Of a stretch of 64,000 nt of DNA, positions 1 to 64,000 are shown one piece after another. Position numbers and translations under genes: made by a program. Numbering within the stretch: position 1 is the stretch's first letter; each line of letters opens with the position of its first letter. Source of the DNA: Streptomyces sp. NBC_01298. GTDB taxonomy: Bacteria; Actinomycetota; Actinomycetes; Streptomycetales; Streptomycetaceae. The notes under the pieces are model-generated. The model made no database searches and was not told where the DNA came from. It saw only the letters and a program-made list of their open reading frames with translations. The stretch lies in NCBI RefSeq assembly GCF_035978755.1, contig NZ_CP108414.1:4464001-4528000 (forward strand), in the 5' to 3' direction.

Positions 1-812
1 AGCTGCTCGGCCGCGGCCACCACCTGACCCTGCTCACCGGCGGCGACGTCCGGCAGAGCAGGCTCCTGCTGGCCCGTCAGCTCGCGCTGATCGGGCTGTA
101 TCCCGAGTACGTGGACCTCCTCGCGGCCCGGCTCGACGCCCGCCGGGGCGCCGAGGTCCTGGCGCCTCCGGCGCCGACCGGCCCCGCATCCGTCGGCCGC
201 TTCGACGCCGTGTGGTGCGTGGAGCAGCCCGCCGCCACCGCGGCCGCGCTGCTGCCCCTCGCCTCCGGAGGGGAGAGGCGTACGGCATTCCACCTGGTCA
301 CCGTCGGGGACGCGGGTCCGGCCGGGCGTACGGTCGCCGCCGCGGCCGTCCGGGACGGGTTCCCGGCCGGGGTGCACTGCCTGGCCCCGACGGTCAGCGA
401 CCTGGCCGACCACGCGGAGCTGCCCCGGCCGGCCTTCACCCGGCTCGCCGTCGCCGAGTCCGTCCGGCCGGATCCACCGGGAGCACCGGATCCGGGGGCT
501 CCGGCCACGGTCGGGCTGCTGCCCCTGGCCCCGGCGGCCCGGGCCCTGGCGGAGGCCGCCGAGGAGCCGGGCTGGGCGGGGCTGCGCCACATCGGCTGGG
601 TGCACGCGCACCCCACCGAGGCCTCGGCGCTGACCCGGGCGGTCGGCCCGGAGCTGGCCCCCGGCCTGCTGCGGCGGCTGTCGGGGCTCCAGCCCGCGGC
701 CGCCACGACCGTGCTGGACGGCCCGCCGCTCGGCGCCGGGTACCTCACCCGGGCCGCCGCGCCTGTCCTGCCTCCCGCCCGGCGGCCCGCCCGGACACCG
801 GAGCGGGTGTGA
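1..812 (+). CDS. Partial CDS, C-terminal part of an unrecognised protein
   Basis: The reading frame is already open at the first complete codon (position 3) and runs to a TGA at 810-812, so the N-terminus lies outside the window. About 269 residues are visible. They are rich in Ala, Pro, Gly and Leu with alternating hydrophobic stretches, and include HHLTLLTGGDVRQSR near the visible start. A GTG at 111 could act as an internal start, but codon bias and protein-like sequence continue upstream of it. There is no clear signal peptide, membrane span or catalytic motif. The C-terminal 25 residues are a basic Pro/Arg tail. I do not recognise the family and assign no function. Confidence 0.6.
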   Translation, partial: LLGRGHHLTLLTGGDVRQSRLLLARQLALIGLYPEYVDLLAARLDARRGAEVLAPPAPTGPASVGRFDAVWCVEQPAATAAALLPLASGGERRTAFHLVTVGDAGPAGRTVAAAAVRDGFPAGVHCLAPTVSDLADHAELPRPAFTRLAVAESVRPDPPGAPDPGAPATVGLLPLAPAARALAEAAEEPGWAGLRHIGWVHAHPTEASALTRAVGPELAPGLLRRLSGLQPAAATTVLDGPPLGAGYLTRAAAPVLPPARRPARTPERV

Positions 813-1257
813 GCGCGGCGGCACCGGCCGGGACAGGGGCGGGGGCATCCGGGGCGGACCGGGCAGGAAGGCTGGGGACGTGAGGGGACCCCATGGCCAG
901 GGCATATGCGTATGGATCATTCATGATCCAAGGACAAGCCGCCCGCCCCCGCCCCGCAACTCCGGCCGACGGCTCGTCATATCGTCCCGCTTGACAGGTT
1001 TTCGCATGGGGCAGAACGTGCCGCCGATGCGACACGCCCAAGGTCCGCCCTTGGCCTTCTCACCCGTTCGGGCGCACACCCCCCAGGCCGGCTGCGCCAC
1101 GGGCCCACCGGCCTCCAGCTGCGAAGACGTGCCGGAAGACGGGTGACGGAGCGATGACTCGACGTCAGTTCGCCGTGTTACGCGCCCCACCGGGGGCAGG
1201 GGAAGGGTCCACTGCTCTCGGGACCCGGCCGCCCGAGCCGGACCAGGAGGGATTCCC
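813..1257. other. Intergenic region, 445 bp
   Basis: No convincing gene is seen; the open frames lack the GC3 pattern of the neighbours. It holds a perfect inverted repeat at 914-929, a TTGACA-like hexamer at 991 without a clear partner -10, and just before the next gene a strong ribosome site (AGGAGGGA). Confidence 0.5.
914..929. promoter_or_regulatory. Perfect inverted repeat, possible operator
   Basis: GGATCAT, two bases (TC), ATGATCC: a perfect 7+7 inverted repeat in an otherwise GC-rich intergenic stretch. The size and spacing suit a dimeric repressor. It lies over 300 bp upstream of the next gene, so the regulated gene is uncertain. Confidence 0.3.
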
Positions 1258-1905
1258 ATGCCCCGCGCCAAGTGGGTGGTCGGCGTACTGACGGTGGCTC
1301 TGCTGTGCACCGGCCTAGGGGTGTTGCGCACCACCGAAGGCGGCCGGCCGGCCGCCCCGACCGCGGGCGACGCCCTGCCCTCGCGGGTCCTGGGGCTGTC
1401 CGGGCCCCGCCGGCTGGCCCGGCAGCTGGAGCACTCCGGCGGCCACGTCACCGGCAAGGGCTCCCGGCGGCCCGGACGGACGGGGGTCACGGCCCTGCCG
1501 GCCTCGCCGCCGCTGCGCCTGGTCATCCCGGCCCTCGGAACGGACGTACCGCTGACGGGCGGCACACCGTCCGGCGGGCCGTACGCGGCGGAGCTCCAGC
1601 CCGGCGCCGCCGACGCCAAGCCTCCCGTCCCGGACAGCGCCGTGTGGGACTCCGCGGGCCCGCCCCCGGGCGCGGCCGGTACCGCCGTGGTCTCCGGAGA
1701 CCTGCCCCGGCTCGGCGAACTGCGGCGCGGGCAGACGATCGAGGTCGCGCGCGCCGACCGGCGCACGGCCGTGTTCACCGTGACCCGGGTCTCCCCCGGG
1801 ATCTCCGGGCGGGGCGGACCGTCCGGGCGGGCCCAACTCCGTTTGATCAGCGGTGAGACGGCCGTGCTGGCGCGCCTCACCGGCCACCGCCGGACCCTGT
1901 CCTGA
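1258..1905 (+). CDS. Sortase-like (class E/F type) protein lacking catalytic His and Cys
   Basis: 215 aa. A single N-terminal membrane segment or signal anchor (about residues 6-23) is followed by a Pro/Gly/Arg-rich linker and a sortase-like beta domain (about 85-215) beginning LRLVIPALGTDVPL. The framework of actinobacterial class F sortases is present (RLGELRRGQTIEV, then LRLI). The usual GHV/GHVD histidine position reads SGD (residues 146-148), and the usual TC of LRLITC reads SG (198-199). The family cleaves cell-wall sorting signals with a His-Cys-Arg triad, so this copy is predicted to be non-catalytic. The start is ATG behind AGGAGGGA. Fold assignment is fairly sure; loss of activity is inference from the missing residues. 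Confidence 0.7.
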   Translation: MPRAKWVVGVLTVALLCTGLGVLRTTEGGRPAAPTAGDALPSRVLGLSGPRRLARQLEHSGGHVTGKGSRRPGRTGVTALPASPPLRLVIPALGTDVPLTGGTPSGGPYAAELQPGAADAKPPVPDSAVWDSAGPPPGAAGTAVVSGDLPRLGELRRGQTIEVARADRRTAVFTVTRVSPGISGRGGPSGRAQLRLISGETAVLARLTGHRRTLS

Positions 1906-1928
1906 CCGGTGGCTGCCCCCGTAAGACG

Positions 1929-1967
1929 GACACCCCCTGCGGCCACCTGACAGCCGTGGGGGGTGTC
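1929..1967 (+). terminator. Stem-loop terminator after the sortase-like gene
   Basis: GACACCCCC pairs with GGGGGTGTC across a 21-nt loop, followed by TTCGTCCC. It starts 23 nt past the stop codon and fits a GC-rich factor-independent or stalling terminator. Confidence 0.5.
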
Positions 1968-2038
1968 TTCGTCCCCCGGTCGGGGGACGCTGCGGCCTGG
2001 GGGGAGAGTCCGCGCGCGCGTCGGGGCACACCCTCCGC

Positions 2039-2419
2039 ATGAGCGGTACGCGGCGAGCGCGAACGGCACCGGACAGGGCCCTGATGACGGCCCTGACGGT
2101 GCTCTGCGCCGTGCTGCTGTGCCTGTTCGGCGTCGGCGGGGCCGGCCCGTCCACCGCGACGGCCGAAGGCCCCCGCTCCGCCCCCAGCGCCCCGGCCGAG
2201 CCCACGGAGGCGCCCTCCGATCCGGCCGGCGACCCCGAAGTGCGGGTGGCCGTACGCGTTCCGGCGCGAGGTGTCCCCGGCGTACGGGGACTGCAGCGGC
2301 CGGTGTTTCACGTGAAACCTCCCCGGTCCGGTCCCGCGGAGCCGGCCCCGCGTCCGGCGGGGGCCGGCGCACCGATGGCGTCCCTGCGGGCGGTACGGAG
2401 TGTGGTCCTGCGCTGCTGA
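2039..2419 (+). CDS. Small exported or membrane-anchored protein of unknown function
   Basis: 126 aa. An N-terminal basic stretch (RRARTAPDR) is followed by one hydrophobic segment (about residues 16-36, LTVLCAVLLCLFGVGGAG) and then a Pro/Ala/Glu-rich, low-complexity remainder with no recognisable fold. It could be a signal peptide plus a short secreted domain, or a single-pass membrane protein. The codons around residue 90 (FHVK) are part of a parS-like site, so the DNA here may be under selection for ParB binding as well as for protein. No function can be assigned, and coding status rests on codon bias and the signal-like N-terminus. Confidence 0.5.
   Translation: MSGTRRARTAPDRALMTALTVLCAVLLCLFGVGGAGPSTATAEGPRSAPSAPAEPTEAPSDPAGDPEVRVAVRVPARGVPGVRGLQRPVFHVKPPRSGPAEPAPRPAGAGAPMASLRAVRSVVLRC
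2304..2319. promoter_or_regulatory. parS-like ParB binding site inside a coding sequence
   Basis: GTTTCACGTGAAAC at 2305-2318 is the exact 14-bp core palindrome of bacterial parS. The flanking bases are T on the left (canonical) and C on the right (canonical A). ParB nucleates on such sites to organise origin regions, and in Streptomyces many copies sit near oriC. A second, fully canonical copy is at 8790-8805. Confidence 0.75.
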
Positions 2420-2516
2420 CCGGGCCGAGAGGCCGAGCAGCAGCACCGCGCGCCCGGCACACCGGTGCCCTTGGCGCGCGTTCCCCCACACACCCGAACC
2501 ACCGTGAGGCTCCGCC

Positions 2517-2675
2517 ATGTCCTTCGACCCGTACCTCGCCCTGAACGCCATGCTCCGCGCCGAGGCCGCCCGCTTCTCCCCGCCGGCCCCGCCCGTACGC
2601 CAGCCGGAACCCGAGTCCGCGAAGACCGCCCAGACCACCGCCGAGGCCCCGGCCGGGGACGACACGGCCGCGTAG
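2517..2675 (+). CDS. Small protein (52 aa), unknown function
   Basis: ATG at 2517 to TAG at 2673 encodes 52 residues. A possibly helical start (MSFDPYLALNAMLRAEAARF) is followed by a Pro-rich and then acidic, Ala/Glu/Asp-rich tail ending DDTAA. A GTGAGG ribosome site lies about 8 bases upstream of the start. Codon use matches the neighbours. There is no signal peptide, membrane segment or known motif. It may be a small conserved actinobacterial protein; the call rests on the start context and codon bias alone. Confidence 0.45.
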   Translation: MSFDPYLALNAMLRAEAARFSPPAPPVRQPEPESAKTAQTTAEAPAGDDTAA

Positions 2676-2722
2676 GGGCTCGCGCGGGACACCGCGCGGG
2701 GGCGTCAGGACATGGGGAGGCA

Positions 2723-2789
2723 CCGGTTCCCGCGCCCTCGGCAACGGAGAGTGGTCACGTGAGGTTCGACCACGGGGCACGGGAACCGG
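2723..2789. other. Nested inverted repeats, candidate structured RNA or DNA element
   Basis: CCGGTTCCCG (2723-2732) pairs perfectly with CGGGAACCGG (2780-2789). Inside it GTGGTC (2751-2756) pairs with GACCAC (2768-2773), and a small CTC/GAG stem may form between them. The result is a multi-stem fold in a gene-free gap. I do not recognise it as a known riboswitch class. The strand of any transcript is unknown. Confidence 0.4.
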
Positions 2790-2864
2790 CGCCTCATTCA
2801 GTCTCCGCCACCACCCGCCGCCCCACCTCCGCCATTCGTCCGGATTCGCCCGGCCGAAAGTACC

Positions 2865-2902
2865 GAGCCCCGGCCCCCCGCACACGGCGGGGGCCGGGGC
2901 TC
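2865..2902. terminator. Strong stem-loop between convergent genes
   Basis: GAGCCCCGGCCCCC pairs over 14 bp with GGGGGCCGGGGCTC across a 10-nt loop. It lies just past the stop of the minus-strand membrane gene (2930) and downstream of the small plus-strand gene, so it can serve both. Confidence 0.65.
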
Positions 2903-2929
2903 CGGCGTACGCGGGCGGGCCCGGGCGGC

Positions 2930-3343
2930 CTACGTGGCGTCGCGCGTGTGGTAGCGGTAGAAGGCCGCCGCGCCGACGGCCGCGCCGACGAGCAGGCCCA
3001 GGCCCGAGCTCTTCAGGATCGACTCGTCGGCCAGGCTGTACAGGTAGCCGAAGGAGACGCCGGCGAAGATCCCGTACGCCGCCGCGTGCGGCTCCTGCGC
3101 CAGCCGCGGGCCGATCCGGGCGAGGGCCACCAGACAGGCGGCGAAGATCGCGCCGCACAGGATCCCGTAGAAGACGTTGCCCGCGTCGACGGGCCCCGTC
3201 TGACGCTTCATGAAGGCGGCGTAGACGCCGTAGACCAGTCCCATGAGCAGCGGTCGCACGAGGGCCGACCTGCTCGTGTGGGCCGCCGTGCCGGTGGCCG
3301 CCTGCCGGTGCCCCCGGGGGGCGGTGGGTGCCGCATGTGCCAT
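2930..3343 (-). CDS. Small integral membrane protein
   Basis: 137 aa. The chosen ATG (complement of 3341-3343) sits behind GGAGAGGAG. The longer upstream frame is Arg/Ala-rich and not protein-like, so it is left out. After about 30 polar residues there are three hydrophobic segments: LVRPLLMGLVYGVYAAF, VFYGILCGAIFAACLVALA, and a Gly/Ala-rich C-terminal one (LGLLVGAAVGAAAFYRY). There are no catalytic motifs. The protein probably spans the cytoplasmic membrane three or four times. Function unknown. Confidence 0.65.
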   Translation of the reverse strand: MAHAAPTAPRGHRQAATGTAAHTSRSALVRPLLMGLVYGVYAAFMKRQTGPVDAGNVFYGILCGAIFAACLVALARIGPRLAQEPHAAAYGIFAGVSFGYLYSLADESILKSSGLGLLVGAAVGAAAFYRYHTRDAT

Positions 3344-3713
3344 GACGGGCTCCTCTCTCCCATCCTCCAGGGCACACCCGCAACCGGGGACCGGCAACCG
3401 GAGCAGTCCGACGGCCTTGGCGCCGGGGGCCGCCCGCACCGCCACCGCGTCGATCTCGAAGCGCGAGGCGGAAGCCCTGCACAGCTGCCCCAACCCGGCC
3501 CGGAGCGGTGACGGCGGCCGAGCGGTCTCGGCGGCCCGGCGGGCGGCCCGCCGGGCCGCCCGCCGGGCCGCCCGCGGCGTACCTCGACAAGCAGCTCCGG
3601 GCACCGGCCCGCGCGGGCATCGTCACCTCCGCCCCCGACCCGCGGGGCGCCCGCACCACCCGGCCGCAGCAACCCGGCTCGCGCCGCGCGCCCGGCCCCC
3701 TTTCCCTGGTGAC
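3344..3713. repeat. Gene-free gap with iterated GC palindromes
   Basis: The 370-bp gap carries a run of overlapping CCGGCGGGCGGC-type palindromes. The clearest is GGCCCGGCGGGC, one base, GCCCGCCGGGCC (3533-3557), followed by further partial copies to about 3577. Frames through it encode Arg/Ala runs and look non-coding. I see no clear promoter. Confidence 0.4.
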
Positions 3714-4541
3714 GTGCGGACCTTCCTCTCGGCGGTACTCATCGCGCTCGTGGCCCTGCTGGTGCCCGCGAGCGCCGTCGCGTACTGGGCCGACCACGAG
3801 CTCGGCAGCGCCGACCGCTACACCGCGGCCATGTCCCCGCTGGCCTCGGATCCCGCCGTGCAGAACCTCGTCGTCACCCAGGCCGGCCGGGCCCTCTCCG
3901 GGCAGATCGACGCCGGCCCCTTCCAGGGCGGGCTCGACGCGCTGCTCGGCGAGGCCCTGCGCTCCTTCGTCGGCACCCCGGCCTACCAGACCGCCTGGGA
4001 CGCCGCGAACCGCGCCGCCCACGGCGCCTTCTTCCAGGCGCTCACCACGGGCGACGGCAACGCCGTGAGCATCGACCTCGCACCCGTGATCGCCAGCGTC
4101 AAGGGCGAACTCGTCGAGAACGGGGTGCCCCTCGCCGACCGCATCCCCGAGACCCACGTCTCGGTGAAGGTCATGGAGTACGACAACCTCGGCGCGCTCC
4201 GGAAGGGCTTCCGCATGCTGCAGATCGCCGGGGTCTGGCTCCCCGTGCTCACCGTGGTGCTGGCCGCGGTCGCCATCGTCGTCGCCGTCCGGCGCCGCCG
4301 GGCCGTCCTGGCCACCGGGCTGGGGCTGGCCGTCGGAGCCGTCCTGCTGTGGGTGGCCGTGGTCGTGTGCCGCCGGCTCACCCTGAACGACCTGCCGGCC
4401 GACATCGACCGGCCGGCCGCCGAGGCGGTGTACGACGCGCTCACCGCGTTCCTGCGGACCACCGCCTGGGTGGTGCTGGCCGTCGGGCTGGCCGCCGCGC
4501 TGGCCGCCTGGCTGGCGGGCCGACTGCGCCGCACCCCATAA
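3714..4541 (+). CDS. Integral membrane protein with a large extracytoplasmic loop
   Basis: 275 aa from GTG at 3714 (the longer frame upstream is not protein-like). TM1 is at residues 3-24 (FLSAVLIALVALLVPASAVAY). An extracytoplasmic domain of about 130 residues follows, then TM2 (IAGVWLPVLTVVLAAVAIVVAV), TM3 (LATGLGLAVGAVLLWVAVVV) and TM4 near the C-terminus (WVVLAVGLAAALAAWLAG). This layout is common in uncharacterised actinobacterial membrane proteins. The ribosome site is weak, so the exact start is uncertain. Transcribed in the same direction as the FUSC exporter 93 bp downstream. Function unknown. Confidence 0.65.
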   Translation: MRTFLSAVLIALVALLVPASAVAYWADHELGSADRYTAAMSPLASDPAVQNLVVTQAGRALSGQIDAGPFQGGLDALLGEALRSFVGTPAYQTAWDAANRAAHGAFFQALTTGDGNAVSIDLAPVIASVKGELVENGVPLADRIPETHVSVKVMEYDNLGALRKGFRMLQIAGVWLPVLTVVLAAVAIVVAVRRRRAVLATGLGLAVGAVLLWVAVVVCRRLTLNDLPADIDRPAAEAVYDALTAFLRTTAWVVLAVGLAAALAAWLAGRLRRTP

Positions 4542-4634
4542 GCTCGGAACCGGCGGATTGCCACGCAATTCCGTAGAAGAATCCTTAGAACAGCACAGAA
4601 GAACCGATTCACGAGCGGCGGCACGGAAGCGGGA

Positions 4635-6686
4635 ATGAGCACCGAACGCACCGAAGACATACCGCCCGGGCGGGCCGGACGGCCCGGACGGACGGGACGG
4701 GCCGTGCCGGCGACGGCCGGACGGTTCGGTCCGCTGGCCCCGCCCGCCTGGCTGCTGAAGGGGCTGCGGCCGAGTTCCGCGCCGATCCCCTGGGCCGCCG
4801 CGCTGCGCGCGGCCATCGCCATGGCCCTGCCGCTGGCCGTCGGCTTCGCCGTCGACGAGCCCGAGTACGCCGCGCTCGTCTCCATGGGCGCCCTGTCCGG
4901 GGTCATCGGCGACACCGCGGACGCCTACCGGATGCGGATCCTGAACATCGCCGTGCCCCAGCTCTTCGGAGCCGTGGGCGTAGCGCTGGGCACCCTGGTC
5001 TTCGGGCACGGCTGGGTCGCGGTCGGCGTCCTGACCCTGCTCGGCCTGGTCTCCGGGATGATCTCCTCCATCGGCACGGTGGCCTCCGTCTCCGGGCTGC
5101 TGCTCCTGCTGAACGCCGTGGTCGGCGCGGGCCTCCCGATGCCCAGTCCCTGGTGGACGGCGCCCCTGCTGCTGAGCGCCGGCGGACTGTTCGTGCTGCT
5201 GCTGACCCTGCTGGGCTGGCCGCTGCGCGGCCGGCAGCCGGAGCGTGCCGCCGTCGCCGCCGCCTACCGGGCCCTGGCCGACACCCTGGAGGCCGCGGGC
5301 GCACCGGGACCCGCCTACGAGGAACGCCGCCAGCAGGTCACCCAGGCCCTGAACCACGCCTACGACCTGGTGCTGGGCCGCCGCGCCCGGGTACACGGCC
5401 ACAGTCCCTCGCTCGTACGGATGCTGGCCCAGCTGAACGTGCTGATCCCGATCGTCGAGGCCGCGCCCGCCGCGCACCTGCGCCGCAGAGCCCTCTCCCC
5501 CGCGATCCCCGAGGCCGTACGGAAGCTGGCGACGGCGGTGGAGGAGGGCCGCACGGACACCCCCGTACTGGACCTGCCCGCGCCCGACGGCCAGTCCGAG
5601 CGGGCCATCGACGCGGCCCTGCGGCACGCCGCGACCATCGTTCCGCTGGCCGAGCCCGACATGCACAACGTGGACGACCGGCTCGGCCGGCCCGCCGCAC
5701 TGCGGGTCCGGGCCCGCCGGGTGGTGCGCGACATGATGTTCTCCGAGGCCTCCTGGCGCTACGGGCTGCGGCTCGCGCTGTGCATCGGGCTGGCGCAGGC
5801 ACTCGTCTCGGTGGTGGAGATCGAGCGCTCCTACTGGGTCGCGCTGACCGTCACCTTCGTCCTCAAGCCCGACTTCGGCTCGGTCTTCTCCCGCGCCGTG
5901 CTCCGCGCGCTGGGCACCGCCGGCGGGCTCGTCGTCGCGGCCGCCGTGCTCTCGGAGGTGCCGCGGGGGTGGTGGGACGTGCCGGTGATGGTGGTCCTGG
6001 CGGCCCTCATCCCCGTCTTCTCGGTCAAGGGCTACGCCTTCCAGACCGCGGCGATCACCCCGGTCATCCTGCTCCTCTCCGACCTGCTCAACCACCAGGG
6101 CTTCGACCTGGTCCGGCCCCGGCTGCTCGACAGCCTGATCGGCTGCGCCATCACCCTGATCGCCGGGTACCTGCTCTGGCCCGAGAGCTGGCACACCCGG
6201 ATCGGCGACCGGCTCGCCGACACGGTGGACGACGCGGCCCGGTACGTGGAGCGCGCCTTCGGCGCCCACCCCGACACCGAGGAGGGCCTGCGGGCGGCCC
6301 GCACCGCCCGGCTCCAGGCCCGCCGCCGCATCTACCGGGACCTGTCGGGCGTGCGCAGCGAGTTCCAGCGGGCCCTGACCGAGCCGCCGCCGACCGGGGA
6401 ACGGGCCGCCGCGTGGTGGCCCCTGGTGGTCGCCGTCGAGCGGATCGTCGACGCGACGACGGCCGCCCGGGTCCGGGTCAACCACGGCGCACAGCGCCCG
6501 GTCCCCGAGGAGGTCGAGGCCATCGCCGAAGACCTCCGGGCCCTGGCCCACGGCGTCCGCCGGGTCGACACCCCCGCCCTGCTCCGCCCCACCCCGCCCC
6601 CCGCCGTCGACGAAACCTCCGTCCTCTCCCCGGTCCGCCAGGAACTCGCGGCAGCCCGAGCCATCGCGAACCCGACCCACGACTAG
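4635..6686 (+). CDS. FUSC-family (aromatic acid exporter-like) membrane transporter
   Basis: 683 aa. Two hydrophobic blocks, about residues 55-195 and 373-517, flank a cytoplasmic region, with a final cytoplasmic tail containing ERIVDATTAARVRVN. This duplicated arrangement and the pattern around SYWVALTVTFVLKPDFGSVFSRAVLRALGT match the FUSC family (fusaric acid resistance / aromatic acid efflux, as in AaeB and YccS). The predicted role is export of aromatic or weak acid compounds across the inner membrane; the substrate is unknown. ATG start behind GGAAGCGGGA. The TAG stop directly abuts the first copy of an IS-like 29-bp repeat, so the native C-terminus may have been altered. Confidence 0.85.
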   Translation: MSTERTEDIPPGRAGRPGRTGRAVPATAGRFGPLAPPAWLLKGLRPSSAPIPWAAALRAAIAMALPLAVGFAVDEPEYAALVSMGALSGVIGDTADAYRMRILNIAVPQLFGAVGVALGTLVFGHGWVAVGVLTLLGLVSGMISSIGTVASVSGLLLLLNAVVGAGLPMPSPWWTAPLLLSAGGLFVLLLTLLGWPLRGRQPERAAVAAAYRALADTLEAAGAPGPAYEERRQQVTQALNHAYDLVLGRRARVHGHSPSLVRMLAQLNVLIPIVEAAPAAHLRRRALSPAIPEAVRKLATAVEEGRTDTPVLDLPAPDGQSERAIDAALRHAATIVPLAEPDMHNVDDRLGRPAALRVRARRVVRDMMFSEASWRYGLRLALCIGLAQALVSVVEIERSYWVALTVTFVLKPDFGSVFSRAVLRALGTAGGLVVAAAVLSEVPRGWWDVPVMVVLAALIPVFSVKGYAFQTAAITPVILLLSDLLNHQGFDLVRPRLLDSLIGCAITLIAGYLLWPESWHTRIGDRLADTVDDAARYVERAFGAHPDTEEGLRAARTARLQARRRIYRDLSGVRSEFQRALTEPPPTGERAAAWWPLVVAVERIVDATTAARVRVNHGAQRPVPEEVEAIAEDLRALAHGVRRVDTPALLRPTPPPAVDETSVLSPVRQELAAARAIANPTHD

Positions 6687-6688
6687 GG

Positions 6689-6717
6689 CGTCTCTTTCGG
6701 ATCTTGCCGGGCCCGCG
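6689..6717. repeat. IS-end-like repeat, copy 1 (29 bp identical to 18439-18467)
   Basis: CG followed by 27 bases starting TCTCTTTCGGATCTTGCC is repeated exactly at 18439. Both copies begin right after a YTAG sequence (CTAG here) that supplies the stop codon of the preceding gene. YTAR is the known target of IS5-group elements, so a solo remnant of an insertion-sequence end is plausible. No transposase lies next to it. Confidence 0.5.
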
Positions 6718-6777
6718 CCGTCCCCCCAATGGCCCCGCCCCCGGGCCACCCCGCCGAAGGCGGGAGAGCATCAGGAC

Positions 6778-7503
6778 ATGAGGTCCATCCTCCGGCGCAG
6801 CCGGGCCCTCCTGCCGGCGGCCGCCCTGGCGGTCATCGCGGGCTGCGCCGACGTGGAGGGCCTGCGGAACGACGGCGACCTCGGCACCGCCCGCGCCCCC
6901 CGCACCCTGTGGAAGGAATTCCGCCCCGACCCCCCGGCCCCCGGCCAGCGGTCCGGCGCGGCCACCGCCGTCCCGGGTCTCGCCAAGGTCCCGGATCTGT
7001 CCATGAAGGGCGTCAACGCCGTGGACGTCGTACGGGCCGACATCACCGCCGCCACCGCCGCGGACGCCGGCACCGGCCGGCTCGTCGACCCCCGGGCGAT
7101 CCAGCGCCTCGCGCTCTGTACACAGGCTGTGGACGGCGGCCCCGACTGCCCCGTCCGGCCCGCGGTCCTGGCCGATGTGACGGGCAACGGCGTCCCGGAA
7201 CTGATCACCGCCCTGGACATCGACGGCCGGGTCAGCGAACTGCGCGTCTACACCGTCCAGGACGACGGGACGATCGCCCGCGTCCTGTCCCGGCGCGGGG
7301 TCCTGGAGGGCGTGGAGGTGGCCGCCGAGCACCTTGCGGTCCGCGAGCCGACCTCGAACCCGAAGAAGGTCTCCATCTCCGACTACGTGTGGGATCCGGA
7401 GGCCGGGATCATGAACCTCTCCCAGCTCACCCTCGACGAGTGCCCGGGCCAGGGCGACACCTCCCCCTGCCCGGCCGCGGGCGCCGGCGCCCGCAAGGGC
7501 TGA
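6778..7503 (+). CDS. Lipoprotein, likely partner of the adjacent sensor kinase
   Basis: 241 aa. The signal sequence ends in a lipobox (LAVIAGC, Cys at about residue 22), so the protein should be lipid-anchored on the outer face of the membrane. The mature part resembles a repeat-type sensor domain (LADVTGNGVPELITALDIDG). Its stop lies 15 bp before the sensor kinase start, so the two genes form an operon. The pairing recalls CseA with CseC in Streptomyces, where a lipoprotein modulates an envelope-stress kinase, but here no sigma factor or response regulator gene adjoins. Envelope sensing is inferred from context. Confidence 0.7.
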   Translation: MRSILRRSRALLPAAALAVIAGCADVEGLRNDGDLGTARAPRTLWKEFRPDPPAPGQRSGAATAVPGLAKVPDLSMKGVNAVDVVRADITAATAADAGTGRLVDPRAIQRLALCTQAVDGGPDCPVRPAVLADVTGNGVPELITALDIDGRVSELRVYTVQDDGTIARVLSRRGVLEGVEVAAEHLAVREPTSNPKKVSISDYVWDPEAGIMNLSQLTLDECPGQGDTSPCPAAGAGARKG

Positions 7504-7518
7504 GGAGGCCGGACACCG

Positions 7519-8775
7519 ATGCACCGCACGAGCAGCCTGCGCTGGAAGATCGCCATGACCACCACGGCGGTGTGCTGCGCCGTCGCGGCCGCGCTCGGCG
7601 TCCTCGTGCACAACGTGGTCGCCCGCCAGCTCGTCGGCGAGGTCCGCAAGGACGTGGACCGGGAGCTGGACTACGCCCTGAGCCAGTACGAGTACGGCAC
7701 CGCGCACGGCGACGGGAACAGCGCCCTCGACCCGCCCGGCCTCCCGGCCCCGCTGCGCGACCTGGTCGCCCGCGGACTGACCGGCTCCATGACCGGCGCC
7801 CACGACGGAAAACCGGTCATGTGGGCGGCCGGACCCGCCGACGGCAAGCCCCTCGCGGTCTGGGTCCCCTACGACAGCACCCGCACCCGGCTGCGGGAGA
7901 TCGACGCCGCCATCCTGGTCTCCGCCGTCCTCGCCGCCGGGGTGGTCGCCCTCGCCGGCATCTTCCTCGCGGGCCGCATCAGCCGCCGGCTCGCCACCAC
8001 GGCCGCGGTGGCCCGCCGGATCAGCGCCGGGGACCTCGACGCGCGCGTCGGCTTCCCGGCCGACGGGGAGGGGCCCCGCACCCGCTCCCGCGACGAGGTG
8101 CGGGACGTGGCGCAGGCCCTCGACTCGATGGCGGCCTCGCTCCAGGCCCGGCTGGAGGCGGAGAAGCGGTTCACGGCGGACGTCGCGCACGAGCTGCGCA
8201 CCCCGCTCACCGGGTCCCTGGCCGCCGCCGCGCTGCTGCCCGAGGGCAGGCCCAAGGAGATGATCAACGACCGGCTGGGCGCCCTGCACCTGCTCACCGA
8301 GGACCTGCTGGAGATCTCCCGGCTGGACTCCGGCGTCGAACGGGCCGACCTGGCCCGGGTGGAGCTCGGCCGCGCGGTGGAGCGGGCCGCGGCGAGCACC
8401 CGACTGCCCGTCGCGGTACGGATCGAGCGGGACGCGGTGGTGCTGACCGACCGGCGCCGCCTCGACCGGATCCTGGCCAACCTGCTGGTCAACGCCCACA
8501 AGCACGGGCGGCCACCGATCGAAGTGACCGTCACCGGCCCGCTGGTGACCGTACGCGACCACGGACCCGGCTATCCGGCCGAGCTGATCGAGCAGGGCCC
8601 GCGGCGGTTCCGCACCGGGGATCCCGGACGCGGGCGGGGCCACGGGCTCGGCCTGACCATCGCGGCCGGGCAGGCGGAGGTGCTGGAGATCGAACTGCGC
8701 TTCTCCAACGCCCCCGACGGGGGCGCCGTGACCACGCTCCTGTTGCCGGTCGGGCGGCTGCCGGACGGAAGTTGA
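7519..8775 (+). CDS. Membrane sensor histidine kinase (orphan)
   Basis: 418 aa. TM1 at about residues 10-32, an extracytoplasmic sensor of about 95 residues, TM2 at about 130-150, then HAMP and kinase domains. The H-box is AHELRTPLTG with His224. The N-box is ILANLLVNAHKHG (about 317-329), and G-boxes DHGPGYP and GRGHGLGLTI follow, so ATP binding and autophosphorylation should be intact. GAGGAGG precedes the ATG. The upstream gene is a lipoprotein. No response regulator lies nearby, so the partner must be encoded elsewhere. The gene ends at a palindrome carrying parS. Confidence 0.88.
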   Translation: MHRTSSLRWKIAMTTTAVCCAVAAALGVLVHNVVARQLVGEVRKDVDRELDYALSQYEYGTAHGDGNSALDPPGLPAPLRDLVARGLTGSMTGAHDGKPVMWAAGPADGKPLAVWVPYDSTRTRLREIDAAILVSAVLAAGVVALAGIFLAGRISRRLATTAAVARRISAGDLDARVGFPADGEGPRTRSRDEVRDVAQALDSMAASLQARLEAEKRFTADVAHELRTPLTGSLAAAALLPEGRPKEMINDRLGALHLLTEDLLEISRLDSGVERADLARVELGRAVERAAASTRLPVAVRIERDAVVLTDRRRLDRILANLLVNAHKHGRPPIEVTVTGPLVTVRDHGPGYPAELIEQGPRRFRTGDPGRGRGHGLGLTIAAGQAEVLEIELRFSNAPDGGAVTTLLLPVGRLPDGS

Positions 8776-8819
8776 GCGGGGGCGGTCGTTGTTTCACGTG
8801 AAACAACGACCGCCCCCGC
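8776..8819. terminator. 44-bp perfect palindrome: bidirectional terminator with parS at its centre
   Basis: Arms of 22 bp pair perfectly with no spacer. The outer part (GCGGGGGCGGTCGTT and its complement) is a GC-rich terminator stem between convergent genes. The central 14 bp, 8791-8804, are the parS core GTTTCACGTGAAAC, and flanking T and A complete the canonical 16-mer. One sequence therefore serves ParB binding and, in RNA, a terminator hairpin for the kinase and the phosphatase genes. Confidence 0.85.
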
Positions 8820-8853
8820 ACAGATCAACTCACCTCGGCCCAAACGTCAGACG

Positions 8854-10956
8854 TCAGACACCGATGTTCTTGCCGTCCTTGCGCCAGACCGAGACGACCG
8901 ACGGGCGGACGATCTTGCCCGGACCGTCGGGCCACACCGACTGCGGCTTCTCGACGGACGCGCCGTCGATCTCACCCGGGTGCTGCACGGCCACCAGGAC
9001 GCGCTTGTCCTGGATGATCGGGCCACAGGTCTCGGCGCCGCGCGGAACGGTCAGGAACTGCTTGAGCTCACCGCGGCGCTCACCGGCGGTCGCGACGCCG
9101 AACAGGCCGTCGTGCGAGCCGAGCTGGTTGCCGTCCGTGGAGATCCACAGGTTGCCGTGCGGGTCGAACGCCACGTTGTCCGGGCAGGAGATCGGGCTGA
9201 CCTGGTCCTTCGGGAAGCCGGCGAAGTAGGTGGCCGGGTCGTTCGGGTCACCCGCGACCAGGAAGAGGCGCCAGGCGAACCCGTCGCCGGCCGGGTCGTC
9301 GAAGTTCTCGGCGAGCTCCAGGATCTGGCCGTGCTTGTTCAGGTTGCGCGGGTTGGCCTCGGTGGCGCCTTCCTTGCCCGGCTTGCCGCGGTCCGCGTTG
9401 TTCGTCAGCGCGATGTAGACGCGGCCGGTGCGCGGGGACGGCTCGACGTCCTCGGGACGGTCCATCTTGGTCGCGCCGACCTTGTCACCGGCGAGGCGCG
9501 TGAAGACGGACACCTCTTCGGCGGTCATGCCCTCGACGTGCGAGACGTTCCCCGTGGGGGACGAGGTCAGGAGCTTGATCCAGACACCGGAACCGTCGAA
9601 CTCGCCGTCGGAGGGGAGCTTGCCGGTGCCGTCGAACTCGGTGACCGGGGTGTCACCGGTCAGCTTGGCGACGTAGAGGGTGCCCTCGTCGAGCAGCGTC
9701 AGGTTGTGCTCCTTCGCCGCGCGCGAGTCGCCCTTCTTCATCTGCTTCGACGAGACGAACTTGTAGAAGTAGTCGAAGCGCTCGTCGTCGCCCATGTAGA
9801 CGACCGGGCGGCCGTCCTCGGTCAGACGGGGCTGCGCGGCCTCGTGCTTGAAGCGGCCGAGCGCGGTGCGCTTGCGCGGGACGGAGTTCACGTCGTACGG
9901 GTCCAGCTCGACGACCCAGCCGAAGCGGTGCGACTCGTTGGGCTCCTGCGCGACGTCGAAGCGCTTGTCGAACCGCTCCCACTTGCGCTCGGTGGCTGCG
10001 GCGGTCACACCGTAGCGCTTCAGGCGCGCGGCCTGGGTGGGCTCGGTGACCAGGCCGGCGTTGCCGAAGTACTGGTTGAAGTTCTCCTCGCCGTGGAGGG
10101 TGGTGCCCCACGGGGTGGTGCCGCCGGCGCAGTTGTTCAGGGTGCCGAACACCTTGGTGCCGGTGGCGTCGACCGAGGTCTTCACCAGCTCGGTGCCGGC
10201 GGCCGGACCGGTCAGCCGGAACTCGCTGGTCGCGGTCAGGCGGCGGTTGAGGCGGTGGCGGCTGACGGCCGTCAGCTTGCCGCTGCGGTGGTCCTCCTGG
10301 ACCGCGACCACGGACAGGCCGTGCGCGGCCCAGGCGATCTCGACCTGCTCGCGGGTCGGGTTGGCCGGGTCGTACGCCTTGAACATCAGGTTCTCGTCCG
10401 TGTACTCGTGGTTGGCCACGAGCAGCTGCTGGCGCTCGTAGGCGCCGCCGAGCGGGAGCAGGCTCAGGAAGTCGTTGTTGTAGCCGAACTGACCGGCCTG
10501 GGCGGCGGCGGTCTGGTTGTCCGGGTTGAAGCCCGGCGCGCCCTTGACGATCGGGTCGCCCCAGCGGATGACCACGTTCTGCTCGTGGCCCTCGGGGACC
10601 GTGACCTGGTCCACGGTGTTCGGAGCGACCGGCGTGAAGCGCAGACCGCGGGCACCCTGGGCGTTGACCCCGGCGGCGCCGGCGCGCTGCGCCTCGACGG
10701 TGGGGTCGGCGGAGGCGGAGGAACCGTTGCCGCTCAGCGTGAGGGCGGTACCGGCGGCCGAGGCCACCGTGACGACCGCGGCGGAGCGGAGCATCGCGCG
10801 GCGGGAGTAGGCGCGGGCTATGACGTCGCCGACGTACTCGTTGTCGCTGGTGTTCGGCACCTCGTGGAAGCAGGCGTCGCCGCAGCGGTAGCGGCAGGTG
10901 AGAGCGGAACGGCCGCCCCCGTGAGATGAGCCGATGAGCGGCAGGAGCTTGCGCAC
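8854..10956 (-). CDS. phoX: PhoX-family alkaline phosphatase, Tat-exported
   Basis: 700 aa from GTG (complement of 10954-10956) behind CGGAGGAC. The N-region carries Cys residues (CRYRCGDAC) and then a twin-arginine motif (SRRAMLRSA, about residue 52) with a hydrophobic stretch, so folded export by Tat is predicted. The body matches the PhoX/DUF839 phosphatase family: ADPT start of the mature part, WGDP, EPSPRTGRVYIALTNN, LWISTDGNQLG. These are calcium/iron-dependent phosphatases that release phosphate from organic esters. A PHO-box-like pair of 11-nt repeats lies about 90 bp upstream on the same strand, supporting PhoP control. By context it matches the PhoX-type phosphatase near aspS in other Streptomyces (phoC in S. 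coelicolor, from memory). Confidence 0.88.
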   Translation of the reverse strand: MRKLLPLIGSSHGGGRSALTCRYRCGDACFHEVPNTSDNEYVGDVIARAYSRRAMLRSAAVVTVASAAGTALTLSGNGSSASADPTVEAQRAGAAGVNAQGARGLRFTPVAPNTVDQVTVPEGHEQNVVIRWGDPIVKGAPGFNPDNQTAAAQAGQFGYNNDFLSLLPLGGAYERQQLLVANHEYTDENLMFKAYDPANPTREQVEIAWAAHGLSVVAVQEDHRSGKLTAVSRHRLNRRLTATSEFRLTGPAAGTELVKTSVDATGTKVFGTLNNCAGGTTPWGTTLHGEENFNQYFGNAGLVTEPTQAARLKRYGVTAAATERKWERFDKRFDVAQEPNESHRFGWVVELDPYDVNSVPRKRTALGRFKHEAAQPRLTEDGRPVVYMGDDERFDYFYKFVSSKQMKKGDSRAAKEHNLTLLDEGTLYVAKLTGDTPVTEFDGTGKLPSDGEFDGSGVWIKLLTSSPTGNVSHVEGMTAEEVSVFTRLAGDKVGATKMDRPEDVEPSPRTGRVYIALTNNADRGKPGKEGATEANPRNLNKHGQILELAENFDDPAGDGFAWRLFLVAGDPNDPATYFAGFPKDQVSPISCPDNVAFDPHGNLWISTDGNQLGSHDGLFGVATAGERRGELKQFLTVPRGAETCGPIIQDKRVLVAVQHPGEIDGASVEKPQSVWPDGPGKIVRPSVVSVWRKDGKNIGV

Positions 10957-11045
10957 GAGTGTCCTCCGTTGATGCACGGTCCCCGACAACGTGTCGGAAC
11001 AATCCGTCGGTGACGCTATGGGCGGGTTGCGCCGAAGCGGCGGCC

Positions 11046-11067
11046 GCTGGATGAACGGCCGGTGAAT
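11046..11067 (-). promoter_or_regulatory. PHO box (PhoP direct repeats) upstream of phoX
   Basis: On the minus strand the sequence reads ATTCACCGGCC then GTTCATCCAGC, two adjacent 11-nt units close to the Streptomyces PhoP repeat (GTTCACC plus 4 bases). It lies about 90 bp before the phoX GTG, in the divergent gap with the vWA gene. Confidence 0.65.
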
Positions 11068-11248
11068 CCGGCACGTCGGGGCGGCAGTTCGGGGACGGAA
11101 CGGGCGCGTTTGCGCCGTGGGCGCCACGAAAGGTGCCCCTCCCGAAGTTCCAGCCAAGGGGCCGATAACCTTACGTGTCCACTCTGGGCAGGGATCTACC
11201 GCGCCTCACGGACAAATGACGCACGCACTCATGCGAAAGGCCTGGCCC

Positions 11249-12997
11249 ATGGGTATTCGGAGCTTGTTGCGCAAGGTGTTCGGACGGACTTCGGAACAGG
11301 TTCCGGCCACGACCGGCACCACTTCGGCGGCCCTCCCGAGCCAGACCGAACGCACCCCCCTGGACGCGGCCGCCGAACTGGTCGCCGCCTCCTTCGACAA
11401 CCCCACGGTTCCCCCGCAGTCCACCCCCAGGGACCGCGAACCGGGCACCGTCCTCACCGCCCCGGCCCCGGCCCCCAACCCGGACCCCACGGTCCCGGAG
11501 GCCCGCCGCTCCCCCACCGGGGGTTCCCCGTCCACCCCGAAGGCCCCGGCCCCGGCCGAAGCGGAACCGGCCGCCGTTGCCGAGCCCGCGGCCGAAGCGG
11601 AGGCCGTGACCGAGCAGGCCCCGGCCGCCGCCGCTGCCGCTGAGGCGGAGGCCGAGCCGGTCACCGCCGAGGCCGAAGCCGAACCGGCCCCGGCCGCCGC
11701 GCCCGAGGAGGAGCCCGCCGCCGAGGCGGACACCGAGCCGCAGGCCGACGCAGCCGCCCCGGAGGCAGAGCCTGCCGCGGCGGAGGCCGAGCCCGAGGCA
11801 GAGCCCGTAGCGGCCGAAGCCGAGGCCATCACCGAGCCGGAGCCCGTAGCCGCCGAGGCGGAGGCCATCACCGAGCCCGAGGCCGTCACCGAGGCGGAGC
11901 CCGTCGTGGCCGAGCCCGAGGCGGTCACCGAGGCCGTCACCGAGGCGGAGCCGGTAGCCGCCGAGGCCGAGGCCGCCCCAGCCGAGCCCGAGGCCGTCAC
12001 CGGGGTGGAGCCGGAGCCCGTGGCAGCCGAGCCCGAGGTCATCACCGAGCCCGAGCCCGTCGTGGCCGAGGCCGAGGCCGAGGCCGCGGCCGAGGCCGAG
12101 GTCATCGCGGAGGTCATCGCCGAGGCGGAGGCCATCGTGGCCGAGGCGGAGGCCATCACCGAGCCCGAGCCCGTCGTGGCCGAGGCCGAGGTCATCGCCG
12201 AGGCGGAGGCCACCGCCGAGCCCGGGGCCGTAGCGGCCCTCACCGAGGCGGAGCCCATCGCGGCCGCCGCCGAGGCGGAGCCCACCCCGGCCGAGGCCGA
12301 CCTCCTCCCCGCCGACGCCGCCGCAGGCGGCCCCGCGCACGACCTCGCCGCCCTCAAGCGGCAAGCGCCCCCGCTCGCGGCCGCGTACAAGGCCGCCGGG
12401 CAGGCCCTGCGCGCCAAGGGCAAGGCCGGCGCCCGCGCCACCGTGTTCCTCGTGCTCGACCGGTCGGGCTCGATGCGCCCGTTCTACAAGGACGGCAGCG
12501 TCCAGCACCTCGCCGACCACGCCCTCGCCCTCGCCGCGCACCTCGACGAAGAGGCCACCGTCCGTACGGTGTTCTTCTCCACCGAGCTGGACGGCGCGGC
12601 CGACCTGGCCCTGGACGCGTACGACGAGGCCTGGGTCGAGACCCGCCACGCCGAACTCGGCCGCATGGGCCGGACGAGCTACCACGTGGCGGTGGAGGCC
12701 GTCCTCGAGCGCTACCAGAAGGACGGCGGCGAGGGCCCGGCCCTGGTCGTGTTCCAGACGGACGGCGCCCCCGACAGCGTCCGCCCCGCCCGCCAGGCGA
12801 TCGCCGACGCGGCCACCACCGCCCCCGGCATCCACTGGCAGTTCGTCGCGTTCGGCGAGCACGACGCCAAGGCCTTCGACTTCCTGCGGAAGCTGACCGC
12901 CGAGAACACCGACAACGCCGGCTTCTTCCACGCCGGCCCCGCCCCGGCCGAACTGACCTCGGCAGCCCTCCTGAAGGGCCTGCTGGAGCACATCTAG
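11249..12997 (+). CDS. vWA-domain protein (TerF-like) with a long Ala/Glu repeat
   Basis: 582 aa from ATG at 11249, giving [13 protein letters not shown]. Residues about 90-350 are a low-complexity Ala/Glu/Pro/Val/Ile/Thr tract with recurring units like AEAEPV and [11 protein letters not shown]-terminal von Willebrand A domain follows (about 395-582) with an intact MIDAS motif DRSGSM, then TSYH and TDGAPD, which coordinate Mg. Such domains occur in tellurite/stress TerF-type proteins and bind partners in a metal-dependent way. The acidic tract may act as a flexible spacer. Cytoplasmic by lack of signal. Divergent from phoX. Function beyond metal-dependent binding is inferred from the family. 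Confidence 0.8.
11640..12300 (+). repeat. Coding low-complexity tandem repeats (Ala/Glu-rich)
   Basis: Imperfect GAGGCGGAG/GAGCCCGAG repeats encode AEAE, EPEPV and EAIT units in varied order. The tract is likely to expand or contract by slippage or unequal crossing over. Confidence 0.6.
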
Positions 12998-13018
12998 ACC
13001 CAGCAGTTCAAGACAGCC

Positions 13019-13060
13019 GAATGAGACCGCCGCCCTCCCTGGAGGGCGGCGGTCTCATTC
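13019..13060 (+). terminator. 20-bp perfect stem-loop terminator after the vWA gene
   Basis: GAATGAGACCGCCGCCCTCC pairs with its exact complement across a 2-nt loop, starting 22 nt after the stop codon. It also marks the boundary with the lower-GC TnpB remnant. Confidence 0.8.
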
Positions 13061-13170
13061 ACGCTCAGCATTGACAAAGAGCGACCATCAGATACCCATT
13101 AGCGCAATGGTCCGCTCGGCAGCAATCAACACCCGGATTGCACCGGCACATCCCAGTACAGTCTTTTCGC

Positions 13171-14238
13171 ATGCAGCTCCGCTACAACTACCGCATATAC
13201 CCGGGCCCTTCGCAGCGAAGTGCGCTTGCGCGATCATTCGGGTGCGCCAGGGTGGTGTGGAACGATTGCCTCCGCGAACGCAAGGAAGCCCATGCGGCGG
13301 GGCTGCCGTATCCGTCGTCGGCCGAACTGTCCAAGACGCATCTCACCCAAGCCAAGCAGACCGAAGGGCGCTCCTGGCTGTCCGAGGTCTCGGCAGTGGT
13401 GCTGCAACAGTCGCTGCGGGACCTCGATACCGCATTCAAGAACTTCTTCGGATCGATCAAGGGCACACGTAAAGGCCGGAAGATGGCACCGCCCAGATTC
13501 AAGTCGAAGAAGGACTCCCGCCAATCTGTCCGATTGACGAGCACAGCCTTTTCGCTCCGGGGCAACGGGGCTGTATACGTGGCCAAGGTAGGCGACCTGA
13601 AGGTCAGGTGGTCGAGGCCCTTACCGGCCGCTCCCACCTCTCTGACCGTGATCAAAGACGCGGCAGGCCGGTACTAGTCGACCAACCAGGCAAAGGCCCG
13701 TATAAAGGTCGCTCGGCAGCACGCCAAAGTGGCCGACCGCCGCCGGGACTGGCATCACAAGGCATCCACACGGATCATCCGCAAAAACCAAGCGGTGTAC
13801 GTGGAAGACCTCGCGGTGTCCGGCCTTGCCAAGACCCGCCTCGCCAAGTCCATTCATGACGCAGGCTGGTCGGCCTTCGTGAACATGCTGGAATACAAGG
13901 CCACCAAGCACGGTCGGTATTTCGGGAAGATCGGTCGCTTCGAACCGACGTCCCAGGTCTGCTCGACGTGCGGAATCAAAGACGGCCCCAAGCCCCTGCA
14001 CGTCCGTACATGGACATGCAAGGGATGTGGGGCCGTCCACGACCGCGACGACAACGCATCCAAGAACACCCTGGCCGCCGGGCGGGCGGACAGGCTAAAC
14101 GCCTCGCAGAGTGCAGGTAAGACCAGGGCGGAAGTCCCGGCGCAGCACGGAGAAGCAGGAAGCCACCGAGACGGCCACCCGGCCGTGGCAGGACTCACCG
14201 GCCGTCAGGCCGGTGAGCACGTCAATGGTGCGGCTTGA
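13171..14238 (+). pseudogene. tnpB: Decayed IS200/IS605-type TnpB (stop codon and loss of RuvC-I)
   Basis: The first half (ATG 13171) starts MQLRYNYRIYPGPSQ and continues to DAAGRY, then TAG at 13675. The same frame resumes at once with STNQAKARIKVARQHAKVAD and runs to TGA at 14236. In intact TnpB, roughly 70-80 residues lie between these points, including the RuvC-I segment (VGVDLGL type) with the first catalytic Asp; they are missing. RuvC-II (VYVEDLAVSG), the zinc ribbon (CSTCG and CKGCG) and RuvC-III (DRDDNASKN) remain. A guide-directed nuclease cannot work without RuvC-I. There is no tnpA, local GC is lower than the surroundings, and one TTA codon is present. The end overlaps the aspS 3' end by 17 bp. 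Confidence 0.85.
14194..14217. terminator. Stem-loop at the tnpB/aspS junction
   Basis: CTCACCGGCC, loop GTCA, GGCCGGTGAG: a perfect 10-bp stem 5 nt past the aspS stop on the minus strand. It probably terminates aspS. It may also have formed part of the right end of the IS605-type element. Confidence 0.6.
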
Positions 14239-16027
14239 CGGCCTTGTCGACCGGCTCGGTCGTCTTGGTCTCCACCGGCTTGCGCAGCGCGATGTTCAGC
14301 TCGCGCAGGCGGGACTCCTCCAGGATGGTGGGCGCGCCCATCATCAGGTCCTGCGCGTTGCCGTTGAGCGGGAAGGCGATGGTCTCGCGGATGTTCGGCT
14401 CGTCGGCGAGCAGCATGACGATGCGGTCGACGCCGGGGGCGATGCCACCGTGCGGCGGGGCGCCGAGGCGGAAGGCGCGCAGCATGCCCGCGAACTCGCG
14501 CTCGACGGTCTCGGCCTCGTAACCGGCGATCTCGAAGGCCTTCAGCATGACCTCGGGCTCGTGGTTGCGGATGGCGCCGGAGGACAGCTCGATGCCGTTG
14601 CAGACGATGTCGTACTGCCACGCCAGGATGTCGAGCGGGTCCTTCTCCTCCAGGTCCTTCATGCCGCCCTGCGGCATGGAGAACGGGTTGTGGGAGAAGT
14701 CGATCTTGCCGGTCTCCTCGTCCGCCTCGAACATCGGGAAGTCGACGATCCAGCAGAAGCGGAAGACGTCCTCCTCGAACTGTCCGGCGCGCTTGGAGGC
14801 CTCGACGCGGACGCCCGCCATGATCTTGGAGACCTCGTCGAACTCGCCCGCGCCGAAGAACACGGCGTGCCCGGCGGCAAGTCCGAGGCGCTCGGTGAGG
14901 ACCTTGACGTTCTCCTCGGTGAGGAACTTGGCGATCGGGCCGGTCAGGCCGCCGTCCTCGCCCACGCGGACCCAGGCCAGGCCCTTGGCGCCCAGCGAGA
15001 TCGCGTACTCGCCGAGGCCGTCGAAGAACTTGCGGGGCTGGGCGGCGGTGTCCGGGACGGCCAGGGCGCGCACGTGCTTGCCGGCGAACGCCTTGAACTC
15101 CGAGCCCTCGAACACGTCGGTGATGTCGACGAGCTCCAGCTTGGACCGCAGGTCGGGCTTGTCGTTGCCGTACTTCATCATCGACTCGCGGAACGGGATC
15201 CGCGGGAACGGCGAGGTGACCGGGCGGCCCTTGCCGAACTCGGTGAAGATCTCCGTCATCAGCCGCTCGATGGGCTGGAAGACGTCCTCCTGCTCGACGA
15301 AGGACATCTCGACGTCGAGCTGGTAGAACTCGCCCGGCGAGCGGTCGGCGCGGGCGTCCTCGTCGCGGAAGCAGGGCGCGATCTGGAAGTACCGGTCGAA
15401 GCCGGAGATCATCAGCAGCTGCTTGAACTGCTGCGGCGCCTGCGGGAGCGCGTAGAACTTGCCCGGGTTCAGGCGGGACGGGACGACGAAGTCACGGGCG
15501 CCCTCGGGGGAGGTCGCGGTGAGGATCGGGGTCGCCATCTCGTTGAAGCCGAGGGCCACCATCTTGGAGCGGATGGAGGCGATGACGGCCGAGCGCAGCA
15601 TGATGTTGCGGTGCATGCGCTCGCGGCGCAGGTCGAGGAAGCGGTACTCCAGACGGCGCTCCTCGTTCACCCCGTCGTCGGTGTTGATGGTGAAGGGCAG
15701 CGGGGCCGCGGCGCCGAGCACCTCGACCGACGTGACCTCGACCTCGATGTCGCCGGTGGCGAGCTCGGGGTTGACGTTGTCCGCGCCGCGGGAGACGACC
15801 TTGCCGTCGATGCGGACGACGGTCTCCTTGGTGACGCTGCTGAGCGCCTCGTTCGCGGCGGTGCCGGGACGGGCGACGAGCTGCGTGATGCCGTAGTGGT
15901 CACGCAGATCGATGAAGAGGATGCCGCCCAGGTCTCGACGATTGTGCAGCCAGCCGCTCAGCCGGACGTCGGAGGCGACGTCGGAGGCACGAAGCTCGCC
16001 GCACGTGTGGGACCTGTACCGATGCAT
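14222..16027 (-). CDS. aspS: Aspartyl-tRNA synthetase
   Basis: 601 aa, full length for bacterial-type AspRS. The N-terminal OB-fold anticodon-binding domain (GWLHNRRDLGGILFIDLRDHYG, residues about 25-45) is followed by the class II catalytic core with motif 2 (CFRDEDARADR), the bacterial GAD insertion, and motif 3 (GIAPGVDRIVMLL, near residue 527). It attaches aspartate to tRNA-Asp in the cytoplasm. In actinobacteria lacking AsnRS this enzyme can also charge tRNA-Asn for the GatCAB route, which cannot be decided here. ATG start. Divergent from the PP2C regulator. An essential gene, and a useful anchor for chromosome position. Confidence 0.97.
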   Translation of the reverse strand: MHRYRSHTCGELRASDVASDVRLSGWLHNRRDLGGILFIDLRDHYGITQLVARPGTAANEALSSVTKETVVRIDGKVVSRGADNVNPELATGDIEVEVTSVEVLGAAAPLPFTINTDDGVNEERRLEYRFLDLRRERMHRNIMLRSAVIASIRSKMVALGFNEMATPILTATSPEGARDFVVPSRLNPGKFYALPQAPQQFKQLLMISGFDRYFQIAPCFRDEDARADRSPGEFYQLDVEMSFVEQEDVFQPIERLMTEIFTEFGKGRPVTSPFPRIPFRESMMKYGNDKPDLRSKLELVDITDVFEGSEFKAFAGKHVRALAVPDTAAQPRKFFDGLGEYAISLGAKGLAWVRVGEDGGLTGPIAKFLTEENVKVLTERLGLAAGHAVFFGAGEFDEVSKIMAGVRVEASKRAGQFEEDVFRFCWIVDFPMFEADEETGKIDFSHNPFSMPQGGMKDLEEKDPLDILAWQYDIVCNGIELSSGAIRNHEPEVMLKAFEIAGYEAETVEREFAGMLRAFRLGAPPHGGIAPGVDRIVMLLADEPNIRETIAFPLNGNAQDLMMGAPTILEESRLRELNIALRKPVETKTTEPVDKAVKPHH

Positions 16028-16210
16028 CAGTCATCCAGTTCTACGTGATACCAGGGTGGATTCAACCGTCCCAAGGTTACCGTCCGGGACGCGAGCCCGT
16101 GCGGGGCCGCCCGCCGGGGCGGTCACCGGGTGGTGACCGGGCCGGCGACCGGGGCCGTGACCGGGGTGGTGAACAGGCACGTCGGGCGGATGACCTGTAA
16201 AGATGACCGA

Positions 16211-18436
16211 GTGCGCACAGAGGACGTCCTGGCCGCCATCGCGACCGGTTTGTGGCGATGGGACAACGCCTCCGGGACGGTCACCCTCGACGGCGAGGCC
16301 GCCCGGCTGCTCGGGCTGCCCGCCGAGCCCGTCGCGCTGCCCGAGGTCGCCGTGCGCTCGCGCTTCCACCCGGTGGACTGGAACGAGATCAACGGCATCG
16401 TGAACCTCGCGGTCGCCGAGGGCACCCTCGCCGAGGCCCGGCTGCGGATCATGGACGAGGACGGGCGCGTGCTGCGCACCGTACGGAGCCGCTCGAAGCC
16501 GCTGGAGAACCGGGGCGCGGACGGCCGCGTCGACTACGAGCTGATCGGCACCATCCAGGAGATAGCCGAGGCCCAGCCCGGCACCACGGCCGCGCACACC
16601 CCCATCACCGGCGACTGGCGCCGCTCGCGCGAGGCGTTCCTGCTGGACGCCGGGCGGGCGCTGGCCGAGGCCCGGTCCACCGCCGAGGTCCTGCGGGTGG
16701 CGGCCTCGCTGTCCATGCCCGGGTTCATCCCCGACGGGCTGGCCGTCTTCGGCGTGTCCGGCGACCGGCTGTCGATCATCGGGCACCACGGGCACGATCC
16801 CGGGGACGAGGGCCCCTTCGCGGACATGCCGCTGCTGACCGACTACCCGGCCGCGGAGGTCGTCCGTACCGGCCGGGCGATCTACCTCCCCAGCCCCGAG
16901 GACTACAAGCGGCGCTTTCCGGCCACCTGGCCGCTCGCCCAGCGCTTCGACAGGATCTCCTGGGCCTTCCTGCCGCTGATCGTCGCGGGGCGCACCATGG
17001 GCGCCTGGATGGCCGCCTTCAAGCACCCGGTGTCCTTCTCCCCCGACGAGCGCTCCGTCCTGACGACGGTGGCCCGGATGCTCGCGCAGGCACTCCAGCG
17101 CGCCGGGGTGGCCGAATCCGAGCGGGAGCTCACCACCGGCCTCCAGCGGTCGATGATGCCGCAGCTCGGCCCCGAGATCCCCGGGATGACCCTCGCCGCG
17201 CGCTACGTGCCGACCGGCGGCGGGCTCCAGGTCGGCGGCGACTGGTACGACATGATCCCGCTGCCCTCGGGACGGTTCGCGCTGGTCATCGGCGATGTCC
17301 AGGGGCACGACGTCCGGGCGGCCGGTCTCATGGGCCAGCTGCGGATCGCGGTGCGCGCGTACGCCTCCGAGGGCCACCGGCCCGACGCGGTGCTCTCGCG
17401 CGCCTCCCGGTTCCTGGCGGGCCTGTGCTCGGAGCAGGAGGACACCGGGCCGGACCCGGGCCGCCCGGGCCCGGGCTCGGGCAGCGGTGCCGGGGACTCC
17501 GACTTCCAGAGCCCGCGCTTCGCGACCTGCCTGTACGTGGAGTGCGATCCGGCGACCGGACTGCTGGAGGTGGCCCGCGCCGGGCACCCCGACCCGGCGG
17601 TGCGGATGGCCGACGGCACCGTCCTGATGCGGCCCACGGCGGGCGGGCTGCCGCTCGGCATCGTGCCGGACACCGACTACCCGACGACCCGGTTCACCCT
17701 GGAACCCGGCGAGACGATGATGCTCTGCACCGACGGGCTCATCGAGACGGGCGGGCACGACCTCGACACCGGCTGGGCGCGGCTGCGGGCGATCCTGGAG
17801 TCGCAGACCCCCGACCCCGGGACGCATGGTTCTCAGGACATGGAGCCCCGCCACCTGGAACGGCTGGCCGACCTGCTGGTCCAGGCGGTGCACGGCCCGT
17901 CCTCGCACCACACCACGGGCCCGCTGGCCGACCGGCGCGAGGACGACATCGCCGTCGTCCTGCTCTGCCGGGAGGGCGAGGGCTGCGGCTGCGAGACCCC
18001 GCTGCTGCACCCGTCGCGGCCGGCCCGGCGCACCATGACGACGGTCGCCCAGGCGGAGCCGGAGCGGGTCGCGGGGGTCCGCCACCAGATCCGGGAGCTG
18101 CTGCACGACTGGGCGGACCCGGAGCAGGTCGACTCGGCGGTGCTGATGGTCTCCGAGATGCTGACGAACGTACTGGTCCACACGGACGGGGACGCGCTGC
18201 TGATCGCCGAGGCGGTGGGCGAACTCGGCTCGCGCCGGCTGCGGGTGGAGGTGGCGGACGCCTCCGACGAGCTGCCGCACAAGCGGCACCCGGGAGAGAT
18301 GGCGTCGAGCGGGCGGGGCGTCCTGCTGCTGGAGATGCTGGCGGACGACTGGGGCGTCGACCCGCGCGGCGAGGGCAAGTCCACGTGGTTCGTGCTCCTC
18401 GAACAGTCGAAGCCCGACGAGCCGGAGACGGCTTAG
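16211..18436 (+). CDS. PAS-GAF-PP2C phosphatase with C-terminal HATPase (SpoIIE/RsbU-like)
   Basis: 741 aa from GTG at 16211; an in-frame ATG at 16190 is an alternative. In order: PAS-like sensor (about 1-130), GAF-like domain (about 140-290), SpoIIE-type PP2C phosphatase (about 300-570, with GGDWYDMIPLPSGR and VIGDVQGHDVRAA carrying metal-binding Asp residues), and an anti-sigma-like HATPase_c (about 590-740, MVSEMLTNVLVHTDGDA and SGRGVLLLEML). Such proteins dephosphorylate anti-anti-sigma factors, and the kinase-like domain can act on the same partners, linking a signal to sigma factor release. Cytoplasmic. Its TAG stop directly abuts the second 29-bp IS-like repeat. Confidence 0.85.
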   Translation: MRTEDVLAAIATGLWRWDNASGTVTLDGEAARLLGLPAEPVALPEVAVRSRFHPVDWNEINGIVNLAVAEGTLAEARLRIMDEDGRVLRTVRSRSKPLENRGADGRVDYELIGTIQEIAEAQPGTTAAHTPITGDWRRSREAFLLDAGRALAEARSTAEVLRVAASLSMPGFIPDGLAVFGVSGDRLSIIGHHGHDPGDEGPFADMPLLTDYPAAEVVRTGRAIYLPSPEDYKRRFPATWPLAQRFDRISWAFLPLIVAGRTMGAWMAAFKHPVSFSPDERSVLTTVARMLAQALQRAGVAESERELTTGLQRSMMPQLGPEIPGMTLAARYVPTGGGLQVGGDWYDMIPLPSGRFALVIGDVQGHDVRAAGLMGQLRIAVRAYASEGHRPDAVLSRASRFLAGLCSEQEDTGPDPGRPGPGSGSGAGDSDFQSPRFATCLYVECDPATGLLEVARAGHPDPAVRMADGTVLMRPTAGGLPLGIVPDTDYPTTRFTLEPGETMMLCTDGLIETGGHDLDTGWARLRAILESQTPDPGTHGSQDMEPRHLERLADLLVQAVHGPSSHHTTGPLADRREDDIAVVLLCREGEGCGCETPLLHPSRPARRTMTTVAQAEPERVAGVRHQIRELLHDWADPEQVDSAVLMVSEMLTNVLVHTDGDALLIAEAVGELGSRRLRVEVADASDELPHKRHPGEMASSGRGVLLLEMLADDWGVDPRGEGKSTWFVLLEQSKPDEPETA

Positions 18437-18438
18437 GC

Positions 18439-18467
18439 CGTCTCTTTCGGATCTTGCCGGGCCCGCG
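18439..18467. repeat. IS-end-like repeat, copy 2
   Basis: Identical over 29 bp to 6689-6717 and again placed directly after YTAG (TTAG) that forms a stop codon. The sequence after the repeat is the headless secreted-protein gene, which suggests the repeat marks an insertion or deletion breakpoint. Confidence 0.5.
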
Positions 18468-19103
18468 ACGCCTGGCACGAACAGCTCGTCCATCGGGCTC
18501 TTCTTCCCCGACAAGGACAAGACCGTGCAGGTGAGCGCCCTGTTCGACCGTGCCCAGATCCCGGCCGGCACCACCTCGCCGAAGGTGGAGATCCAGCACT
18601 CGGTGGACGGCAAGACCGGCTGGACCACCCGCAAGAGCCTCAACGCCCCCACCGACGCGGGCAGCAACACCTCGGTGAACATCGACACGAAGCTGCCCTA
18701 CCCGGGCGCCGGCCACATCCGCCTGCTCGCCGCGGGCACGCCGGCCGTCCACGGCTCGGTCACCCCCGCCGTCAAGGTCGCCCGGGTCATGACCGCCATC
18801 CCGGACCTCAACGCCTCGCCGGAACCGGTCAAGAAGGGGCGGACCCTCACCGTCACCGGCAAGCTGACCCAGTCCCTCCCGGCCTGGCAGCCCTTCCCCC
18901 AGCAGACCGTCCACTACTCCTTCCGCCCGGCCGGAAGCACCACTTGGAAGCTGATGGGCCACTCCACGACGGGCGCCGGCGGCACCTTCACCAAGACGTT
19001 CACCGCGGGCGCGACCGGCTCCTGGACCGCCCGCTACGAGCAGCCCGAAGTCACCCACTTCGCCGCCTCCAGCCGCGTCGACGAGGTCGTCGTCACCCCG
19101 TAG
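18468..19103 (+). pseudogene. 5'-truncated gene for a secreted Ig-like/surface protein
   Basis: In-frame coding sequence continues from the edge of the 29-bp repeat (TPGTNSSSIGLFFPDKDK) to TAG at 19101. The only early start candidates are GTG at 18525 and 18531, with no ribosome site. The product would lack a signal peptide although its composition is that of exported Streptomyces beta-sandwich proteins: two repeats of about 95 residues (VQVSALFDRAQIPAGT; LTVTGKLTQSLPAW) ending in TARYEQPEVTHFAASSR. I infer that the N-terminus and promoter were lost when the repeat element inserted or recombined. It could still be translated from GTG 18525 as a 192-aa fragment. Confidence 0.6.
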
Positions 19104-19186
19104 CACCCGCGCCCCCGCCTGGCCCCCGGCCGCGCTCCCCGGCGGGGCGCGCCCGGGGGCGGCTTTTGCCCGTGTTTGTATGAGCC

Positions 19187-20224
19187 GTGCCGACAACTCC
19201 CCTGCTGCCCGAGCCCGTACGCCGCCTCGCCGCCTGGTGCGTCGTCGTCCTCCTCGCCACCGCCGTCCTCGCGCTCGTCGTATGGCTGTGCGCCGTCTTC
19301 CGGACGGTGGTCACGCCCGTACTGCTCGCCGTGCTCGGCACCGCCCTGCTCGGGCCGATGCACCGGTGGCTGGTCCACAGGAAGGTCAACCGCTCGCTCG
19401 CCGCGGCCCTCACCTGCCTGACCGTGGCCGCCGTGGTCGGCGGGGCCGGCTACATCGTGGTCCTCGCGCTCATCGAGACCGGCGACCAGATCATCGACTC
19501 CCTGCGGAAGGCCGGCACGGACCTCGCGAAGCACTTCGGGGCGCTCGGCACCTCCCTGGAGGACGTGGCGAAGAACTCCAAGGACCTGCTCACCAAGTTC
19601 GGCGGCACGGCCGCCTCGGGCGTGGTCACCGGGCTCAGCGTCGTCGCGACGATGCTCGCGACGGCCCTGCTGGCCATGGTGCTGATCTTCTTCTTCCTCC
19701 GCGACTCCGACCGCGCCGTGGGCACCCTGCGCTCGATGGTGCCCCACCGCTCGGGCGACCTCATGGAGGCGATGGGGCGGCGCGCGTACGGGGCCGTCGA
19801 GGGCTTCATGCGCGGGACCACCTTCGTGGCCCTGGTAGACGCCGTACTGATCGGCGCCGGCCTGCTGATCCTCCAGGTCCCCGGGGCCGTGGGGCTGGCC
19901 GCCCTGGTGTTCGTGACCGCCTACATCCCCTACCTCGGCGCCTTCCTCTCCGGCGCCGTGGCCGTCCTCGTCGCCCTCGCCGACCGCGGCTGGGTGATCG
20001 GCCTGTGGGCGCTGGGCGTGGTGCTGGCGGTCCAGATGATCGAGGGCTACATCCTCCAGCCCATGGTGCAGAGCCGCACCGTGCAGATGCACCCGGCGGT
20101 GGTGATGCTCTCGATCACGGCCGGCGCGAGCGTCGCCGGCATCCTCGGCATGCTGCTGGCCGTCCCCCTGACCGCGGCCTTCTTCGGGGTGGTCTCGGAA
20201 CTGAAGTCCCGCTACGCGCCCTAG
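19187..20224 (+). CDS. AI-2E family transporter (PerM-like permease)
   Basis: 345 aa from GTG at 19187. There are seven to eight hydrophobic segments: two N-terminal pairs (WCVVVLLATAVLALVVWLCAVF; VNRSLAAALTCLTVAAVVGG), an amphipathic region at about 100-145, and a C-terminal block with the conserved TAYIPYLGAFLSGAVAVLVAL and EGYILQPMVQSRTVQMHPAVVML segments. These last motifs typify the AI-2E/PerM family. Members export diverse small molecules or sodium in exchange; only a few export autoinducer-2. The substrate is unknown. Convergent with the amino acid permease 13 bp away, with no clear terminator between them. Confidence 0.88.
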   Translation: MPTTPLLPEPVRRLAAWCVVVLLATAVLALVVWLCAVFRTVVTPVLLAVLGTALLGPMHRWLVHRKVNRSLAAALTCLTVAAVVGGAGYIVVLALIETGDQIIDSLRKAGTDLAKHFGALGTSLEDVAKNSKDLLTKFGGTAASGVVTGLSVVATMLATALLAMVLIFFFLRDSDRAVGTLRSMVPHRSGDLMEAMGRRAYGAVEGFMRGTTFVALVDAVLIGAGLLILQVPGAVGLAALVFVTAYIPYLGAFLSGAVAVLVALADRGWVIGLWALGVVLAVQMIEGYILQPMVQSRTVQMHPAVVMLSITAGASVAGILGMLLAVPLTAAFFGVVSELKSRYAP

Positions 20225-20237
20225 GCCTGATCCCAGG

Positions 20238-21608
20238 TCAGCCGGTGAAGGAGTCCGCCTCTCCCGGCTCGGTCTCCAGGGCCTGGCGGTCGAACCTCAG
20301 CATGCCGAGGTAGAACAGACCGCCGATCAGGAGGAGGCCCACCACGATCACCACGGAGACGAAGGCCTCCTTCGGGGCCACCAGGACGAACAGCGCGATG
20401 AGCGTCCACAGCAGTGCGCAGACGGCGACCGGCAGTTCGAAGCGTCCCAGGTCGAAGGCGCCCTTCCTGCGGCTCAGACGTCCGCGCACCGTCAGGTAGA
20501 GCACGATGGTCGCGCCGTAGGTGACCGCGGGGAGGATGGTCGAGGCCGTGATCAGCTCCAGCAGCGCGGCTCCCGGCAGCGCGACCATCAAGGCGACGCC
20601 CAGGGCGAAGACCAGCACGGTCGCCGGGATCGGCGTCCTCGTACGCGGGTTGACCCGTCGCATCAGCCGGTGGGCGGGGAAGCGCGCGTCGCGCGACATC
20701 GCGAAGACGAGCCGCGAGCACGAGACCATCACCACGATCCCGGCGCCGAAGAACGCGATGGTGATCGCGACCAGCAGCGTCCTCTCCATCACCGGACCGA
20801 GCTGGTCGCGCATGATCGCCGCGACCGGTGAGTCCTCGGCGCTGACGCGGGGGATGTCCTCGATCGCGATGGTGAGCGTGATCAGGAACAGCATGCCCAG
20901 AACCCCGGCCGCCACGACCGACCCCACGATCGCGCGCGGAACGGTGCGGAACGGATCCTTGGCCTCCTCGGCCAGGTTCGCCGCGGAGTCGAAGCCGACG
21001 AGGGTCGCCAGCCCCATGATCATCGCGAGCATCAGCCCGCCGCCGACCGAGAAATAGCCGGGGGCGTGCTCGACGACACCGCGCGAGGTGAGGTTGCCGA
21101 CCGAGCCGTCGCCCGTGACGGCCACGGCGATGACGAGCCCGATCGCCACCACCACGACGAGGGCCAGTTCGAGCCCCACCGCGACCGTGTTGATCAGACT
21201 GACGAGACGCGTGGAAGCCACGGCCAGCACGGTCTGGACGAGCAGCACCACCAGGGTGATCAGGCGCGCGGTGCCCTCGTCCGGCGCGATGCCGGCGAGC
21301 GGCATGAACGCCTGGCTGGCGAGCGCGTTGTCGACGGCCACCACGCCGATCGCCAGGTAGCAGAAGGTCAGCCACCCGAACCACCAGCCGATCTTCGGGC
21401 TGGCCAGCCGTGAGGCCCACTGGTACGAGGAACCGCTGAGCGGGATGCGGGCCGCGAACTGGGCGACCACCAGCGCCACCAGGGTCTGTCCCACCGCGGC
21501 GACGATCCACAGCCAGATCCCCACCGGCCCGGCGGTCAGCAGGACCTCGTCGAAGGTCGCGAAGATGCCGACCGCCACCGAGATGAACGCGAACGAGATC
21601 GCGAACAC
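20238..21608 (-). CDS. APC-family amino acid permease, probable 5' frameshift
   Basis: About 456 aa and 12 predicted membrane spans, with typical APC segments (FAISFAFISVAVGIFATF; SGSSYQWASRLASPKIGWWFGW; VGFDSAANLAEEAKDP). It imports amino acids or polyamines by proton symport. The frame is open upstream of the GTG at 21608 with family-like residues (GYRQELKRTLGSFQ) but no in-frame ATG or GTG. An ATG at 21685 with an ideal AGGAG site is one frame off and reads to a stop after 17 codons. A single-base indel near the start is therefore likely, leaving either a weakly translated N-terminally short protein or a pseudogene. Downstream of, and same strand as, the TetR gene. Confidence 0.75.
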   Translation of the reverse strand: MFAISFAFISVAVGIFATFDEVLLTAGPVGIWLWIVAAVGQTLVALVVAQFAARIPLSGSSYQWASRLASPKIGWWFGWLTFCYLAIGVVAVDNALASQAFMPLAGIAPDEGTARLITLVVLLVQTVLAVASTRLVSLINTVAVGLELALVVVVAIGLVIAVAVTGDGSVGNLTSRGVVEHAPGYFSVGGGLMLAMIMGLATLVGFDSAANLAEEAKDPFRTVPRAIVGSVVAAGVLGMLFLITLTIAIEDIPRVSAEDSPVAAIMRDQLGPVMERTLLVAITIAFFGAGIVVMVSCSRLVFAMSRDARFPAHRLMRRVNPRTRTPIPATVLVFALGVALMVALPGAALLELITASTILPAVTYGATIVLYLTVRGRLSRRKGAFDLGRFELPVAVCALLWTLIALFVLVAPKEAFVSVVIVVGLLLIGGLFYLGMLRFDRQALETEPGEADSFTG

Positions 21609-21741
21609 CTGGAAGGAGCCGAGGGTCCGCTTCAGCTCCTGCCGGTAGCCGCCGGCCTCGACGGATCCCGCATCACCCTGCGCATCGGACGATCTCCTGC
21701 CGGGCGTACGTGCCGCGGGCGCCCGCCGAAGGTCCTGATGA

Positions 21742-22386
21742 TCAGTCCGATCGCCCCTGCGCGGTGCCGGCGTCGGTGGCGTAGGAGGAAACCAGGCGCG
21801 AGAGGTGGCGGCCCGCCAGGAGGAGGGGGGTGCGGCTGCGGGTGACCTGGGAGGTCATCTCGGCACCCTCCAGGGTGTTGATCACGGTGACGGCCAGCTC
21901 GCGCGCCTCCGCCTCCGGGTGGCCGCAGGCCAGGAGCTTCGCGGCGACGAGCTCCTGCCAGTTCGCGAAGGCCCGGGCGCAGGCCGCCTGGAGTTCCGGC
22001 AGCCGGCCGACCGATTCCAGGGCCGTGGGCGTCACCGGGCAGCCGTCGCGCCAGTCGGATGCCTCGAGCGCCTCGGCGAGCAGTTCCGCGACGCCCTCGA
22101 CCGCGCGCGCCGGGTCCGCGTGGGCGGACAGCCCGAAGCGCAGGCCCTCGGCGAACTCCTCGTCGCCGAAGTGGATCGCGGCGACCGCGAGCTCCTGCTT
22201 GCCTCCGGGGAAGAAGTGGTACAGCGAGCCGAGGGTGGCCTCCGCCTCGCGGACCAGCTGCTTGATCGGCGTGTTCTCGTACCCGCCGTGCTGGAGGAGG
22301 CGCGAGGCCGTGCGGACCAGCCGCTCCCGCGTCCCGGGTCCGTCCGCCTTCGCCGTCGCCGTCGCCTTCGCCTCTGCTGCTGCCAT
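21742..22386 (-). CDS. TetR-family repressor (LmrA/YxaF-like)
   Basis: 214 aa. After an Ala/Lys-rich start there is a TetR helix-turn-helix (about residues 20-66; RLLQHGGYENTPIKQLVREAEATLGSLYHFF). The ligand-binding domain matches the LmrA/YxaF subgroup (GCPVTPTALE). It is divergent from the imine-reductase-like gene, and two TAGAGCG-type inverted repeats lie in the 125-bp gap. It therefore probably represses itself and that gene until a ligand binds. ATG start. Cytoplasmic, DNA-binding as a dimer. Confidence 0.88.
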   Translation of the reverse strand: MAAAEAKATATAKADGPGTRERLVRTASRLLQHGGYENTPIKQLVREAEATLGSLYHFFPGGKQELAVAAIHFGDEEFAEGLRFGLSAHADPARAVEGVAELLAEALEASDWRDGCPVTPTALESVGRLPELQAACARAFANWQELVAAKLLACGHPEAEARELAVTVINTLEGAEMTSQVTRSRTPLLLAGRHLSRLVSSYATDAGTAQGRSD

Positions 22387-22413
22387 GAACGGAACGATAC
22401 CCCGGGATCTAGA

Positions 22414-22429
22414 TAGAGCGTTCGCTCTA
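22414..22429. promoter_or_regulatory. TetR-type operator 1
   Basis: TAGAGCG, TT, CGCTCTA: a perfect inverted repeat 27 bp upstream of the tetR start codon. The same sequence recurs at 22460. Confidence 0.7.
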
Positions 22430-22459
22430 GTGCGTGCTACGTTCGTTCCGAGCGCTGGA

Positions 22460-22475
22460 TAGAGCGTTCGTTCTA
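22460..22475. promoter_or_regulatory. TetR-type operator 2
   Basis: TAGAGCG, TT, CGTTCTA: the same repeat as operator 1 with one mismatch, its centre 46 bp away and 36 bp upstream of the reductase ATG. Paired operators in a divergent promoter suggest co-control of both genes. Confidence 0.7.
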
Positions 22476-22511
22476 GAGAACCGCAGGCATCGACCCGAGG
22501 AGAGCTCTGCC

Positions 22512-23387
22512 ATGAACCAGGTCCCGAACCAGGTCACCGTCGTCGGCCTCGGCCCCATGGGCCGGGCCATGGCCGCCGCCTATCTGGACGCCGGGTACGA
22601 GGTCACCGTCTGGAACCGCAGCCCCGGCAAGGACACCGAGCTCGTGGCACGCGGTGCGCGGCGGGCCGGCAGCGCCGCCGAGGCGGTCGCGGCGAGCGGA
22701 CTGACCGTGCTCAGCCTCATCGACGTGGAGGCCGCCCACACGGCCCTCGCCGATGCCGACCTCCACGGCCGGGTCCTGGCCAACCTGTCCTCCGACGTCC
22801 CCGACAAGGCCCGGGCCGCCGCCCGCTGGGCGCAGGAGCGCGGGGCCTCGTACCTCACGGGCGGGGTGAACGTACCGCCGACCGGCATCGGCCAGGAGGG
22901 CTCGTCGATGTTCGTCAGCGGCCCCGAGGAGGTCTATGCCGCCCACCGCCCGGCGCTCGACGTCCTGGCCGCCACGGACTACCGGGGCGCCGACGCCGGG
23001 TACGCGCAGCTCTACTACCAGCTCAACATGATCATGTTCTGGACCGCGTACACCGGCTGGTACCAGGCACTCGCCGTGGCGCGGGCCAACGGCCTGACGG
23101 CCGCGGACATCGTGCCGTACGCCGGCTACACGGCCGACACCATGCGCGGGTTCTACGAGGGCTCCGCGCCGCTGATCGACGCGGAGGCGCACGAGGGCAC
23201 GTACGCCCGCCTGGCGATGTGCGCGGCGAGCGTCGAGCACATCCTCCACACCGCCGCCGACTCCGGTGTGGACACCGGGATCCTGACCGCACACGCCGAC
23301 CTCTACCGCCGCGGAATCGCCGCGGGCTTCGGCGCCGACAGCAGCTCCCGGCTGATCGGCCTGCTGCAGGAGGCGGCAGCGAGGTGA
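22512..23387 (+). CDS. Imine-reductase/beta-hydroxyacid dehydrogenase-like NAD(P)H oxidoreductase
   Basis: 291 aa, the usual IRED length. The N-terminal Rossmann fold has VVGLGPMGRAMA (GxGxxG at about residues 12-17) and WNRSPGK, which suits NADPH. The C-terminal helical dimerisation domain begins near LYYQLNMIMFWTAYTGWYQAL. At the helix position where many imine reductases carry Asp, this protein appears to have Tyr (LYYQ), as in the Tyr-type subgroup. It reduces cyclic imines or related C=N/C=O bonds in vitro; the natural substrate is unknown. ATG start after GGAGAG. Faces the TetR gene across two operators. Confidence 0.82.
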   Translation: MNQVPNQVTVVGLGPMGRAMAAAYLDAGYEVTVWNRSPGKDTELVARGARRAGSAAEAVAASGLTVLSLIDVEAAHTALADADLHGRVLANLSSDVPDKARAAARWAQERGASYLTGGVNVPPTGIGQEGSSMFVSGPEEVYAAHRPALDVLAATDYRGADAGYAQLYYQLNMIMFWTAYTGWYQALAVARANGLTAADIVPYAGYTADTMRGFYEGSAPLIDAEAHEGTYARLAMCAASVEHILHTAADSGVDTGILTAHADLYRRGIAAGFGADSSSRLIGLLQEAAAR

Positions 23388-23455
23388 ACTAGTGCCTAGT
23401 CAGGCCACGTTCAACCTGTTGGCTAGGTCCGGGTCGTCCATGCAGACTGCACCGA

Positions 23456-24127
23456 ATGGAGTTGATCGCACAGGGCCGGGATGCTGATGTCTATGCCCTG
23501 GATGAGTCCAGGGTGCTGCGGCGATACCGGCATGGGGGGCCCACCGGTCTGGAGTCACGCTTGATGACGCACCTTGCGGCATGTGGGTATCCGGTGCCGC
23601 GGGTGTACGAGATCACCGAGACCGACATGGTTCTTGAGAGGCTTGCCGGGCCGACGATGCTGGACGAGCTGGCCCGGCGCCCGTGGCGGGTGGGGTCTCT
23701 CGGCCGGGAGCTGGGCCGCCTGCACGACCGGCTGCATGCGCTGCCGGCACCGGAGTGGCTGCCCAAGCGGTTCAGCACGGCGGACGGCGACCGCGTGCTG
23801 CATCTGGACCTGCATCCGGGCAACGTCATTCTGACCCGGCGGGGCCCGGTAGTGATCGACTGGTGCAATGCGGGCGCTGGTGATCCGGCTGCCGATGTGG
23901 CGATGACCGTGGTGATCGTGCGCGGTGCGGACGTGCCGGGACTCGCCGCCCGCCTCGGGCGGGGGCTGTTGCTACGCGGTATGCGCAGCGGCTGCCGGAC
24001 CGACCCGGCGGGACGGATGCAGGAAGCGGTCCGGGCGAAGCTGGATGACCCGAATCTGACGCCCACGGAGGCGGCGTGGTTGCGGCGGCATGCCGGCGTC
24101 GGCAAAGGTCATGGTGTGGGCAGGTGA
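23456..24127 (+). CDS. Small aminoglycoside-phosphotransferase-like kinase
   Basis: 223 aa, short for the APH/choline kinase family. Visible elements: an N-lobe start (AQGRDADVYALDESRVLRRYR), the catalytic loop HLDLHPGNVI (Asp and Asn at the Brenner motif) and the metal-binding VIDWCNAGAGDPAADVA. It should phosphorylate a small-molecule hydroxyl using ATP. The substrate is unknown, and antibiotic resistance cannot be assumed. ATG at 23456 with only a weak ribosome site. The gene and the following fragment form a slightly lower-GC, accessory-looking island. Confidence 0.8.
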   Translation: MELIAQGRDADVYALDESRVLRRYRHGGPTGLESRLMTHLAACGYPVPRVYEITETDMVLERLAGPTMLDELARRPWRVGSLGRELGRLHDRLHALPAPEWLPKRFSTADGDRVLHLDLHPGNVILTRRGPVVIDWCNAGAGDPAADVAMTVVIVRGADVPGLAARLGRGLLLRGMRSGCRTDPAGRMQEAVRAKLDDPNLTPTEAAWLRRHAGVGKGHGVGR

Positions 24128-24200
24128 CACGGCACTCGCCGCCTGACGGCCGGGCGCGCCAGGCCGCCGTGTCCTGCTGGGGCTCGGGGATGTCCACCCC

Positions 24201-24418
24201 GTGTCCGTGGACTTCTGGGAGCTTCTCGCCGAAGCCGCGCGGGAGAGACCGCGGACGTTCGCCTGGCCCCCCTGCAGCCCGAGCAGTGGCGGCACCTGAA
24301 GCCCGGTGACGTGATCCTCATGCACGAAGCCCGGCCCGTCGCCGGCATCGCAGAGATCATCGAGGTCCTGCCGCCCCTCAACCTTGATCGTGTCCTTGAT
24401 CCGGGAAAGGCAGCCTGA
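24201..24418 (+). pseudogene. Frameshifted small gene remnant
   Basis: GTG at 24201 encodes VSVDFWELLAEAARERPRTF and then stops. One frame over, after a C-run near 24267, the sequence continues as LQPEQWRHLKPGDVILMHEA, with a likely C-terminus ending at TGA 24416. Joined by a one-base shift, the two parts make one protein of about 72 aa with normal codon bias. No function is recognised. It overlaps the convergent gene's end by 41 bp. It could also be two unrelated short frames. Confidence 0.4.
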
Positions 24419-25157
24419 AGGCGGCGGGGACTTCCAGGTCCTCGAGGGGGTGCCAGGTGTTGCCGGCCTGGGCCGTGAGCACGATCAGGGCCGCCACGAA
24501 GACGAGGGAGGCCAGGACGAAGGAGCCCCCGACGACGTCGGGGTCGGCGGGGGCGACGGCGCGCAGGAGGAAGAAGGTGTGGACGGCGGGGGCCGCCGCG
24601 CCGATGCCGTAGGTCCACAGGGCCGCGTGATGACCGAAGGGGCTCATGTGCAGGCGGGTCGCCGGCGCGAGGGCGAAGAGCTCGTCGAGGTGGGCACGGA
24701 CGGCGGCCTGGAAGGTCGGAACGCTGCCGTCGACGCTCAGGCGCGTCCCGTCCTCGTCCGACGTGTACCGGCGCAGCGCGTGGAACGCCGCCGCGGTGAC
24801 GGGGTGGGGCGGCTCGGCGGCGCCCTCCCCCGCTTCTAGGGCGTTATCGCCGCCGCCGTCGCCGTCATCGCCGTCGCCGCTGTCGTCGCCGCCACGGAGT
24901 AGACCGTCCTCACGCAGCAAGCGCAGCGCCACCGCGGCCGCCCGGCAGGAGTTGCGCGTCAGCCTGTCTGGCTGGAAGTCCCTCGCGCACAACGGCGCGG
25001 CGGCGCCCAGCAGTTCCGCGTGGTAGGCGTCGAGTACCGGCAGGGCCCGTACCTGCCGGACCATCCGGGCCTCCACCGACCGGCGCCACAGCCGGATCAG
25101 GCCGAGCGCGATGTTCACCGCCGCCAGCGAGACCAGACAGGTCGTCAGTAACCCCAT
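24378..25157 (-). CDS. Membrane protein of unknown function with a TTA codon
   Basis: 259 aa from ATG (complement of 25155-25157); a TTG 12 codons upstream is an alternative. TM1 is at about residues 3-22. A cytoplasmic region follows (LLGAAAPLCARDFQPDRLTRNSCRAAAVALRLLREDGLL) and an Asp/Gly-rich spacer, then two C-terminal TMs (AAPAVHTFFLLRAVAPA; VLASLVFVAALIVLTAQ). The layout recalls TIGR04222-type actinobacterial proteins, but this is uncertain. Codon 3 is TTA, which in Streptomyces needs the bldA tRNA, so translation is probably tied to development. Same strand as the ABC operon, 52 bp after its permease, and perhaps its last gene. Confidence 0.65.
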   Translation of the reverse strand: MGLLTTCLVSLAAVNIALGLIRLWRRSVEARMVRQVRALPVLDAYHAELLGAAAPLCARDFQPDRLTRNSCRAAAVALRLLREDGLLRGGDDSGDGDDGDGGGDNALEAGEGAAEPPHPVTAAAFHALRRYTSDEDGTRLSVDGSVPTFQAAVRAHLDELFALAPATRLHMSPFGHHAALWTYGIGAAAPAVHTFFLLRAVAPADPDVVGGSFVLASLVFVAALIVLTAQAGNTWHPLEDLEVPAAFRLPFPDQGHDQG

Positions 25158-25209
25158 GGAGACGACGATCGGCGACGGGCGCGCGGCCCGCAAGAGCCCG
25201 GGGTCGCCC

Positions 25210-26472
25210 TCAGCGGCGCAGGGCCTCCGCCGGCTGGATGCGCGCGGCGCGCCATGCGGGGTAGAGGCCCGCGACGAGGCCCGTCAGCAGGCCGATGACC
25301 GGCGCAGCCGCCGCCGTGGCGGGGTGGACCACCGGGGTCCAGTCGCGGATCACGGCGACGCCCACCACGGTCAGGACGCCCAGGGAGGTTCCGACGAGGC
25401 CGCCCAGCGCGCCGAGCGCGCCCGACTCCGCCAGGAACTGCACGGTGATGTGGCGCCCGCGCGCGCCCAGGGCCCGGCGCAGGCCGATCTCCCCCGTGCG
25501 CTCCAGTACGGCGACCAGGGTGGTGTTGGCGATGCCGACGGCGCCGATCACCAGGCAGATGGAGGCCAGCAGGAGGAACAGCCGGTTCAGGTCGTCGCCG
25601 ACCTGGCCCCGCAGCATCTTGGGGTCGGGCGGCGGAACGGCCTTGAAGTACTCGGGATGGTCGGGGCGCAGCGCCGTAGGGGCCTCGTGGCCGATCTGTG
25701 CGGCCGCGCCGATCCTGGTCGCGATCAGCATCTTCGCCCCGCCGGGGTCGGGCTCGCCCCAGATCCGTTCCGCCGTGGTGCGGGGCACGACGACCGACAT
25801 CAGCAGGTCGGCCTTGCGGTCCGTGTCGGCGACGATGCCGATGACGGTGAAGGGCCGGCCGCCGATGAAGATCGCCGGGTTCGTCTCCAGCGTGGTGATG
25901 CCGAGCCGGTCGGCGACCCCCGTGCCGATGACGGCCACCGGCGCCTCGTTCTCCGAGGCGTAGGCGTCGTAGAGCCTTCCCTCGGCCAGGCGCGCACCCG
26001 CCGCGGCGAGCACCCCGGGCGAGGCGGCCACGACGTCGGTCGCGCCGCCCTGCGCACCTCGGTCCCCGACCACGGCGGAGGTGCTCACGGTCTCGTCGGA
26101 CGACAGCCGCACCGGCCAGAACACCCCGGCGTGTTCGACCCCGTTGAGGCTCTCGATCCGTTCGTCGGCGTCCTTCGGGAAGGCGGGTCCGGCGAACTCG
26201 TTCTGCTCGTGGGCGATGTCCTCGACGTTCACCTCGGTCGCGCTGAGGGCGTTGAACCGGGTGTCGATCTGTGAAGAGGTGGTGGCGGTCAGCCCGAGGA
26301 TCGCCACGAACGTGCCGACGCCGAGCACCGTCCCGAGGCCGGTCAGCGCCGAGCGGCCGGGCCGCTGGAGCATCCCGGCGAGGGATTCGGAGAGCACGTC
26401 GCGCCAGCCGAACACGGAGGGCCGGATGCGGCTGTCCCGCCGCGCGCGCCGCGCGCGCCGCACACGCCTCAC
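25210..26472 (-). CDS. ABC transporter permease, MacB type
   Basis: 420 aa from a GTG overlapping the ATPase stop (GTGA), which implies translational coupling. Basic N-terminus ([11 protein letters not shown]), TM1 at about 38-62 (ALTGLGTVLGVGTFVAILGL), a large extracytoplasmic MacB-like domain (about 65-285), and then three TMs with the FtsX core (LASICLVIGAVGIANTTLVAVLERTGEIGLRRALGA). MacB-type transporters do not pass substrates through the membrane span but transmit force to periplasmic or extracytoplasmic partners. Works with the ATPase and the adaptor immediately upstream. The substrate is unknown (peptides, lipoproteins or antibiotics are typical). Confidence 0.9.
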   Translation of the reverse strand: MRRVRRARRARRDSRIRPSVFGWRDVLSESLAGMLQRPGRSALTGLGTVLGVGTFVAILGLTATTSSQIDTRFNALSATEVNVEDIAHEQNEFAGPAFPKDADERIESLNGVEHAGVFWPVRLSSDETVSTSAVVGDRGAQGGATDVVAASPGVLAAAGARLAEGRLYDAYASENEAPVAVIGTGVADRLGITTLETNPAIFIGGRPFTVIGIVADTDRKADLLMSVVVPRTTAERIWGEPDPGGAKMLIATRIGAAAQIGHEAPTALRPDHPEYFKAVPPPDPKMLRGQVGDDLNRLFLLLASICLVIGAVGIANTTLVAVLERTGEIGLRRALGARGRHITVQFLAESGALGALGGLVGTSLGVLTVVGVAVIRDWTPVVHPATAAAAPVIGLLTGLVAGLYPAWRAARIQPAEALRR

Positions 26473-27230
26473 CTGGCCACCTCCGACGCGGCCGGGTCCG
26501 AGACGCTCAGGACTCCGTCCCGGATCGTCACCGTGCGCTTGGCGCGGGCGGCGACGAGCGGATCGTGGGTGATCACCAGGACCGTCATGCCGTCCGCGTG
26601 CAGCCTCTCCAACAGGGCCAGCACCGCATCGGCGTTGGCCGTGTCGAGGTTGCCGGTCGGTTCGTCGCACAGCAGCAGGGAGGGCCGGGTCACCAGCGCG
26701 CGGGCGATGGCCACCCGCTGCCGTTCCCCGCCGGACAGCCGCGTGGGCAGCGAGTCGACGCGGTGGCCGAGTCCCACTTGCTCCAGCGCGTGCCGGGCCC
26801 GGGTACGCCGCTCCCGGCGCGGGGTGCCGTCGTAGACCAGGGCGAGCATGACGTTCTCCAACGCGCTGCGCTGGGGCAGCAGATGGAAGGACTGGAACAC
26901 GAACCCGATGCGCAGCCCGCGCAGCGCGGTCCGGTCGGCGTCCCGGAGCGTGCCGGTGTCGATGCCGTCCAGGAGGTACGTTCCGCCGGTGGGCGCGTCC
27001 AGCAGTCCCACGATGTTGAGGAAGGTGGACTTCCCCGAACCCGACGGACCGACGACGGCGACGAACTCGCCCCGCCCGACGGTCAGATCACAGGCCTTGA
27101 GGGCGGCCACGGGAGGCGGCCCGGGATAGGTCAGCCCGATCCCGCGGAACTCGATGACCGGCTCGGGCTCAATGACCGGCCCAGGCTCGATGACCGGCCC
27201 GGAATCGGACTCCGTCACGCTCACGGTCAC
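26469..27230 (-). CDS. ABC transporter ATPase, MacB/LolD type
   Basis: 253 aa from a GTG overlapping the adaptor's stop by 4 nt. Walker A GPSGSGKST (about residues 60-68), Q-loop FVFQSFHLLPQRSALENV, signature LSGGERQRVAIARAL (about 162), Walker B LLLCDEPTGNLD (about 183-194) and H-loop THD are all intact. It hydrolyses ATP to drive the adjoining permease. The first 25 residues include a small GPVIEPG/EPVIE repeat not usual in the family. Middle gene of the three-gene operon. Confidence 0.93.
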   Translation of the reverse strand: MTVSVTESDSGPVIEPGPVIEPEPVIEFRGIGLTYPGPPPVAALKACDLTVGRGEFVAVVGPSGSGKSTFLNIVGLLDAPTGGTYLLDGIDTGTLRDADRTALRGLRIGFVFQSFHLLPQRSALENVMLALVYDGTPRRERRTRARHALEQVGLGHRVDSLPTRLSGGERQRVAIARALVTRPSLLLCDEPTGNLDTANADAVLALLERLHADGMTVLVITHDPLVAARAKRTVTIRDGVLSVSDPAASEVAR

Positions 27231-28864
27231 GGGGAGGCCTTCTCGCGGGCGACTCCGGTGATCACCCGGTCGCCCCCCGCCAGCGTGCCGTCCGCCACCG
27301 GGGTGACGGCCACGAAGCCGTCCCCGGCCGTGCCGGCGCGTATCTCCACCCGGCGCCGCACCCCGCTCGCCTCCAGCACGGTCACGGTGGTCCGGCCGTC
27401 GGCCCCGGAGCTGATCGCGGTGATCGGCACGACGAGCGCCTTGCCCTCCGTCGAGGCCGCGGTGACGGTGACCCGTACGTCCTGGCCGGTCAGTTCCGCC
27501 TTCAGGGGCGCGCCGGGGGTGATCTCCACGAGCCACCCGGTCTTCCCCTGGCCACCCGGCGCGGGCGCGTCCGCGCCGGGCTGCGCCGGTCCGGGCGCGG
27601 AGCCGGGCTCGGAGCGCTTGTCGGAGACGAGCGTGACCTGCCCCGTCGCGGACAGGCCGCTCAACTCGGAGTAGATCTCGGCCGCGCGTCCCGCCTGGAT
27701 GAGGTCCTTCTGGTGCTCGGGGACGTACGCCTGCACCACCAGCTTGCCCGCGGACAGCGTCATCGCGGTGCCGGTCGCCTCGGCGCCCACCTTCGCGACC
27801 ACCGAGTCCACCCGGGCGGGGAAGCTCTGCAGGAACACCACTTCGGCCGCGGGCAGTTTGGGCCCGGCGGCCGCTTCGGCGGCGGCGAGCTTCTTCTTCG
27901 CCTCGGCCAGGTCCTCCTGCGCCCTGCGCACGGCCTTCCCGCCGTCACCGGCGGCCGGGCGTACGGGTTCCACTGCTTCGGTGCTCGGCGCGGTGCTCGG
28001 CTTGCCACTCGGTGTGGCGCCGGGCTTCGCCCCCGGCTTCGCCCCAGGCCTCTCCCCCGGCTTCGAGGCCTCCGCCTGCGCGCTACGGGCGTCCTCCAGC
28101 GCCCGCTGGGCGGCGGTGACCTGGCTCCGGGCCTCCGCGACCGGGTCGCCCTCGGCGGCGTTCGCGGATACCGGGCTGTAGCCGACGGCCTTGTAGAAGG
28201 AGTTGAGCGCAGCCTTCGTACCGGCCCCGAAACTACCCGCGGCGTCGGGTCCCGACGAGTGACCGAGCGCCTTCAGTGCCCTCTGCAGCTGGGCGATGTC
28301 GTCGCCGGTGGCACCCGGGCTCAGGTCGCGGTAGACGGGCAGGCTGCCCTCCAGGACGAACACGGGCCGCCCGGAGACCTCCATCAGGACCTGCCCGGGT
28401 TTCACGGTGTCCCCCGGCCGGACCCGCAGCTTGGTGATGACGGGACGCGCTGCGCCCACCCCGGCGGTCACCTGGGGAATCACCTCGACCGTCTGACCCG
28501 CGACGACCTGGCCACGGGTGATGACGGACGAGGTGAGCACCCGGTGCTCCACCGCCGCGGTCAGCACATCGGCCCGGGGCGCGGCGGCGTCCGCGGCGAC
28601 CTGCGCCGGCGACTTCACGAGCAGCGCCGCCCCCAGCCCGCCGAGCGTGGCGATCACGGCCCCCACGGCCACGGCGGCCAGCCACCGCCTCCGTCCGGCC
28701 GTACCGCTCGCCGCATCCACCGTCTCAGCGGTCACGGCCATCTCAGCTGTCTCGGCCGTCTCAGCTATCTCAGCCGTCTCGGCCGCATCAGCCGTCTCGG
28801 CCGCATCAGGTATGTCCGACTGCGGCACAGCCGCGCATCCGGGCACGGCCCGACGAACGAGCAT
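27227..28864 (-). CDS. Membrane-fusion/adaptor protein (MacA-like) with peptidoglycan-binding domain
   Basis: 545 aa from ATG (complement of 28862-28864) after ATCGGAGT. A cytoplasmic N-tail carries tandem AETAE/AETAD units. A single TM (about 58-80, WLAAVAVGAVIATLGGLGAALLV) and a biotinyl-lipoyl-like half-motif (VRPGDTVKPGQVLMEVSG) follow, and then a PG_binding_1 fold (DIAQLQRALKALGHSSGPDAAGSFGAGTKAAL). A coiled-coil hairpin is interrupted by a Pro/Lys-rich GAKPGAKPGATPSGKP insert, and beta-barrel domains complete the protein. Such actinobacterial adaptors bridge a MacB transporter and the cell wall. First gene of the operon. Confidence 0.85.
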   Translation of the reverse strand: MLVRRAVPGCAAVPQSDIPDAAETADAAETAEIAETAETAEMAVTAETVDAASGTAGRRRWLAAVAVGAVIATLGGLGAALLVKSPAQVAADAAAPRADVLTAAVEHRVLTSSVITRGQVVAGQTVEVIPQVTAGVGAARPVITKLRVRPGDTVKPGQVLMEVSGRPVFVLEGSLPVYRDLSPGATGDDIAQLQRALKALGHSSGPDAAGSFGAGTKAALNSFYKAVGYSPVSANAAEGDPVAEARSQVTAAQRALEDARSAQAEASKPGERPGAKPGAKPGATPSGKPSTAPSTEAVEPVRPAAGDGGKAVRRAQEDLAEAKKKLAAAEAAAGPKLPAAEVVFLQSFPARVDSVVAKVGAEATGTAMTLSAGKLVVQAYVPEHQKDLIQAGRAAEIYSELSGLSATGQVTLVSDKRSEPGSAPGPAQPGADAPAPGGQGKTGWLVEITPGAPLKAELTGQDVRVTVTAASTEGKALVVPITAISSGADGRTTVTVLEASGVRRRVEIRAGTAGDGFVAVTPVADGTLAGGDRVITGVAREKASP

Positions 28865-29143
28865 GGAGACTCCGATGAGCGTGAGCGGGATGGACTGCCC
28901 CGGGCGTCGCTCCGGCGTCGCCCGGCGGCACCACCGGAGGCGGACCGGGGCATGGGCCTGCCGGCGCTTTTCCGGGCCGAGCGCCCAAAGAATAAGTCGT
29001 AGGGACGGGTACGTCCACCGTCCCACCGGGCATGGACAGTCGACTTCCGGCCGTGATCCACTTCGGCTGTTTTCCGGTGATCCCGACGATTTCGACGATC
29101 AATTCAGCTCATCGGGACGGCACGTGAATGCGTCTCAGGCGAC
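28865..29143. other. Intergenic region upstream of the ABC operon
   Basis: About 280 bp without a gene. It must hold the minus-strand promoter for the ABC operon, but no clear -35/-10 pair can be chosen. Local GC falls around 28990-29000 (AAAGAATAAG) and 29080-29105. Confidence 0.35.
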
Positions 29144-29180
29144 ACGGCGAAGCCCCGGCCGGTGGCCGGGGCTTCGCCGT
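29144..29180. terminator. 17-bp stem-loop terminator after pirin
   Basis: ACGGCGAAGCCCCGGCC pairs perfectly with GGCCGGGGCTTCGCCGT across GGT, just past the pirin stop on the minus strand. Confidence 0.75.
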
Positions 29181-29193
29181 ACGAGAGCCGGGG

Positions 29194-30192
29194 TCAGTCC
29201 TCCGCAACCTCGCCCGTGCCGCGGTGGCCGAGGCCGGTGCGCTCCGTGGTGGGGATGCGGCCCAGCCGGCCGGCCTGGAAGTCGTCGAACGCCTGCTGCA
29301 GCTCGTGCTTGCTGTTCATCACGAACGGCCCGTAGTGCGCCATCGGCTCCCGGATCGGCCGTCCGCCGAGCAGGACGATCTCCAGCCCGGGGGCGTTGGA
29401 GTCCTGGCCCTCGTCCGCGCGCAGGGTCAGCGAGCCGCCCTCGCCGAAGACGGCGGTCTGCCCGGTCTGGATGGGCCGCCGGTCCTCGCCGACCGAGCCG
29501 CGCCCGGCCAGTACGTACGCCAGGGCGTTGAAGTCCTCGCGCCACGGGAGGGTGATCTGCGCGCCGGGTGCGACCGTTGCGTGGATCATCGTGATCGGGG
29601 TGTGGGTGATGCCGGGGCCCTGGTGGCCGTCCAGCTCACCGGCGATGACGCGGAGCAGGGCGCCGCCGTCCGGGGTGGAGAGCAGCTGGACCTGGCCGCC
29701 GCCGATGTCCTGGTAGCGCGGGGGCATCATCTTGTCGGAGGCGGGGAGGTTCACCCACAGCTGGAGGCCGTGGAAGAGCCCGCCGGACACCACGAGCGAC
29801 TCCGGCGGAGCCTCGATGTGGAGCAGGCCGCTGCCGGCCGTCATCCACTGGGTGTCGCCGCCGTTGATGACTCCGCCGCCGCCGTTGCTGTCCTGGTGGA
29901 CGAAGGTTCCGTCGATCAGGTAGGTGACGGTCTCGAAGCCGCGGTGGGGGTGCCAGGGGGTGCCCTTGGGCTCGCCCGGCGCGTACTCCACCTCGCCCAT
30001 CTGGTCCATCATGATGAACGGGTCGAGGTACTGGTAGTTGATCCCGGCGAACGCACGGCGCACCGGGAATCCCTCGCCTTCGAAGCCACCCGGGGCGGTC
30101 GTGACGGCCAGCACCTTGCGGGCGGTCGTCTCCTGGGCCGGCTCCCCGACGCGCGGGAGCGTCAACGGGTTCTCCACAGTCACTGCAGGCAT
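29194..30192 (-). CDS. Pirin-family bicupin protein
   Basis: 332 aa. The N-terminal cupin carries pirin metal ligands in HPHRGFETVTY (two His) and GSGLLHIEAP (His and Glu), with DPFIMMDQM and PGFPPHPHR-like context. The C-terminal cupin begins near QLWVNLP. Bacterial pirins bind iron and show quercetinase or regulatory activity; which applies here is unknown. ATG start behind GGAGG. Cytoplasmic. A monocistronic unit bounded by terminators at 29144 and 30264. Confidence 0.9.
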   Translation of the reverse strand: MPAVTVENPLTLPRVGEPAQETTARKVLAVTTAPGGFEGEGFPVRRAFAGINYQYLDPFIMMDQMGEVEYAPGEPKGTPWHPHRGFETVTYLIDGTFVHQDSNGGGGVINGGDTQWMTAGSGLLHIEAPPESLVVSGGLFHGLQLWVNLPASDKMMPPRYQDIGGGQVQLLSTPDGGALLRVIAGELDGHQGPGITHTPITMIHATVAPGAQITLPWREDFNALAYVLAGRGSVGEDRRPIQTGQTAVFGEGGSLTLRADEGQDSNAPGLEIVLLGGRPIREPMAHYGPFVMNSKHELQQAFDDFQAGRLGRIPTTERTGLGHRGTGEVAED

Positions 30193-30263
30193 GGTCGGAA
30201 CCTCCTTCTGGCGTCGAGTTTAGTTGAAACCCGAACTTTCTGCCACCCGACAGAACAGAAGGA

Positions 30264-30287
30264 GCCCCGGGGGAATTCCCCCGGGGC
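30264..30287. terminator. 24-bp perfect palindrome terminator
   Basis: GCCCCGGGGGAA followed by its exact complement, lying past the stop of the small secreted-peptide gene on the minus strand. Confidence 0.7.
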
Positions 30288-30312
30288 CCGTTGCTCAGTG
30301 TGCGCCGGTCGC

Positions 30313-30477
30313 TCAGCCGCTGCAGGACGGAGCGGGGTAGCGGCACAGCTGCGCCGTGGCGGCCTGGGCCGGAGCCGCGGCGAGGACGCCCACGCCCACC
30401 GCCAGGGCCACCGTGGCCAGGACCGCACCCGCCTTCGCGCGGAGCGCCTTGCGGGTGGTGGAAGTCGTACGGGTCAT
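30313..30477 (-). CDS. Secreted mini-peptide precursor (54 aa) with two Cys
   Basis: ATG (complement of 30475-30477) behind GAGGAGA. Residues 1-39 form a Sec signal peptide (basic TTRKALRAKAG, hydrophobic VLATVALAVGVGVLAAA, cleavage after AQA). The predicted mature product is only about 15 residues, ATAQLCRYPAPSCSG, with two Cys that could make one loop. Its signal resembles that of the adjacent 120-aa secreted protein, so it may be a truncated paralogue or a genuine short exported peptide. Function unknown. Confidence 0.6.
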   Translation of the reverse strand: MTRTTSTTRKALRAKAGAVLATVALAVGVGVLAAAPAQAATAQLCRYPAPSCSG

Positions 30478-30560
30478 CGCTGTCTCCTCAGGTCGAGATC
30501 CGGATCGGAATCGAGCGGGGCCGTGGGGGACCCCCCGTGCGTCCCCCGCAGCCGCAGGGC

Positions 30561-30923
30561 CTACGGCTGGATCGAGACCGAGTTGAACGGGGTCATGTCG
30601 ATCACCAGCGACTGTCCCGGCCACAACGCGTAGTCACAGTCGGTGCCGTTGGCGGCCCGGCACAGCCAGATCTTCCAACCGTCGGTCTGGCTGTTCGTGA
30701 CCCGGTAACTGCCGTTGTAGAAGTAGATCTTGTAGACGCCCTTGTTCTGCCACGCGTTGCGGACCACGTCGTACTGGCTGGTGCCCCAGTGGATGCAGGC
30801 GAAGTAGGTCGGGCAGGTGGTCGCGGCCTGCGCAGGCGATGCCGCCAAGACCCCCGTACCCAGCGCCATCACCCCCGTGGCCGCCACTGCCGCGAGCTTC
30901 GTACGTAAGGACGTACGTGCCAT
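30561..30923 (-). CDS. Small secreted protein with four Cys
   Basis: 120 aa from ATG (complement of 30921-30923). A Sec signal peptide (residues 1-33) ends SPAQA. The mature part of about 87 aa begins ATTCPTYFACIHWG and contains C..C at both ends (CPTYFAC; CRAANGTDC), many aromatic residues and a beta-rich pattern ending in FNSVSIQP. The size, four Cys and FN-S end recall secreted beta/gamma-crystallin-like or I36-type inhibitors of Streptomyces, but I cannot confirm either. Same strand as the mini-peptide gene, 83 bp upstream of it. Extracellular. Confidence 0.65.
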   Translation of the reverse strand: MARTSLRTKLAAVAATGVMALGTGVLAASPAQAATTCPTYFACIHWGTSQYDVVRNAWQNKGVYKIYFYNGSYRVTNSQTDGWKIWLCRAANGTDCDYALWPGQSLVIDMTPFNSVSIQP

Positions 30924-31131
30924 CACAGTCCCCCTGTCAGTAGGAGCGGGTTTCCCCCGCAGCACTGATATTCGGGACTCCCGGCCGCCGCCGCGATCCT
31001 TTCGGGTACCGCCGAAACCTGCGCTCAGCCGTCATTCCCCGGGACAACCGGAGGCCCCGGACGAGCGTCCTCATGATCGACATCGTTGATGCGTACGGAC
31101 CTCCGCACGCCGCAGGACAGGAGATCGATCG

Positions 31132-31557
31132 GTGACCATCTCGACGGACGGGGCCGACGGCGCGGAGCCGGCCACCGAGCCCGCGAACCCGCGGGCCGTG
31201 CTCGCCGCACTCGGCTGGTCCGGCGCCGTCACGGCCGTGGTCGTGGCCGTCGGGTACGCCACCTACCGGTGGCCGGCCACCGGTCTCCCGCTGGAGCCGC
31301 TCCCCGGCTCGCCGTGGGCCTACCTCGCCACCTGGGGCGCCCTCTGCCTGGCCCTGTGCATGCTGCTGCGCTGGTCGACGGGGTTCGAGGGCGTGGAGGG
31401 CGGTTCCCAGGCCATCGGAGCCCTGGCCTTCGCGGGCGTCCGGACCTCCCTGGCCCACCGCCCCGACCTCGCGCTCCTGTGGGCGTACGGCGGCCTCGCC
31501 ATCGCGCTGGCCGCGGGGGCGGCGGCCTTCTGGCGGCTCCGCCACCACCGCTCCTGA
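31132..31557 (+). CDS. Small integral membrane protein
   Basis: 141 aa from GTG at 31132 behind CAGGAGAT. After a polar N-tail there are three predicted spans: LAALGWSGAVTAVVVAVGYA, WAYLATWGALCLALCMLL and ALLWAYGGLAIALAAGAAAF. A short Gly-rich loop (TGFEGVEGGSQAIG) lies between spans two and three. No catalytic motif is visible. Convergent with the ArsR-like regulator 18 bp away. Function unknown. Confidence 0.65.
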   Translation: MTISTDGADGAEPATEPANPRAVLAALGWSGAVTAVVVAVGYATYRWPATGLPLEPLPGSPWAYLATWGALCLALCMLLRWSTGFEGVEGGSQAIGALAFAGVRTSLAHRPDLALLWAYGGLAIALAAGAAAFWRLRHHRS

Positions 31558-31575
31558 GACACGTCGCCGAAGCGC

Positions 31576-32535
31576 TCAGCCGCCGCTGTGGAGGAGGTCC
31601 ACGCCCAGGGCCGTCGCCGAGTGCAGGACGGCCTTGCCGTCGCGGGCCGTGGTGATCAGGCCCGCCGCGCGCAGGGTGCGGGTGTGCTCCGAGACCGACG
31701 GGAGGCTGATGTCGAGGTCGCGGGCCAGCTCGGAGGTGGTCCGCTGCTGGACCAGCAGCTGGAGCACCGCCGCCCGGGTCCGCCCCAGCAGCGCGTCCAG
31801 CGCGCCGTCCGCCCGGTCCGGGGACACCAGGGGGAGGGGGGTCAGCGCCGGGTAGAGGAGTACGTACGTCCCGTCCGGGGTGTCGTCCAGCAGCGGGCGG
31901 CCCGTCCAGAACGGCGAGGGCATCAGGACCAGCCCGCGCCCGCCGAGCCGGACCTCGTAGTCCGGCGGCCGGCCCACCTCGAAGACCAGGCCCGACCAGT
32001 CCGCCGCCGGGTGCGTGCTCGCCAGGCAGGCCTTGATCCCGTGGGCCGCCAGCAGCCGGGTCCGCCAGGCCACGTCCGCCTGGAAGGACTGCCGGATGCG
32101 CGGCCACTGCGGGGCGATCAGCACGTCGTACGCGGACCGGATCGCGGAGTCGAGCTGCTGCCAGGCCTCCCGGTCCTGCCCCCACAGGGCCCGCAGCCAG
32201 GACGGGGACCCGGGCGCGCGGGTGGCGGCGCGGGCCAGCCCCTCGGGCGTGAGGAAGGGGACCCGGTCCCGGATGACGCTGAGGCCCTCCTCCAGGCTGC
32301 GCGCGTACGGCTCCACGAAGTGGGGGTTGTCGCCGTCGGGGCGCAGGAGGTCGAACAGCGGCCGCACCCGCCCGGGCAGCTCCCGCGCGGCGAGGCTGCG
32401 CCAACGGCCGAAAACCGCCTGCTGGTCCGTGCGCTGCGATGCGACGAGCGCGAGGGCCAGCTCCACCAGGGGCAGCGGCTCGCTCGCGAAGGTGACGTTG
32501 AGCAGGTCCTCGGCCTCGAAGTGCACGCGCAGCAT
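31576..32535 (-). CDS. ArsR-type winged-helix regulator with large N-terminal domain
   Basis: 319 aa. The N-terminal 240 residues form an effector-like domain (VHFEAEDLLNVTFASEPLPLVE; YVLLYPALTPLP) found in actinobacterial DUF5937-type regulators. The C-terminal 75 residues are an ArsR-like winged helix (LLGRTRAAVLQLLVQQRTTSELARDLDISLPSVSEHTRTLRAAGLI). No metal-binding Cys cluster is seen. DNA binding in the cytoplasm is likely; ligand and targets are unknown. Follows the SseB-like gene on the same strand by 22 bp, so the two may be co-transcribed. Confidence 0.82.
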   Translation of the reverse strand: MLRVHFEAEDLLNVTFASEPLPLVELALALVASQRTDQQAVFGRWRSLAARELPGRVRPLFDLLRPDGDNPHFVEPYARSLEEGLSVIRDRVPFLTPEGLARAATRAPGSPSWLRALWGQDREAWQQLDSAIRSAYDVLIAPQWPRIRQSFQADVAWRTRLLAAHGIKACLASTHPAADWSGLVFEVGRPPDYEVRLGGRGLVLMPSPFWTGRPLLDDTPDGTYVLLYPALTPLPLVSPDRADGALDALLGRTRAAVLQLLVQQRTTSELARDLDISLPSVSEHTRTLRAAGLITTARDGKAVLHSATALGVDLLHSGG

Positions 32536-32557
32536 GTCAGCCCCCCGGCCTCGGCCT

Positions 32558-33022
32558 TTAGCCGTACATGCGGCGCATGGCGAAGTCGACCATCTGCTCG
32601 ACCGCCTTCGCGTCGAAGACCATCCGGTGGTCGCCCTCCATGTCGAGGACGAAGCCGTAGCCGGTGGGCAGCAGGTCGATCACCTCGGCGCCGGTGATCA
32701 CGAAGTACTTGGACTCCTTGCCGGCATAGCGGCGGAGCTCCTTGAGCGTGGTGAACATCGGGATGACCGGCTGCTGGGTGTTGTGCAGCGCGAGGAAGCC
32801 TGGGGTGTCGCCGCGCGGGCAGTAGACCTTCGAGGAGGCGAAGATCTGCTGGAAGTCCTCGGCGGACAGCGACCCGGTCGTGAAGGCGCGTACCGCGTCC
32901 GCGAGGGAGGGCGGCGAGGGCTCGGGGTACAGCGGCGGCTGTTGCTGCTGCGCGTAGCCCTGCTGGGGCTGGGCGTAGCCGCCCTGCTGCCCCGCGCTCA
33001 CGTTCTGGTCATAGCCGTACAT
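32558..33022 (-). CDS. SseB-like domain protein with Gln/Tyr-rich N-terminus
   Basis: 154 aa. Residues 1-35 are a low-complexity GYAQPQQGYAQQQQ segment. The rest is a compact alpha/beta domain (LADAVRAFTTGSLSAEDFQQIFASSKVYCP; PVIPMFTTLKELRRY; DLLPTGYGFVLDMEGDHRMVFDA), as in the SseB/type III secretion-associated family. In Streptomyces such proteins are small and cytoplasmic, of unknown role. ATG start. Upstream of and on the same strand as the ArsR-type regulator. Confidence 0.75.
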   Translation of the reverse strand: MYGYDQNVSAGQQGGYAQPQQGYAQQQQPPLYPEPSPPSLADAVRAFTTGSLSAEDFQQIFASSKVYCPRGDTPGFLALHNTQQPVIPMFTTLKELRRYAGKESKYFVITGAEVIDLLPTGYGFVLDMEGDHRMVFDAKAVEQMVDFAMRRMYG

Positions 33023-33151
33023 GGCCCGAAGCCTACCGAGGCGATGACCCGGCGGGACGACGAGTTCCGGTCAGTGGACCGAAGTGGGCCTCTCGCCCGG
33101 CGAGGGGAGGGCCCGGCCTCGGCCTTGCAGCGCGGAAGGGAGCGATTCCGG

Positions 33152-34072
33152 TCAGCCCACCGCCCGCCTGGACTCTGTGCCCCACGGGGGCGGTGCTGTA
33201 GCGAGGTGGCCGCGCTCAAGGCGCCGTGCGTGGTTGCCACTTCCATAATCCTCGGCTGCGGCTTCGATCATCTTCAGGGACGCCTCGGGCGGTAGCGCGA
33301 ACGCCCGGAGGCGGTCGTACGCCTTCTGGTACTGCACCACAACGCCTGGGTCGTCGATCATCTGGCCGCTGTACGTGCTCTCCATGTACACGACCGGCGG
33401 AGCATCGCTGAAGCTCATGAAATGGGTCGACCCCATCATGAAAGGGTGCGCACCGGCATTGCACGGCAGGATCTGCGGAATGTAGCGGCGCCGTCGGGCC
33501 ACAGCAGCCACGTGGGCCAGCTGCTCGGCCATCGCCTCGTCCCCACCGATCGGCTGCCGAAGGAGCGATTCGTGGATGACGACCCAGGACGCGGGCCCAT
33601 CGGCATCCTCATAGACCCACGCTCGGTCACGCCGCGCGGCAACCAGCCGGGCGGTTCGCTCCTCGCCTGCCAGCGGTTCGGCAGCCCGGATGAGCTCCCT
33701 GATGTACGGCTCCAGCTGCAAGGGCCCCGGGAGGACCATGGGGCTCCACTCCGCGACTTCCTCCGCACGCGACTCCAGCTCCAGGGCTTCCGCAAAGTAC
33801 GGCGCCACTGCATCGCTCCGTGCCTTCCGCACGTCCTCGCAGCGGCGCGTGAAGAACCCGTCCGTGCCCAGGATCCGGTCGAGGTGTTGGGCCAGGTCCA
33901 ACGGGATCCGTCGGTTGCCCCGCTCGATCTCGCTCAAGTAGCTGACCCCGTAGTAGCTGCCCGCGACGGCCTGTCGGAGGGTGAGCCCCGCCGCCTCGCG
34001 CCGCCAGCGCAACTCAGCACCGTAGAAAGCCGGCACGCTCGCCGAGCCGTCAATGTCCTTGCTCTTACCCAC
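33152..34072 (-). CDS. XRE-family regulator with DUF5753 (WhiJ-like), module 1
   Basis: 306 aa from GTG. The N-terminal helix-turn-helix (about residues 17-70; LRWRREAAGLTLRQAVAGSYYGVSYLSEIERGNRRIP) is followed by a DUF5753 effector domain (EVAEWSPMVLPGPLQLEPYIRELIRA onward). This architecture is typical of WhiJ-type developmental regulators. These genes usually sit with a DUF397 protein and an anti-sigma-like ATPase. Here an ATPase gene and a 69-aa protein lie divergently, but no DUF397 is seen. It probably acts as a DNA-binding repressor in the cytoplasm. Confidence 0.85.
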   Translation of the reverse strand: MGKSKDIDGSASVPAFYGAELRWRREAAGLTLRQAVAGSYYGVSYLSEIERGNRRIPLDLAQHLDRILGTDGFFTRRCEDVRKARSDAVAPYFAEALELESRAEEVAEWSPMVLPGPLQLEPYIRELIRAAEPLAGEERTARLVAARRDRAWVYEDADGPASWVVIHESLLRQPIGGDEAMAEQLAHVAAVARRRRYIPQILPCNAGAHPFMMGSTHFMSFSDAPPVVYMESTYSGQMIDDPGVVVQYQKAYDRLRAFALPPEASLKMIEAAAEDYGSGNHARRLERGHLATAPPPWGTESRRAVG

Positions 34073-34185
34073 CGTCAGAGCCTGCTTTCCACACTTCGCG
34101 CTGTGGACTCGAAACGCTTCCCAAGCTACGCCGGACCGCGCCAGCCTGTGAGCAGTTCGTCACTCCCCGCTGCGAAGGAATCCGC

Positions 34186-34395
34186 ATGAGCGACCACCCC
34201 CACGACCACGAGGCCTCCATCGCCCTGGACAACCTCCGCTCCGCCCTCGCCGGACACGGCATCGTGCTCCCCTCCCTCGACCTCCACCTCCTCTCCTACG
34301 CCGGGCGGTACACGAGCCCACCCCTCATCGCCCTCGGCAACTGCAACCCGGCCACCGCCCAGCGCCTCGCCGAAGCACTGGCGGGCACGCCATGA
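34186..34395 (+). CDS. Small protein (69 aa) in XRE/ATPase module 1
   Basis: ATG at 34186 behind AAGGAA. The sequence MSDHPHDHEASIALDNLRSALAG is His/Asp-rich at the N-terminus with a hydrophobic middle (GIVLPSLDLHLLSYAG). It has no match to DUF397 that I can see. Its stop overlaps the ATPase start by 4 nt (ATGA), so the two are translationally coupled. It may replace DUF397 as the small partner in this module. Function unknown. Confidence 0.7.
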   Translation: MSDHPHDHEASIALDNLRSALAGHGIVLPSLDLHLLSYAGRYTSPPLIALGNCNPATAQRLAEALAGTP

Positions 34396-34799
34396 GCAGC
34401 GACCTCACGCTCCGGCTCCTGGTCACCCCCGGTGCCGTCCCCCTGGCCCGCCACGCGGTGCGGGAGCACCTGGGGAGCCACACCGCGGAGCTCTGCGTCA
34501 GCGAGCTGCTGACCAACGCCCTCACCCACCTGGGCGAAGGCACGCCCGTCACGCTGCGGGTCACCGGAAGGGCAGCCCGTACGCGGGTGGAGCTCACCGA
34601 CCCCGACCCGCGCGCATGGCCCGTACTGCGGGAGGCCCTGGACGACGCGGAATCCGGCCGGGGCCTAGCCCTGCTCGACGCGCTCGCGCTGCGATGGGGT
34701 GTCGTCCAGGGGCCCGGGAGCAAGACCGTCTGGTGCGAGCTCGAACTTGACCCTGGTCACAGTCGCCACGGAAGGGTTGCTCTTATTACCGGTGGGTAG
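34392..34799 (+). CDS. Anti-sigma-factor-like HATPase (RsbW/SpoIIAB type)
   Basis: 135 aa. N-box [19 protein letters not shown] and the G-box-like [11 protein letters not shown] are present, which supports ATP binding. In the Streptomyces context these stand-alone ATPases are thought to bind sigma or anti-sigma-antagonist partners. ATG overlaps the 69-aa gene. The last codons overlap the first of two TTACCG-type repeats in front of the dehydrogenase. Cytoplasmic. Confidence 0.8.
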
Positions 34800-34822
34800 C
34801 ATCATTACGTTACCGATTGGTA
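34786..34822. promoter_or_regulatory. Paired TTACCG-GGTA repeats upstream of the acyl-CoA dehydrogenase
   Basis: TTACCGGTGGGTA at 34786 and TTACCGATTGGTA at 34810, start-to-start 24 bp. Each is a near-palindrome of TACC and GGTA halves. They sit 45-80 bp before the fadE5-like ATG and fit a TetR-type fatty-acid regulator. The first copy overlaps the stop codon of the ATPase gene. Confidence 0.6.
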
Positions 34823-34866
34823 TGCACGAGGAACCACTCTCACCGAGCCTTAACGGAGCCGTCGCC

Positions 34867-36693
34867 ATGGGGCACTACAAGTCGAATCTCCGCGACATCG
34901 AGTTCAACCTCTTCGAGGTACTCGGCCGCGACAACGTGTACGGCACTGGCCCGTTCGGTGAGATGGACACCGAGACCGCCAAGACGATCCTCAGCGAGAT
35001 CGCCAAGCTCTCCGAGAACGAGCTGGCCGCCTCCTTCGAGGACGCCGACCGCAACCCGCCGGTCTTCGACCCGACGACGAACACCGCGCCCGTCCCGGCG
35101 TCCTTCAAGAAGAGCTACAAGGCCTTCATGGACTCCGAGTACTGGCGCCTGGGCCTGCCCGAGGAGATCGGCGGCACCACCTCGCCCCGCTCCCTGATCT
35201 GGGCCTTCGCCGAGACGATCCTGGGCGCGAACCCGGCCGTGTGGATGTACTCCTCCGGCCCGGCGTTCGCCGGCGTCCTCTTCGAAGAGGGCAACGAGGT
35301 CCAGAAGAAGATCGCCGCGCTCGCGGTCGAGAAGCGCTGGGGCTCCACCATGGTCCTCACCGAGCCGGACGCCGGCTCGGACGTCGGCGCGGGCCGCACG
35401 AAGGCGGTCCAGCAGGACGACGGCTCCTGGCACATCGAGGGCGTGAAGCGCTTCATCACCTCGGGCGAGCACGACATGGAGGAGAACATCCTCCACTACG
35501 TCCTCGCGCGCCCCGAGGGCCACGGCGCCGGCACGAAGGGCCTGTCCCTCTTCCTGGTCCCGAAGTTCCACTTCGACTGGGAGACCGGCGAGCTGGGCGA
35601 GCGCAACGGCGTCTACGCGACGAACGTCGAGCACAAGATGGGCCTCAAGGCCTCCAACACGTGCGAGATGACCTTCGGCGACCAGCACCCCGCCAAGGGC
35701 TGGCTGATCGGTGACAAGCACGACGGCATCCGCCAGATGTTCATGATCATCGAGTTCGCCCGGATGATGGTCGGCACGAAGGCCATCGCCACCCTGTCGA
35801 CGGGCTACCTGAACGCCCTGGAGTACGCCAAGGAGCGCGTGCAGGGTCCCGACCTGGCCAACTTCATGGACAAGACGGCCCCCAAGGTCACCATCACGCA
35901 CCACCCCGACGTGCGCCGCTCGCTCATGACGCAGAAGGCGTACGCCGAGGGCATGCGCGCCCTGGTGCTGTACACCGCCTCCGTCCAGGACGAGATCCAG
36001 GTCAAGCAGGCCGCCGGCGAGGACACCGCGTCCCTGGTGGGCCTCAACGACCTGCTGCTGCCGATCGTGAAGGGCTACGGCTCCGAGAAGTCCTACGAGC
36101 AGCTCGCGCAGTCGCTCCAGACCTTCGGCGGCTCGGGCTACCTGCAGGAATACCCGATCGAGCAGTACATCCGCGACGCCAAGATCGACACCCTCTACGA
36201 GGGCACCACGGCGATCCAGGGCCAGGACTTCTTCTTCCGGAAGATCGTCCGCGACCAGGGCGCCGCCCTGAACGTCCTCACCGAGACGATCAAGAAGTTC
36301 CTGGCCGAGGGCGACGGCGGCGAGGAGCTGGCCCCGGCCCGCGACGCGCTCGCCAAGGCGGCCGTCGACCTGGAGGCCATCGTCGGCCAGATGGTCGTCG
36401 ACCTCACCGCCACCGGCGAGGACGTCAAGAACATCTACAAGGTCGGCCAGAACACCACCCGCCTGCTGATGGCCTCCGGTGACGTGGTCGTCGGCTACCT
36501 GCTCCTCAAGGGCGCGGCCGTGGCCGCCGAGAAGCTGCCGGCCGCCTCCGCCAAGGACGTGCCGTTCTACACCGGCAAGATCGCGGCGGCGAAGTTCTTC
36601 GCCGGCGAGGTCCTCCCGGGCGTCGCGGTGGCCCGCGCGCTCGCCGAGGCCGTCGACAACACCCTGATGGAGCTCGACGAGGCCGCCTTCTAG
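34867..36693 (+). CDS. Acyl-CoA dehydrogenase, FadE5-like
   Basis: 608 aa, the long form of the family (FadE5 in mycobacteria is similar in length). ATG at 34867 gives [20 protein letters not shown]. Visible signatures: the FAD-site loop [26 protein letters not shown], and the C-terminal [34 protein letters not shown]. The latter region holds the catalytic-Glu-type EGT motif of acyl-CoA dehydrogenases. It oxidises acyl-CoA to trans-2-enoyl-CoA in beta-oxidation, passing electrons to ETF. Likely repressed through the paired TTACCG sites upstream. Codon use is the strongest in the window, which suggests high expression. Confidence 0.93.
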
Positions 36694-36739
36694 GCCCGTA
36701 GCCCCCATCCCACAGCTGTACGCGGTGTACGTACGCGCA

Positions 36740-36774
36740 GACGGCCGGGTCCTCCGCACGGGGGCCCGGCCGTC
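36740..36774 (+). terminator. Stem-loop after the acyl-CoA dehydrogenase
   Basis: GACGGCCGGG pairs with CCCGGCCGTC over a 15-nt loop, 47 nt past the stop codon. Confidence 0.5.
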
Positions 36775-36876
36775 GGCGTGCGCGGGGGCCGGCCCGACGC
36801 CCCCGCCGGGGGCCCCGTACCGCCTGTGGGCTGCGGGGTTCCCGGGATGTCCGTGGTTCGTGGGACGCTCGTGGGT

Positions 36877-37620
36877 ATGAGTCCACAGGAGCAGCAGCGC
36901 GGCAGCAGGGGGTACTCGGTCCCGACCGGGCGCCCCTATGCCCTCAAGGAGCTGCAGTCCGCCGTGGGCAGCCTCGGAGACCACCTGAAGGAGCTCTACG
37001 ACGGCGCCCACCCCACCGAGTACGAATCGGTGGCCGACGCCCTCTACACCGCCTTCCAGACCGCCGCCGGGCTCGCCCCCGCCAAGAGCTACACCGGCTG
37101 CCCGGAGCACCCCAACGGCGCGCTGGACCCGGAGGCGCCCGACGGCTGGGGGCGCTGCTTGATCTGCAACGACCGGCGCCGCCTCGGACTGCGCGCCCAG
37201 GGCGCCCGCGCGGCGGCCGCCGCCACCCCGCCCGCCGGGGAGCAGCGGCGGCTCGGCTATCCCGTGCCCGAGCCCCCGTACACGCTCCAGGCGCTCCAGA
37301 CCCGGCTGCGCACGGTCGAGGAGCGGCGCTTCCACCTGAGCCTGTCCTCGCCCCCCGAGGACTTCGTCGCGATGGCCGACGACCTGCACCGCGCCTTCAT
37401 CGTGGCGCGCGAGCTGTCGCGCCCGCGCAACGCCTCCGGATGCTCCGAGCACCCCGGGGCACCCATCGATCCCGACGCTCCTCCCGGTGAGGCCTGTATC
37501 TTCTGCGCCGGACGCAAGAGACGCGCGCAGCGCTCCGCGCAGACCCCGGAGATGCTCCCGCGCATCCGCCGGGGCGAGCGCAGACAGTTGCAGCGCCGCT
37601 TCGACCGTCCGCCGGGCTGA
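36877..37620 (+). CDS. Protein with duplicated CxxH...CxxC zinc-knuckle-like motifs
   Basis: 247 aa from ATG at 36877. Two halves are clearly related: an N-terminal copy (YALKELQSAVGSLGDHLKELYDG, then CPEHPNGALDPEAP and CLIC) and a second (YTLQALQTRLRTVEERRFHLSL, then CSEHPGAPIDPDAP and CIFC). Each ends in Cys-x2-His ... Cys-x2-Cys, a plausible zinc site. The C-terminus is very basic (RKRRAQRSAQ; RRGERRQLQRR), suggesting nucleic-acid contact. Cytoplasmic. I recognise no named family. Zinc binding and duplication are read from sequence, the rest is inference. Confidence 0.7.
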   Translation: MSPQEQQRGSRGYSVPTGRPYALKELQSAVGSLGDHLKELYDGAHPTEYESVADALYTAFQTAAGLAPAKSYTGCPEHPNGALDPEAPDGWGRCLICNDRRRLGLRAQGARAAAAATPPAGEQRRLGYPVPEPPYTLQALQTRLRTVEERRFHLSLSSPPEDFVAMADDLHRAFIVARELSRPRNASGCSEHPGAPIDPDAPPGEACIFCAGRKRRAQRSAQTPEMLPRIRRGERRQLQRRFDRPPG

Positions 37621-37719
37621 CCCAGCTCCGGGGCCCGGGCAACACCCCCGCGGCTCCTTCCTCCGGCCATCCGCCGCAGTCCGGCCATGACGAACACGAC
37701 CGTCGTTAAGGTGACCCAC

Positions 37720-39018
37720 ATGAGCTCTCCCGCCGCCGCCCGCTTCGACCGCGGCCACACCGACGACCTGATGACCTTCCTGGCGGCGAGTCCGTCGCAG
37801 TACCACGCCGTGGCCAACGCGGCCGAGCGGCTGGAGAAGGCCGGATTCAGGCAGTTGGCCGAGACCGACGCGTGGGACGCGAGCACGGGAGGCAAGTTCG
37901 TACTCCGCGGGGGCGCGATCATCGCCTGGTACGTGCCCGAAGGCGCGGCCGCGCACACCCCGTTCAGGATCATCGGCGCGCACACCGACTCCCCCAACCT
38001 CCGGGTCAAGCCGCTGCCCGACACCGGCGCCCAGGGCTGGCGGCAGATCGCCGTGGAGATCTACGGCGGCACCCTGCTCAACACCTGGCTCGACCGCGAC
38101 CTGGGCCTGGCCGGCCGCCTCACCCTGCTCGACGGCACCGAACGGCTCGTCAACATCGACCGTGCGCTGATGCGCGTGCCCCAACTCGCCGTGCACCTCG
38201 ACCGGTCGGTGAACTCCGACGGCCTCAAGCTGGACAAGCAGCGGCACATGCAGCCGATCTGGGGCCTCGGCGACGTCCACGAGGGCGACCTGATCGCCTT
38301 CCTGGAGGACGAGGAAGAGCTGGACCGCGGCTCCGTCGCCGGCTGGGACCTGATGGTCCATTCGATCGAGCCCCCGGCCTACCTGGGCCGCGACCGCGAG
38401 CTCCTCGCGGGCCCCCGCATGGACAACCTCCTGTCGGTCCACGCGGCCGTCGCCGCCCTCGTCGCCGCCTCCACGGCCGACACGCTCACGCACATCCCCG
38501 TCCTGGCCGCCTTCGACCACGAGGAGAACGGCTCGCAGTCGGACACCGGCGCGGACGGGCCCCTGCTGGGCAACGTGCTGGAACGTTCGGTCTTCTCGCG
38601 CGGCGGCTCCTACGAGGACCGCGCGCGGGCCTTCGCCGGCGCCATCTGCCTCTCCTCGGACACCGGCCACGCCGTGCACCCCAACTACGCGGAGCGGCAC
38701 GACCCCACGCACCACCCGCGCGCCAACGGCGGCCCGATCCTGAAGGTCAACGTCAACCAGCGCTACGCCACCGACGGCAGCGGCCGCGCGGTGTTCGTGA
38801 GCGCCTGCGAACGCGCCGGCGTCCCGTGGCAGACCTTCGTCTCCAACAACTCGATGCCGTGCGGCACGACGATCGGCCCGATCACCGCCGCCCGCCACGG
38901 CATCCAGACGGTCGACATCGGCGTGGCCATCCTCTCGATGCACAGCGCCCGCGAGCTGTGCGGCGCGGACGACCCGTACCTCCTGGCCAACGTGATGCTG
39001 GCGTTCCTGGAGAACTGA
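37720..39018 (+). CDS. M18-family aminopeptidase (aspartyl aminopeptidase-like)
   Basis: 432 aa from ATG at 37720 behind AAGGTG; an ATG 33 bp upstream is also in frame. M18 metal ligands are visible in IGAHTDSPNLR (His), GPRMDNLLS (Asp), FDHEENGSQ (Glu pair), SSDTGHAVHP (Asp) and near the end GVAILSMHSARE (His). These enzymes use two zinc ions to remove N-terminal acidic or neutral residues from peptides in the cytoplasm. It ends at a strong convergent terminator shared with the NHLRC2-like gene. Confidence 0.93.
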   Translation: MSSPAAARFDRGHTDDLMTFLAASPSQYHAVANAAERLEKAGFRQLAETDAWDASTGGKFVLRGGAIIAWYVPEGAAAHTPFRIIGAHTDSPNLRVKPLPDTGAQGWRQIAVEIYGGTLLNTWLDRDLGLAGRLTLLDGTERLVNIDRALMRVPQLAVHLDRSVNSDGLKLDKQRHMQPIWGLGDVHEGDLIAFLEDEEELDRGSVAGWDLMVHSIEPPAYLGRDRELLAGPRMDNLLSVHAAVAALVAASTADTLTHIPVLAAFDHEENGSQSDTGADGPLLGNVLERSVFSRGGSYEDRARAFAGAICLSSDTGHAVHPNYAERHDPTHHPRANGGPILKVNVNQRYATDGSGRAVFVSACERAGVPWQTFVSNNSMPCGTTIGPITAARHGIQTVDIGVAILSMHSARELCGADDPYLLANVMLAFLEN

Positions 39019-39048
39019 GCCCGCGTCATCGTGCGGTCGTGAGCGTGC

Positions 39049-39082
39049 CCGTGCCCGCCGGGGATCTCCCCGGCGGGCACGG
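39049..39082. terminator. 16-bp perfect bidirectional terminator
   Basis: CCGTGCCCGCCGGGGA pairs exactly with TCCCCGGCGGGCACGG across 2 nt, between the convergent M18 peptidase and NHLRC2-like genes. It is followed by two direct copies of GGGCACGGTCGGTTCC-type sequence (39076-39108). Confidence 0.75.
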
Positions 39083-39110
39083 TCGGTTCCGGGCACGGTC
39101 GGTTCCGGGG

Positions 39111-40940
39111 TCAGTCGTCCATGCCCGCCAGCACCAGCGGCAGTCGGGTCGCGCCGCCGGCGGTGATGTTCAGCGGCACGCCCCAGTCCTGCTGGTGGAC
39201 GTGGCAGGCCGGGTACTCGTTCTCCGGGTCGTCGTCGCAGGACGCGGCCATCGCGGAGACGTGCAGGACGCCCTCGGTCAGGGCCGGGTTCAGCGCCAGC
39301 TCCCGGAACAGGTCGGTCCCGGCGCCGTCGCCCGCCGTCAGCAGCTCGGGCGGGGTCGAGGAGACCAGCAACCGGGTCGAGGGCCCGTAGCGGGTGTCGA
39401 GCTTCTGGCCGCTCGGGGCCCGGAAGACGATGTCGAGCCGGAGCGTGCCGGGGGCCACCTCGGTGGCGGCCCGCCGGGTCCGGTGGGCGACCGCGTCGAC
39501 CCGTACGGCCTCCTCGGGGAGGCGCAGCCGGGTCAGCCGGTGCCGGGCGGACTCCACGACCACGATGTCGTCCCCGACCAGCACGGCGTCGCTGGGCTCG
39601 CGCAGGTCGGTGGCCAGGGTGGTGACCTGCCCGGTGGACGGGTCGAAGCGCCGCAGGGCGTGGTTGTACGTGTCGCACACCGCGACCGACCCGTCGGGCA
39701 GCGCGGTGACGCCGAGCGGGTGCTGGAGCAGCGCCTGGGCGGCGTCGCCGTCGCGGTGCCCGAAGTCGAAGAGGCCGGACCCGACGGCGGTGCGGATGGC
39801 GTAGCCGCCCTCGCCCGCCTCGACGTACCTCAGTGAGCTGGTCTCGGAGTCGGCGATCCACAGCCGGTCCTCCGTGGCCGCGAGCCCGGACGGCTGCGCG
39901 AACCAGGCCTCGGCGGCCGGACCGTCGTGCAGCCCCTCGTTGGTCGTCCCGGCGGCGACGGCCACGGTGTCGCTCTCGGGGTCCCAGGTCCACAGCTGGT
40001 GCACGCCCGCCATGGCGATCCACACCTTGCCCTGCCACCAGGCCACGTCCCACGGCGAAGACAGGTTGACTTCGAGGGCCGGCCCCGAGGTCGGGGACCC
40101 CTGCCACCACTGCCGCCCGGTCCCGGCGACGGTCTCCACGGCCCCGGTCTCGGGGTCGAACCGCCGCAGCGCGTGATTGACGGTGTCGGCGACGACCACG
40201 GACCCGTCGGGCAGCAGCGCCAGCCCCTGGGGCTCGCTGAAGGCATCCGGCCCCAAGCCGCGCTCCCCGCCACCCACACGCCGTACGACGCTCTCCCCGT
40301 CGGGAGCCAGCTCCACCAGCTGGTGCCGGGTCGTGTCGGAGACGAGCAGGTTCCCGGACGGCAGCACGAGCGCCTTCCCGGGGAACCGCAGGTCCCCCGC
40401 CACCGGCTCGGGCGCCACGTACGGCCCGTCCCCGCGCCGCAGCGTCCCCTTGGCCTCGTGCTCGGCCTCCAGCTCCTCCACGAGCTTCGCGATGGCGTGC
40501 GCGTGCCCCTCCCCGGCGTGCTGCGCGACGACGTACCCCTCGGGGTCGATCACCACGAGCGTGGGCCAGGCGCGGACGGCGTACTGCTTCCAGGTCGCGA
40601 GCTCCGGATCATCGAGCACGGGGTGGTGCACCCCGTACCGCTCGACGGCGTCGACGACGGCGGAGTGCTCGGCCTCGTGCACGAACTTCGGCGAGTGCAC
40701 GCCGACGATCACGACGGTGTCGCGGTGCTTCTCCTCCAGCTCGCGCAACTCGTCGAGCACGTGGAGGCAGTTCACGCAGCAGAAGGTCCAAAAATCCAAG
40801 ATCAACGTGCGACCTCGAAAGTCGGCGAGCCTGAGGTCCTTGCCGCCGGTGTTGATCCACCCCCCTGTGCCGATCAGCTCGGGGGCGCGGACACGGGTAC
40901 GGCGGGGCGCGGGGGTGGGCGCCGGGGCAGCATCGTTCAT
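39111..40940 (-). CDS. Thioredoxin-like plus NHL-repeat protein (NHLRC2-like)
   Basis: 609 aa. An N-terminal thioredoxin fold (residues about 20-170) has the redox motif FCCVNC (Cys55-Val-Asn-Cys58) and AWPTLVVID. A six-bladed NHL beta-propeller follows (about 180-480; repeats like PQGLALLPDGSVVVADTVNHALRRFD), then a C-terminal beta domain with DDDPENEYPACHVHQQDW. The order matches NHLRC2, a conserved cytosolic protein of poorly known function. No signal peptide is seen. Single gene, ATG start, convergent with the M18 peptidase. Confidence 0.88.
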   Translation of the reverse strand: MNDAAPAPTPAPRRTRVRAPELIGTGGWINTGGKDLRLADFRGRTLILDFWTFCCVNCLHVLDELRELEEKHRDTVVIVGVHSPKFVHEAEHSAVVDAVERYGVHHPVLDDPELATWKQYAVRAWPTLVVIDPEGYVVAQHAGEGHAHAIAKLVEELEAEHEAKGTLRRGDGPYVAPEPVAGDLRFPGKALVLPSGNLLVSDTTRHQLVELAPDGESVVRRVGGGERGLGPDAFSEPQGLALLPDGSVVVADTVNHALRRFDPETGAVETVAGTGRQWWQGSPTSGPALEVNLSSPWDVAWWQGKVWIAMAGVHQLWTWDPESDTVAVAAGTTNEGLHDGPAAEAWFAQPSGLAATEDRLWIADSETSSLRYVEAGEGGYAIRTAVGSGLFDFGHRDGDAAQALLQHPLGVTALPDGSVAVCDTYNHALRRFDPSTGQVTTLATDLREPSDAVLVGDDIVVVESARHRLTRLRLPEEAVRVDAVAHRTRRAATEVAPGTLRLDIVFRAPSGQKLDTRYGPSTRLLVSSTPPELLTAGDGAGTDLFRELALNPALTEGVLHVSAMAASCDDDPENEYPACHVHQQDWGVPLNITAGGATRLPLVLAGMDD

Positions 40941-41034
40941 CCTTCAAGCTTGCCATCCGCCTGTGAACCCAGGATCACGCCCGTACGAAGCGCCTGCTCA
41001 GGGCATGCGCGTCACCGTGCGGGCACGGTCCGGG

Positions 41035-41925
41035 TCAGCCGCCGCAGGAGCGGGTGATCTTCTCGTTCTCGTCGATCTCGATCGGGAAGGCGAAGGTGCC
41101 GCCGAGGTTCACCGTCCATCCGTGGGTGACGGTGCCGGACGAGGGGTTGCCGGCGAGCCAGAAGGGGGGCGTGGTGAAGGAGCAGGTGCCGGCGGTCGGA
41201 CCCTGGGCCCCGGCCGATCGGAGCTGCGGGGCCACGAACCGCTTCCCGAGGGTCTCCAGGGCCGTGGAGTCACCGGCCTTGGTGGCCGCCACCAGTCCGC
41301 CGTAGAACCCGGACACCGTCGGGTCGCCGCCCTTGCCGCCTCCGGCGTTCGTCGTGCAGGTCGCGTCCACCACCTTCCCCGTGGTCACGTCGAAGGTGAG
41401 GGAAGGGCTCCGGTCGAGCGGTTCGGTCCCCCGGTACAGCAGCATCTGACCCGCCATCAGCACGCCGTCGACCGCCTCGCCGCAGGTCACGCCGAGCGAG
41501 TCGGTGCCCCAGATCCGCCGGTACGTGGGCTCGTTGGCGAAGAGCGCCGCCACCTCGGCCGGATCCACCTGGGAGCGGGTGGCCGGGTTCTGGTAGCGCA
41601 GGGCGGTGAGGAACAGGGTGTTCGTCGCCCGGGCCGGGTCGACCGGGGGCTGCGTGATGGGCGGGGTGGGGGCGGGAGGCATGTCGGGACTCGGCGCGGT
41701 CGCCGCCGGTGCCGGCCCCGAGGTGTGGTCCCGGCCCTCCTGCACGACGAAGCCGGCGCCCAGGGCCACGATCACCGCCGCGGCCGCCGCACCCGTCCGC
41801 AGGCGGCGCCGGCGCCGCCGCACCCGCCCGATGAGACCGTCCACGTCGTAGCCGCGGGGCGGTTCCGTGGCCGCGCGGTCGAGCATGGCCGCGGCCAGCT
41901 CCTCCTCCAGGTCGAAGTCCTTCAT
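41035..41925 (-). CDS. Membrane-anchored partner of the ECF sigma factor (putative anti-sigma)
   Basis: 296 aa from an ATG overlapping the sigma gene's TGA. A cytoplasmic N-tail of about 43 residues (MKDFDLEEELAAAMLDRAA, basic VRRRRRRL) is followed by one TM (about 45-60) and a Pro-rich linker. A Thr/Gly-rich extracytoplasmic domain with at least four Cys completes it. There is no HxxxCxxC zinc anti-sigma motif, so if it restrains the sigma factor it does so by another surface. Operon position and topology are the evidence for an anti-sigma role. Confidence 0.75.
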   Translation of the reverse strand: MKDFDLEEELAAAMLDRAATEPPRGYDVDGLIGRVRRRRRRLRTGAAAAAVIVALGAGFVVQEGRDHTSGPAPAATAPSPDMPPAPTPPITQPPVDPARATNTLFLTALRYQNPATRSQVDPAEVAALFANEPTYRRIWGTDSLGVTCGEAVDGVLMAGQMLLYRGTEPLDRSPSLTFDVTTGKVVDATCTTNAGGGKGGDPTVSGFYGGLVAATKAGDSTALETLGKRFVAPQLRSAGAQGPTAGTCSFTTPPFWLAGNPSSGTVTHGWTVNLGGTFAFPIEIDENEKITRSCGG

Positions 41926-42473
41926 GCCGCCCCTTCCGAACCCGCGTGCAGTGGCTGTGTACCGACGGTCGACCGGAGCTTCGACAGGCCCCGGGCCACC
42001 TGGGACCGGACCGTGCCGGCCGAGATGTTCATCAAGCGGCCGATCTCCGCGTCGTCGAGGTCCTCGAAGTACCGCAGCACCAGCACGGTGCGCATGCCGA
42101 CCGGCAGGGACTGCAGTCCGCGCATCAGCTCGTCGCGGGCCGCGAGCCCTTTGTACGGGTCTACGGCGTGCCCGCCTCCGACGCCCCCGGTGTCGTCGAC
42201 GCCCCCGATGCCCTCGTCCAGGGGGACCTCGGCACGGCCGCGCAGCTTGCGCCAGCGGTCGTTCGCGAGGTTCACCAGGATCCGGCGGGCGTAGGCCTCC
42301 GGAGCGTCGGCGGAGCGGACCTTGCGCCAGTGCCGGCACACCTGCTCCAGCGTGGACTGCACCAGGTCGTCGGCCACGTGCCGCTCTCCGGTGATCAGCA
42401 GGGCGGTCCTGAACAGTGCCGAGGACCGTGCCTGTACGAAGGCCGTGAAGGCGGGAACATCAGCGGTTCGCAT
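41922..42473 (-). CDS. ECF RNA polymerase sigma factor (SigE-family)
   Basis: 183 aa from ATG (complement of 42471-42473). Region 2 (FTAFVQARSSALFRTALLITGERHVADDLVQSTLEQVCRHW, with EAYARRILVNLANDRWRK) and region 4 (LQSLPVGMRTVLVLRYFEDLDDAEIGRLMNISAGTVRSQVARGLSKLR) are complete. It redirects RNA polymerase to a small regulon, probably in response to envelope signals through the overlapping membrane gene. A Gly-rich insert (GGVDDTGGVGGGH) sits in the linker. Confidence 0.92.
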   Translation of the reverse strand: MRTADVPAFTAFVQARSSALFRTALLITGERHVADDLVQSTLEQVCRHWRKVRSADAPEAYARRILVNLANDRWRKLRGRAEVPLDEGIGGVDDTGGVGGGHAVDPYKGLAARDELMRGLQSLPVGMRTVLVLRYFEDLDDAEIGRLMNISAGTVRSQVARGLSKLRSTVGTQPLHAGSEGAA

Positions 42474-42661
42474 GGCCACCCGGCCCGTACCTCTTGGACA
42501 TCCGCGCCCCTTCCGAAGCCCCCTTGGCTCCCCCGACGTACCTGACGGAGCCCGCCGCCCGGCTGCTGCACGCACCCCCCGACCGTGACCCAAGCGTTAC
42601 CTCCCGGGCCCCTGTGCTGCGCATTGCACGGCTCTGACCAGGTACGCAAGGCGGTGCGGGA

Positions 42662-42677
42662 TGAGTAGGCGTACTCA
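42662..42677. promoter_or_regulatory. TGAGTA-N4-TACTCA palindrome
   Basis: A perfect inverted repeat, TGAGTA GGCG TACTCA, 69 bp upstream of the SCO4225-like membrane gene. It may be an operator or extended promoter element. It could also serve the divergent sigma gene. Confidence 0.45.
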
Positions 42678-42746
42678 GGTGGCGGGGCCCGGCAGCTTCG
42701 AGACTGGCAACAGGTCGAACGAAGCGGAACGGGAACGGGGAACGTC

Positions 42747-43208
42747 ATGATGCGACGCTGGTCGAAGGCTGAGCTGTGGGTGCCCGGTGCGTACCTGGCG
42801 GTGGTGGTCGCGATGCTGGTCTACGTCGTGGTCGGCAGCCGGACCGGGGACATCGGGTTCTTCGGGGTCTGGCCGGTCCTGGCCACAGCGCCGACCAGCC
42901 TCATCCTGCTGAGCGCCGTCGGACCCGCCGCCGACGCCCTGGACGGGTCGGCCCCCGTCACGGGGCCCACGTACAGCGGCTCGGAGCCGCCGCCCGAGCC
43001 GCCGCAGACGGAGTTCATGCCGGAGCCCGGCCCGCCCCCCTCGGACTGGGTGGCACCCGACACGTCCGTCGACACCTCGCTCGACGCGTGGTTCGAATTC
43101 GGCTTCCTCGGCGCGGTCCTGTTCTGCGCCCTGGTCAACGCCACGGCGATCTGGGCCCTGCTCCGCCACGTGGCCCGGCGCCGCGCCACGAGGACCGCGC
43201 TCGCCTAG
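42747..43208 (+). CDS. SCO4225-family-like small membrane protein
   Basis: 153 aa. Two N-terminal spans (VPGAYLAVVVAMLVYVVVG; FFGVWPVLATAPTSLILLSAVG), a Pro/Glu-rich extracytoplasmic loop (PPPEPPQTEFMPEPGPPPS) and a C-terminal span (FEFGFLGAVLFCALVNATAIWALL). The segment order resembles the uncharacterised SCO4225 family of actinobacterial membrane proteins. The nearby TGAGTA palindrome may control it. ATG at 42747. Confidence 0.65.
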   Translation: MMRRWSKAELWVPGAYLAVVVAMLVYVVVGSRTGDIGFFGVWPVLATAPTSLILLSAVGPAADALDGSAPVTGPTYSGSEPPPEPPQTEFMPEPGPPPSDWVAPDTSVDTSLDAWFEFGFLGAVLFCALVNATAIWALLRHVARRRATRTALA

Positions 43209-43237
43209 GTCGCGCCCTTCGGATCACGCCCCTCGGA

Positions 43238-44038
43238 TCACGCCCCGAAGCTGTGGAGGGAGGCGACCAGGGCGGTGACGAAGGCGTCCTGGACCTCGGG
43301 CGGGAGGAGGTCCAGGGAGAGGTACGGGTTGAGGTCCTCCAGCTCCACCAGGAGGAGGTCGCCCGAGGGGGCGCGGCAGGCGTCCACGCGCTGGATGCCG
43401 TGGGTGAGGGTGTTCCACGCGATGAAGGTGCGGGCGAAGGCCAGGTCCGCCGGGGTGGGGTCGTAGGGGACCAGTTCCCAGCGGCGGGCCGGGTCGGGGG
43501 CGTAGAGGGCGTACTGGAAGGTGTCGTCGACGAAGTAGAAGGAGACTTCGTAGGCGAAGTCGATGCGCGGCTGGATCAGGAACTCCCCCGGGGCGCAGTC
43601 CGGGTGCGGGGTGAAGGTCAGGCCTATCGAGTCCGCGCCCTGCTTCGGCTTCACCGCGTAGGAGGGGGATGCGGGGAGGAGGGCGAGGTCCGCCGGGTCG
43701 TCGATCGTGGGGATGACCGGGTGGCCCGAGGCGGTCAGGTCGACCAGGTACTGCTTGCCCGCCATGTCGCCCCGGCCCGTCAGCGGGTTGTAGACCCGGG
43801 TGCCGGCGGCGAGGGCGGCCGCGCGGAAGGAGTCGTAGGCCTCCTGGTGGTGGAGGACCGGGCCGCTGTTGCGGACGACGACCGTGTCGAAGGCCGGGAG
43901 GAGGGCCTCCGCGTCCAGGGGGTGGCACAGGGCCAGGGGGAAGTGCTCGCGCAGGCGTGCGGTGAGGAAGACGTCCTCGTCGCCGTAGCGGCGGCCGCGC
44001 GCCGGGTAGGCCAGGTCGGTCACGTAGAGGAGTGGCAT
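43238..44038 (-). CDS. ATP-grasp-like protein
   Basis: 266 aa. The order of elements follows ATP-grasp ligases. An N-terminal alpha/beta domain ends NPLTGRGDMAGKQYL, with a central YAVKPKQGADSIG (Lys and Gly-rich ATP loop). EFLIQPRIDFAYEVSFYFV comes next, and a C-terminal VDACRAPSGDLLLVELEDLNPYLSLD carries the Glu-x-Asn-Pro metal site. Such proteins join acids to amines or thiols using ATP. The substrate is unknown, and no peptide partner gene is nearby. ATG start, divergent from the LURP-one gene. Confidence 0.8.
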   Translation of the reverse strand: MPLLYVTDLAYPARGRRYGDEDVFLTARLREHFPLALCHPLDAEALLPAFDTVVVRNSGPVLHHQEAYDSFRAAALAAGTRVYNPLTGRGDMAGKQYLVDLTASGHPVIPTIDDPADLALLPASPSYAVKPKQGADSIGLTFTPHPDCAPGEFLIQPRIDFAYEVSFYFVDDTFQYALYAPDPARRWELVPYDPTPADLAFARTFIAWNTLTHGIQRVDACRAPSGDLLLVELEDLNPYLSLDLLPPEVQDAFVTALVASLHSFGA

Positions 44039-44070
44039 GACCGGAACCTATCGCGGGCAGCGATGAGGGC

Positions 44071-44580
44071 GTGAAATACCTGGTACGGGACAAAATGCTG
44101 GCCATCGGGGACGACTACTGGATCGAGGACGAGGACGGCCGGCACGCCTTCCTCGTCGACGGGAAGGCCCTGCGGTTCCGGGACACCCTGGAGCTGAAGG
44201 ACCCCGACGGGCGGCTCCTGATCACGCTGCGGGAGAAGCTCTTCGCCCTGCGCGACGCGATGACGCTGGAGCGCGACGAGCGGCGGCTCGCGGTGATCCG
44301 CAAGAAGCGGTTCTCGCTGCTGCGCAACCACTACCTGGTCACGCTCAACGAGGGCACCGAGCTCGATGTCAGCGGGCGGATCCTGGACCGGGAGTTCAAG
44401 GTCGAGTACGAGGGGGAGCTGCTCGCGCTGATCTCCCGCCAGTGGTACCGGATCCGCGAGACGTACGCCGTCGACGTGGTCCGCGAGGACGCCGACGCCT
44501 CGCTGCTGATCGCCGTCGCGGTGTGCGTGATCCGGATGGCGGAGAAGGAGCGGGAGGGCCCGGGCGGCGATGACGACTAG
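44071..44580 (+). CDS. LURP-one-related (tubby-like) protein
   Basis: 169 aa from GTG at 44071. Repeating beta strands with the family pattern are visible: MLAIGDDYWIEDEDGRHAFLVDGKALRFRD, LLITLREKLFALRDAMTLE and RILDREFKVEYEGELLALISRQW. The LURP-one/tubby fold is a beta-barrel around a hydrophobic helix (VAVCVIRMAEK at the end). Bacterial members are small cytoplasmic proteins that may bind lipids or membranes; the role is unknown. A monocistronic gene followed closely by the convergent nitrilase. Confidence 0.82.
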   Translation: MKYLVRDKMLAIGDDYWIEDEDGRHAFLVDGKALRFRDTLELKDPDGRLLITLREKLFALRDAMTLERDERRLAVIRKKRFSLLRNHYLVTLNEGTELDVSGRILDREFKVEYEGELLALISRQWYRIRETYAVDVVREDADASLLIAVAVCVIRMAEKEREGPGGDDD

Positions 44581-44613
44581 GGCCTGTCGTCGGCGCCGGG
44601 CCCCCCTGCGGGC

Positions 44614-45393
44614 TCAGCGGCCCAGGCGGCGGTCCTTCAGGGCCGGGAACTGTTCGCGGGTCTCGGCGACCTTCTTCGGGTCGAGGTCCACCGTGAGGAC
44701 CTCCTCCCCCGGGCCCGCCTCCGCGAGGACCTCGCCCCACGGGTCCACGACCAGGCTGTGTCCGGCCTGCTCCACGCCCCCGTTGGTACCGGCCGTCCCG
44801 CACGCGAGGACGTACGACTGGTCCTCGACGGCGCGCGCCCGGTTCAGCAGGGTCCAGTGGCCCCGGCGGCGCGCCGGCCAGCCCGCCGAGACGACCAGCG
44901 TGGTGGCCCCCGCGTCGACCAGGCCGCGGAACAGCTCCGGGAAGCGCAGGTCGTAGCAGGTGGCGAGGCCGAGGGTCTGCTCCGGCAGGTCCACCGTGGT
45001 CAGGGACTCGCCCGCGGACATCAGGACGGCCTCGCCCTGGTCGAAGCCGAAGCGGTGGATCTTGCGGTACGTGGCGGCGAGCTCGCCCGTCGGGGAGAGG
45101 ACGAGCGCGGTGTTGTAGAGCGAGCCGTCACCCGCGCGCTCCACGAAGGAGCCGGCGTGCAGCCAGACCCCGGCGTCGCGGGCGGCCGCGGCCATGGCCC
45201 CGTAGGTCGGACCGTCCAGCGGCTCGGCCTCTGTCTCGAACTGCTCGTAGGCGAAGGCGCCCACGGTCCACAGTTCGGGCAGGACGACGAGGTCCGAACC
45301 GGACTGTTCGCGCACGAGGTCGGCGACCCGGGAGCGGCGGGAAACCACCGACTCCCCCTCATTCACCGCGATTTGGATCAGGGAAGCGCGCAC
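44614..45393 (-). CDS. Carbon-nitrogen hydrolase (omega-amidase/nitrilase superfamily)
   Basis: 259 aa from GTG. The catalytic triad is visible: Glu in VVLPELWTVGAF, Lys in TYRKIHRFGFDQGE and Cys in GLATCYDLRFPELFR. Size and motifs fit the branch containing omega-amidases and beta-ureidopropionase-like amidases, which release ammonia from small amides in the cytoplasm. The exact substrate cannot be told from sequence. Divergent from the MDMPI-type gene, with a 172-bp gap. Confidence 0.9.
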   Translation of the reverse strand: MRASLIQIAVNEGESVVSRRSRVADLVREQSGSDLVVLPELWTVGAFAYEQFETEAEPLDGPTYGAMAAAARDAGVWLHAGSFVERAGDGSLYNTALVLSPTGELAATYRKIHRFGFDQGEAVLMSAGESLTTVDLPEQTLGLATCYDLRFPELFRGLVDAGATTLVVSAGWPARRRGHWTLLNRARAVEDQSYVLACGTAGTNGGVEQAGHSLVVDPWGEVLAEAGPGEEVLTVDLDPKKVAETREQFPALKDRRLGR

Positions 45394-45565
45394 AGTACCA
45401 CCGTCCTGGCTTTCAAGCCGTCAACTCGGGCCTACGATCGTCACACGAAAGCACTGCCGGGGTGCTCACCGGCAGCGTAGTTTTGAAGCCATTGCACAAG
45501 CTTCCAGAACGCCGCCAATGCGCCAACGCGCCAACAGGCCAATGAACAGCACGCGAGGGGTCCCG

Positions 45566-46396
45566 TTGACCGTCCATCCGCATCCCAGCCTTCAGCCCTA
45601 TGCCGACGCGTGGACCCACTCCATCGAGGCGATATCCGAGCTGGTCCTTCCGTTGACGGAAGGCGAGTGGAGCCGGGCGACGCCCTGCCCGAACTGGTCC
45701 GTGCGCGATGTCGTGTCCCACGTCATCGGCATCGAGTGCGAGCAGCTGGGCGACCCGCGGCCGATCCACACCCTGCCCCGGGACCTGCGGCACGTGGTCG
45801 ACGAGTTCACCCGGTACATGGAAGTGCAGGTCGACGTGCGGCGCCACCACACCGCGCCCGAGATGACCTCCGAGCTGGAGTACACGATCATCCGCCGCTC
45901 CCGGCAGCTGCGGAACGAGAAGCGGGATCCGGACACGATGATCCGCGGCCCGCTGGGCGAGCCGGCGACGCTGGAGCACTCGCTGCGGCTGCGCGCGTTC
46001 GACGTGTGGATGCACGAGCAGGACCTGCGGGCGGCCCTGGGGGCACCGGGGAACTGGGACTCGCCGGGTGCCTACGTGGCCAGGGACGTGCTGCTGTCCG
46101 GGCTGCCGAAGGTGGTCGCGAAGAAGGCGGGCGCGCCCGCGAACTCGGCCGTCGTCATCGACGTGCACGGGGCGCTGGAGTTCATGCGGACCGTACGGGT
46201 CGACGCGGAAGGCCGCGGCACCATCGACAAGGCCCCCTCGCTGGGGCCCGCGGTGACGCTGACCCTGGACTGGGAGACGTACGTGCGCCTGGCGGGCGGC
46301 CGGGTGCGTGCGCACACCGTCGCCGACCGGGTGAAGGTGGAGGGCGACCCGGCGCTGGCCGAGGCGATCCTGACCCACTTCTCCGTGACCCCGTAG
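45566..46396 (+). CDS. Mycothiol-dependent maleylpyruvate isomerase-type (DinB/MDMPI) protein
   Basis: 276 aa from TTG at 45566 behind GAGGGG; an ATG at 45542 is an alternative. The N-terminal MDMPI domain has WSRATPCPNWSVRDVVSHVIGIE (metal His in SHV) and LRLRAFDVWMHEQDLRAAL (second His region). A C-terminal domain of about 90 residues follows. Members bind a divalent metal and often use mycothiol as cofactor. The reaction is unknown here. Cytoplasmic. The following AraC gene starts 33 bp downstream. Confidence 0.8.
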   Translation: MTVHPHPSLQPYADAWTHSIEAISELVLPLTEGEWSRATPCPNWSVRDVVSHVIGIECEQLGDPRPIHTLPRDLRHVVDEFTRYMEVQVDVRRHHTAPEMTSELEYTIIRRSRQLRNEKRDPDTMIRGPLGEPATLEHSLRLRAFDVWMHEQDLRAALGAPGNWDSPGAYVARDVLLSGLPKVVAKKAGAPANSAVVIDVHGALEFMRTVRVDAEGRGTIDKAPSLGPAVTLTLDWETYVRLAGGRVRAHTVADRVKVEGDPALAEAILTHFSVTP

Positions 46397-46429
46397 GTCC
46401 GGGGCCGGGCCGGGTCGGGGCTGGTTCCT

Positions 46430-47089
46430 GTGTCGTCCATGTCGTCCATGTCGTCCATGTCGTCCCCTGAGATCCCTGCCGACCGGGGCATGGGGGCGAT
46501 CCTCGCGCGGTACCTGCACTCCCTGGACGTGCACGGCGAGGAGTGCGCGCCGGCCGAGCTGGAGCAGTTGCGCTCCATCGCCCGCGACCTGACCGGTGCC
46601 TGCCTCGCCGGGGGCGGGGGCGGGGGCGGGCGTGGACCCAGCGCCGAGGAAGAGCCGTCCGAGGAACGCCGTACCCGGGCGCTGCTGGCCCGGATCGACG
46701 CGTTCATCGGGCACAACCTCGGCGATCCCGAGCTGAGCCCTTCCGTGGTCGCAGCCCGGCACGGCCTCTCGCTGCGCAGGCTCCAGCTCCTCTTCCGGGA
46801 GCGCGGGGAGGGCGTGGCGGCCGCGATCCGCCGGCGCCGGCTGGAGCGCTGCCGCGAGGACCTCACCGACCCCGAACGGCTCGCCGTCCCCGTCCACACC
46901 GTGGCCCTGCGCTGGGGATTCACCAACGCCTCGGTGTTCAGCCGGCTGTTCCGCGAGACGTACGGAGCCGGTCCCCGCGCGCTGCGCCGCGCGGCGGTGC
47001 GATCCGCCCCACCGGCCGCCAAACCCGCTGCGCGCATTGTCAACAGTCCCTGCGCGCACGGCACACTCGGCCGCGCGGGGCCCTCGTAG
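46430..47089 (+). CDS. AraC-family regulator, N-terminally shortened
   Basis: 219 aa from GTG at 46430. The C-terminal double helix-turn-helix is intact (IDAFIGHNLGDPELSPSVVAARHGLSLRRLQLLFRERG; VALRWGFTNASVFSRLFRETYGAGPRALRR). Upstream only the tail of the usual AraC-like ligand domain survives (LHSLDVHGEECAPAELEQLRSIARDL), so about 100 residues are missing compared with full-length relatives. The start lies in 9-bp tandem repeats that offer several in-frame ATG codons. It may bind DNA without its normal effector control, or be a decaying copy. Confidence 0.7.
   Translation: MSSMSSMSSMSSPEIPADRGMGAILARYLHSLDVHGEECAPAELEQLRSIARDLTGACLAGGGGGGGRGPSAEEEPSEERRTRALLARIDAFIGHNLGDPELSPSVVAARHGLSLRRLQLLFRERGEGVAAAIRRRRLERCREDLTDPERLAVPVHTVALRWGFTNASVFSRLFRETYGAGPRALRRAAVRSAPPAAKPAARIVNSPCAHGTLGRAGPS
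46431..46465 (+). repeat. 9-bp tandem repeats (TGTCGTCCA, about 3.9 copies)
   Basis: Direct repeats encode MSS units at the start of the AraC gene. Each copy supplies an ATG in frame, so slippage would move or multiply the start codon without shifting the frame. Confidence 0.8.
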
Positions 47090-47225
47090 GCTCGGCAAGC
47101 GTTGGCCGGAACCCGACTCCGCGGAGTGGACGGACGGACGGGTGGGAAAGGACGGGGGTCTGTCCCGCCCGGGCCCGTCCCCCGCGGTACGGGGGCCTAC
47201 GCGGATGCCGGGCCGGCACCGGACC

Positions 47226-48737
47226 TCACCGGGCCGGCCCCGGGTCGGCAGGGGTGCCGACGGGGGTGCCGACGGGGGTGCCGGCCCCGGAGGCGGCCGC
47301 GGCGGTGGTCGCCGGCACCGGGGCCGGCGGCAGCGGCGCCGACGGTGAGCCGAGGACCACGGGCGCGAGCGGGGTGACCGAAGCGAGCGGAGCCGCCCGC
47401 TCGCGTTCGCGGGCCAGGGCGCGGCCGCGCAGGCGCAGGATCTGGGCGATGCCCAGGAGTTCCAGGACGAAGACCGACGAGAACGCGATGCGGTAGTTGT
47501 CCCCGGTGGCGTCGAGCAGCAGGCCCACCACCAGCAGGGTCGTCATGGAGGCGATGAAACCGCCCATGTTGGTGATTCCGGAGGCGGTGCCCTGACGGTC
47601 CGCCGGGTTGGCGGGGCGGGCGAAGTCGAAGCCGATCATCGAGGCCGGCCCGCACGTGCCCAGCACCAGGCAGAGCGCGATCAGCAGCCACATCGGGGCG
47701 TGGTCCCCGGGGTAGACCAGGACCGAGCCCCAGAGCAGGGCGGTCAGGGCCACCGTGCCCAGGGCCAGCGGGATCCGGGAGGACTGGCGGCGGCCGACGA
47801 CCTGGCCGTAGACCAGCCCGAGCGCCATGTTCGAGGCGACCACCAGTGTCAGCAGTCCGCCCGCGGTGGTGCGCGAGAGCCCCTGGGCCTCGACCAGGAA
47901 GGGCATGCCCCACAGCAGCAGGAACACCATCGCCGGGAACTGCGTCGTGAAGTGCACCCACAGGCCGAGCTTGGTGCCGGGCTCCTTCCAGGAGTCGGCG
48001 ATCTGACGCCGTACGAAGCCCCCCGCGCCGGAGCTTCCCGCGCCGGCGGCCGGCCGCGGCGCGGGCTCGTGCCCTTCCGGGTGGTCGCGCAGGAACAGCA
48101 CCAGCGGGACCAGGACGACCAGCCCCGCCACCGCGCTGCCCGCGAACGCCGGCACCCAGCCGACCCCGTGCAGCACGGGGGCCAGGACCAGCGTGGAGAT
48201 CAGGTTGCCGGCCATCCCGACCAAGCCGGCCAGCTGCGCCATCAGCGGGCCCCGGCGGGCCGGGAACCAGCGGGTGCCGAGCCGCAGGACGGAGATGAAG
48301 GTCATGGCGTCCCCGCAGCCCAGCAGGGCGCGGGCCGCCAGGGCCATCCCGTAGGAGGGCGAGAGCGCGAAGCCGACCTGGCCGGCGGTGAAGAGCACGG
48401 CGCCGAGGGTGAGCACCTTCTTGGTGCCGAGCTTGTCCACCATCAGGCCGACGGGTATCTGCATGCCCGCGTAGACCAGGAGCTGGAGCAGGGAGAACGT
48501 GGACAGCGCCGAGGCGTTCACGTGGAAGCGGTCGGCGGCCTCCAGGCCGGCGACGCCGAGGCTGGTGCGGAAGATGACCGCCACGAAGTAGACGGCGACG
48601 CCGATCGACCAGACGAGCACCGCCTTGCGGCCGCCCGGCGGGTCCCTGAAGACGGCGTGGGAGGCGGCGGGGGAAGCGGCGGAGGGCGCGGAGGAGGAGG
48701 CAGCGGAGGAGGAGGACGCGGCGGACGCGGAGCTCAT
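47226..48737 (-). CDS. MFS transporter
   Basis: 503 aa from an ATG overlapping the GntR gene's TGA. Ser/Ala-rich N-tail, then 12 predicted spans with the MFS loop signature (GLMVDKLGTKKVLTLGAVLF) and a long cytoplasmic loop between spans 6 and 7 (DHPEGHEPAPRPAAGAG). The C-terminal tail contains GTPVGTPVGTP repeats. The nearest families are organic-acid/hexuronate-type symporters; the substrate is unknown. Co-transcribed with, and probably regulated by, the GntR repressor immediately upstream. Confidence 0.88.
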   Translation of the reverse strand: MSSASAASSSSAASSSAPSAASPAASHAVFRDPPGGRKAVLVWSIGVAVYFVAVIFRTSLGVAGLEAADRFHVNASALSTFSLLQLLVYAGMQIPVGLMVDKLGTKKVLTLGAVLFTAGQVGFALSPSYGMALAARALLGCGDAMTFISVLRLGTRWFPARRGPLMAQLAGLVGMAGNLISTLVLAPVLHGVGWVPAFAGSAVAGLVVLVPLVLFLRDHPEGHEPAPRPAAGAGSSGAGGFVRRQIADSWKEPGTKLGLWVHFTTQFPAMVFLLLWGMPFLVEAQGLSRTTAGGLLTLVVASNMALGLVYGQVVGRRQSSRIPLALGTVALTALLWGSVLVYPGDHAPMWLLIALCLVLGTCGPASMIGFDFARPANPADRQGTASGITNMGGFIASMTTLLVVGLLLDATGDNYRIAFSSVFVLELLGIAQILRLRGRALARERERAAPLASVTPLAPVVLGSPSAPLPPAPVPATTAAAASGAGTPVGTPVGTPADPGPAR

Positions 48738-49393
48738 CGGGAAGACCCCCGCACCAGTTCCCCGACCCGGCCCACGTGGGCCCGTACCGCCGCGGCGGCC
48801 GTGTCGGCGTCGCCCGCGCGCAGGGCGTCGAGGATCTCCCGGTGCTCGGCCAGCGTCCGCTCCACCCGCTCGGGGTGCGCGTGCAGCAGGGCCACGCCCA
48901 TGCGGAGCTGGCGGTCGCGCAGTTGGTCGTAGAGGCGGCAGAGGATCTGGTTGCCGGCGCTGCGCACGATCTCCGCGTGGAAGGCCCGGTCGGCGGCCAT
49001 CATCGCCCCGAGCTCGCCCGCGTCGCCGAGCCGGCGCTGCTCCTCGACCAGTTCCGCGAGCCGTTCCAGCAGCCCCGCCGGGGCGGGCACGGCCCGGCGG
49101 ACGGTGAACTCCTCGACCAGCAGCCGGGTTTCGATCACGTCGGCGATCTCCTGGGCGGAGACCGCGAGGACGAGGGCGCCCTTCTTCGGGTACAGCTTCA
49201 GCAGCCCCTCGGTCTCCAGCCGCAGCAGCGCCTCGCGTACCGGTGTGCGCGAGACCCCGACGGCGACCGCGAGCTCGCCCTCGGTCAGCAGCACGCCGCC
49301 CTCGTAGCGGCGGTCGAGCACGGCCTGCTTGACGTGTTGGTAGACGCGTTCGGCAGCGGTCAGGGCGGTACCGGCGGTACTGGCGGGTGGCAT
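48734..49393 (-). CDS. GntR-family (FadR/FCD-type) regulator
   Basis: 219 aa from ATG (complement of 49391-49393). N-terminal winged helix (VYQHVKQAVLDRRYEGGVLLTEGELAVAVGVSRTPVREALLRLETEGLLKL) and an all-helical FCD effector domain with metal-type His residues (DRAFHAEIVRSAGN; HREILDALRAGD). It likely represses its operon (itself plus the MFS transporter) until an organic-acid ligand binds. The promoter region carries three 25-bp tandem repeats at 49437-49511. Confidence 0.9.
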   Translation of the reverse strand: MPPASTAGTALTAAERVYQHVKQAVLDRRYEGGVLLTEGELAVAVGVSRTPVREALLRLETEGLLKLYPKKGALVLAVSAQEIADVIETRLLVEEFTVRRAVPAPAGLLERLAELVEEQRRLGDAGELGAMMAADRAFHAEIVRSAGNQILCRLYDQLRDRQLRMGVALLHAHPERVERTLAEHREILDALRAGDADTAAAAVRAHVGRVGELVRGSSR

Positions 49394-49436
49394 GCGCACA
49401 GCATAGATACAACAGAGGTGCAAGTCGGGGGGTGTC

Positions 49437-49511
49437 CACTATGTGGACCTCACGGCACCGTCACTATGTGGACCTCACGGCACCGTCACGATGTGGACCT
49501 CACAGCACGGT
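49437..49511. repeat. Three 25-bp tandem repeats in an intergenic promoter region
   Basis: CACTATGTGGACCTCACGGC plus five bases is repeated exactly twice and a third time with three changes. The array lies between the GntR start and the 3' end of the I42 inhibitor gene, which it overlaps by 12 bp. Iterated operators for the GntR regulator, or a slippage-prone spacer, are both possible. Confidence 0.75.
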
Positions 49512-49808
49512 GACGTCCAGCACGAACTCGTCGTACGCGGCCTCCTCCGGATAGGGCGGCCGCACCTGCGCGAAGCGGATCCTGGCCCGGCCCGCCACCC
49601 GGCCCCGTACGACGTACAGCCGCTCCACCGTCGCCCCGGGCAGCGGCGGCCGTCCCGGGTCCAGCGGGGCCACCGGACCCTCCGCCACCGAGACGGCGTC
49701 CGCGTCGCCCGTCACCCGCCAGGTCCAGACGTAACCGCGCGCACCGCGCCCGGTGAGCCGCAGCTCGTACGGCTCGCCCGGCGCGAGCACCACCTCGCGC
49801 ACCTCCAC
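49500..49808 (-). CDS. Chagasin-like (I42) cysteine protease inhibitor
   Basis: 102 aa from GTG (complement of 49806-49808) behind AGGAGAGGAG. The chagasin fold elements are readable: LAPGEPYELRLTGRGARGYVWTWRV (loop equivalent of NPTTGYxW, here RGARGYVW), PGATVERLYVVRGRVAGRARIRFAQ, and the RPPYPEE loop (equivalent of RPW), ending DEFVLDVTVL. Chagasins block papain-family proteases by inserting three loops into the active site. There is no signal peptide. It directly follows the papain-like gene by 26 bp, so the two form an operon. The NPTTGY core is degenerate, so binding strength is uncertain. Confidence 0.75.
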   Translation of the reverse strand: MEVREVVLAPGEPYELRLTGRGARGYVWTWRVTGDADAVSVAEGPVAPLDPGRPPLPGATVERLYVVRGRVAGRARIRFAQVRPPYPEEAAYDEFVLDVTVL

Positions 49809-49834
49809 GCGGACCGCTCCTCTCCTGTGGCGGC

Positions 49835-51799
49835 CTACGCCGGGCCGATCACCGGCCCCTCCTGCCAGCCGGCGCCGTCGCGCCAGTAGTGCTGGAGCCG
49901 GCGGTCCGTGCGCAGGACGATCACCTCCAGGTTGAACCCGAAGCTGCCCTGGAGCATCCCGGTGACCGCCAGCACGTCGTGGCCGAAGACCGCGGAGCGC
50001 TGCCAGGCGGCGCCGCCCGCGTTGCCGCGCCACCAGTGCTCGACGCGGCCACCCCCGCCCGTCACGCACAGCTCGTAGTTCCCGGCGGTGTCCTCGTCGG
50101 CCGCCCCGTACTGCGCCTCGATCAGGCACGGCGCGGAGGTGATGCCGGAGCCGAAGACCTCGCCGGGGCGCCAGACGAACCCGTTCGGGTCGTCCCGCCA
50201 CCACAGCTGCATCCGGCCGTCGGTGCGGGTGGCGACCAGGTCGAGGTGGCGGGCGCGGGTCTGGACCAGGGCCGGGCCGAAGTGGGCGATGCCGGAGGCG
50301 AAGCGGCCGCCGTCGTTCCAGGTCCAGGGGGCGCCGTTGATCCGCCACCAGTGGCCCAGGCGGCCGTCGGCGGTGCGGACGACCACCTCGAAGTTGCCGG
50401 GCGCCCCGTAGTCGCTCTGGATGAAGGCCGGGGTCGACCCGACCGCCGCGTCGCCGGGGCCGAAGGCGCCGCCGTCGCGCCAGGCGCCACCGAAGTGCTC
50501 GTAGTACCAGTGGCGCAGCCGGCCGCCCGTGGTGACGTGCAGCGACTCCATGTTCCGGTTGTACGTGGTCCCCGTGAAGGCGGGCTGGCCCGAGGCGTCG
50601 GAGCCGAAGGTCTGGGCGCGGGTCCACGCGAAGGGGGCGTCGCCCTCGCGCCACCAGTGCCGCAGCGAGCCGGCGGTGTCCCCGCCGTCCCCGCCTTCGC
50701 CGGCTTCGCCGCTGAGCGCCGCCAGCTCGAAGTTGCGGTGGGCGCGGCCGTTGCCGCTCTCGTAGACGTTGCCGGTGTGCAGGCGGCGCTTGCTCCACGG
50801 GTCGATGTTGGTGCCCTGCAGCCCGCACTTCGCCCAGTCGTCGATCCGCACCTCGCCGTACGCGATCCGGCCGTGGCCGCCCACGTGGTAGCCGGTCCCC
50901 CAGGAGTTCTTGAACAGCCAGCAGCCGGCCGCGTCGTCGTAGCCGGTGATCAGGACGCAGTGACCGCCCGCCAGGCGGTCGCTGGTGCGGTGGTAGACGC
51001 CGGAGCCGAGGCCGAAGAAGTCCTCGTACACGTCGAAACAGGCGGTCAGCGGGCCCACCGTGTCCAGCCACACCTTCTGCTGCTCCACGTCGCCGAGCCG
51101 GACGTACCCGCTGATGCGGACGGTCCGGCCGGAGCGGTCCCAGCTCGGGGTGTACTCCGCCCGCCAGGCCTCCCGGCGATCGACGGGGGTACCGGGCGGC
51201 GGCGGCGAGTACGGCCAGCAGCCCGGGTCCGCGAGTCCGCCGTTGGTCCGGATCCAGTCCAGGGCGGCCTCGGGGCTGCCCGTCTGTCCGCAGGTCGCCT
51301 TCAGCCCGTCGTGCACGTCCCCCTCGGAGCGCTCGGCCCACACGTGGTGCTCGATGCGGGCCATCGACTCCACCAGGCCGGCCGCCCCGAACGCCCAGCA
51401 GGAGCTGCACGGGTTCTGGTCCTTCACCTTGGTGAGCCAGGGCCGGCCCCACCGGCTGCGCCAGTCCACGGCGGACGGCCGGGCGGGGGCCGCGGGCGCG
51501 GGCTCAGGGGCGTGCGCGCCGGTGTCCGCCCCCCGGAGCAACCCGTGCGCCGTCCTGCGCCGGTTGAGGTGCGGATTGCCGCTGTAGTGGCCCACGAGGC
51601 TGCGCAGATCCACCGGCGGCGCCGCCCCGGCCGGGGTGAGACCGGCCTCCGCCGTGGCCGCACCGAGCCCCAGGGCGGGTCTCGGAACGGCATCCCCGTC
51701 ACCGAGGTGCTCGCTCACCGACCACCGCGCCCCGCGCTCCGCGAGCAGGGCCCGCAGCTCTCCCGCCGTCTGGACACGCCCCTCCGACTGCTCCGGCAT
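49835..51799 (-). CDS. Papain-like (C1) cysteine protease with C-terminal propeller/lectin-like repeats
   Basis: 654 aa from ATG (complement of 51797-51799). Catalytic residues are complete: Gln128 and Cys134 in VKDQNPCSSCWAFG, His280 in GGHCVLITGYDD and Asn298 in FKNSWGTGYH. A propeptide-like N-region (about 1-105) has no signal peptide. After residue about 330 come at least five repeats of about 50 residues with a RLRHWW core (SLRHWWREGDAPFAW; RLGHWWRINGAPWTW; RMQLWWRDDPNGFVW), resembling PLL/tachylectin-type beta-propellers that bind glycans. The small downstream gene encodes a chagasin-like inhibitor. Export route and target are unknown. Confidence 0.85.
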   Translation of the reverse strand: MPEQSEGRVQTAGELRALLAERGARWSVSEHLGDGDAVPRPALGLGAATAEAGLTPAGAAPPVDLRSLVGHYSGNPHLNRRRTAHGLLRGADTGAHAPEPAPAAPARPSAVDWRSRWGRPWLTKVKDQNPCSSCWAFGAAGLVESMARIEHHVWAERSEGDVHDGLKATCGQTGSPEAALDWIRTNGGLADPGCWPYSPPPPGTPVDRREAWRAEYTPSWDRSGRTVRISGYVRLGDVEQQKVWLDTVGPLTACFDVYEDFFGLGSGVYHRTSDRLAGGHCVLITGYDDAAGCWLFKNSWGTGYHVGGHGRIAYGEVRIDDWAKCGLQGTNIDPWSKRRLHTGNVYESGNGRAHRNFELAALSGEAGEGGDGGDTAGSLRHWWREGDAPFAWTRAQTFGSDASGQPAFTGTTYNRNMESLHVTTGGRLRHWYYEHFGGAWRDGGAFGPGDAAVGSTPAFIQSDYGAPGNFEVVVRTADGRLGHWWRINGAPWTWNDGGRFASGIAHFGPALVQTRARHLDLVATRTDGRMQLWWRDDPNGFVWRPGEVFGSGITSAPCLIEAQYGAADEDTAGNYELCVTGGGGRVEHWWRGNAGGAAWQRSAVFGHDVLAVTGMLQGSFGFNLEVIVLRTDRRLQHYWRDGAGWQEGPVIGPA

Positions 51800-51985
51800 T
51801 CCGGCCCCCCAACGCACCCTACGGATCCGAGCCCCGGGAGCGTCCACCTGCGCGGAGGGCGCGTCAAGGGGGTCCGGACGGTCGCGCGGCGGCACGCGGG
51901 GGCGCTGGCCGCCCGGCGAACGGGTCCCGGGGCGGGCCCGGGCCTACGCCGTTGCCGTCCCGCACGCGCGATCTTCGGCGCCGGT

Positions 51986-52816
51986 TCAGCTACCGGTCAC
52001 CCGCGCCGAGCGGGGCCGGGCGCGCAGGGCGGGGAGGCGGGCCCAGTCTTCGGCTCCGGACATGCCCTCGCCCAGGGCCAGGAGCGAGAGGAGCCGCACG
52101 GGCCGGCCGGCCGTGGCCGCGGCCTCCAGTTTGTGGTGGCCGTCGAGGAGGAAGTGGGTCAGGCACCAGTGCTCGCAAGGGTCCTCCGCCAGGCCGAGGG
52201 CGGACTGACACAGGTCCAAGGTGGAGATCGCCACCGCCGTGGGAACCGTTCCCCCCTCCATGAGCGCGACGTACTCCTCGACGCGCCCCTCCTTGTTCCA
52301 CGTCGGGGGAACCATGGGAACGACGAAATCGTAGAGGTGGGCGTCCGCGTCGACGGCGGTCTCGAAGGTCCGGTAGTACGGAGTGTGCGGGTACTGCGGG
52401 AGGCCCCAGAACTGATCGACCCCCCACCCCGCGACCTGTTCGTCGCTGAAGTAGTCCCCCTCCTTGCCGGGGAGGACCAGCCGGGGTTCCACCTCCAGGA
52501 GCAGCGGAAGGTACTCGCCCTCCGGCAGCAACGCGCCGAACGCCTCGATCACGCCGCCGTCATCCAGATCATCCAGGGCTCCGGTCAGCCGTTCCTGCAC
52601 GCTCTCCAGGGATAGCCTCTCCGTCGCGCCCTCCAACCGGCGGAACAGGAACGCGCACGTTCCACAGGGAAAGTTGAGCTCGAAAGCAGGCTCGTCGTCC
52701 ACCGTCAGCACGTGGCGCCGCGGCCCGCCACCGAGCTCGTGCAGTTCCATACCGAAGCGCAACCGCGCCTCGGATTCAGGGACGCCGATGGTGCGAGGAT
52801 TGTCCGTTCTGATCAT
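51986..52816 (-). CDS. Unrecognised protein with a C-terminal DGHHKLEAA motif
   Basis: 276 aa from ATG (complement of 52814-52816); a further ATG 48 bp upstream is in frame. The N-half includes ELNFPCGTCAFLFRRLEGATERLS with a CGTC pair. The C-half has YYRTFETAVDADAHLYDFVVPMVPP and FLLDGHHKLEAAATAGRPVRLLSLL. DGHH plus a following helix resembles the ParB/Srx and DUF1015/SerK type nucleotide-binding motif, but the rest does not obviously match. It may act on a phospho-substrate. Stand-alone gene, cytoplasmic. Function unknown. Confidence 0.6.
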   Translation of the reverse strand: MIRTDNPRTIGVPESEARLRFGMELHELGGGPRRHVLTVDDEPAFELNFPCGTCAFLFRRLEGATERLSLESVQERLTGALDDLDDGGVIEAFGALLPEGEYLPLLLEVEPRLVLPGKEGDYFSDEQVAGWGVDQFWGLPQYPHTPYYRTFETAVDADAHLYDFVVPMVPPTWNKEGRVEEYVALMEGGTVPTAVAISTLDLCQSALGLAEDPCEHWCLTHFLLDGHHKLEAAATAGRPVRLLSLLALGEGMSGAEDWARLPALRARPRSARVTGS

Positions 52817-52900
52817 CACGGACCGACCGTACGGGACACCGGGGATCGGCTCCGTCAACCACATGAGCGCCTGCCGTGCCCGCCCGCGAGGCCCCGGCGG

Positions 52901-52929
52901 GGCGCTGCCGCTCCTGGGCGGGCAGCGCC
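52901..52929 (-). terminator. Stem-loop after the LPVEAP-repeat gene
   Basis: GGCGCTGCC pairs with GGCAGCGCC across 11 nt, about 20 bp beyond the stop codon on the minus strand. Confidence 0.55.
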
Positions 52930-52948
52930 GGGCCGGAGGGTGGGTTCG

Positions 52949-53854
52949 CTACTGGACGGGAAGCGGTACCGGGAGGGGCGGGGCCGGGACCGGGAGCGGG
53001 GGGAGGCCCGGGAGGCCGAGGCCGGTGAGCAGGGAGACGAGGGCGGCGACCAGGTCGGTCACCACGTCCGTGGCCTTGGCCTTGGCGTCGGTGGAACAGC
53101 CGCACGGGCCGGCGGCCTTGGTGAGGCCGTCGAGGGAACCCTTGAGCTTGTCGACGGCGCCTGTGGCCAGGTCCAGGGGGCCGGCGGCGGGCTTGGCCTT
53201 GTGCGCGGAGACGGGGAGCGCGGGGGCCGCGACCGGCAGCGCCGGGGCCGCGACGGGGAGCTTCGGCGCGTCCACGGGGAGCTTCGGAGCCTCAACGGGC
53301 AGCGCCGGGGCCTCCACCGGCAGCTTCGGCGCCTCGACGGGCAGCTTCGGGGCCTCCACCGGGAGGGCGGGGGCCTCGACCGGCAGCTTGGGAGCCTCGA
53401 CCGGGAGCTTCGGGGCCTCGACGGGCAGCTTGGGGGCCTCGGCCGGGAGCTTCGGCGGGTCCACCGGGAGGTTCGGCGCGTCCACCGGCGGGACCGGTAC
53501 CGGCAGGGCCGGGGTGGCGGGCAGGCTCTTCTTCAGGTCCTCGATCGCGGCGGCGATCTTCTCCTTGAAGGCGGCCAGATCCGCTTCCGGGATCTTGCCG
53601 TCGGGGGACTTCAGGACGGCCGCCAGCAGATCGGTGATGGGTTTGAGCAGCCCGCCGAGCCCGCCCATCGCCTGTACCTGCGCGAGCAGGGCCTCGGTGC
53701 CGGGGATGGCCTTCCCGGCCGGGGCGGAAACGAAGGCCGCGGCGGCCTGCGGCTTCGCGGACGCGTGTGCGGCTGCCGACGCCAGACCGGGGGACGCGGT
53801 CAGCAGGGTCAGGCAGAGGGCGGCGGGGACGGTGTAGCGCGTGATGCGGTGCAC
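52949..53854 (-). CDS. Secreted protein with LPVEAP-type heptad repeats
   Basis: 301 aa from GTG (complement of 53852-53854) behind CAGGAGAG. Sec signal peptide at about 1-30 (ALCLTLLTASPGLASA). A helical region (about 45-110) is followed by about 12 tandem seven-residue units of the form LPVEAPK/LPVEAPA, with variants LPVDPPK, LPAEAPK and LPVAAPA. The C-terminal part has a Cys pair (PCGCS) and a Pro/Leu-rich end (GLPPLPVPAPPLPVPLPVQ). It should be exported and extended, perhaps spanning the cell wall. No anchor motif is seen. Function unknown; the repeats are clear. Confidence 0.75.
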   Translation of the reverse strand: MHRITRYTVPAALCLTLLTASPGLASAAAHASAKPQAAAAFVSAPAGKAIPGTEALLAQVQAMGGLGGLLKPITDLLAAVLKSPDGKIPEADLAAFKEKIAAAIEDLKKSLPATPALPVPVPPVDAPNLPVDPPKLPAEAPKLPVEAPKLPVEAPKLPVEAPALPVEAPKLPVEAPKLPVEAPALPVEAPKLPVDAPKLPVAAPALPVAAPALPVSAHKAKPAAGPLDLATGAVDKLKGSLDGLTKAAGPCGCSTDAKAKATDVVTDLVAALVSLLTGLGLPGLPPLPVPAPPLPVPLPVQ

Positions 53855-53919
53855 GGATCTCTCCTGTCGGGCTGTCACCTCACGCCTCGGCATGGGACGT
53901 GCCGTGGCGTGACGCGACA

Positions 53920-53933
53920 TGGGACGTGTCCCA
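53920..53933. promoter_or_regulatory. 14-bp palindrome upstream of the LPVEAP gene
   Basis: TGGGACGTGTCCCA is a perfect palindrome, with a related direct copy CATGGGACGTG 27 bp away (53891 and 53918). It lies 66 bp before the start of the secreted-protein gene. Confidence 0.45.
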
Positions 53934-54062
53934 GCCAACTCACCGACAGCCCGTCGGGCCCCGCAACCCGAGCCCCCGCACCGCCGAAGGGGACACGCCG
54001 CGCAACCGGCCTACGTACGCCCGTGACCTGCACGGACACCATCACCCTCGGGCGATGCCCCG

Positions 54063-54548
54063 TCAGGCGGGCCCCTCCCAGCGGACCTCGCCGTCCTGGA
54101 CCCGGTCGGTGGCGGTCAGCCCGACCCGCGCGGCGACGGCCGCGGAGGCGGTGTGACCGGGGTGCACGTGAGCGATGACCGTGTGCACCCCGGCCCGCGT
54201 TCCGAGCCACCCGATCACCGCCCGGGTCGCCTCGACCGCGATGCCGCGGCGCTGCCAGGGCGTACCGATGACCCAGGCGACCTCCGCGACCTCCCCGGTC
54301 ACGGTCGCCTGGACCGTGCCGGTCAGGCAGCCCTCGGCGTCGAGCCGGACCACCCAGTTGCACCAGGTGACGGCGGGGTCCGGCGAGCCGGCGCTCAGTC
54401 GCTCGTAGCGGGCGCGCAATGCCGTCTCGGTGAGCGGATCGCCCCCGATGAAGGCATGCAGCGCCGGATCGCCCAGCACCACGGCCATCTCCTCGGCGTG
54501 CGATGCCGCCAGGGGCAGCAGCGTCAGCCGCCCTGTTCGGATGATCAC
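54063..54548 (-). CDS. GNAT acetyltransferase (RimJ/RimL-like), end of XRE module 2
   Basis: 161 aa from GTG overlapping the DUF397 stop (GTGA). GNAT elements: N-terminal TGRLTLLPLAASHAEEM, central VAWVIGTPWQRRGIAVEATRAVIGWL (acetyl-CoA loop QRRGIA) and C-terminal AHVHPGHTASAAVAARVGLTAT. It transfers an acetyl group from acetyl-CoA to an amine; the target is unknown. Coupling to the DUF397 gene suggests joint expression, although GNAT enzymes are not a standard part of WhiJ modules. Confidence 0.82.
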   Translation of the reverse strand: MIIRTGRLTLLPLAASHAEEMAVVLGDPALHAFIGGDPLTETALRARYERLSAGSPDPAVTWCNWVVRLDAEGCLTGTVQATVTGEVAEVAWVIGTPWQRRGIAVEATRAVIGWLGTRAGVHTVIAHVHPGHTASAAVAARVGLTATDRVQDGEVRWEGPA

Positions 54549-54721
54549 CCCGCCTGCGTCGCCGCGAAGTCGGCCCAGGCGGTGGCGGTGACCCGGATGA
54601 CCGGCCCGTCGCCCTGCTTGCTGTCCCGGACGGCGACTGTGCCGACCACGTTCGTGGCCACCTCGACGCACTCACCGCTGGAGGCGCTGTAACTGGACTT
54701 CACAAAGTGGAACTGATTCAC
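54545..54721 (-). CDS. DUF397 protein, XRE module 2
   Basis: 58 aa from GTG overlapping the XRE gene's TGA. The family start (FVKSSYSASSGECVEVATNV) and middle (VAVRDSKQGDGPVIRVTATAWADF) are a clear DUF397 match. DUF397 proteins are small partners of WhiJ-type XRE regulators in Streptomyces; they probably antagonise the regulator. Too short for ordinary gene finders, but strongly supported by overlap on both sides. Confidence 0.88.
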   Translation of the reverse strand: MNQFHFVKSSYSASSGECVEVATNVVGTVAVRDSKQGDGPVIRVTATAWADFAATQAG

Positions 54722-55596
54722 GCCTGGAATCCTTTGCCGATGCTGTCGATCAGGTTCATGGAGTCACGAGGGGCCAGACTCAACCTGGCCGTCCGGTCAA
54801 AGTACCGGCTGTAGACGGCGCTTTCCTGACCGCTCTCCACCCACACAGTAGATCCGATGACGTCCATGTGGGCGACGTCCATCGCCTCCGCTTCCGCGAA
54901 GGAAATCAAGCTGAAGGGACCGACGATGCACGGGTGCCCGCCTGAGCGGAACGGCAGTACCTGGACATGGACGTTGGGTAGCTTCGAAACCTCCATGAGG
55001 TGCTCCAGTTGCGCCTGCATGACCGCTGGTCCACCGATCTCCTGACGCAACGCCCCCTCCGAGACGACCGCATGAACGTGCAGAGGCATTTCGCTCCACA
55101 GCCGCTGCTGCCGCTTCATCCGCACCGCCACGACGCGCTCGATGTCATCCGGGTCCTGCCAGAACTCGTCGCTCACCGCCAAAGCACGCGCGTAGTCAGC
55201 GGTTTGGAGCAGCCCGGGCACCAAGGACAGCTGCCAGGTACGAATACGGGACGCGATGTCCTCCATCGCGATGTACTCGGCCATCGCACCGGCATCCAGG
55301 GAGTGCCACCACCCGTTTGCCTTACGCCGTTCTCTGTCCATGCGGGCAAGGTCCAGCAGCCCTCGCACGTCGGCCGCACCGTAGAACTCGCACAGCACCC
55401 GGATATCCGGGTCCCGCATGGGCACCCAGCCGCTCTCCATCTTCACGATCTTCGTCGCGGTGGCACTGATCTCCTGCGCCGCCTGCAACTGGGTCTTGCC
55501 CGCAGCCATCCGCAATCTGTGGAGCTCTCCGCCGAGCCTGCGCCCCAGCACCGTTGACGCCCGGTTGCCCTGACCCTCACGTGTTCCTCGGTTCAC
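54718..55596 (-). CDS. XRE-family regulator with DUF5753 (WhiJ-like), module 2
   Basis: 292 aa from GTG (complement of 55594-55596); longer in-frame starts exist up to 55665. HTH at about residues 20-75 (LGGELHRLRMAAGKTQLQAAQEISATATKIVKMESGW) and a DUF5753 domain (LSLVPGLLQTADYARALAVS; FRSGGHPCIVGPFSLISFAEAEAMDVAHMD). It heads a GTGA-coupled trio with DUF397 and GNAT, and faces an anti-sigma-like ATPase gene across a 207-bp gap. This is the complete WhiJ-type arrangement linked to development or antibiotic control. Confidence 0.9.
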   Translation of the reverse strand: MNRGTREGQGNRASTVLGRRLGGELHRLRMAAGKTQLQAAQEISATATKIVKMESGWVPMRDPDIRVLCEFYGAADVRGLLDLARMDRERRKANGWWHSLDAGAMAEYIAMEDIASRIRTWQLSLVPGLLQTADYARALAVSDEFWQDPDDIERVVAVRMKRQQRLWSEMPLHVHAVVSEGALRQEIGGPAVMQAQLEHLMEVSKLPNVHVQVLPFRSGGHPCIVGPFSLISFAEAEAMDVAHMDVIGSTVWVESGQESAVYSRYFDRTARLSLAPRDSMNLIDSIGKGFQA

Positions 55597-55803
55597 CGGG
55601 CCAGTCTGTCGCTCACGCGGCGCAGCGTCGACACCCGTAACCCACATGGGGAATATCTTCTCCATTCAGCTTGCCCCTGGAGTACCCCGCCCCCTACGGT
55701 CGGTAACGAACTACTCACCGCACGAAGCCAGTTGGCGGAAGCGCACCGGGCTGCCCACCAGGCGGCGCCGGCATGCCACCGCCCGTACCGGAGGTGCAAG
55801 GTC

Positions 55804-56202
55804 ATGGAGCGTCACGACGTACGGAACTACCCGCCCCGCCAGGACTCCGTGCCCACCGCCCGCCGGCACACCGCGTGGCTCGCCGTGGCGTGGGGGCGGC
55901 CCGAGCTGGCGGCGGACGCGGCGTTGCTGACCAGCGAGCTGACGACCAACGCGCTGCTGCACGGATCGGTCTGGGACCGGTACTTCCGGGTCGAGGTCCA
56001 CCTCACCGGAGCAGTGCTCCGCATCGAGGTCACCGATCCGAAAGGAGAGCGCCGACCCGAACCGCGAGCGGCCGTCACGGATCACGACCAGTTCGGGCGG
56101 GGGCTGCACATCGTCAAGGCCCTCGCGGACCAGTGGGGCTGCACCGACCGGATCGTCGGCAAGACCGTATGGGCCGAGCTGGCCCACAGGAGCCCCCGTT
56201 AG
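55804..56202 (+). CDS. Anti-sigma-factor-like HATPase, module 2
   Basis: 132 aa from ATG at 55804. N-box ALLTSELTTNALLHGSV and a G-box region (DHDQFGRGLHIVKALADQW) support ATP binding as in SpoIIAB/RsbW. It is divergent from the XRE/DUF397 operon, the standard position in WhiJ-type modules. Predicted to bind regulatory partners in the cytoplasm. The GGAGGTGCAAGGT context provides ribosome binding. Confidence 0.85.
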   Translation: MERHDVRNYPPRQDSVPTARRHTAWLAVAWGRPELAADAALLTSELTTNALLHGSVWDRYFRVEVHLTGAVLRIEVTDPKGERRPEPRAAVTDHDQFGRGLHIVKALADQWGCTDRIVGKTVWAELAHRSPR

Positions 56203-56212
56203 GCTGACCCGC

Positions 56213-57451
56213 ATGGATGGGTGGACGGCGCCGAGTTCCATCGAGCGCGAGCTGTACGGGGCCAAGGCGCGCGGGGACTGGCCGGGGTACCTCGACGCCC
56301 TCGCACGGAGCGAGCTGTTCCTCGCGCAGTCCCGGGCCCACGTCGAAGCCGAGCCCACGAAGGTGCGGTTCCACCCCACCCCCGACCGGCGCTCCCTCGT
56401 CGTCCACACCCGCGGGATGCTCCCCGCCCCCGACCCGCACACCGTGTACCTGCCCAGGTCCCTCGCCTGGTTCGCGAACGCCTGGGACTCCGCCGACCCC
56501 CCGTACCTCGCGGTGAACCCCGGATCCCCCGCCGAGGCCTACCTCGCCACCACCCCCGCCGACCTCGCCCGCTGGCGCGCCCACTGGGACGCCGCCGCCC
56601 CGGTGTGGGGGCTCGCCCCCGGAGCCGTGCACTCCCTGCACGTCGGCGGCCCGCTGCACGGGCCGGTCGCGCACGGACTCGCCGTCGGAGCCCATCTCGC
56701 CGTCTCCAACGGGGAGTTCTGGAACGCGCTGGCCTACCACGGCAACGGCTACCTGCGAGAGCGCGAACGGCTGCGCAAGGGCTGGGGCATCACCACCGCC
56801 GCCGAGTGGCACGACACGCTGCGCCGCCTGCTCGACACCGAAATGGTCAGCCCCGTCTGGGAGTTCGCGCTGCGCGTGCGCCGCCTCCTCGCCTCCGACT
56901 TCGCCGGCCCCGTCGACGTGGAGCACTGGCGCCACGCCGCCGCCACCGCCCTGCGCCGCAACGCCGAGCGGGCCGCCGAACCGCTGCTCACCCCCGAAGG
57001 GGTCACCGTCGCCGCGCCCCGGCCCACCGCCGAGGTCGAGGGCGAGGTCGCGGGCATACAGCGGCTGATCGGCCGGATCGCCCGCTACGAGCAGCGCTTC
57101 CGCGCCGACGGGCTGCTGCCCGAGGACGGCTGGGTCCGCTCCGTGGAGGGCTGGGACCAGGGCCGGGCCTCGCAGATGGCCCGCTGGGGCCTCGGAACCC
57201 GCTACGGAACACAGGCCGACGCGGAACACGGCGTACGGCGGGCCGGGGAGGCGGCGCGGGCCACGTACCGCTCGTGGGAGGAGTTCTCCGCCGGGTACGT
57301 CCTGGGGCGCTGCCTGCACTTCGACGAGGAGGAGTTCGGCGAGTGGTACACGAGCGTGCTGGCCACCCACCTCACCCTGACCGGCGACCCGGCGAGCCCC
57401 TGGCGCAACATCCCCTGGCGGACGCCCGAAGGAGCCGAAGGAGCCGTATGA
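56213..57451 (+). CDS. DUF1266-domain protein
   Basis: 412 aa. The C-terminal 170 residues carry the DUF1266 pattern (VEGWDQGRASQMARWGLGTRYGTQADAEHGVRRAG; FSAGYVLGRCLHFDEEEFGEWY; HLTLTGDPASPWRNIPW). The N-terminal 240 residues are a helical/mixed domain without a clear match (YLPRSLAWFANAWDSADPPYLAVNPGSP). DUF1266 proteins are linked to contact-dependent or stress systems in some bacteria, but no function is proven. ATG 11 bp after the ATPase gene. Its stop overlaps the GNAT start by 4 nt. Confidence 0.8.
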   Translation: MDGWTAPSSIERELYGAKARGDWPGYLDALARSELFLAQSRAHVEAEPTKVRFHPTPDRRSLVVHTRGMLPAPDPHTVYLPRSLAWFANAWDSADPPYLAVNPGSPAEAYLATTPADLARWRAHWDAAAPVWGLAPGAVHSLHVGGPLHGPVAHGLAVGAHLAVSNGEFWNALAYHGNGYLRERERLRKGWGITTAAEWHDTLRRLLDTEMVSPVWEFALRVRRLLASDFAGPVDVEHWRHAAATALRRNAERAAEPLLTPEGVTVAAPRPTAEVEGEVAGIQRLIGRIARYEQRFRADGLLPEDGWVRSVEGWDQGRASQMARWGLGTRYGTQADAEHGVRRAGEAARATYRSWEEFSAGYVLGRCLHFDEEEFGEWYTSVLATHLTLTGDPASPWRNIPWRTPEGAEGAV

Positions 57452-58026
57452 CGCAGCAGGCAGGTCTCACGACCGAGCGCATGGACGGTCCGGCCGCCGT
57501 GCGGGTCGCGGAGGCGTTCGGGCTGGTCTACGCCGAGGCGTTCGCGGAGGCCCCGCACTACGAGACCGAGGAGGAGATCGCCGCCGCCTTCGGCCGCTTC
57601 CCGGAGCAGACGCGCAGGCCCGCCTTCCGCGCGGCCCTGGCCCGTACCCCGGAGGGCGAACCGGCCGGCATGGCCTTCGGCTGGACGCTCCAGCCCGACG
57701 CGGTGTGGTGGGACGAACTCACCGAGCCCGTGTCCGCCGCCATGCGGCGGGAGGACGGCCGCCGCACCTTCGGGCTCATCGAGCTCGCCGTGCGCGGGGC
57801 GTGGCGCGGACAGGGTGTCGCGCGGCGGCTGCACACGGCGCTGCTCGAAGGCCTCCCGGCCGAGCGGGTGCTGCTGAAGGTCCACCAGGAGGCGGCGGCC
57901 GCCTCGGCCGCCTACCGGGCGTGGGGGTACCGCAAGATCGGCGAGGCCCGGCCCCCGGGCGAGGGCGCGGGCGTAGGCCCGGAGCCGTACCTCCGTGACG
58001 TGATGCTGCTCGATCTGCGGCGCTGA
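57448..58026 (+). CDS. GNAT acetyltransferase
   Basis: 192 aa from ATG overlapping the previous stop (ATGA). GNAT core: FGLIELAVRGAWRGQGVARRLHTALLEGL (acetyl-CoA loop RGQGVA) and LLKVHQEAAAASAAYRAWGYRKIGE. It transfers acetyl to an amine; the substrate is unknown. Translational coupling suggests it works with the DUF1266 protein. It ends in a stem formed with the convergent DUF418 gene. Confidence 0.85.
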   Translation: MTQQAGLTTERMDGPAAVRVAEAFGLVYAEAFAEAPHYETEEEIAAAFGRFPEQTRRPAFRAALARTPEGEPAGMAFGWTLQPDAVWWDELTEPVSAAMRREDGRRTFGLIELAVRGAWRGQGVARRLHTALLEGLPAERVLLKVHQEAAAASAAYRAWGYRKIGEARPPGEGAGVGPEPYLRDVMLLDLRR

Positions 58027-58045
58027 AGGCGGGCCGGTCTTCAGC
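58022..58045. terminator. Stem-loop formed by two converging stop codons
   Basis: GCTGAAG (58022-58028, containing the GNAT TGA) pairs with CTTCAGC (58039-58045, containing the complement of the DUF418 TGA) over a 10-nt loop. Confidence 0.45.
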
Positions 58046-59243
58046 CCCGCGGAAGGCGGGCCAGGGTGACTGCGCGCAGCAGCCACTCCACCGGGCCGTA
58101 GCGATACCGGGCCATCAGGTGCTTGCTGAGGGCCAGTTGGGCCGCGTACAGGACGAGCGCGCCGAGTACGACGGTGGCCGTGCCGACGCGGTCGTAGAGG
58201 GCGAGGCCGTAGGCGGTGAAGACGAGGGCCATGACGAGGGACTGGCTCAGGTAGTTCGTCAGCGCCATCCGGCCCGCGGGGGCGAGGAGTTCCGCCGTGC
58301 GTCCGCCGCGGGCGGTCCTCATGAAGAGGAGCATCCCGCAGACGTACGCGGCGGTGAGCGCGGGGGCCGTGACCATGCCCACGACCGAACCGAGCAGGCT
58401 CCACCGCGGGCCGAGCGCGCCGCCGGTGGCCAGGGCCATGAAGAGGCTGCCGGGCAGGCCCACGGCGACGCCGAGCACGCAGATCCGGCGCATCCGGGCC
58501 GCGTACCCTCCCGTGTCGGCGAGGAGGCGGCGCTTGCCGCAGTACAGGCCGGTCAGGAAGGCGGTCAGGACGAAGCCGCCCATCAGCAGGATGGCGAGGA
58601 GCGTGTCGGGCAGCTGGCCGAGGTTGGCCCGCACGACGGAGGCGGGATCACCGCGGTAGTCGGCGACCAGCGTGGCGAACTCCGGTGGAAGCGCCGTGAG
58701 TTCCGCCGCCTCGGCGTCCGACATGAACAGGGAGCCCAGACCCGTGAGGAGCAGGAGGGCGCTCGCACAGCCGTAGACGACCCGGGCCGCGCGCAGGGCC
58801 GTACCGGGCGGGCAGTTCCGTGCGGCGACCAGGACCAGGCCGAGCAGCGCGTAGGTCATGAGGATGTCGCCGGTGTACAGCAGTACGGCGTGCAGCAGGC
58901 CCAGGACGAGCAGGCCGAGCGAGCGGCGCAGCATCCGGGGGACGGCGCTCGCGCCCTCGCGTGCGGCGGAGTCCTGCTGGAGGGTGAAGCTGTAGCCGAA
59001 GAGGAACGAGAACAGCAGGTAGAACTTGCCGACCAGCAGGGTCTGTACGACCCCTTCGGCGGCCCGGTCGAACGTCGTGGTGTCCGGGTCGACGGCGCCG
59101 GCCGCGGCGTACGGGCTCGCCATCACCGTCGCGTTGACCAGCAGGATGCCCAGGAGCGCGAAACCGCGCAGGGCGTCGACCTCCGGTATCCGTGCGGGCC
59201 GGTCCGTCCGTTCGTGCGTAGCAGCAGCAGCCGTTGCGGGCAC
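58041..59243 (-). CDS. DUF418-family (YeiB-like) membrane protein
   Basis: 400 aa from GTG (complement of 59241-59243); a TTG 12 bp upstream is an alternative. Begins with the family pattern RIPEVDALRGFALLGILLVNATVM, followed by about nine further spans. The C-terminal DUF418 region (ALTNYLSQSLVMALVFTAYGLALYDRVG; LALSKHLMARYRYGPVEWLLRAVT) is conserved. DUF418 proteins are inner-membrane proteins of unknown, possibly transport or acyl-transfer, function. Convergent with the GNAT gene. Confidence 0.88.
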   Translation of the reverse strand: MPATAAAATHERTDRPARIPEVDALRGFALLGILLVNATVMASPYAAAGAVDPDTTTFDRAAEGVVQTLLVGKFYLLFSFLFGYSFTLQQDSAAREGASAVPRMLRRSLGLLVLGLLHAVLLYTGDILMTYALLGLVLVAARNCPPGTALRAARVVYGCASALLLLTGLGSLFMSDAEAAELTALPPEFATLVADYRGDPASVVRANLGQLPDTLLAILLMGGFVLTAFLTGLYCGKRRLLADTGGYAARMRRICVLGVAVGLPGSLFMALATGGALGPRWSLLGSVVGMVTAPALTAAYVCGMLLFMRTARGGRTAELLAPAGRMALTNYLSQSLVMALVFTAYGLALYDRVGTATVVLGALVLYAAQLALSKHLMARYRYGPVEWLLRAVTLARLPRG

Positions 59244-59270
59244 CGCTTCCCCCAAGTGGTCGTAGGTGTG

Positions 59271-60239
59271 TCAGGCCTCCTGCCCCGGCTGCCGGACGGC
59301 GGCCCCGGCCTTGGTCTTGGCCGGGGTCGTTCGGTCGTCCGGGTGGTCACGCCGGGGAGAGGGGCTCTTCGCTTCCGTGACGACCGTAGCCCGGTGGCGG
59401 GTCAGGGCCACGCCCAGGAGGACGACGGCCATGCCGGCGACCACGCGCGCACTGAGCTCCTCGCCGAGTACGAGCGATCCCAGGGCCACCGAGACCACCG
59501 GCAGCAGGTAGCCGACGGTGGCGGCGTTGGTCGCGCCCTCGTCGGCGATGATCCGGTACGTGAGGTAGAAGGTGAGGCCGGTGGCGAAGACGCCGAGGAC
59601 CACGACGGCCAGCAGGGGCACCGCCTGGAACCGGACCGCGGTCAGGCCGCCCACGGGCAGGGCCAGTGTCGTGAGCCCGGTGGCGGCCAGGAGCTGGGCG
59701 GTCGCGAGCGACAGGGTGGGCACGCCCTTGCCGACGAGGTGGCGGCCCATGTAGGCGAAGGCGTAGCTCGCGGCGGCCCCCAGGATGGCGAGGGCTCCCC
59801 AGCCCACCTGCCCCGACCGCTGCCACGGGGCGAAGATCAGCGCGGTACCGGCGAGCCCGACCAGCAGACCGGCCACCCGGATCGCGTGCGGGCGGCGCTC
59901 GGCGCGGGTGGCGAGCCCGATCAGGAGCGACCACAGCGGGGTCGTCGCGTTGAGCACGCCCGCGAGTCCGGAGTCGACGGATCGCTGGCCGATGCCGAAG
60001 AGGGCGAACGGCAGCGCGTTGCAGAAGAACGCCGCCACCAGGACGTGGCCCCACAACGCCCGTCCCCCGGGCAGCCGTTGACGCGCGATGCGGCACGCCG
60101 CCCCGAGGACGAGGGCGCCGAGCGCGCACCGGACGAGCGTGACCTGGACCGGGGTGAATCCCTCCAGGGCCAGGTCGATCCACAAGAACGTCGAGCCCCA
60201 CAGGAGGGCGAGCACACCGACGCGTCCGGCACCGATCAC
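59271..60239 (-). CDS. EamA/DMT-family transporter
   Basis: 322 aa from GTG (complement of 60237-60239) behind GAGGAGAAG. Two EamA halves of five spans each, e.g. GVLALLWGSTFLWIDLALEGFTPVQVTLVR and GWGALAILGAAASYAFAYMGRHLV, ending GYLLPVVSVALGSLVLGEELSARVVAGMAVVLLGVALTR. DMT transporters export metabolites, amino acids or drugs. Divergent from a LysR regulator, which probably controls it. Charged C-terminal tail. The substrate is unknown. Confidence 0.9.
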   Translation of the reverse strand: MIGAGRVGVLALLWGSTFLWIDLALEGFTPVQVTLVRCALGALVLGAACRIARQRLPGGRALWGHVLVAAFFCNALPFALFGIGQRSVDSGLAGVLNATTPLWSLLIGLATRAERRPHAIRVAGLLVGLAGTALIFAPWQRSGQVGWGALAILGAAASYAFAYMGRHLVGKGVPTLSLATAQLLAATGLTTLALPVGGLTAVRFQAVPLLAVVVLGVFATGLTFYLTYRIIADEGATNAATVGYLLPVVSVALGSLVLGEELSARVVAGMAVVLLGVALTRHRATVVTEAKSPSPRRDHPDDRTTPAKTKAGAAVRQPGQEA

Positions 60240-60367
60240 GGTTCTTCTCCTCGGGTATCGGGCCGCGGGCCGCCGTGCGCGGGGTCGCGGTCTCCTCCTC
60301 CCACGGTGCGGGAACCGATACGACAGGACAAGCAAAGGGTTCTGCACCAACCGTTAACGTGTACTAC

Positions 60368-61318
60368 ATGCTCGATGTGCGAAGGATGCAGGTCCTGCGG
60401 GCGGTCGTCACCAGCGGATCGGTGACCGCCGCGGCGGCCCACCTGGGGTACACCCCCTCCGCGGTCAGCCAGCAGGTGGCGGCCCTGGAGCGGCAGGCCG
60501 GCATCCCCCTGCTCGAACGGGTCGGGCGGGGCGTCCGGCCGACGGCGGCGGGCCGGCTGCTCGCCGATCACGCGGCCGTCATCAGCCGCAACGTCGCCGA
60601 GGCGGAGACCGCGCTGGCCGACCTCAGGGCCGGGCGCACCGGCCGCCTCGCCGTCCGCTACTTCGCCACGGCGGGCGCGGCCCTGGTGGCCCCCGCCCTG
60701 GCGGGGCTGCGCCGCGCACACCCGGACGTGCGGATCGACCTGCGGATGACCGACCCCGAGGACCCGCTGCTGGAAGTGGAGCAGGGCCGCGCGGACCTCG
60801 CCCTGGTCATCGCACCCCGGACCCGGCCGCGCGAGGACGTGGAACTGGTCCACCTGCTCGACGACCCGTACGACGCCGTGCTCCCGGCCGGGCACCGGCT
60901 CGCGTCCCGGGAGACGATCGCCCTCGTGGAACTCGCGGACGAGCAGTGGGTCGGCAGCGAGCCGCCCGGCCCCTGCCTGGAGCCGGTGCTCGAAGCCTGT
61001 GCGGCGGCGGGCTTCAGCCCGGACTTCGTGGTGCGGAGCGAGGACTACCCGACGGCGCAGGGGTTCGTCGCGGCCGGCCTCGGCATCGGCCTGATGCCGC
61101 GCATGGGCCTGAACCCCGGCTTCGGGCCGGGGACGGCGGCCGTGTCGGGTGCTCGCCATCCGGGGGTCGTCGTACGCCCGGTCCGCGATCCGCGCCCGGT
61201 CCGGGCGGTCTACGCGGCGGTCCGCAAGGTGTCCCTGGGCCGGCCCCCCGTACGCGCCCTGCTCGAAGCGCTCCGGCAGGGCGCGGAGCCGACGGGGGCT
61301 GAGGCGACCGGGGGCTGA
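60368..61318 (+). CDS. LysR-family regulator
   Basis: 316 aa from ATG at 60368. N-terminal winged helix (MQVLRAVVTSGSVTAAAAHLGYTPSAVSQQVAALERQAGIPLLERVGRGVRPTAAG split across residues 6-62) and a LysR substrate-binding domain (RLAVRYFATAGAALVAPAL; ADLALVIAPR; GFVAAGLGIGLMPRMG). Likely activates or represses the divergent EamA transporter in response to its substrate. The 3' end carries AEATG-coding 18-bp repeats leading into the downstream repeat region. Confidence 0.88.
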   Translation: MLDVRRMQVLRAVVTSGSVTAAAAHLGYTPSAVSQQVAALERQAGIPLLERVGRGVRPTAAGRLLADHAAVISRNVAEAETALADLRAGRTGRLAVRYFATAGAALVAPALAGLRRAHPDVRIDLRMTDPEDPLLEVEQGRADLALVIAPRTRPREDVELVHLLDDPYDAVLPAGHRLASRETIALVELADEQWVGSEPPGPCLEPVLEACAAAGFSPDFVVRSEDYPTAQGFVAAGLGIGLMPRMGLNPGFGPGTAAVSGARHPGVVVRPVRDPRPVRAVYAAVRKVSLGRPPVRALLEALRQGAEPTGAEATGG

Positions 61319-61368
61319 GGCGACCGGGGCGGAGGCGACCGGAGCTGAGGCGCCTTCGGCCTGAGGCC

Positions 61369-61410
61369 GGAGGCGGGAGGCGGGAGGCGGGAGGCGGGAG
61401 GCGGGAGGCG
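61369..61410. repeat. Six 7-bp tandem repeats (GGAGGCG)
   Basis: GGAGGCG is repeated six times exactly in the gap between the LysR and azoreductase genes, following degenerate GAGGCGACC repeats at the LysR 3' end. A G-rich strand of this kind could form unusual DNA structures and is prone to copy-number change. Confidence 0.85.
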
Positions 61411-61424
61411 GGATCGGATGTGCC

Positions 61425-62078
61425 TCAGGCGGCCGAAGCCGCCGGCGTCTTCAGGGACTTGCCCTTCGACTCCGCGTCCGCGAGCGCCTGTGCGTACGAG
61501 GCCTCCGCGAGCGGGATGAGTCCGGCCATCGCGGGGACGGACGCGGCCAGGGTCAGCTCGGGGACGATGAAGTCGACCTCGGCGCCGAACATCTCGGTCA
61601 GCACCCCCTCCAGGTAGTTCGTCGCGAACTCCATGCCCGCGCGCGGTGCGCCCGGCGCGTACGAGCCGCCGCGGCTGGCGACGACGGTGACGGGCAGGCC
61701 CTTGAGGGGCGACTCGGGTCCGGCGGTGCGGCCCACCACGATGACCTGGTCGAGCCAGGCCTTCAGCGTGGAGGGGATCGAGAAGTTGTACATCGGGGCG
61801 CCGATCAGCACGGCGTCCGCCCCCTCCAGCTCCTCCACCAGCTTCAGCCGCTCGGCGAAGGCCGCGGCCTGCTCGGGGGTGTGGGTGGAGGGGTCGGCGT
61901 AGGCGGCGGACACGGCGAGGCCGTCGAGGTGCGGGACGGGCTCGGCGGCCAGGTCGCGGTAGACGACCGTGCCCTCGGGGTTCTCCTCCTGCCAGGCCTT
62001 GCGGAACGCGGCGGTCACCGCACGCGAGGTGGAGCCGGCGGGGTTCAGGGACGAGTCCAGGTGCAGAAGGGTGACCAT
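61425..62078 (-). CDS. FMN-dependent NADH-azoreductase (AzoR-like)
   Basis: 217 aa from ATG (complement of 62076-62078). Flavodoxin-like fold with the FMN-site segments HLDSSLNPAGSTSRAV, GAPMYNFSIPSTLKAWLDQVIVVGRT and ASRGGSYAPG typical of AzoR/NQO-type enzymes. It reduces azo or quinone compounds with NAD(P)H, usually for detoxification. Divergent from an HxlR regulator across an unusually AT-rich 98-bp gap, so the pair likely forms a redox- or quinone-sensing switch. Cytoplasmic dimer expected. Confidence 0.92.
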   Translation of the reverse strand: MVTLLHLDSSLNPAGSTSRAVTAAFRKAWQEENPEGTVVYRDLAAEPVPHLDGLAVSAAYADPSTHTPEQAAAFAERLKLVEELEGADAVLIGAPMYNFSIPSTLKAWLDQVIVVGRTAGPESPLKGLPVTVVASRGGSYAPGAPRAGMEFATNYLEGVLTEMFGAEVDFIVPELTLAASVPAMAGLIPLAEASYAQALADAESKGKSLKTPAASAA

Positions 62079-62176
62079 GAGAGCCTCCAAGGTGGGTGCA
62101 ATTTCGTACGTCACTATTATTAGCACAGTCACTTACTTTTTCTCACCCCCTAAGTCGGAGGTAGTACCCTGGGGCC
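62079..62176. promoter_or_regulatory. AT-rich divergent promoter of the azoreductase/hxlR pair
   Basis: The centre (about 62101-62150) is far more AT-rich than the rest of the window. It contains two direct GTCACT copies (62110 and 62128, 18 bp apart), a plausible HxlR binding region and overlapping promoters. Exact -10/-35 boxes cannot be fixed by eye. Confidence 0.5.
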
Positions 62177-62545
62177 ATGGCGGACGAGGCGGTCAAGGCA
62201 AAACACCAGGACACCGGGGCCTGTAGCCGGGTGAGCGATGGCATCACCCAGGTCTTCGGGCTGCTCGGAAAGCGCTGGACCGGCGTGATCCTGGCCTCGC
62301 TGATGGAAGGGCCGGTGCACTTCGCGGACCTGCGCAGGTCCATCGCCGGCATCAGCGAGCGCATGCTGTCCGACCGCCTGGTCGAGCTCGCCGCGGCCGG
62401 TCTCGTCCTGCGCGAGGTCGATGAAGGGCCGCCCCTGCGCGTGGCCTACCGGCTGACGGACCGGGGCGCCGCGCTGAAGCCCGCGCTCACGGAGCTGGGC
62501 CAGTGGGCGGAGACGTGCCTCGTCAAGGACGAGGGCAGCTGCTGA
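62177..62545 (+). CDS. HxlR-family regulator
   Basis: 122 aa. HxlR winged-helix pattern: VFGLLGKRWTGVILASLMEGPVHFADLRRSIAGISERMLSDRL is followed by a wing and LTDRGAALKPALTELGQWAE. An N-terminal Cys (GACSRV, about residue 16) and a C-terminal Cys could sense electrophiles or oxidants, as in HypR/YodB-type members. Divergent from the azoreductase gene, its likely target. ATG start. Confidence 0.9.
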   Translation: MADEAVKAKHQDTGACSRVSDGITQVFGLLGKRWTGVILASLMEGPVHFADLRRSIAGISERMLSDRLVELAAAGLVLREVDEGPPLRVAYRLTDRGAALKPALTELGQWAETCLVKDEGSC

Positions 62546-62675
62546 TCAGCGGACCGGCCCCGGCCGATTCGCGCCCGGGGCCGCCCCCGGTCCCGCCATC
62601 CGACTTGCCCTAGTCGGCCCGGGTCCGCGAGGAATCGGCCGCGGTCCGGCGCCCGGCCCCACTACCGTTCCCCAC

Positions 62676-63086
62676 ATGACTCCCGTGCTGAACGACACCG
62701 TGCGCAAGCTCCTCGACGCCCCCCATCCGGCGGTGCTCGCCACCCTCAACCCCGATGGCAGCCCGCAGAGTTCGGTGGTGTGGGTGACCCGCGACGGGGA
62801 CGAGATCCTGATCTCCACCGAGCGCGGCCGCCGCAAGGAGCGCAACATCGTCCGGGACGCCCGGATCGGGCTCACCGTCTTCGACCTGGCCAACCCGTTC
62901 CTCTACGCCGAGATCCGCGGCACCGCCACCGTCACCGAGGACATCGGCCGGGCCGTCGCCGTCCGCATCGCGGAGGAGTACCAGGGTCCGGGCGCGGGCG
63001 CGGAGTACGCGAACGGCCCGGCCGAGAACGTACGGGTCGTCGTACGCCTCACCCCGGCCAAGGTGCTCGGCAACGCCGCGCGCTGA
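62676..63086 (+). CDS. PPOX-class F420-dependent enzyme
   Basis: 136 aa with the split-barrel pattern of F420/FMN-binding PPOX proteins: LLDAPHPAVLATLNPDGSPQSSVVWVTRDGDEILISTERGRRKERNIVRDARIGLTVFD (read in parts) and YAEIRGTATVTED. Actinobacterial members of this size usually bind F420 and reduce small molecules or store the cofactor. The substrate is unknown. ATG start. Convergent with the following gene, 8 bp apart. Confidence 0.9.
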   Translation: MTPVLNDTVRKLLDAPHPAVLATLNPDGSPQSSVVWVTRDGDEILISTERGRRKERNIVRDARIGLTVFDLANPFLYAEIRGTATVTEDIGRAVAVRIAEEYQGPGAGAEYANGPAENVRVVVRLTPAKVLGNAAR

Positions 63087-63094
63087 CTCCCTTC

Positions 63095-63844
63095 CTACGG
63101 AAGCCCCGGCCGCACCGCGGTCCAGGCGTCGACCGCCGCCGCCAGGGGGTCGGTCGCCGCGAGGTACGGCCGGGCCGCTTCCGTGCAGCGGAGCAGGTTC
63201 TTGATGCGGCGCAGCCGCAGGATCTCGGGACGCCGCAGGTCCCGCCAGACCCGGGCCTGCGCCGCCGCCTGGTCCGGGGTCAGCTCGAAGCGGGCCAGTA
63301 CCTCCCGGCACAGGGCGGCGGGGTCCCGGTCGGGGTCCCCGTCCTCGCCCGACCCGAGACTTCCGATCAAGTAGGCGTGTACGTACGGCCGTTCCTCCGG
63401 CCGGCCCAGCCGGTCGAGGGCGGCCAGCGCGATCCGGGCCCAGCGCAGCCGCACCCCGTCGGGCAGCTCCTCGTTCCGCATCGAGAGCGTGGCCAGGCAC
63501 CGCAGCCGCTCCGAATGCGGCTCGTCCGACAAAGGGGGATCGGCGGCCAGCCAGTCCTCCAGTTCGGCCAGCGCGTGCCCGTCCGGCGGTACGTACGTCA
63601 GCACCTGCCCGGGAGCGAGCAGCGCGACCACGGGCCCGGTGAGGCGCACCTTCGCCACGTGCCCCGCGTCGAAGGACCCGACCGTGCGCCCGTACCGCTC
63701 GATCCCCCGCAGCCTGGTCCGCAGCGCGCCGGCCGCGAACACCTGCCCGGACCGCGCCACGCCGCCGATGCACCGCACCACGCACACGCCACCCGTGACA
63801 TCGGCGGACTCGACGGCACACACCTGCAATTCGGCGATGGACAC
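63095..63844 (-). CDS. Protein of unknown function with an N-terminal beta-barrel-like domain
   Basis: 249 aa from GTG. Residues about 1-90 contain Gly-rich beta segments (GGVCVVRCIGGVARSGQVFAAG; VAKVRLTGPVVALLAPGQVL) resembling translation-factor domain II-like barrels. The rest is helical and Arg/Leu-rich (RRPEILRLRRIKNLLRCTEAARPYL). No catalytic motif is apparent. Codon use is normal. Cytoplasmic. Barrel similarity is by eye only. Confidence 0.6.
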   Translation of the reverse strand: MSIAELQVCAVESADVTGGVCVVRCIGGVARSGQVFAAGALRTRLRGIERYGRTVGSFDAGHVAKVRLTGPVVALLAPGQVLTYVPPDGHALAELEDWLAADPPLSDEPHSERLRCLATLSMRNEELPDGVRLRWARIALAALDRLGRPEERPYVHAYLIGSLGSGEDGDPDRDPAALCREVLARFELTPDQAAAQARVWRDLRRPEILRLRRIKNLLRCTEAARPYLAATDPLAAAVDAWTAVRPGLP

Positions 63845-63874
63845 CCTGCCCCACCCCCCTCCTGGGCCGGGAGG

Positions 63875-64000
63875 CTACCGGGCCGGAGCCCGCTCCACCC
63901 GGTGTTCGCCCGCCGAGACCTCCGAGACCTCCGGGGCCGCGGCGGCGGACCGGCGCGGGGCGGGCCGGCCGGGGGCGGGCCGGCCGGGGACGGCCCGGAG
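63875..64000 (-). CDS. Partial CDS, C-terminal tail
   Basis: A minus-strand frame with very high GC3 is open from the window edge to TAG (complement of 63875-63877). It reads Pro/Arg/Ala-rich repeats (PGRPAPGRPAP) then APEVSEVSAGEHRVERAPAR. It is probably the end of a gene starting beyond the window. Too short to identify. Confidence 0.4.
   Translation of the reverse strand, partial: LRAVPGRPAPGRPAPRRSAAAAPEVSEVSAGEHRVERAPAR

Follow-up and report, generated by a model that had tools for sequence, protein, structure and literature searches.

A Leaderless Papain-Family Protease with a Predicted Lectin-Like Propeller and Its Chagasin-Family Neighbor in Streptomyces

Dedicated inhibitors of papain-fold proteases

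Staphopains and enzymes of the SpeB type are exported proteases of families C47 and C10, and their inhibitors have other folds. Precedents for dedicated inhibitors include that of SpeB (Spi), those of the staphopains, and those of the Bacteroides C10 proteases; Spi and the staphostatins are described there as probable cytoplasmic guards (PMC3462683). The same account includes BtpZ of Bacteroides thetaiotaomicron, in which the catalytic cysteine is absent and whose gene lies beside an inhibitor gene (PMC3462683). Among the chagasins, those of protozoa are reported to be leaderless and to control the cell's own C1A enzymes, and those of Pseudomonas carry a signal peptide in a genus whose members mostly have no C1A enzymes (PMC5014320). 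The role of bacterial chagasins is called not yet elucidated in that 2016 source (PMC5014320), and intracellular protease inhibitors have been called rare (PMC3901451).

The window, that is, the whole stretch of 64,000 nucleotides of Streptomyces sp. NBC_01298 that was analyzed, contains a gene for a C1 papain-family protease with a predicted C-terminal propeller (49835..51799, minus strand, 654 aa, ATG start). It is followed by a gene for a leaderless chagasin-family (I42) inhibitor (49500..49808, minus strand, 102 aa, GTG start). As in the staphopain-staphostatin, SpeB-Spi, and Bacteroides C10 systems, a papain-fold protease thus lies beside a small gene for a probable dedicated inhibitor. 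Unlike the C47 and C10 guard operons, the pair combines a C1 enzyme that carries a propeller with an inhibitor of the chagasin fold, and both proteins are leaderless. The adjacency of a guard operon is found (a 26-nt gap, with the arrangement kept in 20 of 23 genomes), whereas export of the protease by a signal peptide is not. Because the protease is without a hydrophobic N-terminus, the pair may be said to work like the staphostatin and Spi operons but not to be a member of that group. Co-transcription is putative and is suggested by the short gap and the common strand.

The locus is best read as coding for a leaderless protease that guards itself: the enzyme is likely a zymogen that is served by a cytoplasmic chagasin of its own. 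The probability that the leaderless chagasin binds and blocks the adjacent leaderless propeller protease in the cytoplasm, with inhibition being predicted, is estimated at roughly 0.6. The overall logic would be like that of staphopain-staphostatin and SpeB-Spi, with a chagasin as the guard. Guard operons and intracellular chagasins are each known, and what is new is their combination in a bacterium, with the contact loops described below. Literature searches (chagasin with Streptomyces or operon; papain with lectin or propeller) found no description of the pair at the level of titles and the starts of abstracts. The initial annotation had also known of no described bacterial example of the repeat fusion. 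This holds for the literature searched but not for the databases, where the fusion already appears as "C1 family peptidase"; the 120 homologues listed of 430 found all match PF00112, and many also match PF26607 or PF03984. The inhibitor is annotated there as "protease inhibitor I42 family protein." Because a single cell here encodes a chagasin beside the C1 enzyme that is likely its partner, what bacterial chagasins do becomes directly testable. If the reading is true, the inhibitor folds of protease-guard operons would gain one more, and active and cysteine-less enzymes, some guarded and some not, would form a natural series.

The protease and the inhibitor

The 9.7-Mb genome has one match to PF00112 and one to PF09394, and these are the paired genes. 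The protease belongs to family C1 by its match to PF00112 (E 9.2e-31, 108.1 bits, cut-off 20.7), which covers residues 108-328 and defines the papain-like catalytic domain (50816..51478, minus strand). Cathepsins and cruzain were among the PDB sequences that matched this domain, with E down to 8e-18. The full Gln-Cys-His-Asn set is present at Q128, C134, H280, and N298, the residues that had been named in the initial annotation. Judged from its sequence, the protein is a PF00112 enzyme with an intact catalytic set and predicted activity. Its structure model has a pLDDT of 85.0 and a pTM of 0.88. The residue before the catalytic glutamine, D127, is invariant in the 18 rows of one alignment (A2) and nearly so in another (A1). 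Cys131 and Cys170, which we take to be the positions of a papain disulfide, are conserved in the protease family.

The N-terminal region, residues 1-107 (51479..51799, minus strand), is conserved, has low hydropathy, and has no signal peptide; W26 and G44 were invariant in 30 of 30 sequences. No Pfam domain was found in it, including no pro-region match at E 0.01. In the structural comparison, the VIA-align alignments with procathepsins B, H, and K have their first aligned residue between model residues 1 and 10 and cover 258-269 residues; the ranges give the first and last aligned residue only, and the C1 domain itself has about 220. The protease thus resembles these procathepsins in its catalytic domain and in an N-terminal stretch that can be aligned to their pro-regions, but it differs in having neither a Pfam pro-region match nor a signal peptide. 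On the strength of the model, the N-terminal 105 or so residues are likely a pro-region and the enzyme a zymogen, and they would act as an inhibitory pro-region.

The C-terminal part is predicted by the model to be a lectin-like six-bladed propeller (residues 343-654; 49838..50773, minus strand). Six RLRHWW-type repeats begin at residues 379, 428, 481, 530, 586, and 635, where at least five had been counted before, and the protease matches the DUF346 repeat PF03984 (23.5 bits, cut-off 22). The propeller alone had no match among PDB sequences at E up to 1. In the model it has the propeller fold of the AAL/PLL-type fucose lectins, with six blades as in AAL, AFL/FleA, and RSL, whereas PLL and PHL have seven; unlike these lectins, it is fused to a protease. 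A glycan-targeted degradative role is possible given this resemblance, with putative sugar binding. The protease would act in the cytoplasm or after lysis, with the propeller holding it on a glycan or a glycosylated target; of the proposed steps, this inferred one is the least supported.

The inhibitor gene begins with a GTG codon 26 nt past the protease stop. The gap (49809..49834, minus strand) contains the ribosome-binding site GGAGAGGAG, a strong site with 8-nt spacing, so that the spacing and site described in the initial annotation are both present. The residues M1-E2-V3-R4, identical in all 24 aligned homologues, back this start. The small protein belongs to the I42 family by its match to PF09394 Inhibitor_I42 (31.6 bits, cut-off 27.2). 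Its sequence found only two weak, partial, and apparently unrelated chains in the PDB (E 0.03-0.3). A chagasin-like structure, on which the initial annotation had staked its proposal, was obtained in the model: the protein has the seven-strand chagasin (Ig-like) fold with three loops in place, and the nine best PDB entries are all of the chagasin family, in agreement with Foldseek ranks 1-9.

The three-loop layout that had been described is correct as to the loop positions but not as to the canonical motifs. In a profile alignment with L144, GRGARGY sits at the place of NPTTGY (L2) and RPP at the place of RPW (L6). The canonical NPTTG(Y/F) and RPW, which are usual but not defining for I42, are absent. 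In comparison with chagasin/ICP (MEROPS I42), the inhibitor therefore shares the profile, the fold, the loop places, and the conserved Arg-Pro of L6; it differs by GARGY in L2, RPP in L6, and a gene that lies right behind its likely target. Across 68 aligned inhibitors, R21, G22, A23, G25, Y26, R83, and P84 are invariant and G20 and R24 are nearly so. The two far pairs are nearer to the canonical loops, with TAGF and RPW in L100 and SAAGY and RVW in L103.

Chagasin mutants indicate how much such loops can matter. In the data given for cruzipain, wild-type chagasin had a constant of 7.6 pM, T32A 16 pM, W93A 31 pM, and T31A 317 pM, and the T31A/T32A double mutant fell to about 1 nM with no such fall against cathepsin L (PMC2607524). 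Chagasin R91 contacts enzyme residue 18, and the authors of that work suggested that W93 of chagasin is less needed with cruzain because Asp18 of that enzyme pairs with R91 (PMC2607524). Because chagasin loop mutants stay active and D127 is invariant, the odd loops are compatible with inhibition, but they may well lower the affinity. A contact between R83 of the inhibitor and D127 of the enzyme is predicted, similar to R91-D18 of chagasin-cruzain. The chagasin, made right after the protease, would cap prematurely activated molecules through this contact, together with the non-canonical GARGY of L2.

The absence of an export signal on either protein, stated in the initial annotation, was borne out. 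Neither the protease, the inhibitor, nor their listed relatives have a signal peptide or hydrophobic N-terminus, with one doubtful protease row (P0110). Over the first 60 residues, the hydropathy value of the protease family had a median of 0.85 in 121 proteins, with P0110 at 2.09. Among the relatives of the paired inhibitor, none of the 120 listed has a hydrophobic N-terminus (highest value 1.13, first 35 residues). There were 89 I42 matches in 295 genomes of the same genus, and 19 of these matches have a C1 match no more than 2 kb away. Of the other 70, a sample of 20, mostly higher-scoring rows, was read. In all 20 of these orphan proteins a hydrophobic stretch precedes the domain (best 11-residue mean 2.11-3.34), and by eye 16 have a lipobox-like cysteine and four are membrane-like, so they look exported. 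Because all 20 orphans are hydrophobic in contrast to none of the 120 listed paired relatives, the paired inhibitor is, by its sequence, a separate, leaderless kind of I42 protein, like its protease. In this it also differs from the signal peptide-bearing chagasins of Pseudomonas.

The lack of an export signal also suits a regulated intracellular protease. In this account both proteins stay in the cytoplasm only, and the chagasin tunes activity, for example in development, and does not protect against accidents. The sheath family PF04984, the only apparatus family that was searched, has no match in the organism's own genome, so that one contractile-injection export route is not seen and toxin delivery by a contractile system was rejected. 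The lectin-like propeller and the Cys131/Cys170 pair, however, hint at life outside the cytoplasm. Such a purely regulatory role is considered rather unlikely, although the inhibitor has proved dispensable in several lineages, as would be expected of a modulator.

Conservation of the pair and its neighbors

One set of 295 genomes of the same genus was searched with the profiles for both families. I42 was matched in 80 genomes and C1 in 39; both were present in 28, only I42 in 52, only C1 in 11, and neither in 204. PF09394 and PF00112 thus co-occur beyond chance (Fisher p 3.8e-10, uncorrected for phylogeny). The protease family was recognized from 26 C1 rows at E < 1e-20 and from a search of 150 genomes, after which the loci were read; the rows of G262, G284, and G023, three of the 26, proved to be other proteins. 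The propeller protease was found in 23 of the 295 genomes, 21 times at 75-100% identity and twice at about 50% (G069 and G247). Conserved adjacency, which had been proposed as a check, was found: in 20 of these 23 genomes the next gene downstream, on the same strand, is an I42 gene; in one of the 20 (G046) the protease is frameshifted. In G257 only a broken I42 remnant is left, as read in the identical locus L009, and no I42 gene was found beside the protease in G078 and G250.

A similar picture was obtained from other samples. Named genomes supplied 38 loci, comprising 36 from Streptomyces, one from an unplaced Actinobacteria record (L043), and one from Homoserinimonas. L043 falls among the Streptomyces loci and was counted with them, and an I42 gene is present in 32 of the resulting 37. 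When 15 duplicate proteases and three far rows (L044, L057, and L100) were removed, 47 distinct near-family loci remained, and 41 of them have the I42 gene. The Homoserinimonas locus (L044) has the protease and no I42 match by profile within its 14 kb. In its protease (5980-8205) the last propeller repeats are interrupted by a long insertion, and the adjoining gene encodes a 985-aa protein that by eye resembles a LuxR-type ATPase regulator.

The GntR/FCD regulator gene (48734..49423, minus strand; PF07729 and PF00392) is the conserved downstream anchor of the locus, with a relative in 36 of the 37 Streptomyces loci from named genomes. It appears to be a positional anchor, and its functional membership is only putative. 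This gene is as stable a neighbor as the inhibitor, and together with the non-canonical contact loops it could be taken to mean that the genes are neighbors by history only and that the I42 protein has another target or function. The pair recurs, however, in G069 and G247, where the protease is only about 50% identical, the arrangement is the same, and no GntR relative was found in the stretch examined. Neighborhood by history alone is considered very improbable.

A gene upstream of the protease, also on the minus strand, encodes a 292-aa protein (51986-52864) that has no Pfam or NCBIfam match; a relative was seen in only one of 46 compared loci (L104). Farther upstream, the product of a minus-strand gene (52949-53938) has a signal-like N-terminus and contains about thirteen (K/A)LPVEAP-type repeats in tandem; it has no Pfam match at E 0.01.

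In a survey of the phylum, made by eye with 396 genomes per family, no C1 and I42 matches lay within about 10 kb on one contig beyond the window genome and G173. These two both carry this protease family, and the next nearest C1-I42 spacing was in G569. The far protease homologues among the 120 listed of 430 are mostly without an organism name. For the leaderless inhibitor, every organism-named row among the 120 listed of 188, and among the 120 of 196 obtained with the inhibitor alignment, is from Streptomyces; no distant I42 proteins were among the latter 120. One longer near homologue (P0030, 733 aa) has only longer linkers and is no protease-inhibitor fusion. Two other C1 proteases of the genus, L101 (G262) and L102 (G284), are 36-39% identical over the catalytic domain only. 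An I42 match lies on the opposite strand 848 nt and 435 nt from them, respectively, and these are possibly separate C1-I42 pairings. In the distant genome G474 of the same phylum there are five C1 matches; four are strong, and the open frames of these four have about 960-1490 residues.

Loss of the catalytic cysteine and of the inhibitor

Near homologues were defined by at least 65% identity, which gave 37 near and 83 far among the 120 listed of 430. C134 is absent in 11 of the 37 (six Ser, five Gly), one of which also has H280 changed, and in none of the 83, all of which keep Q-C-H-N. The set is also kept in 39 of the 41 loci with an inhibitor, one of the 39 being frameshifted; in the other two, L042 and L046, the inhibitor is kept and C134 is lost. 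The 11 cysteine-less homologues, together with L036, L038, L042, and L046, are scattered over about eight positions of a quick protease tree that leaves 28 of its 81 forks open. BtpZ of Bacteroides is a published parallel to the cysteine-less homologues that lie beside an inhibitor gene.

In only one pair, L036 and L038, did the two proteins diverge after losing the cysteine together. By simple Nei-Gojobori point values without error bars, their dN/dS is 0.24, within the 0.16-0.31 of nine active pairs. The values are 0.20 for the catalytic domain, 0.18 for the propeller, and 0.70 for the N-terminal region, the last computed over about 92 codons and to be set against 0.18-0.55 in active pairs. 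These values suggest that the cysteine-less protein is still under selection, and perhaps the pro-region matters less once catalysis is gone. Such losses could also mean that catalysis is secondary, the protein serving mainly as a scaffold that binds glycans or proteins, and that the pair is decaying as the catalytic cysteine and the inhibitor are lost independently. Against this stands the retention of the catalytic set in nearly all inhibitor-bearing loci and in every listed far homologue, and such a scaffold role is judged quite improbable. A narrower proposal is somewhat better placed and is offered tentatively: the leaderless chagasin subfamily would be a private intracellular guard with reshaped loops (GARGY and RPP against D127), and in several Streptomyces lineages the enzyme would now be a selected pseudoprotease that kept the propeller and dropped the catalytic cysteine.

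The inhibitor has been lost as well. In L036, L038, and L039 the GntR gene begins 44, 114, and 62 nt past the protease, respectively, as if the inhibitor had been excised between the two. The catalytic set is retained in four loci that lack an intact inhibitor gene, namely L009, L035, L039, and L093. The rule that a protease without an inhibitor is dead failed with these four active exceptions (p 0.07). Absence of the inhibitor and loss of the cysteine are thus not closely coupled, which weakens a strict antidote reading; the losses are better matched by a guard that has a pro-region behind it as a second safeguard.

The same four loci weaken the toxin/immunity-like pair that the initial annotation had listed among its options, because they keep the catalytic set with no intact inhibitor gene alongside. 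In that case competitors would receive the protease by a non-classical route, and the producer and its kin would be protected by the chagasin. An effector-like layout, a constant gene order, and a leaderless, immunity-like partner would fit. Scans of both proteins with Pfam and NCBIfam, however, found no trafficking domain, and no sheath gene accompanies the pair in its genome; delivery to competitors is judged unlikely. The self-guarded protease, with its chagasin and its likely pro-region, is the reading preferred here. In L040 (6001-7659) and in L056, two records of the one protein from a single lineage, the protease frame is broken near residue 557, and the inhibitor gene is still recognized downstream.
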